Shown: in pieces, positions 1 to 64,000 of the stretch
How positions within the stretch are numbered: position 1 is the stretch's first letter
Layout of the letters: each line of letters opens with the position of its first letter
NCBI GenBank assembly: GCA_944320385.1
Contig: CALUHH010000010.1
Span: forward strand, 1-64,000
Length of the DNA: 64,000 bases
Direction: 5' to 3'
Source: an uncultured Atopobiaceae bacterium
Lineage (GTDB): Bacteria > Actinomycetota > Coriobacteriia > Coriobacteriales > Atopobiaceae
Notes under the pieces: generated by a model
Databases searched by the model: none
Told to the model about the DNA's origin: nothing
Seen by the model: the letters and a program-made list of their open reading frames with translations, nothing else
Position numbers and translations under genes: made by a program

Positions 1-240
1 CCGCCATGCGCAAACGAGACATCACTTCTCACTTAAACACGTGACGAGAAGCGCACTTCTCGGCGTCCGCTGCGGGCCCGCCCGCACTTCTCGCCATCCG
101 CAGGGAGCCCGCCCGCACTTCTCGCCCCGCGCGTCGAGTGCGGGCCCTTTCTCGGCGGAAGGCGAGAAGTGCGGGCGCGGTCGTGGCGGATGGCGAGAAG
201 TGCGGGCGGGCTCCCGGCGGAAGGCGAGAAGTGCGGACGG
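1..240. repeat. Converging 31-bp-period repeat array
   Basis: The core ACTTCTCG begins at 24, 55, 86 and 117, exactly 31 bp apart. The reverse-complement core CGAGAAGT ends at about 139 (degenerate copy), 170, 201 and 232, again 31 bp apart. Four forward units therefore run into four inverted units around position 128, and the whole block could fold as one large imperfect hairpin. No gene is visible in it. It lies just downstream of the lysS stop codon, so it may act as a terminator or a boundary. The function is inferred; the periodicity is read directly. Confidence 0.85.
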
Positions 241-244
241 GGCG

Positions 245-2455
245 CTACTTGCCGAACGTGTCGCGGTCCGGGGCGATGGCCTTCATCGCGTCGATGGTGC
301 GCGAGAAGAGCTCGTCGAGCTCCATGCCGCAGAGCTCGGCGCCCTGGCGGATGACGTCGCGGTCGCAGCCGGCGGCGAAGCGCTTGTCCTTGAACTTCTT
401 CTTGAGCGACTTCACCTCGAAGTCCATGACGGACTTGCTCGGGCGCATGATCACCGCGGCGCCGATGAGGCCCGTGAGCTCGTCCACGGCAAACAGGACC
501 TTCTCCATGGGCAGCTCGGGCGCCGGCAGGTCGGGGTTGTTCATCGAGTTGTGGGACTGCACCGCGTGCACCAGGGCCTCGGAGCCGCCCGCCGCGCGGA
601 TCAGCTCGCCCGCATAGGTGGTGTGGCCCACGGGGTCGTCGGCGTGCTCCTCCCAGTCGAGGTCGTGCAGGATGCCCGCGACCTCCCAGAAGTCGGCGTT
701 GTCGGGGTCCTCCTGGAGCGCGAACTGGCGCATCACGCCGCCCACGGTCGCGCCGTGCTCGAGGTGGAACTCCTCCTTGTTGTGCGCGGCGAGAAGGGCG
801 AGCGCCTCGTCGCGGGTGAGCCCGGCGACAAGCGCCGCGGGACCCTCGGCCGCCGCGGAGACCTTCTCGGAGTCGGCGGCGATGGCGTCGACGGAGGCGG
901 CCGCGTTGTCGGTCACGACGCCCGCGACCTGCGCCTCGATGTCGGCCTTGGTGATGGTCTCGGGCTTCATGGCCGGGAACAGCAGGACGTCGCGGATGGC
1001 CGGCTGGTCGCAGAAGAGCATGACCATGCGGTCGATGCCGTAGCCGATGCCGCCCGCCGGGGGCATGCCGTACTCGAGGGCGCGCACGTAGTCGTAGTCG
1101 TAGCCCATGGCCTCGTCGTCGCCCAGGCCCTTGGCGGCCACCTGCTCGGCAAAGCGGCCCGCCTGGTCCACGGGGTCGTTGAGCTCGGAGAAGGCGTTGG
1201 CGTACTCGTGGCCGGCGATGACCAGCTCAAAGCGGTCGGTCAGGCGCGGGTCCTCGGCCTTGCGCTTGGAGAGCGGGCTGACCTCCTCGGGGTAGTCGCA
1301 GACGAAGGTGGGGTTGACGATGGTCTTCTCGCCCAGCTCGTCGTAGAGCTCGAAGAGGAGCTTGCCCGCGCCCCAGCTCGGCTGGGTCTCGATGCCGTTC
1401 TTCTCGCAGAGCTCGCGCAGGTGCTCGATCGGGGTGTCCATCGTGAGCTCCTCGCCCACGCACTCCGAGGCGATCTCGGACAGCGGGCGGCTCGCCCAGG
1501 TGCCGGACATGTCGATCTGCTGGCCCTGGTAGGTGATGACCTCGTGGCCCTCCTCGCAGCCGCAGACCTCGCGCGCGATCATCTTGAAGAGGCCCTCGGA
1601 GAGGCGCTTCATGCCGTCGAGGTCGGAGTAGGCGCAGTAGGCCTCCATCGAGGTGAACTCGGGGTTGTGCGTGAGGTCCATGCCCTCGTTGCGGAAGTTG
1701 CGGCCGATCTCAAAGACGCGCTCGAGGCCGCCCACGATGAGGCGCTTGAGCGGCAGCTCGGTGGCGATGCGCAGGTAGAAGTCGCGGTCGAGCGCGTTGA
1801 AGTGCGTCACGAACGGCTTGGCGTTGGCGCCGCCGAGGATGGCGTGCATCATCGGCGTCTCGACCTCCATGTAGCCGTCGGCCTCCATGTAGCGGCGGAT
1901 GAGGCTCACGATCTGGCTGCGCTTGCGGAAGACGTCGCGGACCTCGGGGTTCATGATGAGGTCGACGTAGCGCTGGCGGTAGCGGACCTCGCGGTCGGTG
2001 AGGCCGTGGAACTTCTCGGGCAGCGGGCGCAGCGACTTGGAGAGCACCGTGAGGCCCGTCGGGGAGACGGAGAGCTGGCCGCGACGCGTGCGCAGGACGC
2101 TGCCGGTGGCGCCCAGGATGTCGCCGAGGTCGAGGTTGGAGAGAAGCGCCCAGCCCTCGTCGCCCAGGACGTCGTGGCGGCAGAAGAGCTGGATCGAGCC
2201 GCTCACGTCCTCGAGCACGATGAAGCAGGCCTTGCCCTGCTTGCGCAGCGCCCGGATGCGGCCGGCGACGCTCACCACGTCCTCGGTGTCCGCGCCGTCC
2301 TCGAGCGCGGCGTACTTCTCCTCGAGCTCGGCGGCGTGGGCCGTGACCTCGGACGCGATGGGATACGGGTTCACGCCCGCGTCGATGAGCGCCTGGCGGC
2401 GCGCGCGGCGCATCGAGCGCTCGTCGGTGGTTGCTGCGGTGGTCTCCTGGGCCAT
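245..2455 (-). CDS. lysS: Lysyl-tRNA synthetase (class II) fused to a C-terminal HD domain
   Basis: Charges tRNA-Lys with lysine in the cytoplasm. The 736-residue protein has an OB-fold anticodon-binding part (about 60-150), class II motif 2 with FRNEGMD (254-260) and motif 3 with GGIGYGIDRM (468-477). A normal bacterial LysRS ends near residue 500. Here an extra region of about 200 residues follows with HD-superfamily spacing: H567, HD at 597-598, H611, H635 and D658. That suggests a metal-dependent phosphohydrolase-like module, with substrate unknown. The start is supported by GAGGAGAG upstream of the ATG. It is the last gene of tatA-greA-lysS. The synthetase call is firm; HD activity is inferred from motifs only. 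Confidence 0.97.
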   Translation of the reverse strand: MAQETTAATTDERSMRRARRQALIDAGVNPYPIASEVTAHAAELEEKYAALEDGADTEDVVSVAGRIRALRKQGKACFIVLEDVSGSIQLFCRHDVLGDEGWALLSNLDLGDILGATGSVLRTRRGQLSVSPTGLTVLSKSLRPLPEKFHGLTDREVRYRQRYVDLIMNPEVRDVFRKRSQIVSLIRRYMEADGYMEVETPMMHAILGGANAKPFVTHFNALDRDFYLRIATELPLKRLIVGGLERVFEIGRNFRNEGMDLTHNPEFTSMEAYCAYSDLDGMKRLSEGLFKMIAREVCGCEEGHEVITYQGQQIDMSGTWASRPLSEIASECVGEELTMDTPIEHLRELCEKNGIETQPSWGAGKLLFELYDELGEKTIVNPTFVCDYPEEVSPLSKRKAEDPRLTDRFELVIAGHEYANAFSELNDPVDQAGRFAEQVAAKGLGDDEAMGYDYDYVRALEYGMPPAGGIGYGIDRMVMLFCDQPAIRDVLLFPAMKPETITKADIEAQVAGVVTDNAAASVDAIAADSEKVSAAAEGPAALVAGLTRDEALALLAAHNKEEFHLEHGATVGGVMRQFALQEDPDNADFWEVAGILHDLDWEEHADDPVGHTTYAGELIRAAGGSEALVHAVQSHNSMNNPDLPAPELPMEKVLFAVDELTGLIGAAVIMRPSKSVMDFEVKSLKKKFKDKRFAAGCDRDVIRQGAELCGMELDELFSRTIDAMKAIAPDRDTFGK

Positions 2456-2545
2456 GGTCTCTCCTCATGTCTCACAGACTGCGCCCCGCACCTGCGATGC
2501 CGCAGACACGGGGCGCCAACGTTTAGCTTGCGGGGTCAGGACACG

Positions 2546-3022
2546 CTAGCGGCTGATGGCCGTGATGGTGTAGCTCCTGCTCCTGCCGGACGGCGCCACG
2601 ACCTCGATCTTGTCGCCCTCCCTGTGGCCCACGAGGGCGGCGCCCACGGGGGACTCGTTCGAGATCTTGTGCTCGAGGGAGTTGGTCTCGGTGGTGCCCA
2701 CGATCGTGAAGCTGGTCTTGGTGCCCTTCTCGTCCTCGAGCTCGACCGTCGTGCCAATGGAGACGGTCAGCTCGCCGCTGCCGGCCTCGACGACCGTGGC
2801 GATGGAGAGGATCTGGCGGATCTCGTTGATGCGGGAGGCGTTGCGGGCCTCCTCCTCCTTGGCGGCGTCGTACTCGGAGTTCTCCGAGAGGTCGCCGAAG
2901 CCGCGGGCCTCCTTGATGCGCTCGACGATCTCGTCGTGCTTCTCGCCCTCACGGTAGGCGAGCTCGTCCACCAGGCGCTGGCGGCCCTCGGGGGTGAGCT
3001 CGATCTTCTTGGTGTTGTCCAT
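2546..3022 (-). CDS. greA: Transcription elongation factor GreA
   Basis: Stimulates cleavage of the nascent RNA 3' end in backtracked RNA polymerase. The 158 residues match the usual GreA length. The N-terminal part is a long coiled coil (about 1-75) whose tip carries acidic residues (SEYDAAKEEE). The C-terminal FKBP-like domain includes SPVGAALVGHREGD near 120-135. The start has GGGAGCAG upstream. It lies 27 nt after tatA and 90 nt before lysS, probably in one transcript. Nothing in it is unusual. Confidence 0.97.
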   Translation of the reverse strand: MDNTKKIELTPEGRQRLVDELAYREGEKHDEIVERIKEARGFGDLSENSEYDAAKEEEARNASRINEIRQILSIATVVEAGSGELTVSIGTTVELEDEKGTKTSFTIVGTTETNSLEHKISNESPVGAALVGHREGDKIEVVAPSGRSRSYTITAISR

Positions 3023-3049
3023 GCTCTGCTCCCTATCTAGCGCGTGACG

Positions 3050-3364
3050 TTAGTCGAGCTTGGAGCCGCACTTGGAGCAGAAGCCCGCGTCGGCCTCGTT
3101 CTTGGCGCCGCACTTGGAGCAGAACACGGCATCGGTGGCCTCGGGGGCGTCGGCGTCATCGTCGTCCTCGATGACCTCGACGTCGTCGTGGGCCTCGACG
3201 GGGCTCTCGGACTTGTCCTCCTTGCCCTCCTCCATGCCCTCGCGGACGTTCTTCACGGTCTTGCCGAGGGCGGAGCCGATCTTGGGCAGGTTCTTGGGCC
3301 CAAAGATGACGAGGATGACGATGAGGATGATAAGCAGCTCAGGGATGCCCAGGCCAAGAATCAT
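3050..3364 (-). CDS. tatA: Sec-independent translocase TatA with a C-terminal zinc ribbon
   Basis: Pore-forming subunit of the twin-arginine export system at the cytoplasmic membrane. The start chosen here (MILGLGIPELL) has GGAAGGA about 9 nt upstream; an earlier ATG would add 19 non-TatA residues. The single membrane helix (about 3-18) is followed by the family motif FGPKNLPKIG and an amphipathic helix (20-45), then a very acidic linker. The last 25 residues hold two CSKC knuckles (CSKCG and CSKCG), a zinc-ribbon pattern that is not part of ordinary TatA. The protein is 104 residues. No tatC is present in the window. Confidence 0.9.
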   Translation of the reverse strand: MILGLGIPELLIILIVILVIFGPKNLPKIGSALGKTVKNVREGMEEGKEDKSESPVEAHDDVEVIEDDDDADAPEATDAVFCSKCGAKNEADAGFCSKCGSKLD

Positions 3365-3426
3365 GATGAAGTGTCCTTCCGGTGCGATGTGTCCAGCGGG
3401 CGCACAGGCCCAATACAGCATCAGCT

Positions 3427-3456
3427 AGTATAGCCGAGGATGCGCGCTACTCACAA
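3427..3456 (-). promoter_or_regulatory. Promoter of tatA-greA-lysS
   Basis: On the minus strand there is a -35 TTGTGA (3451-3456), an 18-bp spacer and a -10 TATACT (3427-3432). This is about 65 nt upstream of the tatA start and is the only close match to a housekeeping promoter in front of this operon. Confidence 0.7.
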
Positions 3457-3518
3457 TCTCTAAAACGCGAGAAGTGCGGCGTGGGCCGCGCGCTCGCGAG
3501 AAGTCCCGAGGAGGCACC

Positions 3519-4367
3519 TTGAGAGAGCTCCTGATCGCCCTTGCCGTGCTCACCGTCGTGTGCACCGTCTTTCTCGCCGCGATGCCGTGGCTTTTGCGCA
3601 AGCGAAACGTCGAGATGCGCCGCACCAAGTTTGGCATCACGCTCGTCTTTGACGCCGAGAACCTCGACGGCACGCCGGTGCGCCTGCTCAATGTCAACGG
3701 CACCTTTCAGAGCGGCTGCTACGTGCCCGAGGACCTGCGCTTTGAGCTGGCGTGCGAGTACCATCGCGAGATGGCGCGCGTGATCGAGCGTCTGGTGCGC
3801 ACGCGGAGTGCGTCGGCCGAGCGGCCGCTCCGTGTGCTCGTGATGGGCGGTGGCGGCTACTCGCTGCCCAAGTACCTTGCCGCCTACGTGCCGGCCGCGC
3901 GCGTGGACGTGGTTGAGATCGACCCCGCTATCACCCAGATCGCGCGCGAGTTCTTCTTCCTCGACGAGTGCCTGGAGAAGACCGGCGCCGAGAAGGACGG
4001 GCGCCTGCGGCTGGTGAACGACGACGCGTGGGCGCACGTGCGCGCTGTGGCAGAGCCCTACGACGTGATCGTGAACGATGCGTTCTCGGGCAACCGCCCG
4101 CTCGGGCCGCTCACAACCGAGGAGGGCGCGAGGACGATTCGTGAGCACCTCGCGGAGGACGGCGTCTACCTCGCCAACGTGCGCTGCGCGCGCGAGGGCC
4201 GTCGGGCGCGGGTCCTGCGCGAGGTCGAGGAGGCCTTTGGGCGTGAGTTCGCGCACGTGGGCTACGTGCCCGAGTGGCCGGACGAGCCCAAGAAGCCCGG
4301 CAACAACGCGCTGGTGGCAACTGACGCGGCAGGCGTCGTGCCCGCCGGGGCCGTGGTCGTGCGCTAG
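3519..4367 (+). CDS. Membrane-anchored spermidine-synthase-like methyltransferase
   Basis: An SAM-type Rossmann protein of the spermidine synthase fold. A TTG start is chosen because GAGGAGG lies just upstream. Residues about 4-25 form one hydrophobic helix (LLIALAVLTVVCTVFLAA) followed by basic residues, so the catalytic part probably sits on the cytoplasmic face. The nucleotide-binding segment VLVMGGGGYSLPKYL is followed by VVEIDP, NDDAWAHV and VIVNDAFSG, all typical of the fold. Substrate is unknown; a role in polyamine synthesis is not implied by fold alone. It is followed 10 nt later by a HAD phosphatase. Confidence 0.75.
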   Translation: MRELLIALAVLTVVCTVFLAAMPWLLRKRNVEMRRTKFGITLVFDAENLDGTPVRLLNVNGTFQSGCYVPEDLRFELACEYHREMARVIERLVRTRSASAERPLRVLVMGGGGYSLPKYLAAYVPAARVDVVEIDPAITQIAREFFFLDECLEKTGAEKDGRLRLVNDDAWAHVRAVAEPYDVIVNDAFSGNRPLGPLTTEEGARTIREHLAEDGVYLANVRCAREGRRARVLREVEEAFGREFAHVGYVPEWPDEPKKPGNNALVATDAAGVVPAGAVVVR

Positions 4368-4377
4368 GGAGGCACCC

Positions 4378-5226
4378 GTGATCAGGCTCTTTGCGAGCGA
4401 CCTGGATGGAACGCTCTTCAACGCGCTGCACGAGGCGGACCGGGCCGTCCGGCGCGGCGTCTCCGTGGCGCTCGCAGCCGGGCGCCACGTTGCGCTCGCC
4501 ACGGGACGCTGGGCGAGCACACCCGCAGAGCTCGGCTTTCCCAACATGCCCCTCGAACTCGTCTGCGGCAACGGCGCCTTTGTCTACGGCTCGGACGGCG
4601 AGCTCCTGCGCCGCGTGCCCATCGACCCGGAAACCGTCGAGGAGCTGCTCTCCCGCTTCCCCACCATCTGCGCGACCTGCGTCACGGCCGGGGGAACCCT
4701 CGTGCGCGGAACGCGCAATCAGCAGCTCGCGAGCTACCGTCCGTCGCGCGGGCTTATGGGCCGCGTGGCGTCGTGGCGCTTCAGGAGGAGCCCGGGCAGC
4801 ACGGGCACGCGCTACGACCAGACCGACGCCGAGGTGCTGCGGCACGAGGTCTGCAAGCTCAACGTGCGCACGGGAGACGCTGGGCTGCGCCGCGAGCTTG
4901 ACGCCTTCGTGGCAGAGCACGCCTCCACGCTTGTGAACGCCTCGTTTGACGGGGACCTCTTCGAGCTCACCGCCGCGGGCGTCGACAAGGGCGAGGCGGT
5001 GGCGTGGCTCGCGCGGCACCTCGGCATGGACGAGGGCGAGGTCGCGGTCTATGGCGACGGGGGCAACGACCTTGCCATGCTCGAGCGCTTCGAGCACGCC
5101 TACGCAACGAGCGGCGCGAGCCCAGCGGCCAAGCGCGCCGCCGGCAGCGTCATCGGAAGCTGCGCGCTGCACGCGGTGCCCCGCCACATCGCGCGCACCG
5201 TCCGGCGCGAGGGCCCGCTCGGCTAG
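4378..5226 (+). CDS. HAD-superfamily (Cof-type) phosphatase
   Basis: A cytoplasmic phosphatase of the Cof/IIB HAD class, probably acting on small sugar or cofactor phosphates. The GTG start (VIRLFASDLDGTLF) has GGGAGGCACCC upstream. The nucleophile motif is DLDGT near residue 8, and the final motif GDGGNDLAML is near 220. The 282 residues suit the family. It lies 10 nt after the methyltransferase gene. Its stop codon overlaps the stop of the convergent kinase gene inside a shared CTAG. Confidence 0.88.
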   Translation: MIRLFASDLDGTLFNALHEADRAVRRGVSVALAAGRHVALATGRWASTPAELGFPNMPLELVCGNGAFVYGSDGELLRRVPIDPETVEELLSRFPTICATCVTAGGTLVRGTRNQQLASYRPSRGLMGRVASWRFRRSPGSTGTRYDQTDAEVLRHEVCKLNVRTGDAGLRRELDAFVAEHASTLVNASFDGDLFELTAAGVDKGEAVAWLARHLGMDEGEVAVYGDGGNDLAMLERFEHAYATSGASPAAKRAAGSVIGSCALHAVPRHIARTVRREGPLG

Positions 5227-5963
5227 CGCGGCTCGGTCGCGAGGCGCAGTCGCCCGTCGGCGGAGAGCAGAAGGGTCACGTCGGCCGGCAGGCTTCGCGC
5301 CAGCACGCGGCGCACGTTGGGCCCGTCGCTCTCCTCATAGAACGCCTCTGCGTCGGGGCGCGCCATGCCGCCGGCCACCTTGCGCGCCACCAGGCGCTCG
5401 CGCAGCAGGCCCTCGTCGGCGCGCAGGAACACCGTGAGGTCGGCCCATCGACGGAGGTCGCGCCAGCGAGGCTCGTCGAGCAGCAGGTAGTTGCCCTCCA
5501 CGAGCACGGCCTCGCCCGTCACGGCCAACGAGTCGGGCACCACGTCGTGCGACACGCGGCTGTACGAGGGCCATAGCACCGTTCCCGCCGCACGACGGGT
5601 CTCCGCGAGCTTTTTTGTGAGCGCCGCCACGTCAAAGGTCTCCGGCGCCCCCTTCACCGAGCGAAGGCCGTGCGCATCGAGGTAGGCGTTGGGGAAGTGG
5701 AACCCGTCCATCCCGGCGGAGCAGAGCGGCACAAGACCCGCCTCGCGAGAGAGCCCCTCGAGCAGGGCGGCGAGCGTCGACTTGCCCGATCCCGGCGGCG
5801 CGGCGAGCAGGACGACGGTGCGCCCTGACCCGTCGTCGCGCGCCCTGCGGGTGGCGTCCGCCCGCGCGATGTCCCTCAGCAGCGGGAGCAGCACGCCCTC
5901 GACGTCCTCGTCCGCGAACGAGGCCGTGACCGGCAGTCCGTTGACCGTGAGCTCCCTGCGCAC
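5223..5963 (-). CDS. P-loop kinase of the uridine kinase/YggC-like family
   Basis: Predicted ATP-dependent kinase of a sugar or nucleoside. The Walker A motif is APPGSGKST (near residues 54-62). The substrate loop GMDGFHFPNAYLDAHG and the downstream PSYSRVSHDVVPDS resemble phosphoribulokinase/uridine kinase-like proteins found in sugar operons (E. coli YggC group). It uses GTG with GGGGAGGCGACG upstream. It is the last gene of the mannose-type PTS cluster, 18 nt after the HAD gene, so a sugar substrate is the likelier reading. Substrate is not determined by sequence. Confidence 0.75.
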   Translation of the reverse strand: MRRELTVNGLPVTASFADEDVEGVLLPLLRDIARADATRRARDDGSGRTVVLLAAPPGSGKSTLAALLEGLSREAGLVPLCSAGMDGFHFPNAYLDAHGLRSVKGAPETFDVAALTKKLAETRRAAGTVLWPSYSRVSHDVVPDSLAVTGEAVLVEGNYLLLDEPRWRDLRRWADLTVFLRADEGLLRERLVARKVAGGMARPDAEAFYEESDGPNVRRVLARSLPADVTLLLSADGRLRLATEPR

Positions 5964-5981
5964 CGTCGCCTCCCCGATCAG

Positions 5982-6794
5982 CTACGCGAGGCCGAGGTCC
6001 TCGAGCACGCGCGCGACGCCGCGCTCGCTCGCCGGCGGCGCCACGATGTCCGCGACCGCCCTCACCCGCTCGCTCGCAGAGCCCATGACCACCGCGACGT
6101 CTGCCACCTCGAGCACCGACAGGTCGTTCTCAGAGTCGCCGAACGCAATGACGCGCGAGGGGCGCTCGGGAAGTGCCTCCAGGAGCGCGCGGGCGCCCGT
6201 CCCCTTGCTGCAGCCGGGCATGACGAGTTCGTGGCACCCCTCCCCCACGTCGTAGTAGCCCAGGTTCTCGGTGAGGAAGGCGCTCGAGCGGAAGGCGGCA
6301 AGCGAGCCCTCGCGGAAGTCCACCTTGGCGAGCCCGAAGGCGCGCACCTCGGAGGTGAGGTCGCTCACGCCATGCACGGCGACGCCGCCCCAGTCGTCCT
6401 CGGGGCTCTCGTCCGGGCACACGCAGATGCTCCCCGTCGTTCCCTGGAAGAACGCGTCCATGCCCACGCGACGCATCTCGCTCACCATGCCGTCGAGCAG
6501 CTCGTCCGGAAAGCTCCGGTCCACGAGCACCCGATCCCCGAGCGCCACGTGCGCGCCGTCGAGCGTCACGGAGCCGGCGAAGGGCAGCTCGGCCACGCAG
6601 TCGTCAACGGCGCAGAAGCCCCTGCCCGTACTCAGCACCGCCACGTTGCCGCGCTCCACGAAGCGGCCCACGGCGCGACGGACCTCATCGGCGAGGATGA
6701 TCTGCCAGCCGGTCTCGGGCGTTCGGTACGTGAGGGTTCCGTCAACGTCAAAGAAGGCGACGACAGGGCCCGCGCCGGACGGCCTACTCGTCAT
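5982..6794 (-). CDS. HAD-superfamily (Cof-type) phosphatase in PTS operon
   Basis: A second Cof-like HAD hydrolase of 270 residues. The nucleophile motif FFDVDGTLT lies near residue 17. The lysine region and the final motif GDSENDLSVLEVA lie near 218. The ATG overlaps the end of the EIIA gene by 11 nt, so the two are probably translationally coupled. In a PTS operon such an enzyme could remove phosphate from the imported sugar phosphate or a by-product; that role is inferred from position only. Confidence 0.86.
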   Translation of the reverse strand: MTSRPSGAGPVVAFFDVDGTLTYRTPETGWQIILADEVRRAVGRFVERGNVAVLSTGRGFCAVDDCVAELPFAGSVTLDGAHVALGDRVLVDRSFPDELLDGMVSEMRRVGMDAFFQGTTGSICVCPDESPEDDWGGVAVHGVSDLTSEVRAFGLAKVDFREGSLAAFRSSAFLTENLGYYDVGEGCHELVMPGCSKGTGARALLEALPERPSRVIAFGDSENDLSVLEVADVAVVMGSASERVRAVADIVAPPASERGVARVLEDLGLA

Positions 6795-7185
6795 CCTCGC
6801 AATCCTCCACCTGGCACTCGTTCATGAAGACCATCTGCTGGCTCGCCTGGGCAATCGTCTCTCGGATGACCTCGGGCGAAAGCGGGCCCGTCTCAAGGGT
6901 GAGCTCCAGGCAGCAGGCAACGTTGACCCCGGCGACGAGAAACACGTGGTCGGAGATGTAGGGGGCAAACGCCTGGTTCACGCTGCCCTGCATGATGTCC
7001 GTGAGAACGAGCACCTCGTCCTCCGGGGGAATCTCCGCGAAGATCTTGCTCACGGTCTCCTCGAGCGGGGTGTCGTCAACGTAGGCGCTCACGGCGGTGA
7101 CGTTCTCCACGCCGCCGATGAACTCGAGCGTGTCCTTCAGCCCATCGGCGAAGCGATGGTGAGAAGCAAGTATCACGTGTCTCAC
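6784..7185 (-). CDS. PTS mannose-family EIIA component
   Basis: Accepts phosphate from HPr and passes it to EIIB during sugar uptake. The N-terminus VILASHHRFADGLKDTL matches the EIIA-Man phosphorylation site, with H9 the expected phospho-histidine; the usual glycine after it is histidine here. The 133 residues suit a free-standing EIIA. The GTG start overlaps the stop of the upstream gene as GTGA, which implies coupling. EIIB, EIIC and EIID lie upstream in the same operon. Confidence 0.9.
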   Translation of the reverse strand: MRHVILASHHRFADGLKDTLEFIGGVENVTAVSAYVDDTPLEETVSKIFAEIPPEDEVLVLTDIMQGSVNQAFAPYISDHVFLVAGVNVACCLELTLETGPLSPEVIRETIAQASQQMVFMNECQVEDCEDDE

Positions 7186-8414
7186 AGCGACTCCTCATAC
7201 TCGTCAAGAACCCTCTCGATGCCGCCTCGCGGCATCTTGGTCACATACGACTCGTAGCTCGTCCCGCCGAAGTCGCCCTCCGGGACGAAGTAGCCCTGAT
7301 AGTCGTTAGCGTAGCCTATTACGATGGCCACGCGGTCCCCAAAGGCCTCCTTCACGCGCACGCCCAGGTCGCTCGCCAGCTCCCCGGGGAACGTCACGAA
7401 GACCACGCCGCCGAAGTCGATCGTTCGCATCTCGATCGTGAAGTCGACGTCGTGAATGCTCAGCTGGGTCTCGAGCAGCTGACGCTCGGTGTCGGCGAGC
7501 TTGCGCTCGTCAAAGCCCGTCTCGTGATCGGCGAGCACCGCCGTGACGTCAGCGAGCTGCGCGCGGTACTGGTCGAAGTAGTCCTCGTTGTTGTAGCTCA
7601 CGCGGCGCGAGAAGCTCGAGATGCCCGGCTCCACGAGCTCGACCGGGGCGAACTCGGCGCCCTCCATGATCGCGCTCGCGATGCCGCAGGAGACGCGCTC
7701 GAGCTCGGCGAAGTCGTTGCCGCGGCGGAACTGGCGGTTGCCGAGGTCGGCGGAGGCGCCCGTGAAGGTGTAGGGGACGCAGCCCACCCAGTCGGCGACG
7801 CGAGCGCGCACGCCGCCCATCACGTCGGTCGTGAGGTAGCGGTTGAACGGGCCCACGACGGTGGCATGGCAGTTGAAGTTCAGCATGGCGCCGGCCACCG
7901 TGCCGTCCTCTGCCCTGAGGCGCAGGACATGGACGCTGTCGTCGAAGGGGCGCTCGCGGTCGTTGCGGTTAGAGTACCAGCCGCGCACGTGCAGGGAGGC
8001 GAGCTCCGGCGTGACCTCGACGAGCGCCCCCTCGAGCCCCGTGGCGACCTCGATGACCCTGCCACTTGCCATCTCCACGTAGCCGTGGCTGTGAACGCCC
8101 ACGATGCCGCCCTCCCCCTCGAAGCCGTTGGGGCAGGAGTGGGAGTGAATCGCGCTGATGACGATGTTCTCCTCCGGGAGCCCGAGGCACGCGGCGAGGC
8201 CCTCGCGCAGCAGGCGCGAGCCCTCCGCGGAGACGATGCACACGTCGAGCGAGACGAACAGGACCCGGACCTCACCCACCTCAAGGAGGAGGAGCACCGC
8301 GCAGGGCGCGTCATGGACGCCGAGCGCGGGCTGGCGGCGCACGTCGTTGGCGTAGCCCTCCATGTAGAAGGTGCCGTGCGGGGTGATGTCTGCCAAGGCA
8401 GTCGCTGCCCTCAT
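7182..8414 (-). CDS. Neutral/alkaline ceramidase N-terminal domain hydrolase
   Basis: A 410-residue protein of the non-lysosomal ceramidase N-terminal family. Recognisable pieces are the start RAATALADITP, a zinc-site-like AIHSHSCPNG (near 90-99), NFNCHATVVGP (near 177) and a late YANDYQGYFVPEGDFGG (near 375). It has no signal peptide and lacks the C-terminal domain of secreted ceramidases, so it should be cytoplasmic. Lying between EIID and EIIA, it probably hydrolyses an amide or related bond in the PTS-imported substrate. The exact substrate is unknown. The start has AAAGGACCTCCCC upstream. Confidence 0.8.
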   Translation of the reverse strand: MRAATALADITPHGTFYMEGYANDVRRQPALGVHDAPCAVLLLLEVGEVRVLFVSLDVCIVSAEGSRLLREGLAACLGLPEENIVISAIHSHSCPNGFEGEGGIVGVHSHGYVEMASGRVIEVATGLEGALVEVTPELASLHVRGWYSNRNDRERPFDDSVHVLRLRAEDGTVAGAMLNFNCHATVVGPFNRYLTTDVMGGVRARVADWVGCVPYTFTGASADLGNRQFRRGNDFAELERVSCGIASAIMEGAEFAPVELVEPGISSFSRRVSYNNEDYFDQYRAQLADVTAVLADHETGFDERKLADTERQLLETQLSIHDVDFTIEMRTIDFGGVVFVTFPGELASDLGVRVKEAFGDRVAIVIGYANDYQGYFVPEGDFGGTSYESYVTKMPRGGIERVLDEYEESL

Positions 8415-8436
8415 GGGGAGGTCCTTTCTAGAGAGG

Positions 8437-8469
8437 TCGGGCGGCCGGGTGCGGTTCCCGGCCGCCCGA
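8437..8469. other. Intercistronic stem-loop in the mannose-type PTS operon
   Basis: A perfect 13-bp stem (TCGGGCGGCCGGG with its complement) and 7-nt loop lie between the EIID stop and the ceramidase-like start. No T-run follows on the minus strand, so it looks like an mRNA-processing or attenuation hairpin rather than a full terminator. It could set different expression of the transporter and enzyme halves. Confidence 0.6.
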
Positions 8470-8503
8470 TCAAGGCCAATCTGGGACGGGTGCGCGAGCG
8501 GCC

Positions 8504-9376
8504 TTACGCGGGCACCACGAGGACGCCGGTGACGGCGCCGAGCAGGGACACAACGATGATGCCGATGATGATCAGGTTCATGCTCACGCGCTTCTTGAGC
8601 AGCGTGTAGCAGATGGCCGTGGCAACGATCGGCAGCAGGCTCGGCAGGATAGCGTCGAGCACGCCCTCCTGCACGGACATGGAAACGTCGCCCATCTGGA
8701 AGTTCAGGCCGCAGGTAATCTTGACCACCGACGGGATGAGCGCGCCCACGACCATGAGGCCGAGGACCGAGACGGACTCGGTGAACACGGAGATCTTGTC
8801 AGCGAGCTTGGAGATGAGCTGGGTACCGAGGTCGTATCCGTAGCCCCAGAAGCTGTAGATGCGCCAGGCGAGGAACACGATGCCGTAGAGGGCGAACGCG
8901 ATCATGCCGAAGATGTTGCCGTTCTGGGCCATGTAGGCCGAGATCGAGCCGAGGATCGTGGGGATGAGGACCCAGATGATCGTGTCGGCGACGCCCGAGA
9001 GCGAGCCCATGAGGCCGACCTTGAGGTCCTGCTCGGCGGCAAGGCCGTCGTTGTGGCGCTGGTCCTCGATGGCGAGGCCAGCACCGAGCAGGAGGCCGGC
9101 CACCGGCGGGGTGACGTTGAAGTAGCGGTAGGCGTACTCGAGGGAGTTCTTCAGGCCCTCCTCGTCACCGCGGTAGATCTTCTGGAGCGCGGGCCAGGTC
9201 GCGTAGACGACCGAGCAGGCCTCCTGGTAGGTGTAGCTGTACGTCGAGATGTTGATGTTCCAGCGACGGGCGACGCGGCGCAGGTCCTTCTTGGTGAGAA
9301 CGGGCTCGTAGGTGCCGTCGGGGAGCTTCTCCGGGATCTCCGTCATGTCGACGTTCTTGGTGGTCTCGTTACTCAT
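8504..9376 (-). CDS. PTS mannose-family EIID component
   Basis: Membrane subunit of the mannose-type permease. The start at MSNETTKNVDM is chosen because it has GGAGGGAGAG upstream and overlaps the EIIC stop by 8 nt. The N-terminal half has family features: DLRRVARRW, YAYRYFNVTPPVAGLLLGAGLAIED and GLMGSLSGVADTIIW. Several hydrophobic helices follow and the protein ends in a membrane segment. The length is 290 residues. Confidence 0.92.
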   Translation of the reverse strand: MSNETTKNVDMTEIPEKLPDGTYEPVLTKKDLRRVARRWNINISTYSYTYQEACSVVYATWPALQKIYRGDEEGLKNSLEYAYRYFNVTPPVAGLLLGAGLAIEDQRHNDGLAAEQDLKVGLMGSLSGVADTIIWVLIPTILGSISAYMAQNGNIFGMIAFALYGIVFLAWRIYSFWGYGYDLGTQLISKLADKISVFTESVSVLGLMVVGALIPSVVKITCGLNFQMGDVSMSVQEGVLDAILPSLLPIVATAICYTLLKKRVSMNLIIIGIIVVSLLGAVTGVLVVPA

Positions 9377-10145
9377 CTTCGAGCTCTCCCTCCATGGCGA
9401 CGGTGGCAGTGGCGGCAGCGAGGTCATTGGCGTGCAGCTTGTAGTACTCGTAGGCGCACGCAATGCCGATCAGGGCGATGGGCAGGACGGCGAGGCCCAC
9501 GTAGCTGGCCAGGACGTAGCCCACGATGAGGAAGCTGATGAACTTCTTGGCGGGCATGTAGGTGAGCAGCATCGCCATGCCGACGACGGGCAGCATGCCG
9601 CCGGCGACCGAGAGGCCCGTGGTGAACCAGGCGGGCATGGCCTCGAGGATGAGGTTCACGATGTCAACGCCAAAGTAGACGGCAATGAAGACGGGCACGA
9701 ACGAGAAGAGGCCGTAGACGATGGGGCCAAGGTAGATCGTGCGGATCATCATCTTATAGTTGCCCTGGCGCGCGTAGTTCTGGGACCACTTGCCGACGAA
9801 GCCGTTGAAGATCTTGCAGACGATGTCCGCCTGCATGAACAGCATGCCGACGGCGATGCCCACGGCGAGGCCCACCGAGAAGTCCTGGCCGGTGAGGATG
9901 GCGATGGCGGTGCCGATCATGCCGGCCTTGTTGTAGTCGGGGACGGACGAGCCGCCGAGGCCGGCGACGCCGAAGGACATGAGCTGGACCGTAGCGCCCA
10001 TCTGAAGGCCCGTCATCGGGTCGCCGAGCACCACGCCGACGAGCCAGGACGGCAGCACGTACATGAACGCGAAGGTCTGCGAGCAGAGCATGTCGAGCTG
10101 GAAGAACGTTGCGATGAGCGCAACGGCCAGGGACTCAAAAAACAT
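9369..10145 (-). CDS. PTS mannose-family EIIC component
   Basis: Polytopic membrane subunit forming the sugar channel with EIID. The 258 residues are mostly hydrophobic helices. A characteristic segment, LVGVVLGDPMTGLQMGATVQL, lies at about 35-56. The start has AGAGGTGCGAGG upstream. It begins 14 nt after EIIB and overlaps EIID. Family membership is clear, but sugar specificity cannot be read from it; the mannose family also carries sorbose, fructose, amino sugars and glycosaminoglycan fragments. Confidence 0.92.
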   Translation of the reverse strand: MFFESLAVALIATFFQLDMLCSQTFAFMYVLPSWLVGVVLGDPMTGLQMGATVQLMSFGVAGLGGSSVPDYNKAGMIGTAIAILTGQDFSVGLAVGIAVGMLFMQADIVCKIFNGFVGKWSQNYARQGNYKMMIRTIYLGPIVYGLFSFVPVFIAVYFGVDIVNLILEAMPAWFTTGLSVAGGMLPVVGMAMLLTYMPAKKFISFLIVGYVLASYVGLAVLPIALIGIACAYEYYKLHANDLAAATATVAMEGELEDE

Positions 10146-10159
10146 CCTCGCACCTCTTT

Positions 10160-10651
10160 CTACAGGTCGATGAACTTGGACAGGGGCTCAGCGTGGTCCG
10201 AGGGGATGTAGCGGACCTCGATCTTGGTGCCGGAGGCAGCGATCTTCTGGTAGGTCGGGACGTCCTCCTCCTTGATGCACGCGCGGCGGCTGACCTTGAT
10301 GAGGCCGGGCCTCTCCTCCAGCTCGGCAGTGCCGCCGATGACGAGCTCGGGGATCTCCTGCCCCAGCTCGATCAGGTCGAGAAAGACCTGGGGGTCCTGG
10401 GCGATCACCATGACCGTGTGCCCGTCGTACTTGCCGGCCTTGAAGTTGTTGTACGCCGTCTCGTGGTCGATGATGGAGAGGGCGCAGCCCGTGGACGGGC
10501 GCGACATCTTCATCGCGGACTTCTTTGCCGGGTCGCCGGCAACGTTGTCGTCGATCACCATAATCCTCTGCGGATGAAGCTCCGGGGCCCACATCGTGGC
10601 CACGATGCCATGCAGGAGACGGTTGTCGAGTCGTGCTGCAATGATGCTCAT
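10160..10651 (-). CDS. PTS mannose-family EIIB component
   Basis: Cytoplasmic phosphotransfer domain. The motif ARLDNRLLHGIVATMW near the N-terminus carries H14, the usual phospho-histidine of mannose-family EIIB. The 163 residues match a single-domain EIIB. A strong GAAAGGAGAG ribosome site precedes the ATG. It opens the transport part of the operon, 67 nt after the regulator gene. Confidence 0.93.
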   Translation of the reverse strand: MSIIAARLDNRLLHGIVATMWAPELHPQRIMVIDDNVAGDPAKKSAMKMSRPSTGCALSIIDHETAYNNFKAGKYDGHTVMVIAQDPQVFLDLIELGQEIPELVIGGTAELEERPGLIKVSRRACIKEEDVPTYQKIAASGTKIEVRYIPSDHAEPLSKFIDL

Positions 10652-10688
10652 CTACTTCTCTCCTTTCGCTTTCTCGCCACTCTTGGCT

Positions 10689-10708
10689 CGGGCCGCCGGG
10701 GCGGCCCG
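10689..10708. terminator. Stem-loop between regulator and EIIB
   Basis: CGGGCCGCC, a 2-nt centre and GGCGGCCCG form a perfect 9-bp inverted repeat in the 67-nt gap between the regulator stop and the EIIB start. No T-run follows, so partial termination or RNA processing is more likely than a full stop. Confidence 0.5.
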
Positions 10709-10718
10709 CCCGCCTTCC

Positions 10719-13466
10719 TCACTCGTCCTCGCCGGCACCACCCCCCGCCAGCATCGCCTGCGCGTCGGACATGCCCCTGATGTAGGCGTACACGTAGGCG
10801 ATCTCGCTCACGGGCACCTCGACCCGGTAGCGACGACAGATGTCCGCGAAGCTCTCGCGGAACTGGGCGACGAATTCGGCGTGCTCCCGGACGAAGGCCT
10901 CCTCGTCGGGGTAGCACTCGATCGGGGTCCTCGTCACGAGCCTCTCGACGAGGCAGCAGAGGTGCACGTAGAGCCCTGTGGTCATGCGCGCCGTGATCTT
11001 CTCGGCGCTGTGCTCCTCGAGGCGGCGGATGGCACGGTCCACCTCAGCGAACAGAGCCTCGGGGTTGAGGATCGTGATGGACTCGATTACGTTGGAGAGC
11101 GTGAGGTTCTTGAGCAGGTTGGCGTGGAGCTCGCGGATGCCCTCGCGACCGAGGTCCGCCGCGAGGGCGCGGTCGATCTGCTCGGAGGAGCCCTCAAAGA
11201 GCAGCTCGTCGAGGGGCACGAACGGGACGCCCTCGATCCCCGGGTCAACGGTACCCACAATCGCCCGCACGTCGTAGCGCGAGAGCAAGAGCGAGTCCGC
11301 CCCGTTGCGGGCGAGGTCAGCGTAGTCGCCGGTGACGAGCTGCACCGAGGTCTCCCTGGGCAGGCTGCTCTCGAAGAGGCGCCGGACCTTGTCGGCCGCG
11401 TCGGGGCCCGTCTCCGAGCAGAAGACGATGGCGCCCTCGCCGCGCGTGCCGGTGATGACGCGGTAGCGCGGCGCACAGGCATCGGTGCAGGCGTCAAGCA
11501 CGGGACGCAGGTCCTCGTTGGCTGCGATCGAGGCGCCCACCTCGAGCGCGAGGCCCGTGGAGACGTTGCTCACCACGTAGAGGTCGGCGTCGGTCATGCC
11601 CGAGAGGTACCTGTCAACGTCGGCGAGCGAGCCGGTGTCAACGAGAAGGACGACGGTGCGGCAGTGGGCGTACTTGCCGAGCAGGCGACCGAGCGGGGCC
11701 ACGAGGTCCTGGAGGCTGTCGTCGTAGGTGAGGTCGACCGCCTCGTAGACGCGGCGGTGCAGGAGGCGGTTCGCGGCGTCGGCGATGCTCGTCGCCGTGG
11801 AGTAGCCGTGGCAGATGACCACGCCGAGGCAGCTGCGCCCCTCGGAGGACTCCACGACCTCGTTGATCTCGAGGAAGAGCATCACTCGGCTCGCGGCGTC
11901 GAGCTCAAGGCCGAGCGCCGAGCGCACGCCGGCCTCCACCTGCGCGGTGACGGCGGCGGCGACCTTGTAGGCGCGAACGAGCGTCTCGTACATGGCGCTG
12001 AACGTGCCGGACTCCTGCTGGCGCCAGGACGCGCCCCCGATGCCGTCCCACACCCGAAGCGAGAGCGACTGCGCGAGGACGCGGGCGCACTTGCGCGAGA
12101 TCTCGATGTTGTAGGAGCTGTTCACCGCCTCCACGACGCCGGAGAGCACGCTCTCGTAGGTGGCCACCCGCGCCCCGGTCACGTGGCGCTCAAAGCTCAG
12201 GAAGTCCTGGTAGAGCTCCATGGTCGCCGTAGCCGAGGAGACGAAGTCCTTGAACTGGGACTCCCCGGAGCGATAGGCCTCCCAGGCGCTCTCGACCTCG
12301 GAGAAGTAGCGCAGGAGGCGGTCGCCGACGTAGCTTCCGGAGCGGTCGACCTTGTCGCCGCTCACGAGCTTGTCGTCGTCCTCCTGGGCGGCCGAGGAGC
12401 CAAGGACGCTCGAGGGCAGACTCCAGTTGCGGATGATGAGGCGCTCGCCGTTGTGGTCGAGATAGGACTCGGCGCAGCAGTTGCGAATGCACGCGCGCAG
12501 GCCGTCGATGTTGTCGCGGAAGTCGGCCTCCATGAGGTGGCGCAGGGCACCGCGGCTGATGGCAACGTTGGCGCCCACGCGCCGGCCCTCGAAGCGCAGG
12601 AAGTGCATGATGAGGTCGGTGCGCTCGTCCTCGGTCCGGTCGCGCAGCGCCGGCACGCTCACCACGATCGGGATGAGGTGGGCGAGGCGCTCGCGCAGCT
12701 CGGGATCGGCGTCGGGCGGCACCGAGACGATCAGGCGCGGGGTTCTGGCGGCGCCGGAGATGCCGCCCCGCGTCATGGAGTCGAGGCTGTGGAGCCACGA
12801 GATCACGACCTCCTGCGAGGCGTGCGGAAGGCGCTCGAGGTGCTTGAGGTAGACGACGCCCCCGTCCTCGCGCGACGCGAGGCCGGGTGCGGACCCGTCG
12901 CCAATGAAGGCGCGACGGAAGCCCTCGTCGTCGCTCACGTACAGCGAGCAGTCGACGGGGGCAAACTCTGCCGCAGCGTCAATGACGCCCTCGTCAATGC
13001 CGTAGAGGTGCGCGAGCCGGGCGAGCGTGGTCTTGCCCGTCCCGCTCTCGCCCACCATGAGCACCGGCAGGCCCGAGGGCGGGTACTTGACGGCTGCCTT
13101 GAGCTGCGTCACGCACGTGCCCAGGCTGCGGTCGTGCCCGATGGCGCGCTCGAAGTTGGGCTCGTCGTGGATGCCGAGCTCGTCGAACAGCTCCGCGAAC
13201 GAGGCGTACTCGCCCTTCTTGAGCTGCCGCTGGAAGTAGCGCTCGAAGCCGGCGCGGTGGAAGTAGAGGACCGGTCGGGCGCCGACCTTGACGACGACGC
13301 CCTCCCTCACGAAGTCGTTGAGGTACTGGGACGCGAGGTTGCGCGAGATGTTGAGCTCCGAGGCGATAGTCGCCGTCGAGAAGCGCGGGAAGCTGTCCAC
13401 CGACACCTCGCGCGTCATGCGGTCAAGGTACTCGATCAGCTCGGTTTTCGTCTCGCCGGTTGCCAT
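10719..13466 (-). CDS. LevR-like PTS-controlled transcriptional regulator, degenerate AAA+ domain
   Basis: A 915-residue regulator with this order: winged HTH (about 25-60, ATIASELNISRNLASQYLN), AAA+ domain with intact Walker A GESGTGKTT (139-147), a middle region, an EIIA-Man-like domain with H553 in VVICHGYSTAT, and a C-terminal PRD with a conserved His in LYVHLCCLVERL. LevR-type activators normally carry GAFTGA for sigma-54 contact and an LDE Walker B. Here the GAFTGA segment is absent (about 187-198) and Walker B reads VVYLKHLE. It probably controls the adjacent PTS through phosphorylation but without sigma-54-dependent ATPase action. The start has AAGGAGGGG upstream. Confidence 0.82.
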   Translation of the reverse strand: MATGETKTELIEYLDRMTREVSVDSFPRFSTATIASELNISRNLASQYLNDFVREGVVVKVGARPVLYFHRAGFERYFQRQLKKGEYASFAELFDELGIHDEPNFERAIGHDRSLGTCVTQLKAAVKYPPSGLPVLMVGESGTGKTTLARLAHLYGIDEGVIDAAAEFAPVDCSLYVSDDEGFRRAFIGDGSAPGLASREDGGVVYLKHLERLPHASQEVVISWLHSLDSMTRGGISGAARTPRLIVSVPPDADPELRERLAHLIPIVVSVPALRDRTEDERTDLIMHFLRFEGRRVGANVAISRGALRHLMEADFRDNIDGLRACIRNCCAESYLDHNGERLIIRNWSLPSSVLGSSAAQEDDDKLVSGDKVDRSGSYVGDRLLRYFSEVESAWEAYRSGESQFKDFVSSATATMELYQDFLSFERHVTGARVATYESVLSGVVEAVNSSYNIEISRKCARVLAQSLSLRVWDGIGGASWRQQESGTFSAMYETLVRAYKVAAAVTAQVEAGVRSALGLELDAASRVMLFLEINEVVESSEGRSCLGVVICHGYSTATSIADAANRLLHRRVYEAVDLTYDDSLQDLVAPLGRLLGKYAHCRTVVLLVDTGSLADVDRYLSGMTDADLYVVSNVSTGLALEVGASIAANEDLRPVLDACTDACAPRYRVITGTRGEGAIVFCSETGPDAADKVRRLFESSLPRETSVQLVTGDYADLARNGADSLLLSRYDVRAIVGTVDPGIEGVPFVPLDELLFEGSSEQIDRALAADLGREGIRELHANLLKNLTLSNVIESITILNPEALFAEVDRAIRRLEEHSAEKITARMTTGLYVHLCCLVERLVTRTPIECYPDEEAFVREHAEFVAQFRESFADICRRYRVEVPVSEIAYVYAYIRGMSDAQAMLAGGGAGEDE

Positions 13467-13641
13467 GTTCCCCTCCTTGGGTCACGAGCTTAGGGCCCTG
13501 AATTCACAAGGCCCACACGATTGCCGTCTTTCGCCAGTGCTGGTCATCTTTCGACGTAACCACTGTCGCGGTCGGCCGAGCGCAGGGCGTCTCGACAGTT
13601 CCTCTCGACAAAGCGCTCACAATGCCAAGAGCATAGAAAAA

Positions 13642-13669
13642 TCGGGCGGCCACCCGGTTGGCCGCCCGA
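13642..13669 (-). terminator. Terminator of the NIF3-family gene
   Basis: A perfect 10-bp stem (TCGGGCGGCC with its complement) and 8-nt loop are followed on the minus strand by ATTTTTC. It lies 40 nt past the stop of the NIF3-like gene and separates it from the LevR-like gene. Confidence 0.8.
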
Positions 13670-13709
13670 CTCGCTGGAGCCGCTGCCTGTGAGAGGGGAT
13701 GGGGGTGAG

Positions 13710-14564
13710 CTACTCGCTGGGCAGCGTGACGAAGGTGAAGACGTCGCCCGACTGGACAAAGCTCACGGGGAGGGCGCCCTCGAAGAGGTCGGTGAGCCAT
13801 CCCACGATGAACTTCATGCCCGGCTCCTCGCCGTTGAAGTGGCCGAGGTTGACGATTGCGCGCGGGTGGCCGAGCTGGCTCGCGTCGCGCACGTACTCCG
13901 AGGCGGTGAAGTCGACGCACTCCATGGCGATGTAGCAGTCGATGCCGTCGAACTCGAGCGCGCGAATGGCAGGCAGGTCCTCGTTGCCGAAGAGGTGGTA
14001 CGGGACGCGGATCCGGCTCACGGGGGCGTCCGCGTCGCCGATGATGCGGCAGCCTGTCACGCCGGCGCAGCGGACGACGTGCTCGGCCACCTCGCGGACG
14101 GGCGTGGCGGGGATGACGTAGTCCATGCAGGAGAGCTGGTCGGGCACGAGGTAGTCCTCCCAGCCGAGCTCTACGGCGAGCCCGTAGAAGATGCCGTCGC
14201 GCAGGGCGCCGTCAGGGCCCACGGGGATGCCGGCGTGGATGTGGTCGTGGTAGCGCCAGACGGTGATGCCGTACTCGTCGAGCAGCGCAGCCTTCTCCTT
14301 GAACGTGGGCCAGTCGGCCAAGGGCTCATTGTGCATGTGGTTCCAGAAGATGGACTCGTGGCTGACGATGAGGTTGGCACCGCGGCGCGCCGCCTCGCGG
14401 ATCACGTCGACGGAGGCGAAGCAGGTGGTGACGATGCCCGTGCACTCCTTGCCCGTGGAGCCGTGGATGACGATGTCGCGCGTGGTGGCGGGGTCGATCT
14501 TCTCCCCCATCATGACGTCGCCGGAGCTGGCGACGATCTTGTCGATGACCTCGCTGATGAGCAT
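13710..14564 (-). CDS. NIF3/GTP cyclohydrolase I type 2-like metal protein
   Basis: A member of the NIF3 (YbgI/YqfO) dinuclear-metal family. The start MLISEVIDKIV is chosen for the strong AAGGAGGT upstream. Family landmarks are TCFASVDVIREAARRGANLIVSHES (a metal-site region near 50-75), the later GCRIIGD, and the C-terminal IVNLGHFNGEEPGMK. Biochemical function is unsettled across the family. It is 284 residues long and ends at its own terminator, so it may be only loosely linked to the PTS operon downstream. Confidence 0.8.
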   Translation of the reverse strand: MLISEVIDKIVASSGDVMMGEKIDPATTRDIVIHGSTGKECTGIVTTCFASVDVIREAARRGANLIVSHESIFWNHMHNEPLADWPTFKEKAALLDEYGITVWRYHDHIHAGIPVGPDGALRDGIFYGLAVELGWEDYLVPDQLSCMDYVIPATPVREVAEHVVRCAGVTGCRIIGDADAPVSRIRVPYHLFGNEDLPAIRALEFDGIDCYIAMECVDFTASEYVRDASQLGHPRAIVNLGHFNGEEPGMKFIVGWLTDLFEGALPVSFVQSGDVFTFVTLPSE

Positions 14565-14805
14565 GGGTACCTCCTTGGGCGTAGGGCAGAGCACTTCACG
14601 GTCATTGTTGCGCAGGGAGAGCGGCGCGCGGGGACGCGCTCAGGCGAGCGGCGTGCGACGACGCGGCGCGCTTGTGTCGATAGCGCGCACGACCTGCGGG
14701 GTGCGGCGCGCGGGCTGCGTCGAGGCGAGGGGGCGAGTGTCGAGCGGGGGCCAACGGGCGTCGAGGGAGGGGCGCGGCGGCGATTCGGCGAACGGCATGA
14801 AAAAA

Positions 14806-14827
14806 GGTCAGGGCCGAAGCCCTGACC
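14806..14827 (-). terminator. Terminator of tRNA-Pro
   Basis: GGTCAGGGC, loop CGAA and GCCCTGACC, followed on the minus strand by six T (14800-14805). It is a textbook intrinsic terminator just past the 3' end of the tRNA. Confidence 0.9.
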
Positions 14828-14841
14828 TGCAACTACGTGGT

Positions 14842-14915
<74 letters not shown>

Positions 14916-14929
14916 AGCGAGGGAGTATT

Positions 14930-15805
14930 CTAGCAGATTCCTCCGACAAAACCAACTGTTTTTGTCGACCAGGCGCACCAGCCAAACGCGGCGGCCTCAC
15001 GAGCAGCGGCGTCGGCCGCCGCGGCGCTCTCGCAGATGGCAAACGAGCACGTTCCCGAGCCCGTGACCTGCGCCGCGCGCACGCCCGGCAGCCCCCGCAG
15101 CCACCTCTCCACGATCCCGGCCTCCGGGCAGAGCGCCTTCGCGGCTGGTGCGAGGTTGTTGTGGAGACGCGCCGCCACGGCCGCGACGTCCCCCGCGGAC
15201 AGGGCCGCGCAGAGGGGCTCGGGGCCCACGGGCTTCTCGCCCGCACGGTCAAACTCCGCGTACGCCGCGACGGTCGAGCCGCCCTCGGAGCGCGGCATCA
15301 CGAGCGCGAGCGGCATCTCGGCCGCGGGAAAGGTGCGCACGCGCACGTCTCCGGCGCCGGCGAACAGCGCCGGGCGAGGATCGAGGAAGAAGGCGACGTC
15401 GGCGCCCACGCGCCGCGCCACGGCGACCACGCGCGGGTCGAGCGGGCTCACGCCCCAGCGCGCCGCCAGGGCGCGCAGCGTGGCCCCCGCGTCGGCCGAG
15501 GAGCCCCCCAGGCCGGCGCGCTCGGGGATGCGCGCCTCGACGTCGATGCTCACGCGCGGCTCGCGCCCGAGCGCCTCGGCGAGCAGCGTGGCGGCCTTCC
15601 ACACGCCGGTCTTCTCGGCGGGAATCTCAAGGGAGGGCGAGAAGCGCACGGAGAGCTCAGGGGCATCGTCCACGGCCACGACGTCGCAGAGCCCCACGGG
15701 CACCATGACGGAGTCGACCAGATGATAGCCCCGCTCGTCTGTCTGGTGATGCACCCCCAGGTGCAGGTTGACCTTGCAGGGGGTCGTGACGACCGTGGCG
15801 GCCAC
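14930..15805 (-). CDS. ispE: 4-diphosphocytidyl-2-C-methyl-D-erythritol kinase
   Basis: GHMP kinase of the non-mevalonate isoprenoid pathway, phosphorylating CDP-methylerythritol in the cytoplasm. The 291-residue protein has the N-terminal KVNLHLGVH segment, the ATP loop PERAGLGGSSADAGATLRAL (about 94-113) and a C-terminal GSGTCSFA. It uses a GTG start 5 nt after the stop of the Veg-like gene, with no strong ribosome site, which suggests translational coupling. It ends just upstream of tRNA-Pro. Confidence 0.95.
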   Translation of the reverse strand: MAATVVTTPCKVNLHLGVHHQTDERGYHLVDSVMVPVGLCDVVAVDDAPELSVRFSPSLEIPAEKTGVWKAATLLAEALGREPRVSIDVEARIPERAGLGGSSADAGATLRALAARWGVSPLDPRVVAVARRVGADVAFFLDPRPALFAGAGDVRVRTFPAAEMPLALVMPRSEGGSTVAAYAEFDRAGEKPVGPEPLCAALSAGDVAAVAARLHNNLAPAAKALCPEAGIVERWLRGLPGVRAAQVTGSGTCSFAICESAAAADAAAREAAAFGWCAWSTKTVGFVGGIC

Positions 15806-15810
15806 GGCGG

Positions 15811-16107
15811 CTACTCGGCCGCGGGCTCGACAAAGTCGAAGAGGCGCTCTCCGGTCTCGATGTCGAAGAGCTCCACGGTGCCCGTGAGGACGTCGACGTA
15901 CTGGTACGACTGGCGTGCGGTGCGGCCGCGGCGCTCCTCCACCTCGACGATGAACAGCGAGGGGTGGGCGTGGACGAGCGTGCCCGTGCGCTCGACGATG
16001 CGCGAGCGGCCCATGTTGGCCTTGACCCTCAGGCGCTTGCCCTCGAGGTTCTTGAGCTCGTCGCGAATCTCGTCAACCCGATTGACGGGAGGAATCTCGT
16101 TCTCCAT
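15811..16107 (-). CDS. Veg-like small protein
   Basis: A 98-residue protein of the Veg family (in Bacillus linked to biofilm and cell-surface regulation). The middle segment LEGKRLRVKANMGRSRIVERTG fits the family core. The ATG has GGAGGT five bases upstream. It is translated just before ispE, the arrangement also seen in Firmicutes, which supports the family call. Molecular function is unknown. Confidence 0.82.
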   Translation of the reverse strand: MENEIPPVNRVDEIRDELKNLEGKRLRVKANMGRSRIVERTGTLVHAHPSLFIVEVEERRGRTARQSYQYVDVLTGTVELFDIETGERLFDFVEPAAE

Positions 16108-16158
16108 CTGGACCTCCACACGCCCCGTGGGCGGAACCCCCATAATGCCGGAACGCTT

Positions 16159-16187
16159 ATCATATTGCGCCCGCCGCTCACGGGCAA
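16159..16187 (-). promoter_or_regulatory. Promoter of the Veg-like gene and ispE
   Basis: On the minus strand there is a -35 TTGCCC (16182-16187), a 17-bp spacer and a -10 TATGAT (16159-16164), about 50 nt upstream of the Veg-like start. Confidence 0.65.
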
Positions 16188-16281
16188 CGCGCCTCAACCT
16201 AATGTCATGAGAAGACCACGCTCGCGGCGCCCTGGCGGTGCTACACTGCCCGCAGCCAGCACAAAGACGAAAGGCAGGGCA

Positions 16282-17355
<1,074 letters not shown>

Positions 17356-17374
17356 CGCGGGGCGCGACAAGAAA

Positions 17375-17415
17375 AGGCCCCGGGCGGAGGCGAGAAGAAC
17401 CTCCGCTCGGGGCCT
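17375..17415. terminator. Bidirectional terminator between the M24 peptidase and nagB
   Basis: AGGCCCCG with an interrupted inner stem GGCGGAGG/CCTCCGC forms a long GC-rich hairpin in the 79-nt convergent gap. An A-run precedes it on the plus strand, giving a short T-run in the nagB direction. Confidence 0.75.
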
Positions 17416-17434
17416 GCTTCGGTCTGTGGGAGGC

Positions 17435-18169
17435 CTACTCGGCGGGGCAGAGCGACAGCGCGGCCTCGTCGGCGACGACGACCACGTTGGGGTGCAGCTG
17501 CAGGATGGACGCCTGGCAGGACGGGGTGATCGGGCCGTAGATCATGTCGTGGACGGCCTGGGCCTTGACCTCGCCGTTGGCCATCACGAGAACCATCTTG
17601 GCGGCCATGATGGTGCCGATGCCCATGGTGTAGGCCTGGCGCGGCACGTCTTCGATGCTGTCGAACAGACGGCTGTTGGCCTGGATGGTGGACTCGGTCA
17701 GGTCGACGCAGTGGGTGCCCCTGACAAAGGCGTCGCCGGGCTCGTTGAAGCCGATGTGGCCGTTGTTGCCGATGCCCAGGAGCTGGAGGTCCTGGCCGCC
17801 GGCGGCGGCGACGGCCTCGTCGTAGGCGGCGCAAGCGGCCTCGTAATCCTCGGCCAGGCCGTCGGGCACGTGGGTGTTGGCCTTGTCGATGTTCACGTGA
17901 TCGAAGAGGTTCACGTTCATGAAGTAGCGGTAGCTCTGGTCGTGGGTGCCGGGAAGGCCACGATACTCGTCGAGGTTGTAGGTCTTGACCTGGGAGAAGT
18001 CGAGGTCGCCGGCCTCGTAGCCCTCGATGAGGCGCTTGTAGGCACCAATGGGGGTGGAGCCGGTGGCAAGGCCGAGCACGCAGTCGGGCTTGGCAACGAC
18101 CTGGGCGGCCATGATGTTGCCGGCCTTGCGGCTCATGTCCTCGTAATCCTTGGCGCGAACGATTCTCAT
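17435..18169 (-). CDS. nagB: Glucosamine-6-phosphate deaminase
   Basis: Converts glucosamine-6-phosphate to fructose-6-phosphate and ammonia, feeding amino sugars into glycolysis. The ATG at MRIVRAKDY has GGAAAGGATG upstream; earlier in-frame codons lack family similarity. Motifs include GLATGSTPIGAYKRL (near 38-52), the active-site region NLDEYRGL and GIGNNGHIGFNEPG (near 130). The length is 244 residues. Amino-sugar use fits the presence of a mannose-family PTS elsewhere in the window, but no physical link is seen. Confidence 0.96.
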   Translation of the reverse strand: MRIVRAKDYEDMSRKAGNIMAAQVVAKPDCVLGLATGSTPIGAYKRLIEGYEAGDLDFSQVKTYNLDEYRGLPGTHDQSYRYFMNVNLFDHVNIDKANTHVPDGLAEDYEAACAAYDEAVAAAGGQDLQLLGIGNNGHIGFNEPGDAFVRGTHCVDLTESTIQANSRLFDSIEDVPRQAYTMGIGTIMAAKMVLVMANGEVKAQAVHDMIYGPITPSCQASILQLHPNVVVVADEAALSLCPAE

Positions 18170-18439
18170 AACGCATCCTTTCCATAGACGGCGAGCTCTC
18201 CGCCCGCCGTGCGGCCCCATCGGCCGCGGCCAATGTGACTGCGACCACCAGGGCGAGGCCGCCAGAAGCTATGAGAAGGACTCGCCGTGTCGAGGCCCCT
18301 GCCCGTCCGCGGCGACCCGGGGCGCACTGCCCCGGACGATTCCTATCTTGCACCATTGCGAGCGTGTTTCGCCACCCATTTGGGCGAGCGGCCAGTAATT
18401 GCCGCGGGCGGGCGAGACGGCGAGACTGTCCGTCCCCGC

Positions 18440-19063
18440 CTACAGCTTGTCGGCGAGGTCCTCCAGGGCGTGGAAGCGGTGCGAGATCAGGTTCTTCTCG
18501 TCCAGCGTGAGCTCGGCCATGGTCTTGCCCGGGGTCTCATCCGGAAGGAACAGCGGGTCGTAGCCAAAGCCATGGTCGCCGCGGGGGACGCGGCCCACCA
18601 CGCCCTCGCAGTCGCCGTCGCCGCGCAGGACCTCGTCGCCACGCACCAGCACCACGCTCGAGTGGAAGCGCGCCGTGCGGGCCCCGTCGGGGACGTCGGC
18701 CATCCGCTCCATGAGCTTCTCGTTGTTGGCGGCGTCGTTGCCGTGCTCGCCCGCCCAGCGGGCCGAGAAGATCCCGGGCGCGCCGTCGAGGGCGTCCACG
18801 CACAGGCCCGAGTCGTCGGCCACCGCCATGAGAAGGCCCGTCTCGGCCTGGGCGGCGCGCGCCTTGATCAGGGCGTTGTCGAAGAAGGTCTCCCCGTCCT
18901 CCACCGGGTCGGGAAAGTCGCCCAGCTCGCCGAGGGCGACAAAGCGCACGCCCGGCATCACCGGCGCGAGGATGGCCTCGATCTCCACGACCTTGTGCGC
19001 GTTGCCCGTGGCCACCACGACCGTGGCGGCCGGGTCGAGCTCGCTGATCGCAACCTGTGACAT
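18440..19063 (-). CDS. rdgB: Non-canonical purine NTP pyrophosphatase (HAM1/RdgB)
   Basis: Hydrolyses dITP, ITP and XTP to monophosphates and so cleans the nucleotide pool. Diagnostic segments are VVVATGNAHKVVEIEAIL, FFDNALIKARAA, ADDSGLCVDALDGAPGIFSARWAG and HGFGYDPLFLPDE. The 207 residues are normal for the family. The ATG has AAGGAGGAC upstream. It follows rph by 19 nt, a common pairing in bacteria. Confidence 0.96.
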   Translation of the reverse strand: MSQVAISELDPAATVVVATGNAHKVVEIEAILAPVMPGVRFVALGELGDFPDPVEDGETFFDNALIKARAAQAETGLLMAVADDSGLCVDALDGAPGIFSARWAGEHGNDAANNEKLMERMADVPDGARTARFHSSVVLVRGDEVLRGDGDCEGVVGRVPRGDHGFGYDPLFLPDETPGKTMAELTLDEKNLISHRFHALEDLADKL

Positions 19064-19082
19064 GTGTCCTCCTTCGATGCCC

Positions 19083-19817
19083 CTAGAGGCGATAGCCCGT
19101 TGCCTGTGACTGCAGCTCCACGAGGCGCGCGATACCGGCCTGGCCGAGGTCGAGCAGCTCGTCGAGCTGGGCGCGGTCGAGCGTCGCGCGCTCGCCGGTC
19201 CCCTGGACCTCGACGATGCGGCCGTCCCCCGTGCACACGAGGTTGAGGTCCACCTCGGCGCGACTGTCCTCGGGATAGTCGAGGTCGAGCAGGGCGCGCC
19301 CGTCGACGAAGCCCGCCGACACGGCCGCCACCTGCCCCGTGAGCGGCAGGCGCGGCAGCTGGCCCTTCTCGACCAGGCCCATGAGGGCGCCGTGCAGCGC
19401 CACCCACGCGCCGGTGACCGAGGCCGTGCGCGTGCCGCCGTCGGCCTGGATCACGTCGCAGTCCAGCGTGATCGTGATCTCGCCCAGGCGGTCGAGCCGG
19501 CACACGGAGCGCAGGCTGCGCCCGATGAGACGCTCGATCTCCATGGAGCGGCCCTTGCGCCCGCGGTACTCGCGCGGGGTGCGGCGGCCGGTCGAGGCGG
19601 GCAGCATCGCGTACTCGGCCGTCACCCAGCCGGCATGCGTCCCCTTGCGCCAGGCCGGGACGCTCTGCTCGACCGTGGCGCAGCAGAGCACGCGCGTGTC
19701 GCCAAACTCCGCGAGGCACGAGCCGTCCGCGTTCTTCATGACGCCCGGCGTGAGCGTCACCGGCCGCATCTCGCCCGCTCCGCGCCCAAAGGAGCGCGCG
19801 ACCTCGATGTCTGCCAT
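19083..19817 (-). CDS. rph: Ribonuclease PH
   Basis: Phosphorolytic 3'-5' exonuclease that trims tRNA precursors. The ATG at MADIEVARSFGRG has AGGGAGGC upstream. The 244 residues contain AEFGDTRVLCCATVE, GRRTPREYRGRKGRS (near 77-91), LDCDVIQADGGTRTASVTGAW and DLDYPEDSRAEVDLNLV, all typical. It sits between tRNA-Val and rdgB on the same strand. Confidence 0.97.
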   Translation of the reverse strand: MADIEVARSFGRGAGEMRPVTLTPGVMKNADGSCLAEFGDTRVLCCATVEQSVPAWRKGTHAGWVTAEYAMLPASTGRRTPREYRGRKGRSMEIERLIGRSLRSVCRLDRLGEITITLDCDVIQADGGTRTASVTGAWVALHGALMGLVEKGQLPRLPLTGQVAAVSAGFVDGRALLDLDYPEDSRAEVDLNLVCTGDGRIVEVQGTGERATLDRAQLDELLDLGQAGIARLVELQSQATGYRL

Positions 19818-19835
19818 GATGCCTCCCTGCAAAGA

Positions 19836-19860
19836 GGCCCCGCCGCAATGCGACGGGGCC
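19836..19860 (-). terminator. Hairpin after tRNA-Val
   Basis: GGCCCCG and CGGGGCC pair around an 11-nt loop, followed on the minus strand by CTCTTTGC. It lies between tRNA-Val and the rph ribosome site, so it probably ends or processes the tRNA transcript. Confidence 0.6.
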
Positions 19861-19872
19861 GCGATCTCCTGG

Positions 19873-19945
19873 TGGGCGATGACGGGTTCGAACCGCCGAC
19901 CTTGTGCGTGTAAGGCACCTGCGCTAGCCGCTGCGCCAATCGCCC
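19873..19945 (-). tRNA. tRNA-Val (anticodon TAC)
   Basis: A 73-nt cloverleaf on the minus strand with acceptor GGGCGAT/ATCGCCC, anticodon loop CTTACAC (anticodon TAC) and T loop GTTCGAAC. The outermost anticodon-stem pair looks like a G-A mismatch. CCA is not encoded. Confidence 0.93.
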
Positions 19946-20009
19946 GTGCACAGAAGTTTAGCAGAGGACGGCCGGACGTCGGGGCCGGCGCGGGCACTAT
20001 ACTGGAGGC

Positions 20010-21539
20010 ATGACTACGCTTGCAGAGCTCGCGCGCACCCTCGAAGAGGCGGGCATCCTCACATCCCTGACGCCAGGTGCGGACGTCAGCGTCTCCGGGG
20101 CCTCCTGCGACTCGCGCACCGTCGCCGCCGGCGAGCTCTTCGTGTGCAAGGGCGCGACCTTCCGCCCCGCGTTTCTCTCCGACGCCGTGGGGCGGGGCGC
20201 CGTCGCCTACCTCTGCGACGCCGACCACGCCGCCGAGCTCGCGGGCGTTGCCCCGGGCATCCCCGCCCTCGTGACGTCCGACCTGCGCCGAGCGATGGCG
20301 CTCTGCTCCGCGCAGGCCTTCGGACGCCCCGACCGCGACCTTCCGATCGTGGGCATCACGGGCACCAAGGGCAAGACGACCACGGCCTACATGCTGCGCT
20401 CGATCGTGGACGCGGCACGCGGCGAGAAGTCCTGCGGGATGATCGGCACCGTGGAGACCTATGACGGCGTGACGGACGAGCCCTCGAGAAACACCACGCC
20501 CGAGGCCCCTGACCTCTGGCGCCACCTCGCCCGCGCGCGCGACGCCCGCCTCTCCGCGCTGGTCATGGAGGTCTCGAGCCAGGCGCTCAAGTACGACCGC
20601 ACCTTTGGCGTGGGCCTGGACGTGGCCTGCTTCCTCAACATCGGCCTCGACCACATCTCCCCCGTCGAGCACGCGGACTTTGAGGACTACTTCACCTCCA
20701 AGCTCAAGATCTTCTCGCAGTGCGGGACGGCCGTGGTGAACCTCGACTCCGACCACGTCGACCGCATCCTCGAGGCCGCCGCGCACGCCCCGCGCCTGCT
20801 GACCTTTGGCGTCGGGCGGCCCGACGCGGACGCCTGGGCGGACGGGCTCGCCGCGTCCGAGGAGGGCATGACCTTCGTCCTGCACCTCGACGGCTGGGAG
20901 CGCCACGTGAGCCTGCCCTTCCCCGGCGACTTCAGCGTCTCCAACGCCCTTGCGGCGGCGCTCGCTGCGCACCTGCTGGGCATCGGGCCCGACGCCATCG
21001 CGGGGGGCCTCGCCGCCACGCGCGTGCCCGGCCGCATGGAGTTCTACCGCTCCCGCGACCGCAGGCTCACCGCGGTCGTCGACTACGCCCACAACCGCCT
21101 CGCCTTTGAGTCGCTGCTCTCAGCGGTCTCCGGCACCTTCAAAGACGCCCAGGTCATCGCCGTGTTTGGCGCCGTCGGCGGCAAGGCCGAGGAGCGCCGG
21201 CGCGACCTGCCCGAGGTGGCCGCGCGCTACGCGGACCACATCGTCCTGACCTCGGACGACCCGTGGACCGAGGACCCGCTCGACATCTGCCGCGAGATGG
21301 AGCGCGCGCTGCCCGCAGGCTTCCCGCACGAGATCGTGGTCGATCGCGAGCAGGCCGCGCGTCGCGCCTTTGAGCTGGCAGAGGGCCGGCGCAGCGTGGT
21401 CCTGCTGCTCGCCAAGGGCCACGAGGCCTACCAGCACACGCGCGAGGGCTTTGTCCCCTGCGTCTCCGACTGCGAGCTCGCGCGTCGCGGCGTCGAGGCC
21501 TACGACCGGGCGCACCCCTCCGAGCATCAGGATGCCTGA
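20010..21539 (+). CDS. murE: UDP-N-acetylmuramoyl-tripeptide synthetase (MurE)
   Basis: Adds the third amino acid to UDP-MurNAc-L-Ala-D-Glu in peptidoglycan synthesis. The 509 residues comprise the UDP-binding domain (1-110), the ATPase domain with P-loop GTKGKTTT (118-125), NTTPEAP, MEVSSQAL and FLNIGLDHISP, and the C-terminal ligase domain with VPGRMEFY and VVDYAHN. The position that reads DNPR in diaminopimelate-adding enzymes is DDPW here (TSDDPWTEDP), so the diamino acid should not be assumed to be meso-diaminopimelate. GGAGG lies only one base before the ATG and TATACT ends 6 nt upstream. The stop overlaps the next gene. Confidence 0.95.
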   Translation: MTTLAELARTLEEAGILTSLTPGADVSVSGASCDSRTVAAGELFVCKGATFRPAFLSDAVGRGAVAYLCDADHAAELAGVAPGIPALVTSDLRRAMALCSAQAFGRPDRDLPIVGITGTKGKTTTAYMLRSIVDAARGEKSCGMIGTVETYDGVTDEPSRNTTPEAPDLWRHLARARDARLSALVMEVSSQALKYDRTFGVGLDVACFLNIGLDHISPVEHADFEDYFTSKLKIFSQCGTAVVNLDSDHVDRILEAAAHAPRLLTFGVGRPDADAWADGLAASEEGMTFVLHLDGWERHVSLPFPGDFSVSNALAAALAAHLLGIGPDAIAGGLAATRVPGRMEFYRSRDRRLTAVVDYAHNRLAFESLLSAVSGTFKDAQVIAVFGAVGGKAEERRRDLPEVAARYADHIVLTSDDPWTEDPLDICREMERALPAGFPHEIVVDREQAARRAFELAEGRRSVVLLLAKGHEAYQHTREGFVPCVSDCELARRGVEAYDRAHPSEHQDA

Positions 21540-22401
21540 CCCCACCCTCATCGGCGTGGTCGCGGGCGAGCACGACCGCGCGGTCATCGCGACCGCCCTG
21601 CGCTGCGTCCTGGACGGCGGTGCCCCCTATGAGCACGTGGGCGTCATCGGTGGACGGGAGGTCTTTGACGGTGCGGAGTTCGCGCGCGGCGCCGATGCCG
21701 CCGCCGAGCTCGCCCGCCTCGAGGAGCACCTGGAGCACGCGCGCGCAGCGGGTCTCACTCACCTCGTGCTCGAGCTGCCCGACCGCGTCCCGGGCGAGAG
21801 CGACCTTCCCGCCCTCGACGTGCTCTGCTCGCTCGGCCCGGGCGGGGCGGGCACCGTGCGGGGGGCGCGCCGCAGCCTGAGCTTCTCCTCGCGCGGCACG
21901 CTCGCGGACGTGGGGTCGAGCCACGAGCGCGCCGGCTACGGCTTCGTGCAGTTCCGAGCGCATACGCCGAGCTGGGACGCCGACGTGGCGCTCCCGCTGC
22001 CGGGCATCTTCAACGTGGCGCCCGCGCTGGCGGCCGTCGCCACCCTCGAGCTTTTGGGCCGCGGCGCGCGCGGGGTGCAGGAGGGCCTCGCCTCGTCCGG
22101 CGTCCCCGGCCACGGGGAGCTGCTCTTCTCGCCCGACCAGCGCGTCTGCGCCATCGTGGAGCAGAGCGCGAGCCCCCGCGACCGCCGGCTCATCACCGAG
22201 GCGGCGCGCGAGGAGTTCGAGGGGTTTGCCCTGGAGGTGCTGACCGAGCTCGACGCGATCGAGCCCGCCGTCGCCCGCGGCTACGGGAGGCCGAGAAGGA
22301 CGTTGCTCGTTCTTCTCGGCCGGCCAGGAGAGGCCTATGCGGACGCCTTCCAGGCGGCGGTGCGCCGGCACTTTGCCTGGACCGGGCGACAGCAGGAGTA
22401 G
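21532..22401 (+). CDS. MurE-like pseudo-ligase lacking the ATP-binding loop
   Basis: A 289-residue protein whose ATG overlaps the murE stop by 8 nt. It can be laid along MurE from the ATPase domain onward: LIGVVAGEHDRAVIATALR against IVGITGTKGKTTTAYMLR, then HVGVIGGREVFDG against GMIGTVETYDG, LPLPGIFNVAPALAAVATLELLG against LPFPGDFSVSNALAAALAAHLLG, and VPGHGELLF against VPGRMEFY. The P-loop lysine and threonines are gone and the UDP-binding N-terminal domain is missing. It is therefore probably a non-catalytic partner or regulator made together with MurE. Homology is by eye; function is unknown. Confidence 0.7.
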   Translation: MPDPTLIGVVAGEHDRAVIATALRCVLDGGAPYEHVGVIGGREVFDGAEFARGADAAAELARLEEHLEHARAAGLTHLVLELPDRVPGESDLPALDVLCSLGPGGAGTVRGARRSLSFSSRGTLADVGSSHERAGYGFVQFRAHTPSWDADVALPLPGIFNVAPALAAVATLELLGRGARGVQEGLASSGVPGHGELLFSPDQRVCAIVEQSASPRDRRLITEAAREEFEGFALEVLTELDAIEPAVARGYGRPRRTLLVLLGRPGEAYADAFQAAVRRHFAWTGRQQE

Positions 22402-22423
22402 CACCTGCGCCGGCAAGCGTTCT

Positions 22424-22452
22424 CCGGCCAGCAAAGATCTGTACTTTGCCGG
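22424..22452. other. Stem-loop after the murE pair
   Basis: GCAAAG, a 7-nt loop and CTTTGC, flanked by CCGG and CGG arms, lies just past the pseudo-ligase stop. No T-run is present. It is a candidate weak terminator or RNA 3'-end structure. Confidence 0.4.
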
Positions 22453-22602
22453 AGCAGTCGAACGCATTCATCTAAGAAACCGCTGGTAGAAAACTTGTGC
22501 TTGCGTGCACATTGTTTGGGGCTTGCCATAAAGTACAGAAGTTTGGCCGCCGCGTCGACGCGGGTCAGGTATCGTAGGTGCCCCCATCTGGAAGGAGAAG
22601 GA

Positions 22603-22902
22603 GTGACACTCAAGGGAAGGCAGGTCAGGCAGCTCCGCAGCCTGGCGCATCATCTGGAGCCTGTGGTCATCATCGGCAAGGCGGACGTCAACGAGGGCAC
22701 CGTCGACCAGGCGGACAAGGCGCTCGAGGCGCGCGAGCTCATCAAGTGCTCCGTGCTCGACTCCTCGAGCCTGGACGTGCGCGAGGCCGGCGAGGAGCTC
22801 GCGGAGCGCTGCCATGCCGAGCTCGTGCAGGTCATCGGCCGCAAGTTCGTCCTCTATCGCGAGACCAGCCGCGAGGGCGTCGAGAAGATCCAGCTCGTCT
22901 AG
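22603..22902 (+). CDS. yhbY: YhbY/CRS1-type RNA-binding protein
   Basis: A 99-residue single-domain RNA-binding protein linked in other bacteria to ribosome (50S) assembly. The GTG start follows GGAAGGAGAAGGA. Family features are LKGRQVRQLRSLAHHLEPVVIIGKADVNEG and the late RCHAELVQVIGRKFVLYR. It lies about 200 nt after the murE pair and so probably has its own promoter. It ends at a repeat array. Confidence 0.92.
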   Translation: MTLKGRQVRQLRSLAHHLEPVVIIGKADVNEGTVDQADKALEARELIKCSVLDSSSLDVREAGEELAERCHAELVQVIGRKFVLYRETSREGVEKIQLV

Positions 22903-22924
22903 CGGGCGCGCGGCGGGCTGGGGC

Positions 22925-23225
22925 CGGGGCTGCTTAGACTTTGCGTCCCGTCCGGGATTTTTGCGTTGGCGCGCTTAGGAACTCGGTCTCGTCCGGGAAC
23001 CGGCGTCGGCGGCGCTTAACAATTGCGCCTCGTCCGGGGCGGCGAGGCGTCGGCGCTTAAGAATCGCGCCTCGTCTGGCGATAAGAACGGGCAATGCTTA
23101 AGGTTTGCGCCTCGTCCGGGAGGGGTGGCGCCCGAAGAGGGTCCGCTCTCCCGGATGAGGCGCGATCTCTAAGCAAGGGGGCTCGTTCTTCTCGGATAGG
23201 GCCGTTTTCTTAAGCGGCGGCCCGC
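22925..23225. repeat. Converging 41-bp-period repeat array (copy 1)
   Basis: This fills most of the 390-bp gap between convergent yhbY and the alcohol dehydrogenase. The core GCTTA starts at 22932, 22973, 23014, 23055 and 23096, exactly 41 bp apart, each followed by a variant of TTGCGCCTCGTCCGG. The reverse-complement core TAAGC ends at 23174 and 23215, also 41 bp apart. Five forward units meet two inverted units. There is no coding sequence. Similar units occur at 26781-27190 and 55674-55772. Function is unknown; the position suggests a transcription boundary or a nucleoid or gyrase site. Confidence 0.88.
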
Positions 23226-23239
23226 CGACGGCCCGGCGC

Positions 23240-23271
23240 AAAAAGGGGCCGGACCCGAAGGCCCGGCCCCT
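23240..23271 (-). terminator. Terminator of the alcohol dehydrogenase gene
   Basis: On the minus strand AGGGGCCGG and CCGGCCCCT pair around a short loop containing TTCG, and TTTTTG follows. It lies 22 nt past the stop codon. Confidence 0.9.
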
Positions 23272-23292
23272 CCGCACTGCGATGAGAGCGCC

Positions 23293-24507
23293 TTAGAAGT
23301 CCACGTCGACGTCGTTGTAGACGCACTCGAGGAGCTTCTCCATCTCCTCGGGCGTGGGCTGGCGGGGGTTGGAGCCGGTGCAGGCGTCGCCGATGGCGTC
23401 GACGGCGATGCGGCTCTTCTTCTCCTCGAACTCGGCGTAGTCGATGATGGACTCGTCGGCCTTCACGCCGCCCTTGCCGTAGTTCTTGATGCCCTGCGGG
23501 ATGTCCAGCTTGTCGTTGAGGTCGCGGATCTCCTGCACGAGGGCGGCAACGAGCTCGTCCTCGGTCTCGCCGGCGAGGTGCAGGACCTCCTTGGCGATGT
23601 AGGCGTAGCGGCTCTTGGCGCGGGCGTCCTTGGCGTTGAACTGGATGACCTTGCCGAGGTACATGGCGTTGGCGCAGCCGTGGATGATGTGGTCGCCGGT
23701 GAAGGCGGCGCCGGTCTTGTGCGCCATGGAGTGCACGATGCCGAGCAGGCCGCTCGAGAAGGCGATGCCGGCGATGCACTGGGCCTCGTGCATGTGCTGA
23801 CGGGCCTCCTTGTCGCCCTGGTAGCTCTTGGGCAGCCACTCGACGATCTCACGGATGGCGTGGAGGGCGTTGGCGTCGGTGAACATGGAGCCCGCGGTGG
23901 AGACGTAGGCCTCGATGGCGTGGGTCAGCGCGTCCATGCCGGTGTGGGCGCAGAGCTTCTGCGGCATGGTGTAGGTGAGCTCGGGGTCGACGATGGCCAC
24001 GTCAGGCGTGATGTTGAAGTCGGCGAGCGGGTACTTGATGCCCTTCTCGTAGTCCGTGATGACGGAGAAGGCCGTGACCTCGGTGGCCGTGCCGGAGGTG
24101 GAGGCGATGGCGCAGAACTTGGCCTTGGTGCGCAGCTCCGGGAAGGAGAACGGGACGATGGCCTGCTCGAAGGTCTCCTCGGGGTACTCGTAGAAGAGCC
24201 ACATGGCCTTGGCCGCGTCGATCGGGGAGCCGCCGCCGATGGCGACGATCCAGTCGGGCTGGAAGGCCTCCATGGCCTTGGCGCCCTTCATGACGGTCTC
24301 GACGGACGGGTCGGACTCGACGCCCTCGAAGATCTGGACCTCGAAGCCGGCCTCCTTGAGGTCAGCCTCAACGTCCTGCAGGAAGCCGCCGCGGCGCATG
24401 GAGCCGCCGCCGGTCACGATCATGGCCTTGGAGCCCTTGAGGTTCTTGACCTCGTGGCGGGCACCCTCGCCAAAGTACAGGTCACGCGGGTTGGTGAAAC
24501 GTCCCAT
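23293..24507 (-). CDS. Iron-containing alcohol dehydrogenase
   Basis: Group III metal-dependent alcohol dehydrogenase, probably reducing aldehydes to alcohols to dispose of NAD(P)H during fermentation. The 404 residues include the cofactor-binding IVAIGGGSPIDAAKAM (about 89-104), STSGTATEVTAFSVI, and the metal ligands in GMDALTHAIEAYVS, GIVHSMAHKTGAAF and IIHGCANAMYL. The start has GGAGGAGTGTT upstream. It is a single-gene unit with its own terminator. Substrate (butanol, propanediol or other) cannot be fixed from sequence. Confidence 0.92.
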   Translation of the reverse strand: MGRFTNPRDLYFGEGARHEVKNLKGSKAMIVTGGGSMRRGGFLQDVEADLKEAGFEVQIFEGVESDPSVETVMKGAKAMEAFQPDWIVAIGGGSPIDAAKAMWLFYEYPEETFEQAIVPFSFPELRTKAKFCAIASTSGTATEVTAFSVITDYEKGIKYPLADFNITPDVAIVDPELTYTMPQKLCAHTGMDALTHAIEAYVSTAGSMFTDANALHAIREIVEWLPKSYQGDKEARQHMHEAQCIAGIAFSSGLLGIVHSMAHKTGAAFTGDHIIHGCANAMYLGKVIQFNAKDARAKSRYAYIAKEVLHLAGETEDELVAALVQEIRDLNDKLDIPQGIKNYGKGGVKADESIIDYAEFEEKKSRIAVDAIGDACTGSNPRQPTPEEMEKLLECVYNDVDVDF

Positions 24508-24551
24508 AACACTCCTCCAATTCCTGTGCCGTCGCCCCCGCGACGGATCTC

Positions 24552-24576
24552 AAACAGGGTTCTCCCCCTGTTTTTT
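24552..24576. promoter_or_regulatory. Stem-loop in the leader of the alcohol dehydrogenase gene
   Basis: AAACAGGG, a 6-nt loop and CCCTGTTT form a perfect 8-bp dyad with a T-run on the plus side, about 45 nt upstream of the dehydrogenase ATG. It could be an operator or an attenuator. A possible -10 TATGCT lies further upstream on the minus strand (around 24635). Confidence 0.4.
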
Positions 24577-24752
24577 ACCGAACGAGAAGTACCGCGACCC
24601 GGCCACCAAAACTCCATGACTCGAGCCGCACACAGCATAGCAGAAACGCGTTGGCAACAGAGCGCTTTTTCCGTCCCCGCCCGATCGGGCCGCCGAGCGT
24701 CGCGGGGGCCGCCGCGCTCGGCTACCATAGAGGGACGAGAGGAGCATCAACG

Positions 24753-25796
24753 ATGGCGCACAACCCACAGCGCGAGGACTACCAGCGGCTCGGCCTGCGC
24801 TTCGCCCGCGAGCTCGACCAGGGCGACCCGGCCGCGGCGACGCGCGCGTTCGCGAGCTTTGGCCGCCGCTTCGCGCAGAACCGCGACGCCCTCCCGCAGT
24901 CCGACGCCGACCGGGCCTTCCACCTCGTGGTTCTCGCCTCGGAAGTCGTTGACTACCAGCTTCCCTTTGCCACCGACGAGCAGGCCCCCGGGCTCATCCA
25001 GCGCGGCAAGGACCTCCTTGACGAGGCGCTTTCGCTGGACCCGAGCTGCCACGACGCCGTTCGCATGCGCTCGTCCTCGCAGACGCCCTCGATCGACGAG
25101 CGCTACCGCTTCCTCCTTGAGCGCGTCGACGACGTGCGCGCCTCCTGCGAGCAGGCCCGCGAGGAGGCGGGCGCCGAGCTCGACGGCGAGCGGCGCGCCC
25201 TCGCGCAGGACATCGCCATGCGCCCCTACTGGCGCTGGATGGCCTCGCTGGCGGAGGAGGCCCTGATCTGCGGGCGCAACCTCGCCGCGGCCGACGCCGC
25301 CGAGCGGCTCCTCGCGGCGGACCCGCGCGACACCTCCGACGCGCGCTTCACGCTCTCCTACGCGCTCGCCAAGCTGGAGGACGAGAGGGGGCTCGCCGAG
25401 CTCGAGCGGCGCTACGCCGAGATCTCGCCCCTGCGCGGGCCCGACGACGCGTGGATCTTGCTCGCCCATCTCGCGCTCGCGCACAAGCGCTGCGACTTCA
25501 GGGGCGCCCGCGCCCAGCTCAGGCGCATCGTCGAGCTCTATCCGGGCGCCGTCGGGACCCTCGTTCGCCAGTCGGAGCTGCCCGACGGCGAGTTCGCGCG
25601 CCTGCGCGTTGCGCCCTACAGCGAAGACGAGCTCGTCCTCGCCGTCAGCGAGGGCGTGGTGCTGCTGCAGGAGGGAAACGACCGCTCCGGCCGCGGCGTC
25701 CTCGGGTCGTGGGTGGCCAGGGAGGCCGCGCTCCTCGACCCCGCGGCGGCGCGCGAGGCGGCCTCCGCGGCACAGCCGGAGGAGGCGCAGCGATGA
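24753..25796 (+). CDS. Helical-repeat (TPR-like) protein of unknown function, paralogue 1
   Basis: A 347-residue, alanine- and arginine-rich protein without signal peptide or membrane segment. The second half is made of helix pairs resembling TPR repeats, for example AADAAERLLAADPRDTSDAR followed by FTLSYALAKLEDERGLAELE. The start follows GAGAGGAGCATCAACG. The stop overlaps the next ATG as ATGA, and the two proteins resemble each other through the helical part. No enzyme motif is seen. A protein-protein scaffold role is likely but unproven. Confidence 0.75.
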   Translation: MAHNPQREDYQRLGLRFARELDQGDPAAATRAFASFGRRFAQNRDALPQSDADRAFHLVVLASEVVDYQLPFATDEQAPGLIQRGKDLLDEALSLDPSCHDAVRMRSSSQTPSIDERYRFLLERVDDVRASCEQAREEAGAELDGERRALAQDIAMRPYWRWMASLAEEALICGRNLAAADAAERLLAADPRDTSDARFTLSYALAKLEDERGLAELERRYAEISPLRGPDDAWILLAHLALAHKRCDFRGARAQLRRIVELYPGAVGTLVRQSELPDGEFARLRVAPYSEDELVLAVSEGVVLLQEGNDRSGRGVLGSWVAREAALLDPAAAREAASAAQPEEAQR

Positions 25797-26752
25797 ACGC
25801 CTGGGAGGAGCTGGTCGAGCGCTGCGCGCGGCGCCGGTGCGAGAAGATCGGGCCGCTCTCCGACGAGGCCTACGCGGAGCTCGTGCTCGCGGTGCGGGCC
25901 GACCCCGAGGCCTTCGTCGACACCGAGCAGGAGCGCGCGGCGCTCGTGATCGCCCGGGCGCTCGACGCGTACCGCGCGAGCTGCCGAGACGACGAGCTTC
26001 TCGACGACGCCGCCTACGAGGCCGAGCGCGCCCGCAGGATGGCCGCGCTCCGCGCCGAGTGCGTGCGCGCGCTCGAGGTCGACGGGCGCAGCCTCGACGC
26101 CGGCCTCCTCCAGCTCCTCTCCTCCGACCTCGAGCCCGACCCCCTGCTCGCGGGCCTGCTCTCGCTCGAGCGCGACCACGCGCGCGACGAGCTGCCCGAG
26201 GGCGACGCCTGGGACGACGTCTTCTACCGCCCCCACCTGCGCCTGCGCGCCGCCGTGGCGCGCGTCTGCCTCGACGGGGCACGCTACCGCATGGCCGAGA
26301 GCGCCGCGACCTCGGTGATGGACGCCGCCCCGAGCGACCCCCTCGGCGCGCGCCACACCCTCGTGCTGGCCTGCGCCCGCCTCGAGGACGAAGCGGGCTT
26401 CGACGCCGCGTGCGCGCGCTTCTCGCGCCAGGAGAGCGCCTGGTCGCACCTGGCGCGGACGCTGCTGCTCTACAAGCTCGACCGGATGAGCGCGGCGCGC
26501 CGGGCCCTGCGCGGCTACGCCGAGCTGTGCGCGGGGGGCGCCTATGCGCTGCTGAGGCCCACCTACGTCGAGACGTACCTGCCCGACCGGCAGGATGCCG
26601 CGCCCTGCAGCTTCGAGGAGTGCCTGCTCGCGGTGTGCGAGGCGGAGCCCATCATCGCCGACGTGCCCGACTTCATCCCCTGGTGCCAGGAGCAGGAGTG
26701 GCTGGTCGAGGGCGCGCGCCGCTTTGCCCAGGGGCGAGACCTAGACTGGTAG
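25793..26752 (+). CDS. Helical-repeat (TPR-like) protein of unknown function, paralogue 2
   Basis: A 319-residue cytoplasmic protein coupled to the preceding gene by an ATGA overlap. The segment MAESAATSVMDAAPSDPLGA with RHTLVLACARLEDEAGFDAA aligns with the matching part of paralogue 1, and the C-terminal SFEECLLAVCEAEPIIADVP matches its YSEDELVLAVSEGVVLLQEG. The pair looks like an old tandem duplication that has diverged. No catalytic motif is recognisable. It ends at a 41-bp repeat array. Confidence 0.72.
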   Translation: MNAWEELVERCARRRCEKIGPLSDEAYAELVLAVRADPEAFVDTEQERAALVIARALDAYRASCRDDELLDDAAYEAERARRMAALRAECVRALEVDGRSLDAGLLQLLSSDLEPDPLLAGLLSLERDHARDELPEGDAWDDVFYRPHLRLRAAVARVCLDGARYRMAESAATSVMDAAPSDPLGARHTLVLACARLEDEAGFDAACARFSRQESAWSHLARTLLLYKLDRMSAARRALRGYAELCAGGAYALLRPTYVETYLPDRQDAAPCSFEECLLAVCEAEPIIADVPDFIPWCQEQEWLVEGARRFAQGRDLDW

Positions 26753-26774
26753 CATCCGCGGTGGGGCGGGGCGG

Positions 26775-27192
26775 GCACGCCGCTTAAGAAACGCGGCTCA
26801 TCCTGAGGCGCGGGCCCGCCGCGCTTAAAGATTGCGCCTCATCCGGAGAAGCGGGCTCGCTGCGCTTAAGGATTCGCCTCCGTCCGGAGAAGCGGGCTCG
26901 CCGCGCTTAAAGATCGCGCCTCATTCGAGAAAATGACGCCGCCGCGCTTAAGAAACGCGTCCTGTCCAGGGGCGCCTCCCGTCCACGCGAGGCATTCCCT
27001 CCGGATGGGCGGCAAATGCTAAGCACCGCTCGTCCTTCTCGCCGGATGAGGCCGATTTGTTAAGCATGCCAGCGCCGATTTTCCGGACGGGGCAAAAAGA
27101 TTAAGCGAGAAGAACGGGCCCTCCCGGACGGGAGGCGATTGTTAAGCAGCGGGCCGCCGGCCCTCCCGGACGGGACGCGATTGTTAAGCAGT
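26775..27192. repeat. Converging 41-bp-period repeat array (copy 2)
   Basis: This fills the roughly 500-bp gap between the helical-repeat genes and convergent tRNA-Glu. CGCTTA starts at 26781, 26822, 26863, 26904 and 26945, exactly 41 bp apart. The inverse core TAAGC(A) ends at 27025, 27066, 27107, 27148 and 27190, spaced 41, 41, 41 and 42 bp. Each unit carries a variant of GCGCCTCATCCGG and a spacer such as AGAAGCGGGCTCGC. Five forward units face five inverted units around position 26985. The innermost forward and inverse cores are 78 bp apart, as in copy 1. No coding sequence is seen. Confidence 0.9.
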
Positions 27193-27209
27193 CGCCCGGT
27201 GCGCGACGC

Positions 27210-27242
27210 AAAAGGCCCGGGCCGCGCGGGACGGTCCGGGCC
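27210..27242 (-). terminator. Terminator of tRNA-Glu
   Basis: GGCCCGG and CCGGGCC pair around a GC-rich loop, with TTTT on the minus strand, 13 nt past the tRNA 3' end. Confidence 0.75.
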
Positions 27243-27254
27243 GAGACGTCGTGG

Positions 27255-27327
27255 TGCCCCCAACGGGAGTCGAACCCGTGTCGTCGCCTTGAAAGGGCGA
27301 TGTCCTAGGCCACTAGACGATGGGGAC
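27255..27327 (-). tRNA. tRNA-Glu (anticodon TTC)
   Basis: A 73-nt cloverleaf on the minus strand with acceptor GTCCCCA/TGGGGGC, anticodon loop CTTTCAA (anticodon TTC) in stem CGCC/GGCG, and T loop GTTCGACTC. The second acceptor pair is a T-G wobble. CCA is not encoded. Confidence 0.94.
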
Positions 27328-27396
27328 GCGCAGCAGAGTATACCAGAGGCTAGACGAGAAGAACGTCGGGCCCAAACCCATGCTCAAGACGTCGCC

Positions 27397-27548
27397 TAGG
27401 GGCGGTGGGACTCCGCGTTCGCAAAATCAGCGAACGCGCCGGCTTCGGAGGCCTCCGGCCTCCTCGCCCGCTCGCTACGGACGCTCTCGCGTCCGCTTAA
27501 CGCTCGCGCCCTCTCGGGTTCGAGTCCGTGCACTCAACTCGTCGCTGG
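27397..27548. repeat. Partial tRNA-Leu 3'-end duplication with three hairpins
   Basis: TAGGGGCGGTGGGACTC at 27397-27413 repeats the 3' end of the tRNA-Leu gene (27549-27565), 152 bp away in the same orientation. Between the copies are three perfect hairpins: 27414-27438 (CGCGTTCGC arms), 27447-27463 (GGAGGCC arms) and 27478-27495 (CGGACGC arms). A direct repeat of a tRNA 3' end is what an integrated element leaves as attachment sites, but no integrase is present. A structured RNA is an alternative reading. Confidence 0.6.
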
Positions 27549-27630
27549 TAGGGGCGGTGGGACTCGAACCCACAATCCTTGCGGCCGAAGATTTTAAGTC
27601 TCCTGCGTATGCCAATTCCGCCACGCCCCC
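27549..27630 (-). tRNA. tRNA-Leu (anticodon TAA)
   Basis: An 82-nt class II tRNA on the minus strand with acceptor GGGGGCG/CGCCCCT, anticodon loop CTTAAAA (anticodon TAA), a long variable arm (TTCGGCCGCAAGGA region) and T loop GTTCGAGTC. CCA is not encoded. Confidence 0.94.
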
Positions 27631-27648
27631 GCGACGACAGATACCATC

Positions 27649-28662
27649 CTAGCTCAGCGGGCGCATCGTGGGCTTCCAGATCACCGGGGACTCCGCGCCG
27701 GTCAGCGCGGCCGCGGCGGTGGTCGCCAGGCCGAAGAGCAGGTCGGACTCGCTGGCGATGAGCTCCTCGAAGCCCGTCTGGCGCATGAGCTCCAGAACGG
27801 CGACCGCCCCGCCCAGGATGACCGGGGCGCGCTTGGCCTGAAGGCCCGGCAGCTCGGCGCGCTGCTCGACCGTCATGCCGGCGAGGCGCCCCTCGAGCTC
27901 CTCGACCTTCTCGCGAGAGAGCCGTCCCAGGTGGACGCGCGTGGGGTCATACGGGTCGAGGCCCAGGCTCACGGCAACGAGGCTCGTCACCGTTCCGCCG
28001 CACACGACGAGGTGCTCGGGCGCGCCCTCGGCCGCCCGCGCGGCGCCCGCCGCAAAGAGGCCGCCCTCGGCGATCGCCGGGGCAAAGGCCTTTGCCGCAA
28101 AGGCGTGCGCGGCGTCGAGGTCGTCTGCGGACGGAAGGGGCCCCGCGGAGAGGAACTTCTCGGTCACGCGACGGCAACCCACGTCGATGGAGCGAACAAA
28201 CCCGAGGTCAAGGGCACCGTCGCGGCGCAGCGACCCCAGGGCGAGCTCCGTCGAGCCGCCACCGTTATCCGCCACGAGGATGCGCTTGCCGGGGAAGTCG
28301 CGCGCCACGCCCAAAAACGTGAGGGCGCCCTCGATCTCGCCGGGGATGACCAGCGGGTCGAGGCCCAGCGAGTCGAGCGCCGCGCCGAGCTCGGCCGCGT
28401 TCTCGGCGTCGCGCGCCGCGCTCGTGAGCGTGCAGCACACCGCTTCTGCATGGGCGTCGCGGGCGGACTCCACGTAGCCGCGCACGCAGGCAAAGACGCG
28501 CTCCATGGCGCCCTGCGCGAGCCGGCCGGTCGCGTCCACCCCCTCGCCCAGGTTGCAGATCTCCGAGTGCTTGGCGAGGCGCAGCACGCGCCCCTCCTCG
28601 ACGTCCGCCACGGCGAGGCGCGCGGTCACGGTGCCGATGTCGATGCAGGCTACGCGGGGCAT
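27649..28662 (-). CDS. Ppx/GppA-family exopolyphosphatase/pppGpp phosphatase
   Basis: An ASKHA-fold phosphatase acting on polyphosphate or pppGpp. The ATG at MPRVACIDIGTVTARL follows GAGGAGGAGT and overlaps the DivIC-like stop as TAATG. The phosphate-binding segments are CIDIGTVTARL (6-16) and ILVADNGGGSTELALG (near 122-137). The 337 residues match the short, single-module type. Pairing of a DivIC/FtsB-like gene with ppx is common in actinobacteria, which supports both calls. Confidence 0.9.
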   Translation of the reverse strand: MPRVACIDIGTVTARLAVADVEEGRVLRLAKHSEICNLGEGVDATGRLAQGAMERVFACVRGYVESARDAHAEAVCCTLTSAARDAENAAELGAALDSLGLDPLVIPGEIEGALTFLGVARDFPGKRILVADNGGGSTELALGSLRRDGALDLGFVRSIDVGCRRVTEKFLSAGPLPSADDLDAAHAFAAKAFAPAIAEGGLFAAGAARAAEGAPEHLVVCGGTVTSLVAVSLGLDPYDPTRVHLGRLSREKVEELEGRLAGMTVEQRAELPGLQAKRAPVILGGAVAVLELMRQTGFEELIASESDLLFGLATTAAAALTGAESPVIWKPTMRPLS

Positions 28663-29228
28663 TACTCCTCCTCGTGATACTGGAACACGAAGTCGCCCAG
28701 CGAGAGGTACCACGGGAGGCTCTGCTCGGGCTGCTCGTCGCCCTCCTCCTCGGGAAGGCCGACGGCGGTCACGCCGGACTCGCCCTCCGTGACGTAGCCG
28801 CGCTTGCGGGCCTCGTCCTCGATGCCCTCGCGGGTCTGGAGCTGGTCGATGTCGTGCTGGTACTCGTCGATGCTGGCGGTGAGGCCGTCGAGCGTGGCCT
28901 GGTTGAGCATCTGCTCGCGCCACGCGGCGTACAGGCCCTGGGCCGGGCCGTACAGCGTGACCAGGACGATCAGCGTCACGACGGCGACGACGAGGGGCGT
29001 GCGCGCCTTCCCGAGGCTCGCCGCGACGCCCTTGGCGCGCTCCGCGAGGGAGCCGGCGCGCGACGGGCCCGCGGCCGTCTTGGAGGGCTTTGACGTCTTC
29101 GCGCCCTTTGCCGCAGGGCGCCTCCCGACGCCCTGGGAGGCCCTGCCCGCCGGACGGCGCACGGCCCGGGAGGCCGTCGCGGCGCTCTTCTGCCTCCTCG
29201 TGGAGGCCGTCAACGTTCTCTCGCTCAT
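28662..29228 (-). CDS. Septum formation initiator (DivIC/FtsB-like)
   Basis: A bitopic cell-division protein. Its 188 residues comprise a very basic, Ala/Arg/Lys-rich cytoplasmic tail (1-75), one membrane helix (about 78-93, PLVVAVVTLIVLVTLY), and an extracytoplasmic coiled coil with TASIDEYQHDIDQLQTREGI followed by the DivIC-typical EDEARKRGYVTEGE. An acidic tail ends the protein. It lies between mazG and ppx and shares one base with ppx. Confidence 0.85.
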   Translation of the reverse strand: MSERTLTASTRRQKSAATASRAVRRPAGRASQGVGRRPAAKGAKTSKPSKTAAGPSRAGSLAERAKGVAASLGKARTPLVVAVVTLIVLVTLYGPAQGLYAAWREQMLNQATLDGLTASIDEYQHDIDQLQTREGIEDEARKRGYVTEGESGVTAVGLPEEEGDEQPEQSLPWYLSLGDFVFQYHEEE

Positions 29229-29320
29229 GCCCGTTCGTTTCTCTCTTGATTTTGGCGGGGCGGCGGCGCACGGCCGCTCTCACCCCGTTATACCAGACGG
29301 CGCCGCGGGCGACGGGCGCG

Positions 29321-30175
29321 TCAGGACATCTCCTCTTCCTTCGCACGGTCCCAGAGCTCGTTCATGCGCCCCGTGCCCAGGTCCTCAAGGTCGGCCCCGT
29401 CCTCGCGGGCGAGCGCCTCCATGCGCGCCCAGCGCGCCCTGAACTTGCGGTTGGCGTGGGCGAGCGCCTCCTCGGCGTCGATCCCCTCCCAGCGCGCCAC
29501 GTTCACCAGCGAGAAGAGCAGGTCGCCAAACTCCGCGGCGCGCTCGGAGGAGCCCGGCGCCTCGCGCTCGAACTCCGCGCGCTCCTCGGCGACCTTGTCC
29601 CAGACCGCGGCGACGTCGGGCCACTCAAAGCCCGCCTTCGCCGCGCGCTTGGAGATCTTCTGGCACTGCATGAGCGCCGGCAGGGCGCGCGGCACGCTGT
29701 CGAGAAGACCCTGGGGCCGCTCGTCCTTCTCGCCCGACGCGGCGCGCTCCGCAGCCTTGACCTCGTCCCAGATGTCCTGGACCTCGTTGCCGTCACCGGC
29801 CGCCACATGCTCGCCGAAGACGTGCGGGTGGCGGCGCACGAGCTTCTCGTTGAGGCCGTGGATGACGTCGTCGATCGAGAAGGCGCCCTCGTCGGCCGCG
29901 ATCTGCGCGTGAAGGACCACCTGCTCGAGCACGTCGCCGAGCTCCTCGGCCAGGTGCGCGTCGTCCCCGGCCTCGATGGCCTCCACCGCCTCGTAGGCCT
30001 CCTCGACCATGTGCTTGGTGATGGAGCGGTGCGTCTGCTCGCGGTCCCACGGGCAGCCGTCGGGCTGGCGCAGGCGCCACATCGTGCGCACCAGTCGGTC
30101 GAACTCGGGGTGAGCGGACGGCGCGCCGGGGCGTGCGGCGTTCTCGGCATCCACGCGATCTGCTGTCTTTGACAT
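29321..30175 (-). CDS. mazG: Nucleoside triphosphate pyrophosphohydrolase MazG
   Basis: House-cleaning NTP pyrophosphohydrolase of 284 residues with two MazG modules. The first has CPWDREQTHRSITKHMVEEA with the metal-binding EEAYEAVEAIE and ELGDVLEQVVLHAQIA. The second, at 180-245, has EERAEFE and EFGDLLFSLVNVAR. It is preceded by a 70-bp double palindrome that also forms the end of the upstream gene. Confidence 0.93.
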   Translation of the reverse strand: MSKTADRVDAENAARPGAPSAHPEFDRLVRTMWRLRQPDGCPWDREQTHRSITKHMVEEAYEAVEAIEAGDDAHLAEELGDVLEQVVLHAQIAADEGAFSIDDVIHGLNEKLVRRHPHVFGEHVAAGDGNEVQDIWDEVKAAERAASGEKDERPQGLLDSVPRALPALMQCQKISKRAAKAGFEWPDVAAVWDKVAEERAEFEREAPGSSERAAEFGDLLFSLVNVARWEGIDAEEALAHANRKFRARWARMEALAREDGADLEDLGTGRMNELWDRAKEEEMS

Positions 30176-30188
30176 CTGGCTCCTCCGT

Positions 30189-30259
30189 CTGTCAATTGGG
30201 GACAGTCCCCAACTAACAGAAATCTTTTATGTGAATTGGGGACTGTCCCCAATTGACAG
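30189..30259. repeat. 70-bp double palindrome, copy 1 (GGGGACTGTCCCC core)
   Basis: The left arm 30189-30212 is the exact reverse complement of the right arm 30236-30259 (24 nt). Each arm contains its own palindrome TTGGGGAC/GTCCCCAA. The middle holds ACAGAAATCTTTTATGT. Near-identical copies lie at 57252-57320 and 61095-61165. The right arm supplies the last codons and stop region of the biotin-ligase-like gene, so the element has been captured by a reading frame. Confidence 0.9.
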
Positions 30260-30772
30260 AACGCGGAGGGCGGCCTGCTCGGGGGCGAGCTCCAGCTCCC
30301 GGCCGTCCTCGAGGCGCACCGTCGCGCGCCCCCAGACGTCGACGCCGGCGAGCGTCCCGCGCGCGACGACGCGAGCGCCGCGCAGCACCTCGACCTGCTC
30401 GCCCATGCCGAGAAGAACGTCAAAGTAGTCGCCCAGCACGGAGGCCAGCGGCCCCGCGACGCCGCGGCCGGCGGCGTACTCCCCCGCCCAGGCGTCCACG
30501 GCACCCGCGGCCGCACGCTCGAGCGCGGCGGCGTCGAGGACCCCGCCCTCGTCCCACGTGAGGTCGCAGCGCACGAAGACGCCCTCGTCGTCGTAGCCGG
30601 CGCGCGCGTCAACGTAGACGAGCGGCTCGCCCTCCGCCGAGACCACGCCGTGCGGCCAGGAGAGCCGCGCGCCGAGCTCGCGCGCCACGCCGAGAGCGCA
30701 CACGTAGGGCGCGCCCGTCACAAACCCCATGGGAACCGCCGGTCGCAGGATGAGCGACGTCCCTACTCCCAT
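30227..30772 (-). CDS. Degenerate biotin-protein-ligase-like protein
   Basis: A 181-residue protein resembling the central and C-terminal parts of BirA. LRPAVPMGFVTGAPYVCALGVARELGARLSWPHGVV matches the segment that ends in KWPND in active ligases, but here the catalytic lysine position is serine and the motif reads SWPHG. The N-terminal GRGRxG biotin loop is absent. The SH3-like C-terminal domain (VEVLRGARVVARGTLAGVD) is kept. It probably cannot make biotinyl-AMP. The last ten residues (IGDSPQFT end) are encoded by a palindromic repeat. The start has GGGGGAGGTCGC upstream and overlaps the folP-folK end by 10 nt. Confidence 0.65.
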   Translation of the reverse strand: MGVGTSLILRPAVPMGFVTGAPYVCALGVARELGARLSWPHGVVSAEGEPLVYVDARAGYDDEGVFVRCDLTWDEGGVLDAAALERAAAGAVDAWAGEYAAGRGVAGPLASVLGDYFDVLLGMGEQVEVLRGARVVARGTLAGVDVWGRATVRLEDGRELELAPEQAALRVLSIGDSPQFT

Positions 30773-32211
30773 GCGACCTCCCCCAGGTCGGCCGTCACGT
30801 GGCCGACGCGCTCCTCGCGCGGGGCGACCTCGACGCCCGCGTGGGCGAGGAAGCGCTCCGGGCTGTGCATGAGGTCCTCCATGGGAACGATGACGTAGTC
30901 GCGCTCGCCGAGGCGCGGGTGCGGCAGCGTCAGGCGCGCGCCGGCGTGGCGCTCGCCCTCGACCCACACGAGGTCGCAGTCGATCGTGCGCGGGCCCGAG
31001 CCCGGTTTTCTGGGGTCGCGGTCCTTCTCGCGCATCCTGCCGAGCTCGTCCTCGACCTCGAGGAGCTTGCCCATCAGCACGAGCGGGTGGAGCTCGGTGC
31101 GAATCTCGGCGACGGCGTTTGCCACGGGCGTGGCGATGCCGTAGGCGGGCTCGGTCTCGTAGGCATGGCTCACGCTGACCACGCAGGTGAGGGGAATCTC
31201 GTCGATGAGCTGCACCGCGCGCGCGATGTTGCCCACGCGGTTGCCCACGTTGGAGCCCAGGCTCACAAAGCCCTGGCGCGGGTCCTTGTGGGAGACGGCC
31301 CAGTAGGCGTTCACGGCCTGGGCCGCGCCGGCGACGTCGTGGACGCGCAGGATGCGCGCGCCGTTCTCGATGGCGGAGATGCAGACGCCCGCCGTCGCGG
31401 CGTCGCGGGCGGCGGCGTCGCTCACGCCGGAGAGCGCCCCGACGAAGCGCTTGCGCGACACGGCGCACACGAGCGGGTAGCCCATCGACGCCATGGAGCG
31501 CGTCGAGCGCTGGATGACCACGTCCTCGTCGGCGTACTTGTCAAAGCCCGCGCCCGGGTCCATGCAGATTCGGTCGTGGCTGACGCCGGCGCGCTGCAGC
31601 GTGCGCGCCTGGTCGCCGAGAAACCCCATGACCTGGCGCATGATCGGCGCCTCCTCGGGCAGCGTGAAGCGGCGCTGGGAGAGGACCGGTCGGGGCAGCG
31701 CGCTGCCGTTCGGCCGGCTCTGGTCGAGGGTGACCTGGCGGCGCGGGGCGCGCGTGCCCAGCCCGTCGCGGTTCCAGTGCATGACGATGCAGCCGCAGGA
31801 GGTGTCCGCCGCCACCTTGACCATCTCGGGGTCGGTGAAGCCCGAGACGTCGTTGACGATGGCGGCCCCCAGGCGCACGCACATGCGCGCCACGTCGGCG
31901 TGGCGCGTGTCGATGGAGACGACCGCGCCCGCCTCGACCAGCGCGCGGACCACGGGGACCACGCGCTGCGCCTCGACCTTGGACGAGACGGGCGTGTGAC
32001 CGGGGCGCGTGGACTCCCCGCCCACGTCGATGATGTCGGCGCCCTCGTCGAGCATCTGGAGGCCGCGGGCGATGGCGGCCTTCTCGTCGAGGTTCTCGCC
32101 CCCGTCCGAGAAGGAGTCGGGGGTCACGTTGAGAATGCCCATGATTCGTGGGCGCGCGAGCGAGATCTCGTGGGCGCCGCAGTGCCAGGTAGCGAAGTTC
32201 TCTCGGAGCAT
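30763..32211 (-). CDS. folP-folK: Bifunctional dihydropteroate synthase/HPPK
   Basis: A fusion of two folate-pathway enzymes. The start MLRENFATWHCG is chosen for GAGGGGAAGTC upstream. The DHPS part (about 1-315) has IMGILNVTPDSFSDGG, DVGGESTRPGHTPV and DPGAGFDK. The HPPK part (about 320-482) has FVSLGSNVGNR, YETEPAYG and RKPGSGPRTIDCDLVW. It would make dihydropteroate and the pyrophosphorylated pterin it needs on one chain. No folB lies between or beside them in the window. Confidence 0.93.
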   Translation of the reverse strand: MLRENFATWHCGAHEISLARPRIMGILNVTPDSFSDGGENLDEKAAIARGLQMLDEGADIIDVGGESTRPGHTPVSSKVEAQRVVPVVRALVEAGAVVSIDTRHADVARMCVRLGAAIVNDVSGFTDPEMVKVAADTSCGCIVMHWNRDGLGTRAPRRQVTLDQSRPNGSALPRPVLSQRRFTLPEEAPIMRQVMGFLGDQARTLQRAGVSHDRICMDPGAGFDKYADEDVVIQRSTRSMASMGYPLVCAVSRKRFVGALSGVSDAAARDAATAGVCISAIENGARILRVHDVAGAAQAVNAYWAVSHKDPRQGFVSLGSNVGNRVGNIARAVQLIDEIPLTCVVSVSHAYETEPAYGIATPVANAVAEIRTELHPLVLMGKLLEVEDELGRMREKDRDPRKPGSGPRTIDCDLVWVEGERHAGARLTLPHPRLGERDYVIVPMEDLMHSPERFLAHAGVEVAPREERVGHVTADLGEVAWE

Positions 32212-32321
32212 GACTTCCCCTCTCGGGCCGACTCGGTATCCGTCCATTGTACCCGGGCGCGCGGCAATGAGGACGGGTTCAATCACCGTCGGCCTGACCC
32301 AAGCGGGTCGCCGCCGGACCC

Positions 32322-33059
32322 TCAGAAGTCAAACGCCGCGGCGATGTCGCAGGCGCAGACGAGGTCCGCGCCGGAGTCCGCAGGGGTGGGGTCGCGGTTG
32401 ACAATCACGAGGTCGGAGCCCTGGAAGTAGTCCACGAGCCCTGCCGCCGGATACACCACGAGCGACGTGCCGCCAATGACCAGCAGGTCGGCGCGGGAGA
32501 TCGCCTGGACGCTGGCGAGAAGGACGCGCTCGTCGAGCTGCTCCCCGTACAGCACCACGTCGGGCTTCACCAGGCCGCCGCACTTCTCGCATCGGGGCAC
32601 GCCCTCGGACTCGAGGACCCACGCCGCCGAGTAGGTGGCGCCGCACCGCTGGCAGACGTTGCGGTGCACCGACCCGTGCAGCTCAAAGACCGTGCGGGAC
32701 CCAGCCGCCTGGTGGAGGCCGTCGATGTTCTGCGTGACCACGGCGGCGAGGTGCCCCTCGTGCTCGAGCTCGGCGAGCTTCTCGTGCGCGCGGTTGGGGC
32801 GCGCCCCCAGGCAGATCATCCGCTCCCGGTAGAACTGGTAGAACTCCTCGGTGTGGGAGACAAAGAAGCCGTGGCCGAGCATCTCCTCGGGCGGATACCG
32901 GAAGTGCTGGCGGTAGAGGCCGTCGGCGCTCCTGAAGTCGGGAATGCCGCTCGCCGTGGAGACCCCCGCCCCGCCAAAGAAGACGGCGCTTCTCGCCCTT
33001 CCAAACCGATCGGCGAGCTCCGCCGCGGCCTCGCGCGGATCTGAAACCATGCGTGACAT
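32322..33059 (-). CDS. NAD-dependent protein deacylase (Sir2 family)
   Basis: A cytoplasmic sirtuin of 245 residues that removes acyl groups from lysine using NAD. The start MSRMVSDPREAAAEL has GAGGGGGTCGCAC upstream; a second ATG three codons later is possible. Motifs are FFGGAGVSTASGIPDFRS (NAD site), TQNIDGLHQAAG, the catalytic FELHGSVHRNVC, and zinc cysteines CQRCG and CEKCG. The gene stands alone, opposite the patatin gene. Confidence 0.95.
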   Translation of the reverse strand: MSRMVSDPREAAAELADRFGRARSAVFFGGAGVSTASGIPDFRSADGLYRQHFRYPPEEMLGHGFFVSHTEEFYQFYRERMICLGARPNRAHEKLAELEHEGHLAAVVTQNIDGLHQAAGSRTVFELHGSVHRNVCQRCGATYSAAWVLESEGVPRCEKCGGLVKPDVVLYGEQLDERVLLASVQAISRADLLVIGGTSLVVYPAAGLVDYFQGSDLVIVNRDPTPADSGADLVCACDIAAAFDF

Positions 33060-33223
33060 GTGCGACCCCCTCGTCTCTGCTGCCCCCTCCCATGGTAGCC
33101 CCGCCCCGGCACATGATGGAGAATCCGTCGGCGACGGTTCGGGGGACGGCGTTTGGGGAAGAACAAGCTTCATGCGCAACGAATGACGGGCGGCCGGCTG
33201 CGTCATGTCAGAAGGAGGTTCGC

Positions 33224-34177
33224 ATGGAGTCACCTGTCAGCAACGTGTTTGACTGCGCCCTCGTCTTTGAGGGCGGCGGCTACCGCGCGAGCTACACCTG
33301 CGCCTTTGCCAACGTTCTTCTTGAGCAGGGCATCTACTTCGACTACGTCTGCGGCCTCTCGGCCGGGGCGAGCAACACCGTCAACTACCTCTCGCGCGAC
33401 CGCAAGCGCGTGCGCGAGGCGTTCATGACCGACGGCCCGGCGCGCGGGCTCGTCGGGCTTCGCTCGCTGCTGCGCGGGCGCGGCTACTTCGACGCCGACG
33501 CCCTCTACGAGGGCGCCCTGCGCGACGGCACCCTCGTCTTCGACTGGGAGACGTTTGCCGCCAACCCGGCGCGCCTGCGCATCCAGGCGTTTGAGCGCGA
33601 CACCGGGCGCACGGTGCGCTTTGGCCGCGAGGACATGACCGACGCGATGCGCATGATCGACCTCGTCCGCGCCAGCTCCACGCTGCCCGGCATGATGAGG
33701 CCGCTCGAGGTCGACGGGCGCGTGCTGCTGGACGGCGGCCTGGGCACCGGCGCGGGCATCCCCGTGTGCATGGCGGAGGACGACGGCTTCGAGCGGTTTG
33801 TCTTCGTCGCCACGCGCCCCCGCGGCTACCGCAAGAAGGAGCCCGGCGCCAAGGACGCGCAGATGTTCAAGGCCGTTGCCAAGGACCACCCCTATCTCCG
33901 CAAGGCGCTGCTCACGCGCTGGGAGCGCTACAACGCGGCGATCGAGCACGTGGAGGAGCTCGCCGCCCAGGGCAAGGCGCTCATCCTCTACCCCGACGAG
34001 ATGCCGGTGGAAAACGCCACGGTCAGCCCGCGCAAGCTCGCCGCCGCCTACGACGCCGGACATGCGCAGTACGCGCGCGAGATGCCGCGCGTGCGCGAGT
34101 TCCTGTTTGGCTCGGCAACCGGCGGGCCGCAGCCCGACGACCCCGACCAGGGGACCGGCTACATCACGCTGGGCTAG
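33224..34177 (+). CDS. Patatin-like phospholipase (YjjU-type)
   Basis: A predicted lipid acyl hydrolase of 317 residues with a Ser-Asp dyad. The ATG follows a perfect AGAAGGAGGT. Motifs are the oxyanion loop FEGGGYRASYT (near 15), the nucleophile GLSAGAS (GxSxG, near 46) and the DGG of VLLDGGLGTG (near 169). No signal peptide is seen. It is convergent with the PD-(D/E)XK-like gene, and a 120-bp repeat element lies between them. Confidence 0.9.
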   Translation: MESPVSNVFDCALVFEGGGYRASYTCAFANVLLEQGIYFDYVCGLSAGASNTVNYLSRDRKRVREAFMTDGPARGLVGLRSLLRGRGYFDADALYEGALRDGTLVFDWETFAANPARLRIQAFERDTGRTVRFGREDMTDAMRMIDLVRASSTLPGMMRPLEVDGRVLLDGGLGTGAGIPVCMAEDDGFERFVFVATRPRGYRKKEPGAKDAQMFKAVAKDHPYLRKALLTRWERYNAAIEHVEELAAQGKALILYPDEMPVENATVSPRKLAAAYDAGHAQYAREMPRVREFLFGSATGGPQPDDPDQGTGYITLG

Positions 34178-34196
34178 GCGACCGCAAAGCGCCGGC

Positions 34197-34321
34197 GGGT
34201 TTTGCTCGAGCAAAACCCGGACCCTCGCCGCTCCGCGTTACGTTTCCGCAGCTCGCCGTTCTTCTCGCCTATCGAGAAGAACGGCGAGCTCGTACATTTC
34301 TCGATAGGCTCTGTACGAGCT
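34197..34321 (-). repeat. 120-bp triple-hairpin element, copy B
   Basis: Three dyads sit in the gap between two convergent genes: a 22-nt palindrome with core TTTTGCTCGAGCAAAA (34197-34218), an 18-bp stem with GTTCTTCTCG arms and 5-nt loop (34250-34290), and a CGTACA/TGTACG dyad (34287-34321). Read on the minus strand, the order and much of the sequence match 36561-36680. Both copies occupy convergent gaps, so a bidirectional terminator or insulator role is likely. Confidence 0.85.
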
Positions 34322-35489
34322 ACACGTTTGGCAGGCTTTCCCAGCTCACGAGGACCTTTGCGCGGAGCTCGCGCTGCGCCCGCCTCTCGCGCTCGCTCTT
34401 CTCCCGATACTCCGCGCCGATCTTCTCCGCCAAGAAGCGCGAGAAGACCTCAAAGCGGGAGGCGTCCGCCATCTGCGCGTACGTGAGCTGAATCACCTCA
34501 ATGCCCATCATCTGGAGGGCCGTGGCCCGATCGGCGTCACGCGCGGAGCTCTTGGCGCCGAAATGGTGGGACGCGCTCTGACACTCAACGTCAACGCCCC
34601 GCTCCCCGCACTCCCAGAAGAGGTCGCAGTAGCAGGCTCCCTGCCGACACACCCGACGCGCGTCCACGGAGAGCTGGACGCGGCGATTGTGCATGAGCTC
34701 ACCATACCCCTCGCCGCCATGGGCGGGCACTTCGGCGAGCAGCATCCCCGCCTGGACCTCAAAAGGCGACGCCGCGCCGACCCGCGCAAGAAGCGAGGCC
34801 TTGGCAAGGCATGACCTCCCCCTCGACGGGGCGTGCGCGAGATGCGCCCGCAGCGCCGCGGCATCCAGCAGGGGCGGACGCGACCAGAGCCCGGTCAGCC
34901 CACCATCGTTGTCGCGCGCCGCCCTCCACCCGCAGTATGCCGGGAGCCTGTCGGCGTCCGCCAGCCCCTGCAGCGCCGCCGCCAGCGGCCCGGGAGGCTG
35001 ATAGACCGAGAAGGTCCCCATGAGCTCCGAAAGAAGCAAGGCCACCCGCACGGGATTCGTCCGTACCGCAAGCTGTTGAACGGCAAGCACGGGCGAGAAG
35101 ACCGCGACGCCTTCGTCGACGTGGCACATGGCTCCCGCGGGCAGTGCCTCGCTCCAGACGCGCGGGCGAATGATGGCGGAGGGCCGCCGGTCACGCGGGA
35201 GAGTGGACAGCACGTCCACGGGGCCGCCGAACTCCGTGGACAGAAGCGCCGTCGAACCGCCGAGGCGCTGCCCCGCCGGACCGTAGTGCGCGCGGGAGCC
35301 CCCGGGCCCGTACGCCCGATCAAAGAGCAGCGATGCCGCCCGAAGGTTGGCGCGCAGCCGAGCGAGGTCGGCAGCGCTCAACAGGTTGCGCAACAGCGAG
35401 TCGTCCTCCCGGCCCGAGGCCAGAAGGTGCGCTATTGGCGGCGTGCGCCAATAAAGGAACGCGGATCTGTCGCAGATGATCGTCTCCAT
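34320..35489 (-). CDS. Protein with C-terminal PD-(D/E)XK nuclease-like domain
   Basis: A 389-residue protein I do not recognise as a named family. The last 130 residues have a nuclease-like layout: VSVDARRV-type lead-in, D in CYCDLFWE, then GVDVECQSASHH (an E-x-Q in place of E-x-K) and MMGIEVIQLTYAQ. This resembles Vsr/DUF559-type endonuclease folds. The N-terminal 250 residues show no motif I know. No methylase or toxin partner lies next to it. The start has no strong ribosome site. Catalytic activity is inferred only. Confidence 0.6.
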   Translation of the reverse strand: METIICDRSAFLYWRTPPIAHLLASGREDDSLLRNLLSAADLARLRANLRAASLLFDRAYGPGGSRAHYGPAGQRLGGSTALLSTEFGGPVDVLSTLPRDRRPSAIIRPRVWSEALPAGAMCHVDEGVAVFSPVLAVQQLAVRTNPVRVALLLSELMGTFSVYQPPGPLAAALQGLADADRLPAYCGWRAARDNDGGLTGLWSRPPLLDAAALRAHLAHAPSRGRSCLAKASLLARVGAASPFEVQAGMLLAEVPAHGGEGYGELMHNRRVQLSVDARRVCRQGACYCDLFWECGERGVDVECQSASHHFGAKSSARDADRATALQMMGIEVIQLTYAQMADASRFEVFSRFLAEKIGAEYREKSERERRAQRELRAKVLVSWESLPNV

Positions 35490-35770
35490 GGGACGACGCT
35501 ATCACCGCCGTGGGGGCGCCGCGCGGGACGCGGGGGCATGCGAGCGCACCAAAACAAAGATATGTGCGAGCTAATTTGCCCTTCTCCTCGACGGACATTC
35601 TCGCGACCTGCGGAAACGATGAGACGATGCGCGAAAAAGTGCTCGTTGGTCGTACAAAAGTCAAAAGTGGGCGCACGGCGATAGCTTCGGCAAACCTTCG
35701 CAGACGGCGCCAAAGCGCCGGCGGGCGGCAAACGGGTAAGATGACGGGGACCCCAAACGGAAGGACCCCC

Positions 35771-36556
35771 ATGCCCGACACCCCCGCGCGCGAGCTGAGG
35801 CTCGTCTCCTGGAACGTCAACGGCCTGCGCGCCGTCATGAAGAAGGACCCGAGCTTCGTCGACGTGGTGGAGGCCACGGGCGCCGACGTCTTTGCCGTCC
35901 AGGAGACCAAGCTCCAGGAGGGCCAGATCGACCTCGACCTGCCCGGCTACCACCAGACCTGGAGCTACGCCGAGCGCAAGGGGTACTCCGGCACCGCCGT
36001 CTTCAGCCGCGAGGAGCCGCTGCGGGTCATCAACCACATCGGCGCGCCGGAGGCCGACGACGAGGGCCGCGTCTGCGCGCTCGAGTTCCCGGGGTACTGG
36101 TTCGTGGACGTCTACACGCCCAACGCGCAAAACGAGCTCGCGCGCATCGAGACGCGCCTCGCCTGGGACGCGGCGTACCGCGACTTCCTCGTGGGGCTTG
36201 CCGCCGAGAAGCCCGTGGTGACCTGCGGGGACTTCAACGTCGCGCACAACGAGATCGACCTCAAGAACCCCGGCCCCAACCGGGGCAACGCGGGCTTTTC
36301 CGACGAGGAGCGCGAGAGCTTCACGCGCCTGCTCGACGCGGGCTTCACCGACACCTTCCGCGCGCGCCATCCCGACCTCACGGGCGCCTACAGCTGGTGG
36401 AGCTACCGCTTCAACGCGCGCAAGAACAACGCCGGCTGGCGCATCGACTACTTCCTCGTCTCAAACGACATCGCCGACCGCGTGACCGGTGCATCGATCC
36501 TCTCCGAGGTGTACGGCTCCGACCACTGCCCGGTGGAGCTCACGATCGAGCTGTAG
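35771..36556 (+). CDS. Exodeoxyribonuclease III/AP endonuclease
   Basis: DNA repair nuclease acting on abasic sites and 3' ends. The ATG at MPDTPARELRLVSWNVNGLR follows GGAAGGACCCCC. Metal-site and catalytic motifs are WNVNGLRA, VQETKLQ, CGDFNVAHNEIDLKNP and GSDHCPVEL at the end. The 261 residues match ExoA/XthA enzymes. It is transcribed away from the PD-(D/E)XK-like gene across a 280-bp gap in which I see no gene. Confidence 0.95.
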   Translation: MPDTPARELRLVSWNVNGLRAVMKKDPSFVDVVEATGADVFAVQETKLQEGQIDLDLPGYHQTWSYAERKGYSGTAVFSREEPLRVINHIGAPEADDEGRVCALEFPGYWFVDVYTPNAQNELARIETRLAWDAAYRDFLVGLAAEKPVVTCGDFNVAHNEIDLKNPGPNRGNAGFSDEERESFTRLLDAGFTDTFRARHPDLTGAYSWWSYRFNARKNNAGWRIDYFLVSNDIADRVTGASILSEVYGSDHCPVELTIEL

Positions 36557-36560
36557 CGGA

Positions 36561-36680
36561 CGTCGTACAAACTCACCCGAGAAATGTACGGGCACCTCGT
36601 TCTTCTCGTCTGGCGAGAAGAACGCTGAGCTGGGAAAAGTTCGGGCGGCATTCTGCCGCGGCAGGATTGCTCGAGCAAAA
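36561..36680 (+). repeat. 120-bp triple-hairpin element, copy A
   Basis: It starts five bases after the exoA stop. The parts in order are a CGTACA/TGTACG dyad around CGAGAAA (36564-36590), CGTTCTTCTCG with 5-nt loop and its complement (36598-36624), a GCGGCA hairpin, and the palindrome TTGCTCGAGCAA (36667-36678). It aligns with the minus strand of 34197-34321. It sits in the gap between convergent exoA and the PHP gene. Confidence 0.85.
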
Positions 36681-36716
36681 GTCGCGCGGGCTTGCGCGGC
36701 GCGGGGCCGCCGGCGC

Positions 36717-37544
36717 CTAGAGCTCCGGCACGTCGAGCCCCGCCCCCGCCATCGCGGCGAGAAACGCCTCGGCCGAGCGCGTGGCGACGAGCTCCTGCGG
36801 AAAGCCGATCTCCTCGAGCAGCGCGAGCGCGCAGGGCGTGCGGCCAACGGCGGCGCAGACGTGGGCGTCGGTGTTGACGACGACCTGGCAGCCGAGCTCG
36901 GCGCACGTCTCGGCGATGGCGCGGCAGCTCGACCAAGTGCGCCCGTCGCGCCGCGCGGCCTCGAGGCTGTGCTCGTTGATCTCGATGAGCTTGCCGAGGC
37001 GCGCGGCCTCGCCCACGACCTCCCGGACGTCAAAGGGCACGCCCGCGCGCCCCGTGTGGCCGAGCACGAGCACCTTGGGCTGGGCGAGCGCCCCGAGGTA
37101 CATCTGCGTGGTCCGCTCGAGCGACGCGCCGTCGGCGAAGTTCTTGTAGTGGACGCTCGCGATGACGTAGTCGCAGTTTGGCGTCGCGCGCGCATAGAGG
37201 GTCGAGGGCCTGCGAGCCGGACGACCGGTGATGTCGGCGTCGACCTCTATCTCCTGGCCGAAGAGCCCGCCCTCGAGCGTGCGGATGTCCGCCTCCATGC
37301 CGTGGAGCAGCCGCACGCCCTCCCAGACGCGCGGCAGGACGCCCATGTTGATGAAGTGCTGGTAGTCGCGCAGGTCGGCGTGGCCCAGGTCCGTGCCCGG
37401 GAAGAGCATGTCGCTGAAGTGGTCCGTCACACCCAAAAGCTCCAGGCCCGCGTCGCGCGCGGCGAGCACGTTCTCGCGCACCGTCGAGTACGCGTGGCGC
37501 GAGTAGAGCGTGTGCGTGTGGACGTCACAGCGGTTCTCGAGCAT
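36717..37544 (-). CDS. PHP-domain phosphatase (YcdX-like)
   Basis: A metal-dependent phosphoesterase of the PHP family, 275 residues. The ATG at MLENRCDVHTHTLYS has GAGGAGG upstream. Metal-binding motifs are DVHTHT (near 8), GVTDHFSD, a central HGMEAD, ASVHYKNF, LGHTGRA and VVNTDAH near the end. It is 40 nt downstream of the aminotransferase on the same strand, separated by a palindrome. Substrate is unknown. Confidence 0.88.
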   Translation of the reverse strand: MLENRCDVHTHTLYSRHAYSTVRENVLAARDAGLELLGVTDHFSDMLFPGTDLGHADLRDYQHFINMGVLPRVWEGVRLLHGMEADIRTLEGGLFGQEIEVDADITGRPARRPSTLYARATPNCDYVIASVHYKNFADGASLERTTQMYLGALAQPKVLVLGHTGRAGVPFDVREVVGEAARLGKLIEINEHSLEAARRDGRTWSSCRAIAETCAELGCQVVVNTDAHVCAAVGRTPCALALLEEIGFPQELVATRSAEAFLAAMAGAGLDVPEL

Positions 37545-37557
37545 GGTCCTCCTCAAA

Positions 37558-37588
37558 ATGATACGAAGGGACTGTCTCTTCGTATCAT
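37558..37588. repeat. Palindrome with GGGACTGTC core and ATGATACGAA arms
   Basis: ATGATACGAAGGGA, CTG and a matching right arm form a 14-bp stem with one G-T pair. The right end contains the TGA stop of the aminotransferase. The same arms recur at 61864-61894. A terminator or processing hairpin is likely. Confidence 0.8.
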
Positions 37589-38769
37589 CGGTAGCTGGCG
37601 GCAAGCTTGGCCCAGGCGGGCAGGGAGTTCACGATGGTCTCGTAGGAGACGCAGTAGCCCACGCGCACCCAGCCCGGGCAGCCAAAGGAGTCGGACGGGA
37701 CGGGCAGGAGCTCGAGCGCCTTGGCGCGCTGGAAGAAGGCCTCGGCGTCGGGCTCGAGCGCCTTGACCCAGAGGTAGAACGCGCCCTCGGGCTCGACGAA
37801 CTCATAGTCCAGGCGGGAGAGGCCCTCGGTGAGCGCGGCGCGGTTGCGCGCGTAGGCCTCGACGTCGCTGGGCACGTCCACGCAGTCCGCCAGGACGCGC
37901 TGAAAGAGCGCCGGAGCGCACACGAAGCCCAGCTTGCGGCCGGCGCCGGCAATGGCCAGGACCAGGTCGTCATGGTCGGGGTTGGCAGGCGGAACGAGCA
38001 CCCAGCCGATGCGCTCGCCAGGCAGCGAGAGGCTCTTGGAGTAGCTGTAGCAGACGATCGTGCGGTCGTAGACGGCGGGCACCCAGGGAACCTCCGCACC
38101 GTAGGTGATCTCGCGGTAGGGCTCGTCGGCCACGAGGTAGATGGTGGTGCCGAGGCGCTCCTCGGCGTCGCGCAGCGCGCCGGCGAGCGCGTCGAGGTTG
38201 GCGCGCGAGTAGACCGAGCCCACGGGGTTGTTGGGCGAGTTGATGACCACGGCCTTGGTGCGCTCCGTGACCGCCGCGGCGACGGCGGCGGCGTCGACCT
38301 GGAACGTGGCGGGGTCGGCGAGCACCTCCACGCAGGTGGCGCCGGCGGTCTCGATCCAGACGCGGTACTCGGGGAAGTACGGGGCGATCACGATGACCTC
38401 GTCGCCGGGGTTGACGATCGCGTGGAAGGTGATGGAGAGCGAGGCCGCCGCGCCGCAGGTGAGGTAGAGGTCGCCGGCGCTCGCCGCGCCCTCGCCGAAG
38501 CGGCGGGAGAGGCTCGCCGCCACAGCCTCGCGCACGGCGGGCAGGCCGTTTGCGGGCGTGTAGCCGTGGAGCTGCGTCGCGGGAAGGGCGAGGCTGCGCT
38601 CGATCGAGGCGCGCACCTCGTCCGGGGCGGGGATGGAGGGGTTGCCCAGCGAGAAGTCAAAGACGTTCTCGGCGCCGATCTCTGCCTTGCGCGCCCCGGC
38701 GTAGGCGGCGATCTCGCGGATGGAGGACTTCTGCGCGCCGTATGCGCGGCTCTTCTCGTTGATGGACAT
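37585..38769 (-). CDS. Class I/II pyridoxal-phosphate aminotransferase
   Basis: A fold-type I aminotransferase of 394 residues, probably an aspartate- or aromatic-type enzyme. The ATG at MSINEKSRAYG has AAGGGGG upstream. Motifs are FSLGNPSIPAPDEV, LTCGAAASLS, INSPNNPVGSVYS, VADEPYREI and the PLP lysine in YSYSKSLSLPGERIGW. The stop codon lies inside the palindrome at 37558-37588. Exact substrate is not determinable. Confidence 0.9.
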   Translation of the reverse strand: MSINEKSRAYGAQKSSIREIAAYAGARKAEIGAENVFDFSLGNPSIPAPDEVRASIERSLALPATQLHGYTPANGLPAVREAVAASLSRRFGEGAASAGDLYLTCGAAASLSITFHAIVNPGDEVIVIAPYFPEYRVWIETAGATCVEVLADPATFQVDAAAVAAAVTERTKAVVINSPNNPVGSVYSRANLDALAGALRDAEERLGTTIYLVADEPYREITYGAEVPWVPAVYDRTIVCYSYSKSLSLPGERIGWVLVPPANPDHDDLVLAIAGAGRKLGFVCAPALFQRVLADCVDVPSDVEAYARNRAALTEGLSRLDYEFVEPEGAFYLWVKALEPDAEAFFQRAKALELLPVPSDSFGCPGWVRVGYCVSYETIVNSLPAWAKLAASYR

Positions 38770-38861
38770 GGGCGGCCCCCTTCGACGATGCTGACTGCGC
38801 ACCATTGTACGCGGAAGGGGCAGGGCGGCTGCGAAGGGTTCCGAGTTTGAAATGGTTTTGG

Positions 38862-38948
38862 GGGCAGTGACCCAAATGGGGACAGGATACTTTTGGGACA
38901 TTGAGAGCATGTCCCAAAAGTATCCTGTCCCCATTTGGGTCACTGCCC
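38862..38948. repeat. 40-bp perfect inverted repeat between ftsH and the aminotransferase
   Basis: The left arm 38862-38901 and right arm 38909-38948 are perfect reverse complements over 40 nt with a 7-nt loop (TGAGAGC). The arms include CAAATGGGGACAGGATAC and TTTTGGGACAT. It starts 10 nt past the ftsH stop and could end ftsH transcription, though the length is far beyond a usual terminator stem. Confidence 0.95.
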
Positions 38949-38958
38949 TCATTTGGGC

Positions 38959-40881
38959 CTAGCGCTGCGGCTCCTCGTCCTTCTCGCCCGCCTCGTACTC
39001 CTCCCAGCGACCGTCGAGCAGGGCCTCCACGGCCGCGCCCTCCACGGTCTCGCGCTCGAGGAGCACGCGCGCCATCGTGTCCATCTGGTCGCGACGGGCG
39101 TCCAGCACCGATCGCGCCCGGTCGTGGCCGGTGCGCATGATGCGCTCCACCTCGTCGTCGATGCGCTTGGCGGTCTCGGCGGAGTAGTCCTGGTGGTTGG
39201 CGTAGTCGCGGCCCAGGAAGACCTCGTGCTGCGCCTCGCCAAAGACCTGCGCCCCCAGCTCGTCGCTCATGCCGTAGCGCGTGACCATGGTCCGCGCGAG
39301 CTTGGTGGCCCGCTCGAGGTCGTTGGAGGCGCCGGTGGTGACGTCGTCGCAGAAGAGCTCCTCGGCCGTGCGGCCCGCGAGCAGCACCGCGATCTGGTCG
39401 AGCATGCCGTCGCGCGTCTCGAGGAAGTGGTCCTCCTCGGGCACCTGCATCGTGTAGCCCAGCGCCTGGCCGCGGCTCACGATGCTGATCTTGTGGACGG
39501 GGTCGGAGTTCTCGAGGACGTGCCCCACGAGCGCGTGGCCCGACTCGTGGTAGGCGATGACGCGCCGCTCGCGCTCGGTGATGATGCGGCTCTTGCGCTC
39601 GGGGCCCGCCATCACGCGCTCCATGGCCTCCTCGACCTCCCCCGCGCCGATGGCGCAGAGGTGGCGGCGCGCCGCGAGCAGCGCGGACTCGTTCATGAGG
39701 TTGGCGAGGTCGGCGCCCGTGAAGCCCGGCGTGATCTTGGCCAGGCGGGCAAAGTCGACGTCGTCGGAGAAGGGCTTGCCCTCGGCGTGGACGCGCAGGA
39801 TCTTCTCGCGACCGCACACGTCGGGGCGGTCCACGGTGACGCGCCGGTCGAAGCGGCCCGGGCGCAGCAGCGCGGGGTCGAGGATGTCGGGGCGGTTGGT
39901 GGCGGCTATGAGGATGACCGAGGAGTTCTCCTCGAAGCCGTCCATCTCGACGAGCAGCTGGTTGAGGGTCTGCTCGCGCTCGTCGTGCCCGCCGCCCAGG
40001 CCCGCGCCGCGCTGGCGTCCCACCGCGTCGATCTCGTCGATGAAGACGATGCAGGGGGCGGCCGCCTTGGCCTGCTTGAAGAGGTCGCGCACGCGCGAGG
40101 CGCCCACGCCCACGAACATCTCCACGAAGTCAGAGCCGGAGATCGAGAAGAACGGCACGCCCGCCTCGCCGGCCACGGCCTTGGCCAGCAGCGTCTTGCC
40201 GGTGCCGGGCGGGCCCACGAGCAGCACGCCGCGCGGGATGCGCGCGCCCATCTTGTGATAGCGCTCGGGTTCGGCGAGGAAGTCGCGTATCTCCTGGAGC
40301 TCCTCGACCGCCTCGTCCACGCCGGCGACGTCGGCGAACGTGACCTTGGGGCGCTCCGCCTCCGTGGTGAGCGCCTTGGTCTTGGCAAACGACATGGTCT
40401 TGTCGTTTTGGTTGGACATGCGGCTCATGTAGTACACGAACACGCCAACGAGCAGCAGCGTGGGCACCACCGAGACGAGCACGGTCTCGAGCAGGCCCGA
40501 GTCGCTCGTGTCGATGCGATAGGTGACGTCGGGGTGCTCGGCCATGAGCTCGGCGAGCGAGTCCTCGCCCACGTACACGCTCGTGTAGTTGACGAGGGCG
40601 TCCTCGTTCCCCCTGGCGGCGTCGTCGCGCCAGTAGGAGCCCGAGACGCTCCCGTCCTCGGTCTTGAACGAGACGCTGTCCACGCGGTCGTCCTTCACGG
40701 CGGTCACGAACTCGTTGGTGGCGAGCGCGTCGGTGGTCTTGCCGCCGCCAAAGCCGCCGGTCCCCGCCGAGAAGATGAGGTACAGGACTATCGCGACCAC
40801 GACGGCGCTCGTGATGGCCGCCGAGCGCGGGCGCCCCTCGGGGCCCGCAGGGCCGAGCGGGTAGTTGTTCTTGTCGGACAA
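38959..40881 (-). CDS. ftsH: ATP-dependent zinc metalloprotease FtsH
   Basis: Membrane-bound AAA+ protease degrading misfolded and regulatory proteins. The 640 residues have a TM helix near 22-39, an extracytoplasmic domain, a second TM near 133-150 ([20 protein letters not shown]), Walker A GPPGTGKT, Walker [10 protein letters not shown], a second-region [18 protein letters not shown] and the zinc site HESGH. The start is TTG with AAGGAGAG upstream. It follows hpt and tilS, the usual tilS-hpt-ftsH order. Confidence 0.97.
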
Positions 40882-40940
40882 GCGTCTCTCCTTGCATGGG
40901 ACCTGACGGGCCGGCGGGCGCCGGCGTCAGGGAGTCGGTG

Positions 40941-41489
40941 CTACTTGTAGACCTCGGGCTTGAGGATGCCGATATAGGGCAGGTTGCGGTAGCGCTCGGC
41001 AAAGTCGAGCCCGTAGCCCACGATGAACTCGTCGGGCACGTGCGCGCCAACGTAGCGCGGCTTGACGGCCGGCGTGTTGCCGGGGACGTCCTTGACGAGA
41101 AACGCCGCCACCTCGACCGAGGCGGGGCCGCGGCCCTTGAGCAGGTCGATGAGGTAGGACAGGGTGAGGCCGGAGTCGAGGATGTCCTCCACGATCAAGA
41201 CGTCGCGCCCCTCGATCTTGGTGTCCAGGTCCTTGACGATGCGCACCACGCCCGAGCTCTTGGCGCCGTCGCCGTAGCTCGAGACCGCCATGAAGTCGAT
41301 CCCGATCGGGCAGTCGATCGCGCGCATGAGGTCGGCCATGAAGACCACCGCGCCGCGCAGCACGGCGACGACCAGCGGGTTCTTGTCGCCATAGTCGCGC
41401 GTGATCTCCTCGCCCATGCGGGCCACGATGTCGCGGATCTCGTCCTCGCCGAGCAGGATGCCCTTGACGTCCGGATGCAGCTCCTCCAT
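40941..41489 (-). CDS. hpt: Hypoxanthine phosphoribosyltransferase
   Basis: Salvages hypoxanthine and guanine using PRPP. The 182 residues contain the PRPP-binding loop VLIVEDILDSGLTL (near 93-106), NPLVVAVLRGAVVFMADLMR, and the C-terminal PDEFIVGYGLDFAERYRNLPYIG. It is 24 nt after tilS and 60 nt before ftsH on the same strand. Confidence 0.96.
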   Translation of the reverse strand: MEELHPDVKGILLGEDEIRDIVARMGEEITRDYGDKNPLVVAVLRGAVVFMADLMRAIDCPIGIDFMAVSSYGDGAKSSGVVRIVKDLDTKIEGRDVLIVEDILDSGLTLSYLIDLLKGRGPASVEVAAFLVKDVPGNTPAVKPRYVGAHVPDEFIVGYGLDFAERYRNLPYIGILKPEVYK

Positions 41490-41513
41490 TGCGCTCCCCT
41501 TCCTCGTGCACGC

Positions 41514-43046
41514 TCACGATTCGCCGAGAGGGGCCGCGTGCCCCTCGTCCTGTGCCAGGGTCAATTCTAGCAGCCACCTCGTCTGCGGCGTGCACCGCGC
41601 GCGCTCGTCGGCACGGATGCCCGCGACCCACACGACCGGCCCGGTGGGCGCGGCGTGGACGACGGGCACGAGCGCCCGCTCCTCGAGCGGCACGCGCGCC
41701 TCCCCCACGAGGTCGGAGAGCTTCTTGGACTGGCCGTGCATCCCCAGGGGGCACAGGACCTCGCCCGCGTGCGGGGCGCTCACCCAGAGCCTGCCCCCGC
41801 GCGCCGGGTCGACGCCGGCGGACACGGCGTCGAGCAGGACGGAGTCCCCCGACCACTCCAGGGCGTGGGCGCGCGCGAGCGCGGCGACGTCGACGCCCGC
41901 CGGCACCTGTCTCACGCGGGCGAGAAGGACCCGCCCCCCGGGCAGCTCCAGGCGGCCGGGGACCTTGAGCCACGCGGCCACGAGGCTCTGCGGCGCGCGG
42001 CGCGAGCGAACGGCGAGCAGGCCGTGGTCGACGCGGGCCTCGGCGCCCAGCGGCACGTTGGTGGAGCCGGCGCCCGCGGCCACGGCCTCGAGCACCGATG
42101 CCACGTGCCGCGCCTCGAGGCGGGCCTCGGGGCAGACCGCCAGGACGGCCGCGCGCACGACGCGGCGGGCGACGGCAACCTCGGTCGCGGCAAGGCGTGC
42201 CGCGTCGAGCACCAGCAGGCCCTCGCCCTCCTCGCGCGTGAGGTCGCGCAGGGCCCGGGCGGAGACGGCGGTGAGGTAGGCGTCCTCGTCGGAGAGGATG
42301 TCGCAGGTCGTGGAGAGGCTCGCCACCACGCGCGGGTTGCGCCGCAGCGCCACGGGCATGACCTCGTGGCGCACGAAGGCGCGCAGGTAGCGCGTGTCGG
42401 CGTTGGTGTCGTCCTCGCGCCAGACGATGCCCCGCATGCGCAGCAGGTCGCAGAGCTCGGCGTGGGTACGGTCGAGCAGGGGGCGCACGATGCGGTTGCG
42501 GCGGCGCGGGATGGACGAGAGGCCCGCGGCGCCGGTGCCGCGGATGGCGTTCATGAAGAAGGTCTCGGCGCGGTCGTCGGCGGTGTGGGCCGTGAGGATG
42601 CGCGCGGCGGAGCGGGGCGTCCCAAACTCCGCCGAGAGGTCGTTGGCGAGGCGCGTGGCCTCGGCGTAGCGGGCGATGCGGCCCGCGTTCTCCACGTTGC
42701 CGTCGCCCTCGGCCGCGAGCTCGCCAACGTCGACGCGCCGGATCGTGCACGGAATGCCAAAGCGGGCGGCGAGGTCGCGCACGAACTCCTCGTCCTCCTC
42801 GGCGTCGATGCCGCGCAGGCCGTGGTTGACGTGCAGGACGTGAAGGCGCTCCCGGGCGATGCGCGCCGGGCCGCGGCCGTCGTCGATGTCCAGCGTCGAG
42901 GTGGCGGCCAGGACGAGAAGGGCCGTCGAGTCCGCGCCGCCCGAGACCATGAGCACGACGGGGGCGGAGAGCCCCTCGTCCGGCCGCCCGCTCGGGCGCT
43001 CGAAGCGACTCCTGGCAGAGGCGTATCGACGGGAAACGCTCGGCAT
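41514..43046 (-). CDS. tilS: tRNA(Ile)-lysidine synthetase
   Basis: Modifies C34 of the CAU tRNA-Ile to lysidine so that it reads AUA. The N-terminal PP-loop is VLMVSGGADSTALLV (near 31-45), followed by LHVLHVNHGLRGIDAEEDEEF, TAHTADDRAETFFMN and PLLDRTHAEL. The 510 residues include a C-terminal domain with CPLGMHGQSKKLSDLV. The ATG has GGAGGTGGTGC upstream. It opens the tilS-hpt-ftsH unit. Confidence 0.95.
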   Translation of the reverse strand: MPSVSRRYASARSRFERPSGRPDEGLSAPVVLMVSGGADSTALLVLAATSTLDIDDGRGPARIARERLHVLHVNHGLRGIDAEEDEEFVRDLAARFGIPCTIRRVDVGELAAEGDGNVENAGRIARYAEATRLANDLSAEFGTPRSAARILTAHTADDRAETFFMNAIRGTGAAGLSSIPRRRNRIVRPLLDRTHAELCDLLRMRGIVWREDDTNADTRYLRAFVRHEVMPVALRRNPRVVASLSTTCDILSDEDAYLTAVSARALRDLTREEGEGLLVLDAARLAATEVAVARRVVRAAVLAVCPEARLEARHVASVLEAVAAGAGSTNVPLGAEARVDHGLLAVRSRRAPQSLVAAWLKVPGRLELPGGRVLLARVRQVPAGVDVAALARAHALEWSGDSVLLDAVSAGVDPARGGRLWVSAPHAGEVLCPLGMHGQSKKLSDLVGEARVPLEERALVPVVHAAPTGPVVWVAGIRADERARCTPQTRWLLELTLAQDEGHAAPLGES

Positions 43047-43104
43047 GCACCACCTCCATAACGGCTACCCTAGAAGCTCAGTGTACGCCAGCGAGAGGAG
43101 CCCC

Positions 43105-43917
43105 ATGACCCCCGAGATCCATCTTCACGTGCTCGCGAGCGGCTCGAAGGGCAACGCCGCGCTGGTGGAGGGGCCCGGCGGCCTGGTGCTCGTGGACGAC
43201 GGCCTCTCGCGCCGCGCGCTCGTGGCGCGCGCCGACGAGCTGGGCGTGGACGTCGGGCACGTCGTGGGCGTGATCCTCACCCACGAGCACTCCGACCACG
43301 TGGGCGGCCTCACGGTGTTCTGCAACCGCTTCGACGGGCCGCTCTTTGCCACGGCGGGAACGGCGGGGGCGCGACGTTACCTCGCCGAGCTCCCGTTCAC
43401 GCTAGTCGGCCACGAGGACGAGTTCGAGCTGGCGGGCATGCGGGTGAGGACCTTTCCCACCTCGCACGACGTCGCCGACCCGGTGGGCCTGCGCTTCTCG
43501 ACCGCAGACGACGCCCTCGGCTTCTGCACCGATACGGGCGAGCTGGGCGAGTGCGCCCTGGAGGCGCTGACCGATGTGCGCATCCTGGCGCTCGAGTCCA
43601 ACCACGATGAGCGCATGCTCGCCACGGGCGACTACCCCGCCTACCTCAAGGCGCGCGTGGGCGGGCCGACCGGGCACCTCTCCAACGCCCAGGCTGCCCA
43701 TGCCCTGGGGAGGCTTGTGGGCGAGGACACCGAGACGGTCGTGGCCATGCACCTCTCGCAGGAGAACAACCGGCCGAGCGTCTGCGTGCGCACGCTCGCC
43801 GAGGCCGTGGGGGCCGAGGTCGTGCCCGGCGAGGACGGCCGCCCCGAGGCCCGCACGCCCGACGGCCGCCTCACGATCTGCTGCGCCGCCCAGGACTGGC
43901 CACTGTCCGTGTGGTAG
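43105..43917 (+). CDS. Metallo-beta-lactamase-fold hydrolase (YycJ/WalJ-like)
   Basis: A 270-residue MBL-fold protein, probably a nuclease-type phosphodiesterase linked in Firmicutes to the WalRK locus. The ATG follows GAGAGGAGCCCC. Motifs are the N-terminal LASGSKGNAALVEG, the zinc site THEHSDHVGG (near 59-68), TSHDVADPVG, LESNHDERML, and a final HLSQENNRP. It diverges from tilS. No walRK genes are visible here. Confidence 0.88.
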   Translation: MTPEIHLHVLASGSKGNAALVEGPGGLVLVDDGLSRRALVARADELGVDVGHVVGVILTHEHSDHVGGLTVFCNRFDGPLFATAGTAGARRYLAELPFTLVGHEDEFELAGMRVRTFPTSHDVADPVGLRFSTADDALGFCTDTGELGECALEALTDVRILALESNHDERMLATGDYPAYLKARVGGPTGHLSNAQAAHALGRLVGEDTETVVAMHLSQENNRPSVCVRTLAEAVGAEVVPGEDGRPEARTPDGRLTICCAAQDWPLSVW

Positions 43918-43920
43918 GAC

Positions 43921-43987
43921 AGGTGGCGGCGGTGATTAGGTGACAATTAAACCTGTCCTAATTGTCACCTAATCACCGCCGCCACCT
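43921..43987. repeat. 29-bp perfect inverted repeat after the WalJ-like gene
   Basis: The left arm 43921-43949 and right arm 43959-43987 are exact reverse complements (29 nt) around a 9-nt loop. An alternative pairing of AGGACAGGT with ACCTGTCCT is possible. It follows the WalJ-like stop by 3 nt and faces the hsp20 terminator in a convergent gap. Confidence 0.93.
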
Positions 43988-43989
43988 GC

Positions 43990-44023
43990 AAAAAACGGGC
44001 CGGAGCCCGAGGGCCCCGGCCCG
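43990..44023 (-). terminator. Terminator of hsp20
   Basis: CGGGCCGG and CCGGCCCG pair around a 12-nt loop, and six T follow on the minus strand (43990-43995). It lies 23 nt past the hsp20 stop. Confidence 0.9.
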
Positions 44024-44046
44024 CTGAGTCGCCGCTGACGGCAGAG

Positions 44047-44478
44047 CTAGTCGATGGAGACCTTGGTGACGTTGGCCTTCTCGACCTGCTTGGGGACGTT
44101 CACCGTGAGGACGCCGCCCTCGAGCTTGGCGGTGAGGCCGGCGACGGCCGCGTCCTTGAGGTAGACGCCGCGCGTGGCGCTCCAGTCGGAGGTCTCCTTG
44201 TAGAGGTAGTTCTTGCCCTTCTCCTCGTCGGTCTCCTTCTTCTCGACCGAGATGGAGAGGCGCCCCTCGTTGAGCTCGACGTCAATCTCCTCGCGCTTGA
44301 CGCCGGGCAGCTCAGCGGAGACCACGTACTTGTCGCCCGCGTCCTCGACGTTCATCTTGAAGCTGGACGCCGTGGAGGACAGCGGAGCAAACGGCGCGTC
44401 GAAGAAGCTGTCGAGCGCGTCAAACGGCCAGTTGCGCAGTGCGCGCGTGTAACGATCGTACGGAACCATGCTTGCCAT
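44047..44478 (-). CDS. Small heat-shock protein (Hsp20/alpha-crystallin family)
   Basis: An ATP-independent holdase chaperone of 143 residues. The N-terminal region (MASMVPYDRYTRALRNWPF) is followed by the alpha-crystallin domain (about 38-130) with YVVSAELPGVKREEIDVELN, LSISVEKKE and the closing GGVLTVNVPK. It is monocistronic with its own terminator. A perfect HAIR-like dyad lies about 117 nt upstream, pointing to HspR control. Confidence 0.94.
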   Translation of the reverse strand: MASMVPYDRYTRALRNWPFDALDSFFDAPFAPLSSTASSFKMNVEDAGDKYVVSAELPGVKREEIDVELNEGRLSISVEKKETDEEKGKNYLYKETSDWSATRGVYLKDAAVAGLTAKLEGGVLTVNVPKQVEKANVTKVSID

Positions 44479-44594
44479 AATCGATCACTCCCTTGGTGAT
44501 TGGTGCCGAGCACCTGTTGCTCACTTTCTCTTGTTCCCCGACAGGCCGGTTCTATGCACGAGACGCGCCATTTTCTTAGCGACACAAACTCATC

Positions 44595-44621
44595 ATATCT
44601 AAGTCGTATGCACTTAGATAT
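44595..44621. promoter_or_regulatory. HAIR-like HspR operator upstream of hsp20
   Basis: ATATCTAAGT, a 7-nt spacer and ACTTAGATAT make a perfect 10-bp inverted repeat. The spacing matches the actinobacterial HspR site (CTTGAGT-N7-ACTCAAG). On the minus strand a TATGAT overlaps it; on the plus strand TTGACT abuts it. Binding could therefore affect both hsp20 and the divergent membrane-protein gene. Weaker copies lie at clpB and dnaK. Confidence 0.8.
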
Positions 44622-44730
44622 TGACTATGGGGGCCCGTATGATTTGTATAGATTCGAGCAGAACTCGTCCTTGCCGCAAAGCTGGCATAGAATGGGTGCA
44701 TTGCTGTATCTGACCGGCACCGGAGGCACC

Positions 44731-45156
44731 ATGGCCAACGAGAACGAGCTCGAGACCACCGACGTCGCGGACGTCAACACGGACGCCGCGCCCACGCCCG
44801 AGCCCTACGTGCGCAAGCGCCCGGCGCACCGCACCGTCGAGCCCATCGACGACCTGGCGGAGGACAGGGAGGAAAGCGCGCCCATCGCCCATGACTCCGA
44901 CTACACCGTCCGCGGCAGCGCCCTCTCGGGGCGCGCCTACCGCCGCTCCCGCGCGGAGGGCCAGCAGCTCCGCCGCGACCTTCACTATGGCCAGTACCTC
45001 GAGATTCCCAAGGGCAGGCGCGACATCTTCGTCTCGCGCGAGCGCAAGACGCGCGTGAAGACCTTCTTTGCGCTCGTCGCCGTCCTGGCGCTTCTCGCCG
45101 CCGCGGCCTACTTCCTGTGGGAGTACATGCAGACCAACTGGGGCGCCACGGGCTAG
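44731..45156 (+). CDS. Small single-pass membrane protein of unknown function
   Basis: A 141-residue protein not assigned to a family. Residues 1-110 are hydrophilic, acidic at first and then basic, and end in RRDIFVSRERKTRVK. One membrane helix follows (about 112-131, FFALVAVLALLAAAAYFLWEY), then a short tail. That gives a large cytoplasmic part with the C-terminus outside. The ATG follows CGGAGGCACC. It diverges from hsp20 across a region with the HspR-like dyad. Confidence 0.7.
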   Translation: MANENELETTDVADVNTDAAPTPEPYVRKRPAHRTVEPIDDLAEDREESAPIAHDSDYTVRGSALSGRAYRRSRAEGQQLRRDLHYGQYLEIPKGRRDIFVSRERKTRVKTFFALVAVLALLAAAAYFLWEYMQTNWGATG

Positions 45157-45189
45157 TGCCGCCCCGCCCCCTCGGGCATCGCCCCTTTG

Positions 45190-45348
45190 TCAGGCCCAGG
45201 GATCGCGCTCAAAGAGCGGCTCGGGGTCCGGCCTGCGGTCCGAGTAGGGGTCGTAGCCGTCGTCGTCCTCGTTCTCCGCGCGGACAAACTCCTGGTCGGG
45301 GGCGTCCTGCGCACGGCGCTTCTCGTCCTTCTCGCTCTTCTTGTCCAT
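45190..45348 (-). CDS. Small acidic 52-residue protein
   Basis: A short gene on the minus strand, 6 nt after the PASTA-protein stop, with TGAGGAAGC leading into the ATG. The product is highly charged: it begins MDKKSEKDEKRRAQDAPDQ, has an NEDDDGYDPYSD middle and ends in PEPLFERDPWA. No membrane segment or cysteine is present. Spacing and a good ribosome site argue that it is real and co-translated with the PASTA gene. Function is unknown. Confidence 0.7.
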   Translation of the reverse strand: MDKKSEKDEKRRAQDAPDQEFVRAENEDDDGYDPYSDRRPDPEPLFERDPWA

Positions 45349-45354
45349 GCTTCC

Positions 45355-47028
45355 TCACTCCACATACAGGTCGGCGTACGCAACGTAGTCGCAGATGCCG
45401 CCATCATAGGGCCCCAGGTCAACGTCATCAAAGTGCGCGGCGGGGGCAGCGAGGGCAACCACGCTCGTGCGCCCCTCGGAGCTGCTGATGACGACCGCCC
45501 ACACGCCGTCCCCCTGACGCCCGTAGCCGCATATGAACTCCAGGTCAGAGGCATCGTCTGAGGCTTCCGCGTCCTTGTCTTCCGCGGCGTTTCCCTCAGC
45601 GTCCGCGCCGTCGCCCTCCTCCGCGTCCGCGGCATCTCCCAGCCCCGGCGCCACGATGTCGTCCTGCGTGCAGGTGTCGAGAAGACCGTCGAGGCCGCAG
45701 GCCCTCATCACGGCCCGCACGCCCTCCTCCGACACGTGTGCGCCGCCCTCGGGCAGCGTGTCGGCCGAGAACGCGTAGCGCACCCCGCCCACGCCGGCGC
45801 CCCCCGACAGGACGTCTGTCTGCGAGCCGCCGGAATAGCGCCCGCTCTCGGGATAGTCGGAGACCTGCAGCAGCTCGCCGTCGGGGCCGGAGTAGGCGGC
45901 GTGGGCGTTGCCCGTGGCCGCGAAGATCTCGCCGTACTGGAGGTCGAAGCCCTCCTGCTCGAGGTAGTCCGCGAGCGCCTCGGGCGCAAGGTCGAGGTAG
46001 GCCATCAGGTCGAAGGGCTCGTCCGGGTAGGCCACGGCGACCCGCAGCTCGACCGTCGCGCCTTCAGCGACCTCCGCGCCCACAGCGGGGCTCGTCTCCA
46101 CGACGGTCCCCGCCCGTTCGACGGAGTCGACATAGGTCACGCTCGCCGCAAGGCCGCCCTCCTCGAGCGTCGCCCGCGCCTCGTCAAGCTCCCTGCCGAG
46201 CACGTCCGGCACCGTGAAGGAGCGCGCCACCGTGAGCGTGACCTGCTCGCCGGCAGCAAAGGGCTCCCCCTCGCCGGGCGTCACCGCGATCACGGTGCCC
46301 GCCGGCTCGCTCGACGCCTCGTAGTCGGTCGTGATGCTCTGGGCGCCGGCCTCGACGAGCGCCTGGCGGGCGGCGCCTTCGTCGAGGCCCACCACCTCGG
46401 GGACAACGCGCTCGGAGGCCACCTCGATCACGACGCCGGCAGCCGGGTCGGCGCGAGTCCCGGGCTCCGGGTCGCAGGCGAGCACCGTGCCCACGCCCTG
46501 GTCGGTCACGACGGCCTCGACGCTCACGGAAAAGCCAAGCTCCTCAAGCTCCCGCGTGGCCGCATCCTGCGTCATGCCCACGACGGGCGGCACGGTCTTG
46601 CCGCCCCAGAGCTCCTGCTCGTAGGTGACATACGCCGCGCCTCCCGCAAGGGCGAGAAGAACCGCGACGATCAGCGCGATCGCCCACCCCGGCAGGCGCC
46701 GGCGGCGCTCGGGCAGGCTCTGGACCGGAGAGGGTATGACCACGGGCGCGTTTGCGGAGGTGAGCTCCTCCCCCGCCGCCGCGGGCGCGAAGTAGGGGTC
46801 GTCCAGCGCGTCGAGGCCGTCGGGCAGCGGGCCCTCGGAGTCGTCGGCGGGAATCGCGATCGTGGGGAGGTCGTCGGACATCACGTGCGTGGGAGCGTCG
46901 TCGACGAGGCGCGTGGCATCCGGGTCCGGGCTCGGCGCCTGCGTCGGAAGGTCCTCGGGCGGCAGCGCGACGGTCTCGTCCCGCAGGTCCTTCTCGGCCT
47001 CCCGGCCCTTCGTGCCCTCCGTCGCCAT
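45355..47028 (-). CDS. Membrane-anchored PASTA-repeat protein without kinase domain
   Basis: A 557-residue bitopic protein. The cytoplasmic part (1-112) is acidic and Thr/Pro-rich with short TR and PT motifs that could be kinase targets. The membrane helix is 114-134. Three PASTA repeats follow at about 145-335: VPPVVGMTQDAATRELEELG, VPEVVGLDEGAARQALVEAG and VPDVLGRELDEARATLEEGG. The C-terminal 220 residues are unassigned and contain four scattered cysteines and an acidic Ala/Asp/Glu stretch. Unlike PknB-type proteins there is no kinase. A peptidoglycan-sensing role is inferred from PASTA. Confidence 0.85.
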   Translation of the reverse strand: MATEGTKGREAEKDLRDETVALPPEDLPTQAPSPDPDATRLVDDAPTHVMSDDLPTIAIPADDSEGPLPDGLDALDDPYFAPAAAGEELTSANAPVVIPSPVQSLPERRRRLPGWAIALIVAVLLALAGGAAYVTYEQELWGGKTVPPVVGMTQDAATRELEELGFSVSVEAVVTDQGVGTVLACDPEPGTRADPAAGVVIEVASERVVPEVVGLDEGAARQALVEAGAQSITTDYEASSEPAGTVIAVTPGEGEPFAAGEQVTLTVARSFTVPDVLGRELDEARATLEEGGLAASVTYVDSVERAGTVVETSPAVGAEVAEGATVELRVAVAYPDEPFDLMAYLDLAPEALADYLEQEGFDLQYGEIFAATGNAHAAYSGPDGELLQVSDYPESGRYSGGSQTDVLSGGAGVGGVRYAFSADTLPEGGAHVSEEGVRAVMRACGLDGLLDTCTQDDIVAPGLGDAADAEEGDGADAEGNAAEDKDAEASDDASDLEFICGYGRQGDGVWAVVISSSEGRTSVVALAAPAAHFDDVDLGPYDGGICDYVAYADLYVE

Positions 47029-47080
47029 GCCTCCCCCAACCTCTCGTTGAACGTGCCTCTATCCTACCCGACCGGCACGA

Positions 47081-47117
47081 AAAAGGAGACGAAGGGACTG
47101 TCCCTTCGTCTCCTTTT
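47081..47117 (-). terminator. Terminator of clpB (GGGACTGTCCC core)
   Basis: AAAAGGAGACGAAGGGA, CTG and the exact complement give a 17-bp stem with T-runs on both sides. It begins 4 nt past the clpB stop. The core is shared with the palindromes at 37558, 58127 and 61864, but the arms differ. Confidence 0.85.
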
Positions 47118-47120
47118 GAG

Positions 47121-49787
<2,667 letters not shown>

Positions 49788-49857
49788 AGTTGCCCCCTTC
49801 TCGGGTCTGTTGTTTATCACAAGCAGTTATACCCGGCGAGAACGGGGGCCTATACAT

Positions 49858-49884
49858 AAATCTAAGCGTCTACATAGTAGATTT
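49858..49884. promoter_or_regulatory. HAIR-like HspR operator upstream of clpB
   Basis: ATCTAAGC (49860-49867), a 7-nt spacer and TAGTAGAT form an imperfect dyad with the same geometry as the hsp20 site. TATACAT precedes it, as also seen upstream of dnaK (TATACATT). Confidence 0.6.
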
Positions 49885-49952
49885 TCTACGTGTTGGCGAG
49901 AAGGGCAGGCGAGGTGTCGACCAGACGTCCTTCTCGGCCGGCCGCCCCGCCC

Positions 49953-51482
<1,530 letters not shown>

Positions 51483-51493
51483 TCAGTGAAACC

Positions 51494-51528
51494 GGTGCCC
51501 GACAGGTAGCGTGACCCTGCCGGGCACC
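51494..51528. other. Intercistronic stem-loop before the phospho-beta-glucosidase gene
   Basis: GGTGCCCG-ACAGG and CCTGC-CGGGCACC pair with one mismatch around an 8-nt loop in the 100-nt gap between EIIC and the glucosidase. There is no T-run. Its position matches the hairpin at 8437-8469 in the other PTS operon, between transporter and hydrolase genes. Confidence 0.5.
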
Positions 51529-51546
51529 ATGGTGAGGGGGACGGGA

Positions 51547-52833
51547 CTAGGCCTCGAGCTGGGCAGCCTCGGCCTGCTCGCGCTCGTACTGCTTGTTGGA
51601 GACGAGCACGAACGGCGTGTAGATGGCAAAGGCGACCGCGATGACCACCACGACCATGAGCAGGGCCTGCCACTGGCCGCTAAAGGCCAGGAACTGCTGC
51701 AGGAACATGGGGGCGCCGGCGATGGACTCCACGTAGGCGGAGGTCAGGAAGCCGGAGGTGATGGCGTAATAGCCGATGTTGCAGGTCACGAGCGGCGCGA
51801 TCACAAACGGGAAGAAGAACGTGGGGTTGAGCATGATGGGGAGGCCAAAGACCATGGGCTCGGAGATGCCAAAGATCAGGGGCACGAAGGAGAGCTTGGT
51901 GACCTCGCGATAGTCCGCGCGCTTGGAGAACGCGAGGATGGAGAGGGCGAGCGAGATGACGATGCCGGAGCCGCCCAGGTTCATGAACAGGTGGACGAAG
52001 GCGAGCGTGTAGAACTCGGGGGGCAGCGCGCCGGAGGCCACGGCCGCGATGTTGGCCGCGAGGGCGGCGGTGCGCACGGGCTTGGCGACCGCGTTCATGG
52101 CCATGTGGCCGTGAATGCCCATCCACCACAGGAGCTGGGAGAGGACGGTGATGATGCTCACGCCGATCTGCGTGCCGATGGCCTGGTTAAAGGGAATCTG
52201 GATGACGGTGTAGATGATCGAGTTGATGAAGGTCCCGGTGGTGGCGTACAGGACGCCGGCAAAGATGCCAAAGACCATGATGGTGATGAACGCCGGAATG
52301 AGGGCGTTGAAGCTGTTGGCGATCATCTCGGGGACGGAGTCGGGCAGCTTGATCTTGATGCGCTCAAAGCGCATGAGGCCATTGAAGATCGCCATGGAGA
52401 TGATGCCCACGAAGAAGGCCAGGAAGAGCGCGGAGGCGTCGAGGCTGCCGGCGATGTTCTCGGGGTCGAGCACGGTGATGAAGCTGACCGACGAGATCAG
52501 GCCGCAGATGAGCGGCTTCTGGCCGTCCTGCTCGCCGATGGAATAGGCAACGAGGAAGGCGATCCAAAGGGCCATGCAGGAGATGCAGGCGTAGTTGACC
52601 GTGCTGAAGATGTTGGCGTAGTTGGCCAGCCACTCGAAGCCGGCAAACTGCGCCAGGCCGCTCTTGGTGGAGCAGAGCATGAGGTTCAGCATGAAGGCAA
52701 ACGAGCCCGTGATGACGATGGGCGTGTACGTGGAGAAGGCCTTCTGAATGGCGACCACGTACTTGTTGCCGTTCATGAAGTCGGCCACGGGTGTCAGAAT
52801 TCGCTCCATGAGGTCGGTGAATTTGTCAAGCAT
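51547..52833 (-). CDS. PTS cellobiose/lactose-family EIIC permease
   Basis: Membrane permease of the lactose/cellobiose PTS family, 428 residues with about ten hydrophobic helices. Family segments include DFMNGNKYVVAIQKAF, ITGSFAFMLNL, and the signature IFGISEPMVFGLPIMLNPTFFFPFV (near 285-310). It is encoded after EIIB and before the phospho-beta-glucosidase, which supports a beta-glucoside substrate. Confidence 0.94.
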   Translation of the reverse strand: MLDKFTDLMERILTPVADFMNGNKYVVAIQKAFSTYTPIVITGSFAFMLNLMLCSTKSGLAQFAGFEWLANYANIFSTVNYACISCMALWIAFLVAYSIGEQDGQKPLICGLISSVSFITVLDPENIAGSLDASALFLAFFVGIISMAIFNGLMRFERIKIKLPDSVPEMIANSFNALIPAFITIMVFGIFAGVLYATTGTFINSIIYTVIQIPFNQAIGTQIGVSIITVLSQLLWWMGIHGHMAMNAVAKPVRTAALAANIAAVASGALPPEFYTLAFVHLFMNLGGSGIVISLALSILAFSKRADYREVTKLSFVPLIFGISEPMVFGLPIMLNPTFFFPFVIAPLVTCNIGYYAITSGFLTSAYVESIAGAPMFLQQFLAFSGQWQALLMVVVVIAVAFAIYTPFVLVSNKQYEREQAEAAQLEA

Positions 52834-52895
52834 GGGGTGTCACTCCTCTCAGAGTGTCGTGAGGACGTAGATTGTAGGAAGGGCGCGCTCAGCCG

Positions 52896-53201
52896 CTACT
52901 TGTTGGCGACGAGCTCCTCGGCCTGCTTGAGGACCGCGGCTCCGTCGCAGCGGCCGTAGGCCATGGGGTTGATGACCGCCACGGGGGCGGCCCCGTTCAC
53001 CGTCTGAACCAGCTTGCGCTCCATGTGGCGGATCTGCGGACCCAGAAGGAGCACGTCGAAGTTGCCGATCTCCGAGGCAACCTGCCCCTGGTCAACGGCC
53101 CAGATCTTGTAGTCCTTTCCCTGGCTCTCCGCGGCCTGGCGCATCTTGCTCACCACAAGGGAGGTCGACATTCCTGCCGCGCATGCCAACATGATGTTCA
53201 T
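52896..53201 (-). CDS. PTS cellobiose/lactose-family EIIB
   Basis: Cytoplasmic phosphotransfer protein. The ATG at MNIMLACAAGMSTSLVV has GAGAGGAAC upstream. C7 in LACAAGMSTS is the expected phospho-cysteine. The 101 residues match single-domain EIIB. It lies between EIIA and EIIC. Confidence 0.93.
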   Translation of the reverse strand: MNIMLACAAGMSTSLVVSKMRQAAESQGKDYKIWAVDQGQVASEIGNFDVLLLGPQIRHMERKLVQTVNGAAPVAVINPMAYGRCDGAAVLKQAEELVANK

Positions 53202-53257
53202 GATCGTTCCTCTCTCAGAATACAAGCCCGCCGGGCACCGGCGTTGCCTCGGGCACG

Positions 53258-53587
53258 CTAGGCACTGGCCTCAAGTCGGGCAAGGCGACGATGCATCTCG
53301 ACCATGCGCTCCGCCAAGTCGCCTGCCATGATGGCCATCGAGAGATGGTCCTGAGCGTGAACGAGAATGACGCTGACGTCGACGGGAGCGCCGTTGACCT
53401 CGCTCTGGATGAGCGAGAACTGCCTCTCGTGCGCATCATGCAGCTCCTTTTGGGCCTCGACGAGATGCGCGTCCGCAGCCGAGAAGTCTCCTTCCGCGGC
53501 GTCGTCGATGGCCATGAGCGCGGCGGACCGGGCGTTGCCGGCGTGCAGGATGATCTGCATGGCGTTTTCGTACTTTGCTTCGTCCAT
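53258..53587 (-). CDS. PTS cellobiose/lactose-family EIIA
   Basis: A helical phosphocarrier of 109 residues. The ATG follows GAGGAGGACAG. ILHAGNARSAALMAI and the phospho-histidine segment VHAQDHLSMA (H77 in VHAQD) are family features. It is the first structural gene after the regulator, in the order EIIA-EIIB-EIIC-glucosidase. Confidence 0.93.
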   Translation of the reverse strand: MDEAKYENAMQIILHAGNARSAALMAIDDAAEGDFSAADAHLVEAQKELHDAHERQFSLIQSEVNGAPVDVSVILVHAQDHLSMAIMAGDLAERMVEMHRRLARLEASA

Positions 53588-53619
53588 TCTGTCCTCCTCT
53601 CTGTTGGTGGGGTCGCATG

Positions 53620-55560
53620 TCACCGGTTCAATAGCTCCAACAGGGTGGTGAAGTCCTGCCGGCTGATCAGCGTCTTGACGTCCTCCTCGCTCGTGAGCAG
53701 GCGCGCCGTGCGGTCGTAGAAGTCCTGAAGGTTCTTCTCGGTACTCGTGGAGACACTCACGAGAAAGATCGCGCGGACCGTGACGTCGGGCGCCCACAGG
53801 ACGGGCTCGTCCAAAAGGGCGACGGCGACAAAGGTGTCCTGGGTGCACGGCGTCGCTGGGTGCGGCATGCTCACGTTGTTGCCAAACGCGGTTGGGGCCG
53901 CGCCTTCGCGCTCCCATACGAGCTCGGCAAAGTTAGTGGGAACCTGCCGGCGCTCGGAAACGAGCGCGCAGAGGCGGTCAAGCGCCTCGTTCTTGTCGGC
54001 CGCCTCAAAGTGCGAGAAGAACAGGCTCTCGTCGTAGTAGGACTCGACCCCCTGAGCGCTCGAGCGGACCTCAAGCGCCTCCCGGACGCGATGAATCTCC
54101 CCCTCGTTCAGGAAGAAGCCGACCTCGCGCACGGGAACGGGCAGCGTCCGGTTGAGCGGAACCGTCGTGAACACGTAGTCGATGTGGGTAAAGTCCACGT
54201 CGTCTATGCCGCCCACGTCGCACGTCTCGATGCGGTCGAGGTAGGCCCCGAACTCGCGGCGGTAGCGGTTCTCGAGCAGGTGCGCGCTGCCCGCCCCCGA
54301 GGCACACACGATGAGAACGTTCTTGCGCGCCGGGCCTCCCTTCAGGCGCTCGAACGCGAGAGCGAAGGAGAGCGCGATGTAGCCGATCTCCTCGTCGCTC
54401 AGGGTGGCGTCGTAGGTCGAGATGAGCACCGCGGACGCCTCGACGGCCATGGTCCAGGCAAGCGGGTAGCGGTGCTTGATGTCCGAGAGCAGCGGGTTGT
54501 CCATGCGCATGTTGAAGCGCATGCGCACGGAGAGCGGGGTCACGTGCTGCGCGAGGTTCATGCGAAGCTCGAGGTCATCGCGGAAGTCAAAGCGGAAGGC
54601 GTCCCACACGCGCTCGATCATGCGCGAGACGACGTCCCACACCTCGTCGGAGATCACAAGGTCGTTCTCCGGAGCGTCAAGCGAGAAGTACAGGCGCTGG
54701 CGCCCGGCGAGGTGGATGGCGATGTAGGCGACCTCCTCATCGGGGAGCGAGATGTCAAAGCGGGAGGCCACGAGCCTGGCGACGTCACGCGCTACCGAGA
54801 ACTCGCGCGTAGCGACGATGCGGCCCAGCTGCTCGTCCTCCATGGGCACGTAGCATCCCTCGCGGATTCGGGAGACCGCGACGGCAATGTGAACCAGCAG
54901 GTTCTGTCTGGCGAGCGCGTTGATCTGGAAGCCGTTGCGCTTGGTTGCCTCGGCGACGCAGGCATCGATGGCGTCGAGGGCATCATGGCTCACGAGAGGG
55001 GACTCGGCGCCCGCGGCGATGCTTCCGCCCGCGGACACGGCGGCGAGGCAGAGGCGCCGCTTGAGTTCCTGACCCACGACGCGGATGCCGTAGCGCGGGC
55101 GTCGCTCCACAGAGAGGTCAAAGCGGCCGAGGCGTCGCTCGACCTCCCGAAGGTCCTCGGTCACCGTGGCGCGCGAGACAAAGAGAATCTGCGCGAGGTC
55201 ATCGATGGTGATCCAGCCTGTCCGGTAGAGGAGGTCGCTCAGAAGATAGGTGACGCGCTGCTCCTCGGTGACAGGGGTGGCGGCGCCGGGCGCGACATCC
55301 GCCGCCGTGTCTCCCATCAGGGCGAACAGGCGATCATGGTCCGCGGCCTCAAGGCGATAGACCGATGAGCTCCTCATCTCAATGCGGCCCGCGGGGCTCG
55401 TCGCGTCGGCGGAGCTCGCGGAGGCGAGCATCTCGTTGATGCGGCTCACGTACGAGCGGACGGTGCGAACGCTCACGTCAAGACGCTCGGCAAGCTCCAC
55501 AGGCGAAATCTCGCCCTCGGCGCACACGATCTCGATGAGCTTTGCGAGCTTCTCGTCCAC
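53620..55560 (-). CDS. BglG/LicR-type PTS-regulated transcription activator
   Basis: A 646-residue regulator with this order: two N-terminal HTH modules (LAERLDVSVRTVRSYVSRI; TIDDLAQILFVSRATVTEDL), two PRD domains (about 190-400), an EIIB-like domain with the phospho-cysteine in VLIVCASGAGSAHL, and a C-terminal EIIA domain with H in NNVSMPHPATPC. DNA-binding HTH rather than an RNA-binding CAT domain points to a LicR/MtlR-type activator. The GTG start has GGAAGGAGGAGCC upstream. It heads the operon and probably senses EII phosphorylation. Confidence 0.9.
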   Translation of the reverse strand: MDEKLAKLIEIVCAEGEISPVELAERLDVSVRTVRSYVSRINEMLASASSADATSPAGRIEMRSSSVYRLEAADHDRLFALMGDTAADVAPGAATPVTEEQRVTYLLSDLLYRTGWITIDDLAQILFVSRATVTEDLREVERRLGRFDLSVERRPRYGIRVVGQELKRRLCLAAVSAGGSIAAGAESPLVSHDALDAIDACVAEATKRNGFQINALARQNLLVHIAVAVSRIREGCYVPMEDEQLGRIVATREFSVARDVARLVASRFDISLPDEEVAYIAIHLAGRQRLYFSLDAPENDLVISDEVWDVVSRMIERVWDAFRFDFRDDLELRMNLAQHVTPLSVRMRFNMRMDNPLLSDIKHRYPLAWTMAVEASAVLISTYDATLSDEEIGYIALSFALAFERLKGGPARKNVLIVCASGAGSAHLLENRYRREFGAYLDRIETCDVGGIDDVDFTHIDYVFTTVPLNRTLPVPVREVGFFLNEGEIHRVREALEVRSSAQGVESYYDESLFFSHFEAADKNEALDRLCALVSERRQVPTNFAELVWEREGAAPTAFGNNVSMPHPATPCTQDTFVAVALLDEPVLWAPDVTVRAIFLVSVSTSTEKNLQDFYDRTARLLTSEEDVKTLISRQDFTTLLELLNR

Positions 55561-55673
55561 GGCTCCTCCTTCCCTACCCTCATCCTAGGGAATGGAGCAC
55601 GTAGTCTCCACAAGTGCTTTTTCCGTCACGACGGAAACGGCGCTGCGGATTGGACGGAGGGCGCTCTGGGACG

Positions 55674-55772
55674 CGCGCTTACGGTTTGCCGCGCGTCCGA
55701 GGGGAGGCCGGACGTCGCCGCGCTTACGGTTTGCCGCGCGTCCGGGAAGTCGGGCCGCCGCAGATCTCAAGC
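55674..55772. repeat. Short relative of the 41-bp repeat arrays (copy 3)
   Basis: CGCGCTTACGG-TTTGCCGCGC appears at about 55674 and 55719 (cores 45 bp apart), and an inverted TCAAGC ends at 55772. The GCTTA...GCGCGTCCGG layout matches the arrays at 22925 and 26775. It lies between licR and hspR on the same strand. No gene is seen in it. Confidence 0.65.
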
Positions 55773-55811
55773 GGCCCGTGTCGGCCTGCCGGCGAGGCGA
55801 GAAGGGCCGCG

Positions 55812-56276
55812 CTACTCCCCGGGTATCTCGTTCTTCTCGTCGGGCGCGCCCCCGAGGAGCAGGCGGCGCATGACCTGCTCGGGACTGCCCTGCTCGTCGT
55901 GGCGGGCGAGCGCGGTAATCTTCTCCTGCATGCGGTACTCGTGGACCTCCTCCTCGAGCTCGCGCACGCGACGCCGCAGCTCCTCGAGCTCGTCCTCGCG
56001 CTCGAGCATGCGCTCGCGCATGTCGAGGATGCGCACCACGCCGGCGAGGTTGATGCCCTCGTCGGTGAGCTTGGAGATGAGGTTCAGCCGGTCGATGTCG
56101 GACTGTGAGTACAGGCGCGTGTTGCCGCGCGAGCGTCCGGGCGTGACCAGGCCCTTCTGCTCGTAGACGCGCAGGGTCTGCGGGTGCATGCCGGTGAGCT
56201 CGGCGGCGACGCTAATCATGTAGAGGGGCTTGTTGCGGCCCGTTCCCTCGCTAGACTCTTCACGACCTCGTGCCAT
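55812..56276 (-). CDS. hspR: Heat-shock repressor HspR (MerR family)
   Basis: Represses heat-shock genes by binding HAIR dyads, with DnaK as co-repressor in actinobacteria. The 154 residues have an MerR HTH (about 17-85) with [36 protein letters not shown] and DIDRLNLI. A coiled coil follows (95-125). The tail is acidic. The start overlaps the dnaJ end by 17 nt. Matching operators lie upstream of dnaK, clpB and hsp20. Confidence 0.94.
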
Positions 56277-57228
56277 AGCGGTTGACCTCCTCGCGGTAGG
56301 CGCGCGTATCGGCGTCGCGCAGCGACTCGAGCGCGTCGCGCTCCTTCTTGGTGAGCATCGTGGGGATCTTCACGCGCACGGTCACGTAGAGCGCGCCGCG
56401 CGAGCCCTTGCGCTTGACGTTGGGGGCGCCCAGGTCGCGGAAGCGGAAGGTCTTGCCGTCCTGCGTGCCCGCGGGCACCTTGAGGCGCACCTCGGTGCCG
56501 TCGGGGGTGGGGACGTCGACCGTCGCGCCGAGCGCGGCCTCGTAGACGCTGATGGGCAGGTCCATGCGGACGTCCGCCCCGTCGCGCTTGAAGAGCGGGT
56601 GCTCAGCCACGTGCGTGGTGATCACGAGGTCGCCGCGGTCGCCGCCGTTGGCGCCGTACTCGCCGCGGCCGCGGTAGCGGAGCTTGCCGCCGTCCACGGC
56701 GCCGGCGGGAATCTTGATGGTGAGCGTCTGCTCCTCGCCGGTCGAGGGCACGCGGTACGTGGCCTTGCGCGTGGCGCCGCGGAAGGCCTCCTCGGCGGAC
56801 ACGTCCACGGACATCGTGAGGTCGCTGCCCTTGGTCGGCCGGTTGCCGGCAGCTCGCGCGCCCGCCGCGCCGCCGAAGATCGACGAGAAGTCAAACCCGC
56901 CAAAACCGTCGCCGCCGCGCATGTTGTTGAAGATGTCGGACCAGTCACCGCCCACGTTGGTGGTGTAGGTGTAGCGGCCGCGCCCTCCCGAGCCGCCAAA
57001 GTCGGCGCCGGGAATGCCGCCAAACATGAGCAGCTGGTCGTACTCGCGGCGCTTCTGGGGGTCGGAGAGCGTGGTGTACGCCTCGCTGACCTCCTTGAAC
57101 TTCTGCTCGTCACCGCCCGCGTCAGGGTGGTACTTGGCGGCGAGCTTGCGAAACGCCTTCTTGATCTCATCGTCGGTGGCGTCGCGCTTGACGCCCAGCA
57201 CGTCGTAGTAGCTCTTCTTGGTTGCCAT
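56260..57228 (-). CDS. dnaJ: DnaJ-type co-chaperone without zinc finger
   Basis: A 322-residue J-domain protein. The J domain (1-70) has the HPD motif in [12 protein letters not shown] Gly/Phe region follows (about 75-125), then two beta-barrel substrate-binding domains with [20 protein letters not shown] and [20 protein letters not shown]. The cysteine-rich CxxCxGxG zinc region of classical DnaJ is absent, so this is a class B/CbpA-type protein. It is nevertheless the only J protein in the operon. Confidence 0.92.
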
Positions 57229-57251
57229 TCTGCACGAGCCCCCTCTCGGTG

Positions 57252-57320
57252 TGTGAATTGGGGACAGTCCCCAAATTACAGAAAACTTTTATGTGAATTG
57301 GGGACTGTCCCCAATTCACA
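57252..57320. repeat. 70-bp double palindrome, copy 2
   Basis: The left arm 57252-57274 and right arm 57298-57320 are exact reverse complements (23 nt) around a middle with ACAGAAAACTTTTATGT. It lies inside the dnaK operon, between grpE and dnaJ. It matches 30189-30259 and 61095-61165. Confidence 0.9.
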
Positions 57321-57353
57321 GACGCGCCCGGGTGCGTGGCCCGGGCGCGACGT

Positions 57354-58100
57354 CTACTCCTCCTCGGGCGCGGCCTCGGGCTCGGGCTCCGCGGGGCGCT
57401 TGGGACCACCGTAGGTCACCGTCACCATTGCGGTGCGGATGACCTTCTCGCCCATGCGATAGCCCTTCTGGTAGACCTGAGCCACGGTCTCGTCGTAGGC
57501 GTCCTTGTCCTCGACGCGACCGACCGCCTGGTGCGCGAGCGGGTCAAAGGCCTCGCCCGCCGGGTCCACCGGCTCGACGCCCTCCTTGGCGAGCACGCCC
57601 AGCATCTTGGCGTGCACGGCGGAGACGCCGTCCACGAACTGCTGGAACTGCGTGTCCCCCTCGGTAGCGCCGGCGTGCTCGATGGCGCGCTCGATGTCGT
57701 CGATCACGGGCAGCAGGTTCGTGACCAGGCCCTCGGCGGCACGCTCCTTCTCGGCCAGGCGCTCCGCGGCCGTGCGCCGACGGTAGTTCTCCCAGTCGGC
57801 CTGGAGGCGCAGCATGCGCTCCGTCGCCTCGGAGGCCTCCTTCTTGGCGGCCTCGATCTGGTCCTCGACGTCGGCGAGCTTCTTCTGCAGCTCGTCGCGC
57901 TCCTCGCGAATCCTGTTGGCGTCGGCGGCGAGCTCGCGCTCGGCGGCCTCCTCGCCGGCGCGAATGGCAGCCTCCACGCGGGCGCGCTCCTCGGCGTCCC
58001 CGTCGGCCTCCGCGACCTCGGCGGCCTCGTCCTCGACGGTGGCCTCGTCGGACTCGACGACCTCGTTCTTCTCGTCCTCTACCTCGATGGGCACTTTCAC
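57354..58100 (-). CDS. grpE: Nucleotide exchange factor GrpE
   Basis: Exchanges ADP on DnaK. The 248 residues have a long acidic N-terminal region, a coiled coil (about 70-115), and the core with MLRLQADWENYRRRTAAE, NLLPVIDDIERAIEHA, VHAKMLGVLAKEGVEPVDP and the end MGEKVIRTAMVTV. The GTG start follows GAGGAGGGTGAC. It lies between dnaK and dnaJ. Confidence 0.95.
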   Translation of the reverse strand: MKVPIEVEDEKNEVVESDEATVEDEAAEVAEADGDAEERARVEAAIRAGEEAAERELAADANRIREERDELQKKLADVEDQIEAAKKEASEATERMLRLQADWENYRRRTAAERLAEKERAAEGLVTNLLPVIDDIERAIEHAGATEGDTQFQQFVDGVSAVHAKMLGVLAKEGVEPVDPAGEAFDPLAHQAVGRVEDKDAYDETVAQVYQKGYRMGEKVIRTAMVTVTYGGPKRPAEPEPEAAPEEE

Positions 58101-58126
58101 GTCACCCTCCTCGAACTTCCCGATGA

Positions 58127-58187
58127 GTCAAAAGGGGACTGTCCCCTTTTGACCTATAAGGGGCGGCCGCGAAGCCGTGGCCGCCCC
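58127..58187. other. Two hairpins between dnaK and grpE
   Basis: 58160-58187 is a 9-bp GGGGCGGCC stem with a 10-nt loop. 58127-58153 is GTCAAAAGGGGA, CTG and its complement, a member of the GGGACTGTCCC palindrome group. Neither has a clear T-run after it in the gene direction, so they probably tune dnaK versus grpE-dnaJ-hspR levels. Confidence 0.6.
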
Positions 58188-58217
58188 CGATCTCAATCCG
58201 TTGTGCGCGGGCGCGGA

Positions 58218-60122
<1,905 letters not shown>

Positions 60123-60226
60123 GGTTGCTCTCCTTTTCCTGCGCGGGGCCGCGTGCGCGCCCCTTTCGCGTGATTCCTTTTCTGTACGGTGGAGTTTATC
60201 CCCCATGCGCTTCGATTCTATACATT

Positions 60227-60249
60227 ATCTAAGTCTCCACATATGAGAT
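60227..60249. promoter_or_regulatory. HAIR-like HspR operator upstream of dnaK
   Basis: ATCTAAGT, the 7-nt spacer CTCCACA and TATGAGAT. The left half is identical to the perfect hsp20 site; the right half matches at five of eight positions. TATACATT precedes it, as at clpB. A minus-strand TATAGA that could serve as the dnaK -10 overlaps this region. Confidence 0.6.
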
Positions 60250-60312
60250 TTTTTGACGCGTGGAGTTGAGGTGGTTCCGCCAAGCGGCGAGGGGCGCCGT
60301 TCCGGGGGTCCC

Positions 60313-60466
60313 GTGTCACTTTTCGCGAGAAGTGGGTACCACGCCGTCATCGCCGCGGCAGCGGCAGCGACGACGGCGCATATTATGACAAGTTGGACAT
60401 TATCCGAAAGCACCGCCGCAAGGCGTTGCCTGTCAGCTCTTACCCACATCGCCTAAAAAGTGACAC
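60313..60466. mobile_element. MITE-like segment with terminal inverted repeats
   Basis: The left end GTGTCACTTTT and the right end AAAAGTGACAC are inverted copies. Similarity continues inward to about 26 nt, with GTGGGTA shared at the inner end. The interval is 154 bp with no transposase and no clear target duplication. It looks like a small non-autonomous element or a decayed IS remnant in the dnaK upstream region. Confidence 0.5.
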
Positions 60467-60520
60467 AGAGGGTGCTGGCTTCTGCCCCGAGGGCCCAGCG
60501 GCGCCAAGCAAGAGACGCGC

Positions 60521-61069
60521 CTACAGCAGGCGATGCTCAAAGTGCCCGTTCTCGTAGACGCCAAAGCTGGCCGAGCCGTCCTTGGGGATGCCCGCGGAGC
60601 CGGGGTTGAAGACCCAGGCCTCGTGCTCCTCGTTCTTCTCGCTCACCTTGATGTGCGTGTGGCCGTAGACGAGGGCGGAGCGCTCGGGCAGCGCGGGCCA
60701 CGCGTCGACGCTGTTGTGATAGCCGGGGCCGTAGATGTGGCCGTGCGTGAGGAAGAGCGTGCACGGGCCGCCGTCGGCCGTTGGGTCAACGAGGATGTTG
60801 TGGTCAGCCATGCAGGGAAACGCGAGGACCATCTGGTCGACCTCGGCCTCGCAGTTGCCGCGCACGGCAATGACACGGTCGGCGATGGAGTTGAGCATCT
60901 CGATCACGCGCTTGGGCGCGTAGTCGGCCGGCAGGTCGTTGCGGGGCCCGTGATAGAGCAGGTCGCCGAGAAGGACCACGCGGTCGGGGCCCTCCGCCTC
61001 GATGGCGGACATGAGGCGAACGCAGGCGTCTGCCGCGCCGTGGATGTCGGAGGCAATGACGAGCTTCAT
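60521..61069 (-). CDS. Metallophosphoesterase (YfcE/MJ0936 family)
   Basis: A cytoplasmic phosphodiesterase of 182 residues. Dinuclear metal motifs are ASDIHGAADA (8-17), LLGDLLYHG (near 34), GNCEAEVD (near 73), FLTHGHIYG (near 110) and YGHTHIKV (near 134). The ATG has GAGAGGAACGCCC upstream. Substrate is unknown; cyclic or simple phosphodiesters are typical of the family. Confidence 0.92.
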   Translation of the reverse strand: MKLVIASDIHGAADACVRLMSAIEAEGPDRVVLLGDLLYHGPRNDLPADYAPKRVIEMLNSIADRVIAVRGNCEAEVDQMVLAFPCMADHNILVDPTADGGPCTLFLTHGHIYGPGYHNSVDAWPALPERSALVYGHTHIKVSEKNEEHEAWVFNPGSAGIPKDGSASFGVYENGHFEHRLL

Positions 61070-61094
61070 GGGCGTTCCTCTCTATCAGGCGGGT

Positions 61095-61165
61095 CTGTCA
61101 GTTGGGGACAGTCCCCAATTTACATAAAACTTTTCTGTTAGTTGGGGACTGTCCCCAAATGACAG
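61095..61165. repeat. 70-bp double palindrome, copy 3
   Basis: The left arm 61095-61118 and right arm 61142-61165 are reverse complements with one mismatch in 24 nt, around a middle with ACATAAAACTTTTCTGT. The right arm encodes the last residues (HLGTVPN) and stop region of the CbiK-like gene. Confidence 0.9.
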
Positions 61166-61851
61166 AGCGCGTGGGAGACGACGAGGCGGCGGACTTCGGG
61201 CAGCTCTGCCAGGGAATGCGGCCAGGGCGTGACGCGAGCGCCGCTCCGCGCGAGCTCGTCGCGGAGGTCGCCCAGCACGTCACGGCGGGCATGGTGGCCG
61301 AGCGCCATCAAAATCGGGCCGAGAAGGACCTCGCGCCGCGCACCCTCCAGGCGCGCGGCAAGGCGCGCCGGGGAGTCAACGAGGACGTCGGCACGACCGC
61401 TGGCCTGCAGCGCGACCTCGAGTCGGGCAAATGAAGCCTCGCACTCCGCGCCCCGGTGTCCTGCCAGCGCTACGACGCGCCCGGGCGCCGCGGGCAGGGC
61501 CGCATCGAGCGCTCGGGCGACGAGCTCCCGGTCCTTCTCGGTCGCAAGCAGGGGCGGCGCGAGGCGCAGCGACTCAAAGCCGGGCGCGGCAGCACACACC
61601 GCCGACGCCGCCTCACGCTGCAGACGGCCGTCCGCAACGTGCGTGGTCGCCACGAGCACGCGTCGAGCGCCCTCGCGCCGAAGGTCGGCGAGCGCCTCGG
61701 GCAGGGACCGCCCCACGGGCCGGCCGCCCGTGCGGGCGCGCAGCGTCACGTCGGCGCCAACCGCCGCGGCGAGTTCCTCGACGAGGGCCGCAACGCCCGC
61801 GTCCCCACGCTCGCCGGAAAGGCACCCGGCTATGACCAGCGCATCAAGCAT
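61138..61851 (-). CDS. Sirohydrochlorin cobaltochelatase-like protein (CbiK family)
   Basis: A 237-residue protein that resembles CbiK/anaerobic cobalt chelatases. RVLVATTHVADGRLQREA fits the first-domain VQPTHVI-type segment. LLGPILMALGHHARRDVLGDL fits the second-domain histidine region (usually AGDHAxNDM). HSLAELPEVRRLVVSHAL fits the end. The family's N-terminal metal-site histidine is not obvious. No other cobalamin gene is nearby, so the substrate is uncertain. The last residues come from a palindromic repeat. Confidence 0.6.
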   Translation of the reverse strand: MLDALVIAGCLSGERGDAGVAALVEELAAAVGADVTLRARTGGRPVGRSLPEALADLRREGARRVLVATTHVADGRLQREAASAVCAAAPGFESLRLAPPLLATEKDRELVARALDAALPAAPGRVVALAGHRGAECEASFARLEVALQASGRADVLVDSPARLAARLEGARREVLLGPILMALGHHARRDVLGDLRDELARSGARVTPWPHSLAELPEVRRLVVSHALCHLGTVPN

Positions 61852-61863
61852 TCGCTGTCCAAA

Positions 61864-61894
61864 ATGATACGAAGGGACTGTCCCCTCGTGTCAT
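61864..61894. repeat. Palindrome with GGGACTGTCCC core and ATGATACGAA arm
   Basis: ATGATACGAAGGGA, CTG and TCCCCTCGTGTCAT form a 14-bp stem with two non-Watson-Crick positions. It overlaps the stop codon region of the NifX-like gene. The left arm is identical to that at 37558. Confidence 0.8.
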
Positions 61895-62256
61895 TAGTGG
61901 TGACAGGCGTGCTCGGCGCCCATGACGGGAAGCGTGCCGGCAGCGGCCATCTGCGCGACGTCGCCCACGCCGGGCGTCTGGTTCTCAAAGTAGACGGTGA
62001 TCCCGGCCTGCGCAAAGCCCATCATGGGGCGCATGCCCATGCCGGCGGCGACGATGGCGTCGATCCCGCTCTGGGCGAGCAGCGCCACGGGGCGCATGCA
62101 GCCGCCCTCCTCGTGGGGCGGGTTGTCGATGACGCTCACGGCGCCGACCTTGCCGTCCTCGACGTCGACCACGGTGAAGCAGTCGCAGTGGCCAAAGTGG
62201 CCGGAGCGCTCGCAGTCCAGACCGCCCTTGCCGAGGGTGGGGATGGCAACCTTCAT
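61894..62256 (-). CDS. NifX/NifB-family iron-molybdenum cluster-binding protein
   Basis: A 120-residue single-domain protein of the dinitrogenase iron-molybdenum cofactor family, also found in non-fixing anaerobes. MKVAIPTLGKGGLDCERSGHFGHCDCF is the typical N-terminus with a cysteine/histidine cluster. GGCMRPVALLAQSGIDAIVAAGMGMRPM fits the core. The end HACHH adds further metal ligands. The ATG follows GAGAGGAGAGT. It diverges from the flavoenzyme gene. Its role is probably metal-cluster handling and is not proven. Confidence 0.88.
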   Translation of the reverse strand: MKVAIPTLGKGGLDCERSGHFGHCDCFTVVDVEDGKVGAVSVIDNPPHEEGGCMRPVALLAQSGIDAIVAAGMGMRPMMGFAQAGITVYFENQTPGVGDVAQMAAAGTLPVMGAEHACHH

Positions 62257-62427
62257 GGGACTCTCCTCTCGTTGCGGGCGCGCCCGCAGTGTTTGACGTG
62301 GCCATTCTAGCCCACCGGACAAGGCGTTTCCGGCACCGCTGTCACAAACCCCAAATCGAGGGCGCCCTTCTCGGCCTACCATAGAAGGAGCACGTCCCGC
62401 GAGGCGACGCAAGAGGAGAGGAATGCC

Positions 62428-64000
62428 ATGAGATACCTGATCGTCGGCGGCGTAGCCGCCGGAACAAAGGTCGCGGCCAAGCTCAAGCGCTGCGACCGCT
62501 CGGCCGAGGTCGCCGTAGTCACCAAGAGCGAGGACATCAGCTACGCCGGGTGCGGCCTGCCGTACTACATCGGCGGCGACATCAAGACCCGCGGCGAGCT
62601 CATCGTCAACACGCCGGCCGCCTACGCTGACCTCACCGGCGTGGAGGTGCGCACGGGCGTGGAGGCCGTGGCGCTTGACGCCGCGGCGCACGAGGTCACG
62701 GTGCGCGAGAAGGACGGCTCCGAGCATGCCGAGAAGTACGACAAGCTGGTCATTGCCACCGGCGCGTCGCCGATTGTGCCCGCGAGCATCCCCGGCGCCG
62801 ACCTGCCGGGCGTCTTCACCGTGCGCACCCCCGACGACGCCGAGGCCATCCGGTCCTACGCGGACGCCGGCGCGCGCCGCGCGGTGATCGTGGGCGCCGG
62901 CTTCATCGGCCTGGAGGTGGCCGAGAACCTGCTCGCGCGCGGCCTCTCCGTCACCGTGATCGACGCGATGCCGCAGATCCTGCCCAACGTCTTTGACCCC
63001 GAGATGGCCGGCTTTGTCCAGCGTCAGCTCAAGGCGGCCGGCATGCGCGTCATGACGTCGTGCCCGCTGGCGGCCATCAGGGGCGCCGAGAAGGTCGAGG
63101 GCGTCGAGACCGGTGCGGGGACGCTGCCGGCGGACCTCGTGATCCTCTCCATTGGCATCCGGCCCAACACGGCGTGGCTCGAGGGCTCCGGCGTGGCGCT
63201 CGACCGCGGCTGCGTCGTCGTGGACGAGTTCGGCGCCACCAACGTGGCCGACGTCTACGCCGCCGGCGACTGCGCCGAGGTCACGAACGCCATCACCGGC
63301 AAGCCGATGTGGAGCGCCATGGGCTCGACCGCCAACATCGCCGGCCGCGCGATCGCCCGCACGCTCACGGGCACGCCGACCGCCTACCCCGGCGCGCTCG
63401 GCACCGGCGTGGTGCGCCTGCTGCCCACGCTCAACGGCGGGCGCACCGGCCTCACCGAGGCGGCCGCGCGCGAGGCGGGCTTTGACCCGGTGAGCGTGGT
63501 CTCCGTGGTAGACGACAAGGCCCACTACTACCCCGGCTCCTCGAGCTTCTTCATCAAGCTCGTCGCGGACCGCGCGACGCACCGCCTGCTCGGCGTGCAG
63601 GCGCTGGGGGCGGGCGCCGTGGACAAGGTCACCGACGTGGTGGTGACCGCGCTCTACCAGAAGGCGCGCGTGGAGGACCTCGACCTGATGGACCTCTCGT
63701 ACGCGCCGCCCTTCTCGACCGCTATCCATCCGCTGGTCACGACCGCCTACATCCTGGAGAACAAGCTCGCAGGCGAGCTCGAGAGCTTCACGCCGGCCGA
63801 GTACGCCGCCGGCGCCGCCGCAGGCTACCGCGTCATCGACGTGCTGCCCGCGCCCACCATCCCGGGCGCGGAGTGGGTCGACCTCACCAAGATCGGGCCG
63901 AACGGGCTGCCCGGTCACGAGAAGGACGAGAAGCTCCTGCTGGTGTGCGCCAAGGGCAAGCGCGGCTACTTCGCGCAGAACCGTCTCAAGGCCGCGGGCT
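62428..64000 (+). CDS. Class III FAD-dependent disulfide reductase with rhodanese domain (partial)
   Basis: An open frame from 62428 that runs off the window. It resembles NADH oxidase/CoA-disulfide reductases. The FAD site YLIVGGVAAGTKVAAKLKR is at the N-terminus, the redox cysteine C42 is in SYAGCGLPYYIGG, and the NAD(P) site is VIVGAGFIGLEVAENL. YAAGDCAEV and the dimerisation domain HYYPGSSSFFIKL follow. From about residue 470 a rhodanese-like part starts, with its cysteine in LLLVCAKGKRGY. The ATG follows AAGAGGAGAGGAATGCC. The 3' end is outside the window. Confidence 0.92.
   Translation, partial: MRYLIVGGVAAGTKVAAKLKRCDRSAEVAVVTKSEDISYAGCGLPYYIGGDIKTRGELIVNTPAAYADLTGVEVRTGVEAVALDAAAHEVTVREKDGSEHAEKYDKLVIATGASPIVPASIPGADLPGVFTVRTPDDAEAIRSYADAGARRAVIVGAGFIGLEVAENLLARGLSVTVIDAMPQILPNVFDPEMAGFVQRQLKAAGMRVMTSCPLAAIRGAEKVEGVETGAGTLPADLVILSIGIRPNTAWLEGSGVALDRGCVVVDEFGATNVADVYAAGDCAEVTNAITGKPMWSAMGSTANIAGRAIARTLTGTPTAYPGALGTGVVRLLPTLNGGRTGLTEAAAREAGFDPVSVVSVVDDKAHYYPGSSSFFIKLVADRATHRLLGVQALGAGAVDKVTDVVVTALYQKARVEDLDLMDLSYAPPFSTAIHPLVTTAYILENKLAGELESFTPAEYAAGAAAGYRVIDVLPAPTIPGAEWVDLTKIGPNGLPGHEKDEKLLLVCAKGKRGYFAQNRLKAAG

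Follow-up and report, generated by a model that had tools for sequence, protein, structure and literature searches.

The window analysed here, a stretch of 64,000 nucleotides from an uncultured Atopobiaceae bacterium, carries a second MurE-derived gene that overlaps the 3′ end of murE and whose product, judged by its sequence, is very probably a pseudoenzyme; we refer to it as pseudo-MurE. Taken as a whole, the protein is best explained as a neofunctionalised pseudo-Mur-ligase that would be co-translated with MurE and act as its partner or regulator, not as a catalyst, a reading to which we give about an even chance of being right. We infer that the genus of the window in GTDB equates to Thermophilibacter, a genus of gut bacteria.

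A second reading frame overlapping murE

In the window, murE (20010-21539, forward strand) encodes an intact Mur ligase of 509 amino acids, of the type designated A below, with GTKGKTTT (Walker), MEVSS, SKLKIF, DYAHN and DDPW motifs. The pseudo-MurE gene (P0001; 21532-22401, forward strand) runs from an ATG at 21532 to a TAG at 22401 and encodes 289 amino acids. The TGA stop of murE ends at 21539, such that the two genes share 8 nt (21532-21539, forward strand), an arrangement that points to translational coupling; both the 289-residue frame and the overlap, reported in a preliminary description made from the window sequence alone, were confirmed. Several orthologues have an in-frame stop codon immediately 5′ of the equivalent ATG, and we therefore consider the ATG at 21532 to be the conserved start. 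The tight junction is a general feature: in all 16 orthologues pseudo-MurE starts between -8 and +9 nt from the murE stop, with the 8-nt overlap in the window, a one-base overlap (TGATG or TAATG) in six, a gap of 0-1 nt in four and a gap of 6-9 nt in five. No terminator-like site was found in the junction between the two genes, and pseudo-MurE is presumably made in step with MurE by co-translation. By contrast, the 3′ neighbour of pseudo-MurE varies among species, being a short gene at 22603-22902 in the window (YhbY-like, as judged by eye) and one of two different convergent genes in the others.

Two further features were observed around this locus. A tRNA-Val gene (tac; 19870-19945, reverse strand) lies immediately 5′ of murE on the opposite strand, and an open frame of 437 codons (21154-22467, reverse strand) runs antisense to the end of murE and to pseudo-MurE; long antisense frames are common in this high-GC genome, and this one looks like a composition artefact. 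The converse possibility, namely that pseudo-MurE is itself an antisense or random frame of GC-rich DNA, was rejected on the grounds of its conservation in 16 species, the codon-position bias of the differences between them and its predicted fold.

Relation to MurE and other families

Pseudo-MurE matched no Pfam family (including PF08245 and PF02875), its best score against the NCBIfam murE model was 25 bits compared to a curated cut-off of 551, and the MurF/MurE models of NCBIfam matched it weakly and far below their cut-offs, meaning that a routine annotation pipeline would probably assign it no name. Nevertheless, a BLASTP comparison with the neighbouring MurE gave an E-value of 2e-12 at 29% identity over residues 20-212. 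The adjoining MurE scored 74 bits, considerably less than the 117-136 bits obtained with Atopobiaceae-type MurE, and the C-terminal helix sequence DAFQAAVR matches the Atopobiaceae DIFNEAVR. We thus rejected the simple case of a recent duplication of the adjacent murE, while an approximately unbiased (AU) test did not formally exclude a clade of pseudo-MurE with type A MurE (p 0.113).

Two other identities were considered and rejected. Pseudo-MurE is not MurT, as the MurT_C domain (PF08353) was not matched in the Pfam search and the MurT of this genome is encoded on another contig (C2). Neither is it a defence or plasmid gene, as there was no PADLOC or plasmid match.

A predicted, trimmed Mur-ligase fold

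The AlphaFold2 model of pseudo-MurE, built with 15 orthologues as input, had a pLDDT of 90 and a pTM of 0.88. Its top Foldseek matches were MurE structures, and no non-Mur fold was present among the top matches as ranked by Foldseek. In VIA-align the best match was T. maritima MurE (4bub; Z 23.6, rmsd 2.7, 270 aligned residues), with residues 2-283 of the model superposed on residues 101-485 of the chain, closely followed by other MurEs and by plant PAP11. The most divergent orthologue in the genus (47% identity) was predicted to have the same order of structural elements (pLDDT 88.8). Accordingly, the Mur-ligase fold that the preliminary description had proposed to look for was predicted in both proteins, and the likeness to MurE that it had traced by eye from the ATPase domain to the C-terminal domain extends over both. 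We conclude with high confidence from these models that pseudo-MurE retains, in trimmed form, two Mur-ligase domains, the central (ATPase) one and the C-terminal one.

Loss of catalytic parts and a rebuilt pocket

Residues were compared between 60 MurE sequences and 16 pseudo-MurE orthologues (all positions given here are on the forward strand). Two losses that had been read from the window sequence alone hold up in this alignment: the UDP-binding domain is missing, with the first ~110 MurE residues absent and pseudo-MurE starting at around MurE residue 110, and GTKGKTTT is replaced by AGEHDRAV. The alignment additionally revealed two deletions that had been missed, one internal (~44 residues) and one in the C-terminal domain (~60 residues). 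AGEHDRAV, the former Walker A loop, comprises residues 11-18 (21562-21585), in which the Gly that is invariant in GK[T/S] has become Asp15 (16/16); the Walker A pattern GxxGK[T/S] was kept by none of 17 pseudo-MurEs, and the Walker A lysines are gone. The internal deletion junction (residues 102-111; 21835-21864) stands where MurE has a ~44-residue NIG.DHIS...SKLKIF segment; this includes the lysine that is carbamylated (K219 in S. aureus MurE) and that is believed to be required to position Mg-ATP (PMC3829189). With this segment deleted the lysine is absent, and Gly102 (16/16) takes the place of the invariant catalytic-segment Asn of MurE. Likewise, the diamino-acid motif (DNPR or DDP/DNPA) is absent from the pseudo-MurEs of the genus owing to the C-terminal deletion. 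Two motif residues found in 60/60 MurEs are substituted, the Arg of PGR by His194 (16/16; 22111-22113) and the Asp of DYAH by Glu210 (16/16; 22159-22161). Of the catalytic motif residues compared, only the invariant Glu of MEVSS is kept (Glu81; 21772-21774; 15/16).

Given the loss of the UDP-binding domain, the Walker lysines, the carbamyl-lysine segment, the catalytic Asn and the diamino-acid motif, pseudo-MurE should not carry out Mur ligation by the known mechanism, and the earlier suggestion of a dead ligase is strongly supported by this motif loss. At the same time, the replacement residues (D15, H194, E210 and G102) are themselves invariant, which suggests that the former ATP site was remodelled and has since been maintained, and is not drifting. 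Based on established knowledge of Mur ligases and on the alignment, Asp15, Glu81, His194 and Glu210 probably line the former ATP site. Such a near-invariant set of three acidic residues and a histidine, at a site that formerly held Mg-ATP, could belong to an active enzyme with new chemistry (e.g., a metal-dependent hydrolase). However, structural repair of an emptied pocket explains the same residues equally well, and no sequence match of pseudo-MurE to another enzyme family was found; we consider a new enzymatic activity highly improbable.

Distribution and selection

All 31 genomes of the genus contain murE, and 16 of them contain a full-length, intact pseudo-MurE, with orthologues 47-80% identical to that of the window. 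In each of these 16 members pseudo-MurE adjoins murE, the conserved neighbourhood that the preliminary description had suggested searching for. The remaining 15 lack the gene, several having short, clean gaps 3′ of murE, which shows that pseudo-MurE is dispensable. No full-length pseudo-MurE was found beyond the genus in the 398 class and 396 phylum genomes sampled; a search of the family yielded the sole carrier outside Thermophilibacter, a genome of genus g32 (G082).

Pairwise Nei-Gojobori dN/dS estimates, which are crude values for GC-rich DNA, were 0.24-0.49 for pseudo-MurE compared to 0.11-0.28 for murE in the same genome pairs. Pseudo-MurE therefore evolves faster than murE and, considering these values together with the 16 intact frames, is under constraint that is weaker than that on murE. 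Faster evolution, patchy presence (16/31) and progressive domain loss are what one would expect of a decaying pseudogene of a duplicated murE. This explanation is already contradicted by the lack of any frameshift or stop in 16 species, by dN/dS well below 1, by a fold predicted with high confidence and by the new invariant residues, leaving it a very slim chance.

Inheritance of pseudo-MurE and exchange of murE

Two types of MurE, about 51-55% identical, occur in the genus: type A, to which the MurE of the window belongs, and type B, which is the usual form in Atopobiaceae. Pseudo-MurE is much closer to type-B-like MurE than to type A. In the phylogenetic tree all pseudo-MurEs form one group (support 95/98) that adjoins the MurE of genus g32 (85/82), at a point where long branches meet. 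Carriers of pseudo-MurE are found in both main clades of the RpoB species tree, with which the main groups of the pseudo-MurE tree broadly agree, such that presence in an early ancestor followed by several losses is the simplest history.

Within one clade, closely related pseudo-MurEs adjoin type A murE in some species (G086, G107, G110 and G113) and type B murE in others (G097, G111, G087 and G099). As different murE types are thus found beside related pseudo-MurEs in close species, murE must have been exchanged while pseudo-MurE and the tight junction stayed in place; pseudo-MurE appears to have been inherited vertically, with the murE next to it changing from one type to the other. A type-A-like MurE also occurs in a different family of the order (L109, G393), which suggests that murE, an essential cell-wall gene, has been exchanged horizontally. 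One genome (G093) had two murE genes, one at C117:13669-15249 and the other on contig C174, with rpoB also present on two contigs, and this assembly is probably contaminated.

A related form at a native murE locus

The G082 form (L086:2719-3708) lies in the order mfd, pseudo-MurE, RlmI-like methyltransferase gene, tadA (the mfd and RlmI-like names were assigned by eye), at a position where sister species have murE. Its TGA stop overlaps the ATG of the next gene, and its 5′ DNA corresponds to the DNA upstream of murE in the sister species, with the match extending into the first codons. At three of the positions changed in Thermophilibacter it still has Gly, Arg and Asp, and less of its C-terminal domain is missing; the UDP-binding domain, the Walker lysines and the carbamyl-lysine segment, however, are already gone. 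The G082 genome, which is 68% complete, yielded no genuine murE. Either a tandem of murE and pseudo-MurE lost its murE, or a native murE was converted in situ, in which case a similar reduction took place on two occasions. The G082 and Thermophilibacter forms have 20 changes in common compared to 6.7 in shuffles; on sequence grounds these shared changes and the tree support (95/98) favour one origin of all pseudo-MurEs including that of G082. On the other hand, a separate origin of the G082 form was not rejected by the AU test (p 0.355), and pseudo-MurE may have arisen twice, given that this similarly reduced form sits in the native murE locus.

Possible function

Because the start of pseudo-MurE lies no more than 9 nt from the adjoining murE in 16 species, irrespective of the murE type, we propose a partnership with MurE or with the Mur assembly, for and against which we see the balance as roughly level. 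Most likely, its docking site would be MurE or the assembly of Mur ligases in the cytoplasm, contacted via faces inherited with the fold, and in this way pseudo-MurE would tune or scaffold UDP-MurNAc-peptide synthesis. The roles raised in the preliminary description, namely allosteric partner, stabiliser or sensor of precursor supply, are likewise hypothetical. Its rebuilt pocket (Asp15, Glu81, His194 and Glu210) would no longer accommodate Mg-ATP; it may have a different ligand or be structural, and of these roles ligand sensing seems rather unlikely. A specific version, in which the pocket binds another small molecule, reads the supply of precursor or amino acid and sets MurE activity accordingly as a built-in sensor subunit, is similarly doubtful.

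A special case of the partner or regulator reading is a dominant-negative or titrating regulator that competes with MurE for a partner (MurF, MurG or MreB) or for dimerisation, and thereby lowers precursor synthesis. The possession of the same fold without activity and the coupled production of the two proteins both fit this idea, yet constant coupled production makes a poor switch, and we regard it as improbable.

A strictly co-evolved partnership is weakened by the retention of pseudo-MurE through swaps of the murE type and by its dispensability, and its position beside murE may be no more than a remnant of a tandem duplication, considering the two MurE types and the G082 relative in which murE is not a neighbour. 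The main rival explanation is therefore moonlighting: the MurE fold would have been recruited outside peptidoglycan precursor synthesis, with the adjacency to murE reflecting the gene's origin or landing site together with convenient co-expression. In addition to retention through the type swaps, this explanation can draw on the G082 gene, placed between mfd and the RlmI-like methyltransferase gene, and on the precedent of PAP11, which also ranked among the best structural matches (Z 22.8). Coupling to murE in 16/16 species despite a changed 3′ gene would, however, be unexpected for an unrelated function, and we view moonlighting as possible though not probable.

Comparison with known systems

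Among kinases and proteases there are well-known cases of dead paralogues that regulate an active twin. Pseudo-MurE, too, is very probably a pseudoenzyme paralogue, in its case derived from a Mur ligase. A search of the open full-text literature gave no match for MurE together with pseudoenzyme, and no described counterpart was found. Should pseudo-MurE bind MurE, an essential target of antibiotics would have a naturally occurring modulator, whose interface could serve as a template for inhibitors of MurE. Moreover, MurE, the G082 form and the Thermophilibacter form make up a natural series of an essential enzyme becoming a non-enzyme.

With MurE itself (4bub, 2wtz/2xja, 4c12) pseudo-MurE shares the central and C-terminal fold (Z 22-24 over ~270 residues) and a clear sequence ancestry; it differs in having 289 instead of ~500 residues and in lacking the UDP-binding domain, the Walker A lysines, the carbamylated-lysine segment, the catalytic-segment Asn and the DYAH and DDP/DNPR motifs. 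The MurE-MurF fusion (8f5d), both modules of which we take to be ligases, resembles it in that MurE is physically coupled to another Mur-ligase module, whereas in Thermophilibacter the partner module is dead and a separate protein. PAP11 (8r6s, 9epc, 8xzv), a plant MurE-like subunit of the plastid-encoded RNA polymerase (PMC12681378), is likewise a MurE fold in a non-canonical, apparently structural role, but it is eukaryotic, full-length, keeps many catalytic residues and belongs to a transcription complex. Finally, MurT, which is related to Mur ligases, functions within a complex as one of its subunits (MurT/GatD; PMC11915815) and, unlike pseudo-MurE, has a MurT_C domain and pairs with GatD; a separate MurT was present in 30 of the 31 Thermophilibacter genomes.

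Follow-up and report, generated by a model that had tools for sequence, protein, structure and literature searches.

The 64,000-nucleotide stretch of Atopobiaceae DNA that we analysed (the window) contains two intergenic arrays of an asymmetric 24-bp unit. The unit recurs in 41-bp steps within two halves, forward in the left half and inverted in the right. Throughout the genome such arrays keep the same motif, period and order of orientations, the distance between their halves changes by whole turns of the double helix, and they stand between transcription units, where specific insertion sequences (IS) target them; relatives carry arrays at some of the same positions. With modest confidence, we regard them as BIME-like dispersed intergenic arrays of the protein-binding type, which would serve as a cooperative platform for a putative protein between transcription units and are exploited by IS elements.

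Array 1 (22932-23215) has five forward units on the + strand, running from the outermost, F5 (GCTTAGACTTTGCGTCCCGTCCGG, 22932-22955), through F4 (GCTTAGGAACTCGGTCTCGTCCGG, 22973-22996), F3 (GCTTAACAATTGCGCCTCGTCCGG, 23014-23037) and F2 (GCTTAAGAATCGCGCCTCGTCTGG, 23055-23078) to F1 (GCTTAAGGTTTGCGCCTCGTCCGG, 23096-23119). The last of these adjoins a 31-bp junction (23120-23150), beyond which two inverted units, R1 (GCTTAGAGATCGCGCCTCATCCGG, 23151-23174) and R2 (GCTTAAGAAAACGGCCCTATCCGA, 23192-23215), lie on the - strand. All seven cores are, exact to the base, where an earlier note on this DNA had placed them. The steps between them are 41, 41, 41 and 41 bp, then 55 bp start to start across the junction, the commonest junction class in the genome (25/45), and again 41 bp. 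The gene gap is convergent, as the same note had said. To the left, yhbY, encoding the ribosome assembly RNA-binding protein YhbY (22603-22902, + strand; NCBIfam TIGR00253, 86.6 bits with a cut-off of 78.5, plus Pfam CRS1_YhbY), has its stop codon 30 bp from the array, and to the right lies a gene for an iron-containing alcohol dehydrogenase (23293-24507, - strand; Pfam Fe-ADH, 159 bits). A hairpin with a TTTTT tail to the right of the array (23239-23271, - strand), recognised from an inverted repeat and the sequence and absent from the output of a pattern scan, probably serves the alcohol dehydrogenase gene as an intrinsic terminator ahead of the array. The segment 23293-24507, like locus L145, shares about 99% identity with Olsenella sp. 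An293 (genome G009), and the neighbouring DNA 89%; such patches reflect either recent interspecies exchange or assembly mixing.

A larger array, missing from the earlier note, lies 3.6 kb away (array 2, 26782-27189). Its five forward units start at 26782, 26823, 26864, 26905 and 26946 (26782-26969, + strand), in 41-bp steps, and its five inverted units at 27001, 27042, 27083, 27124 and 27166 (27001-27189, - strand), in steps of 41, 41, 41 and 42 bp, with a junction of 55 bp. Since a tRNA-Glu(ttc) gene lies on the - strand to its right (27252-27327; ARAGORN, Rfam), this gap is also convergent. Elsewhere in the window, two variant units (GCTTACGGTTTGCCGCGCGTCCGR, 55677-55745) stand by themselves in a tandem gap at a distance of 45 bp, with no inverted half, and 31-bp tandem repeats occur at 52-126 and 137-236 (2.4 and 3.2 copies). 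The 10-mer CGAGAAGRAC is present 38 times in the 64-kb window against 0.43 expected (for example at 34258-34282 and 36599-36623). This excess is partly codon use (C GAG AAG GAC in frame), yet about 10 kb of intergenic sequence contains 12 of the copies, and some of these form inverted pairs separated by 15 bp. The 10-mer is also found in array spacers and in the centres of the type 3 elements described below, and its pattern resembles that of DNA uptake sequences.

The unit has the consensus (Y)GCTTARGGATYGCGBCYCRTCCGG, in which a 5-6 bp block and a 10-bp block enclose a variable middle. Among 212 copies, GCTTA is nearly invariant, position 6 is mostly R, the end reads C-R-T-C-C-G-G and T20 is invariant; about 99% of copies are preceded by C or T. 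The earlier note had proposed a genome-wide search for the motif. In the genome to which the window belongs (2.2 Mb in 58 contigs, an Atopobiaceae genome related to Olsenella sp. An293), the 24-bp motif with at most three mismatches gave 262 matches, compared with 2 for a reversed control pattern, and 328 pairs exactly 41 bp apart, compared with 1 in the control, both far above chance. We read 50 arrays or array halves as stretches of their loci, and the pair counts suggest a total of about 60 arrays. Across 140 genomes of the family, 41-bp pairs numbered 328 in this genome, 21 in G016, 11 in G018 and 4 each in G009 and G010, with single matches in G019 and G102, so that arrays occur in number only in genomes of the same genus. 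A strict array pattern searched in the GTDB contig collection matched Atopobiaceae records only. We found no description of such repeats in the open-access literature. The repeat family is real and apparently undescribed, a variant of dispersed intergenic repeats.

Random spacing of the other copies was the outcome that the earlier note had set against its reading of a phased array. They hold their spacing: 251 of 262 single same-strand steps measure 41 bp, nine 42 bp, one 43 bp and one 45 bp (the doubtful pair at 55677), and eight further steps (81-83 and 123 bp) are multiples of about 41 bp across missed units. Every complete junction (45/45) has forward units followed by inverted ones with their tails facing, none has the reverse order, and there is one junction per array. 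Measured start to start, the junctions are 34 (2 cases), 44 (11), 45 (3), 54 (3), 55 (25) and 76 bp (1), lengths that fit 10.57 bp per step with a residual sd of 0.34 bp. These 45 junctions include related copies, near-identical at several loci, and hence are not 45 independent events. Taken alone against a uniform expectation, the six distinct values give a resultant of 0.96 at 10.5 bp (0 of 20,000 random draws, p<0.0001).

Spacer identity is 0.44 between neighbours and 0.37, the background, between arrays. Spacers of fixed length with near-random letters, together with whole-turn changes at the junction, speak for selection on the geometry of the double helix. The earlier note had also held that the step puts every motif on one face of the helix. 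The 41-bp step stands, but the claim about the face is true only at 10.25 bp per turn, where 41 bp makes exactly four turns: 10.5 does not divide 41 evenly, and at 10.5 bp per turn the units drift by about 34 degrees each, hence same-face placement within a five-unit row is not established. Junction length is better evidence of phasing than the 41-bp step. The suggestion of a phased protein-binding array thus holds for the phasing, which is supported at the level of sequence by the 41-bp period, the unrelated spacers, the quantised junctions and the same design in relatives, whereas the binding is putative.

The earlier note had offered a multi-armed RNA or cruciform boundary as the other possibility. 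Here the inverted halves would fold as a long stem that terminates transcription or shields transcript ends from both sides. Placement after stop codons would suit such a role, and folding of array 1 compared with shuffled sequences gave z values of -5.9 and -3.8 on the two strands, with a mean of -8 across 24 arrays; any inverted copies of one motif, however, would fold strongly. Mirror spacers are no more alike (0.391) than non-mirror ones (0.392), and the innermost mirror units show only a slight excess over the other inverted units of their array (0.604 vs 0.583). Predicted pairing of a unit with its mirror partner is no greater than with any other inverted unit, and no convincing pair of covarying columns was found within the unit in 141 copies. 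Nor did Rfam models match at array 1 or array 2 (window 20000-32000). Furthermore, the sequence itself is conserved at fixed spacing, beyond what complementarity asks for, the junction period matches B-DNA, and the alcohol dehydrogenase gene apparently has its own terminator before array 1. We therefore rejected the RNA or cruciform boundary, for which mirror covariation is lacking, and judge it very improbable. The unrelated spacers and the scarce covariation of mirror units indicate that the constraint is the geometry of B-DNA rather than a stem.

For placement, genes were called with a simple hexamer model, and 29 arrays had called genes on both sides. Their gaps were convergent in 12 cases, tandem in 15 and divergent in 2, compared with 14, 68 and 29 among 111 background gaps. 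Convergent gaps are thus enriched for arrays (12/29 vs 14/111, p=0.001) and divergent gaps depleted (2/29 vs 29/111, p=0.025). The convergent setting given by the earlier note is therefore correct for array 1 and not exclusive across the genome. In 12 of 13 tandem gaps the array was closer to the upstream stop than to the downstream start. Copies inside genes as often as between them, the second outcome that the earlier note had set against its reading, were not seen, none of the 50 arrays lying within a predicted gene. The types of gap and the nearness to the upstream stop imply that the arrays stand between transcription units.

The ends of the contigs showed a further property of the arrays. 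Of 116 contig ends 113 were read, and 45 of these close with a sequence from a small set of IS ends. A scored array unit was touched by 37 of the 45 IS ends, in contrast to 1 of the 68 others (p=9e-21). The element A/A2 cuts within the first seven bases of the unit (GCTTARR) in 20/20 ends and leaves a CTTAAG-type sequence on either side, as would fit a 6-bp duplication; the related element in genome G017 encodes a transposase of the IS481 family (266 bits with a cut-off of 224). The element C/D enters the variable spacer 2-6 bp ahead of a unit in 9/11 ends and has an IS3-family relative in G017 (224 bits, cut-off 160), and a third IS, B/E, enters within GCTT(A)AAGG in 14/14 ends. The pairing of ends into A/A2, B/E and C/D is partly inferred, C/D alone having been seen as the two ends of one element (G017). 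Contig ends with an IS at an array are found among L058, L061, L065-L068, L133-L148 and L286-L365. Many assembly breaks of this genome are thus due to IS elements that have entered array units at fixed points.

Insertion into intergenic repeats is known for REP sequences, which are targets of IS elements, IS3 members included (PMC1525189). It would also suit a neutral satellite, that is, a sequence prone to duplication and gene conversion whose period is kept by the copying of whole units and in which IS insertion is harmless. Fresh tandem duplicates are indeed seen in locus L135, and the number of arrays differs greatly among close species. Tandem duplication by descent could yield the exact period without selection, which counts against the protein platform. 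A neutral satellite nevertheless leaves unexplained the strict order of forward before inverted units, the one-turn increments of the junctions in three unrelated families, the conservation of motifs beside almost unrelated spacers of fixed length, and the decayed units of G009 that are still 41 bp apart. We consider this origin improbable.

Comparison with relatives bears on both the positions and the design. Among the arrays read in G016 and G018, 5/7 correspond to array loci of the present genome by homology of one flank or of both; at these homologous loci unit numbers differ and the units have diverged. In G009 the gap of array 1 holds two decayed units still 41 bp apart, as seen in the sequence, and other gaps are empty; opposite the arrays L062 and L135, Olsenella sp. 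An293 has unaligned gaps of 37 bp and 72 bp. At L062 a near-perfect inverted repeat of about 49 bp (CATTCAAAAGGGGACAGGTACAAAACCCC..., ~4953-5056) adjoins the array and is missing at the empty site in G009. The one near-identical pair of orthologous arrays, L145/L157, shows 2 differences in 750 aligned bases, flanks included, and is therefore uninformative on the conservation of units relative to spacers. Since most other species of the genus have no recognisable arrays of this kind (type 1), an essential shared role is not indicated.

Two further families occupy some of the same gaps. Another array gap of the present genome is occupied in G017 by GCGCARTCNNNNNCTTGGTGCGAA units (type 2). The 20 type 2 elements read in G017 mostly have two units per half in inward orientation, with steps of 40 bp in 34/38 cases and junctions of 107, 117/118, 125, 127-129 and 139 bp (helical spacing, p=0.0004); neither the spacers nor the centres of different copies are related. 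In G009 the gap of array 2 holds a different element, with AGGGTATGTACAC or AGGGTTTGTACAC twice per half in 22-bp steps. Type 3 (AGGGTATGTACAC, 22-bp steps) has 29-49 matches in each of four genomes, the present one (G000), G009, G016 and G018, and a smaller number in six further genomes, some elements being matched twice owing to the 22-bp step. Olsenella sp. An293 has tens of type 3 elements beside one good type 1 array. Its distances from forward to inverted units fall in classes near 82/83, 92-94 and 104, and its centres share the motifs CGAGAAGAAC and CTGACCTGCGGTTTTGC (loci L161:11890-12029, L162, L164 and L167; G000:C1:76775-76891). Hence the inward, helically spaced design recurs with different letters in three families of one genus. 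The gene on the right-hand side of the L054 array has, in the gap upstream of it (L170-L198), inverted pairs of a CTACCTGCGGTTTTGTA-like motif that flank a terminator-like hairpin; such pairs occur in many species of the genus and are possibly another conserved site pair.

Forward units facing inverted ones are also the layout of multi-site transposon ends, and the arrays may be miniature mobile elements, ends without a middle that would owe their spread to a transposase since lost or not found. DDE transposases of the IS21/Tn7/Mu type, which have tandem HTH domains, bind several direct-repeat sites per end, and helical spacing would permit two ends to pair over very short DNA. The ends of IS21 are direct repeats of two conserved blocks about one turn apart, and IstA requires that each end have two complete repeats (PMC10122671); the activity of a CRISPR-associated transposon varies with the distance between binding sites with a period of about 10 bp (PMC10201428). 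The arrays share with IS21/Tn7/Mu ends the direct repeats, the two conserved blocks, the inversion between halves and the helical spacing dependence, and differ in that their halves enclose no transposase gene, each side can have as many as nine units and only dispersed copies occur. A few unrelated loci have near-identical cores, once inverted, with identity falling outwards, and the edges of types 2 and 3 are often TG..CA, as a mobile origin would have it. Against this, cores are common to few type 1 loci only (median junction identity 0.48), the centres of type 2 are unrelated between copies, and unit number varies. By eye, no target duplication was seen at type 1 edges, in two empty-site comparisons or in 20 type 2 elements, the edges being eroded. 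None of the 45 junctions exceeds 76 bp start to start, and no long version with an internal gene was seen. An IS21-type parent was rejected, as the IstB (PF01695) and rve (PF00665) loci fetched from four to five genomes contained no unit, and a plasmid, phage or viral origin was rejected because viral contigs, plasmids and phages gave no match. A mobile origin therefore appears rather unlikely, if clearly less so than a neutral satellite.

The closest known elements are REP/BIME sequences, described in PMC1525189 and PMC2817692 as extragenic, present in hundreds of units per genome, regularly spaced in clusters, clade-specific and targeted by IS elements. The arrays resemble them in being extragenic (0/50 in genes) with more than 100 copies per genome (262 units) and in being the target of specific IS elements (37/45 IS-end contig ends). 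However, REP units are short palindromes, whereas the array unit is asymmetric and lacks intra-unit pairing covariation (141 units), and BIMEs alternate in orientation, whereas forward units precede inverted ones at 45/45 array junctions; the 41-bp step and the junction quantised by helical turns are further differences. As two defining features fail, namely the palindromic unit and the alternating orientation, we do not file the arrays as REP/BIME. Like REPINs and MITEs, the arrays are short, non-coding and dispersed, with inverted halves, but they show no visible target duplication (at eroded edges), their unit number is variable, no cognate transposase was found at the IstB/rve loci, and neither most type 1 copies nor the type 2 copies share an interior. 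The neisserial NIME/dRS3 elements likewise stand between genes as arrays in which variable spacers separate short inverted repeats; unlike the present arrays, they are not known to have a fixed 41-bp unit or helical quantisation. A conserved repeat with varied spacers of constant length recalls CRISPR. The arrays differ in their degenerate 24-bp repeats, 17-bp spacers, two opposed halves and roughly 60 loci, and on this layout of degenerate repeats in opposed halves we rejected a CRISPR reading.

We return to the protein platform. Each asymmetric 24-bp unit would be the site for one protomer of a candidate bipartite DNA-binding protein, and protomers would align head to tail every 41 bp within each half. 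The inward-pointing halves may then be joined across a junction of integral helical turns, as transposases do at multi-site ends. Standing between transcription units, mostly just past stop codons, the platform would most likely be an architectural or insulating element. Elements of the IS481 family, of the IS3 family and of a third IS take the arrays as a landing site. Arrays would spread and change by copying of cores between loci, tandem duplication of units and decay. Protein binding, bridging of the halves and an insulating role are what we infer; as 7/20 type 2 elements of G017 occur in divergent gaps, the insulator reading in general is weakened.

More tentatively, the arrays could represent a novel class of chromosomal site, in which polar converging rows of the candidate bipartite protein would synapse only at integral turns and provide tens of insulator-like boundaries. 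The motif would be replaced between species with the geometry and often the gap kept, and unrelated IS families would target the sites. For this genome, the arrays account for the distribution of IS elements and for much of the fragmentation of the assembly, with several IS families sharing one common target. For the genus, they are a natural sequence record of a rule of DNA geometry, halves being set integral turns apart in three families. If a protein does bind them, a bacterial boundary or bridging factor would be legible straight from sequence.
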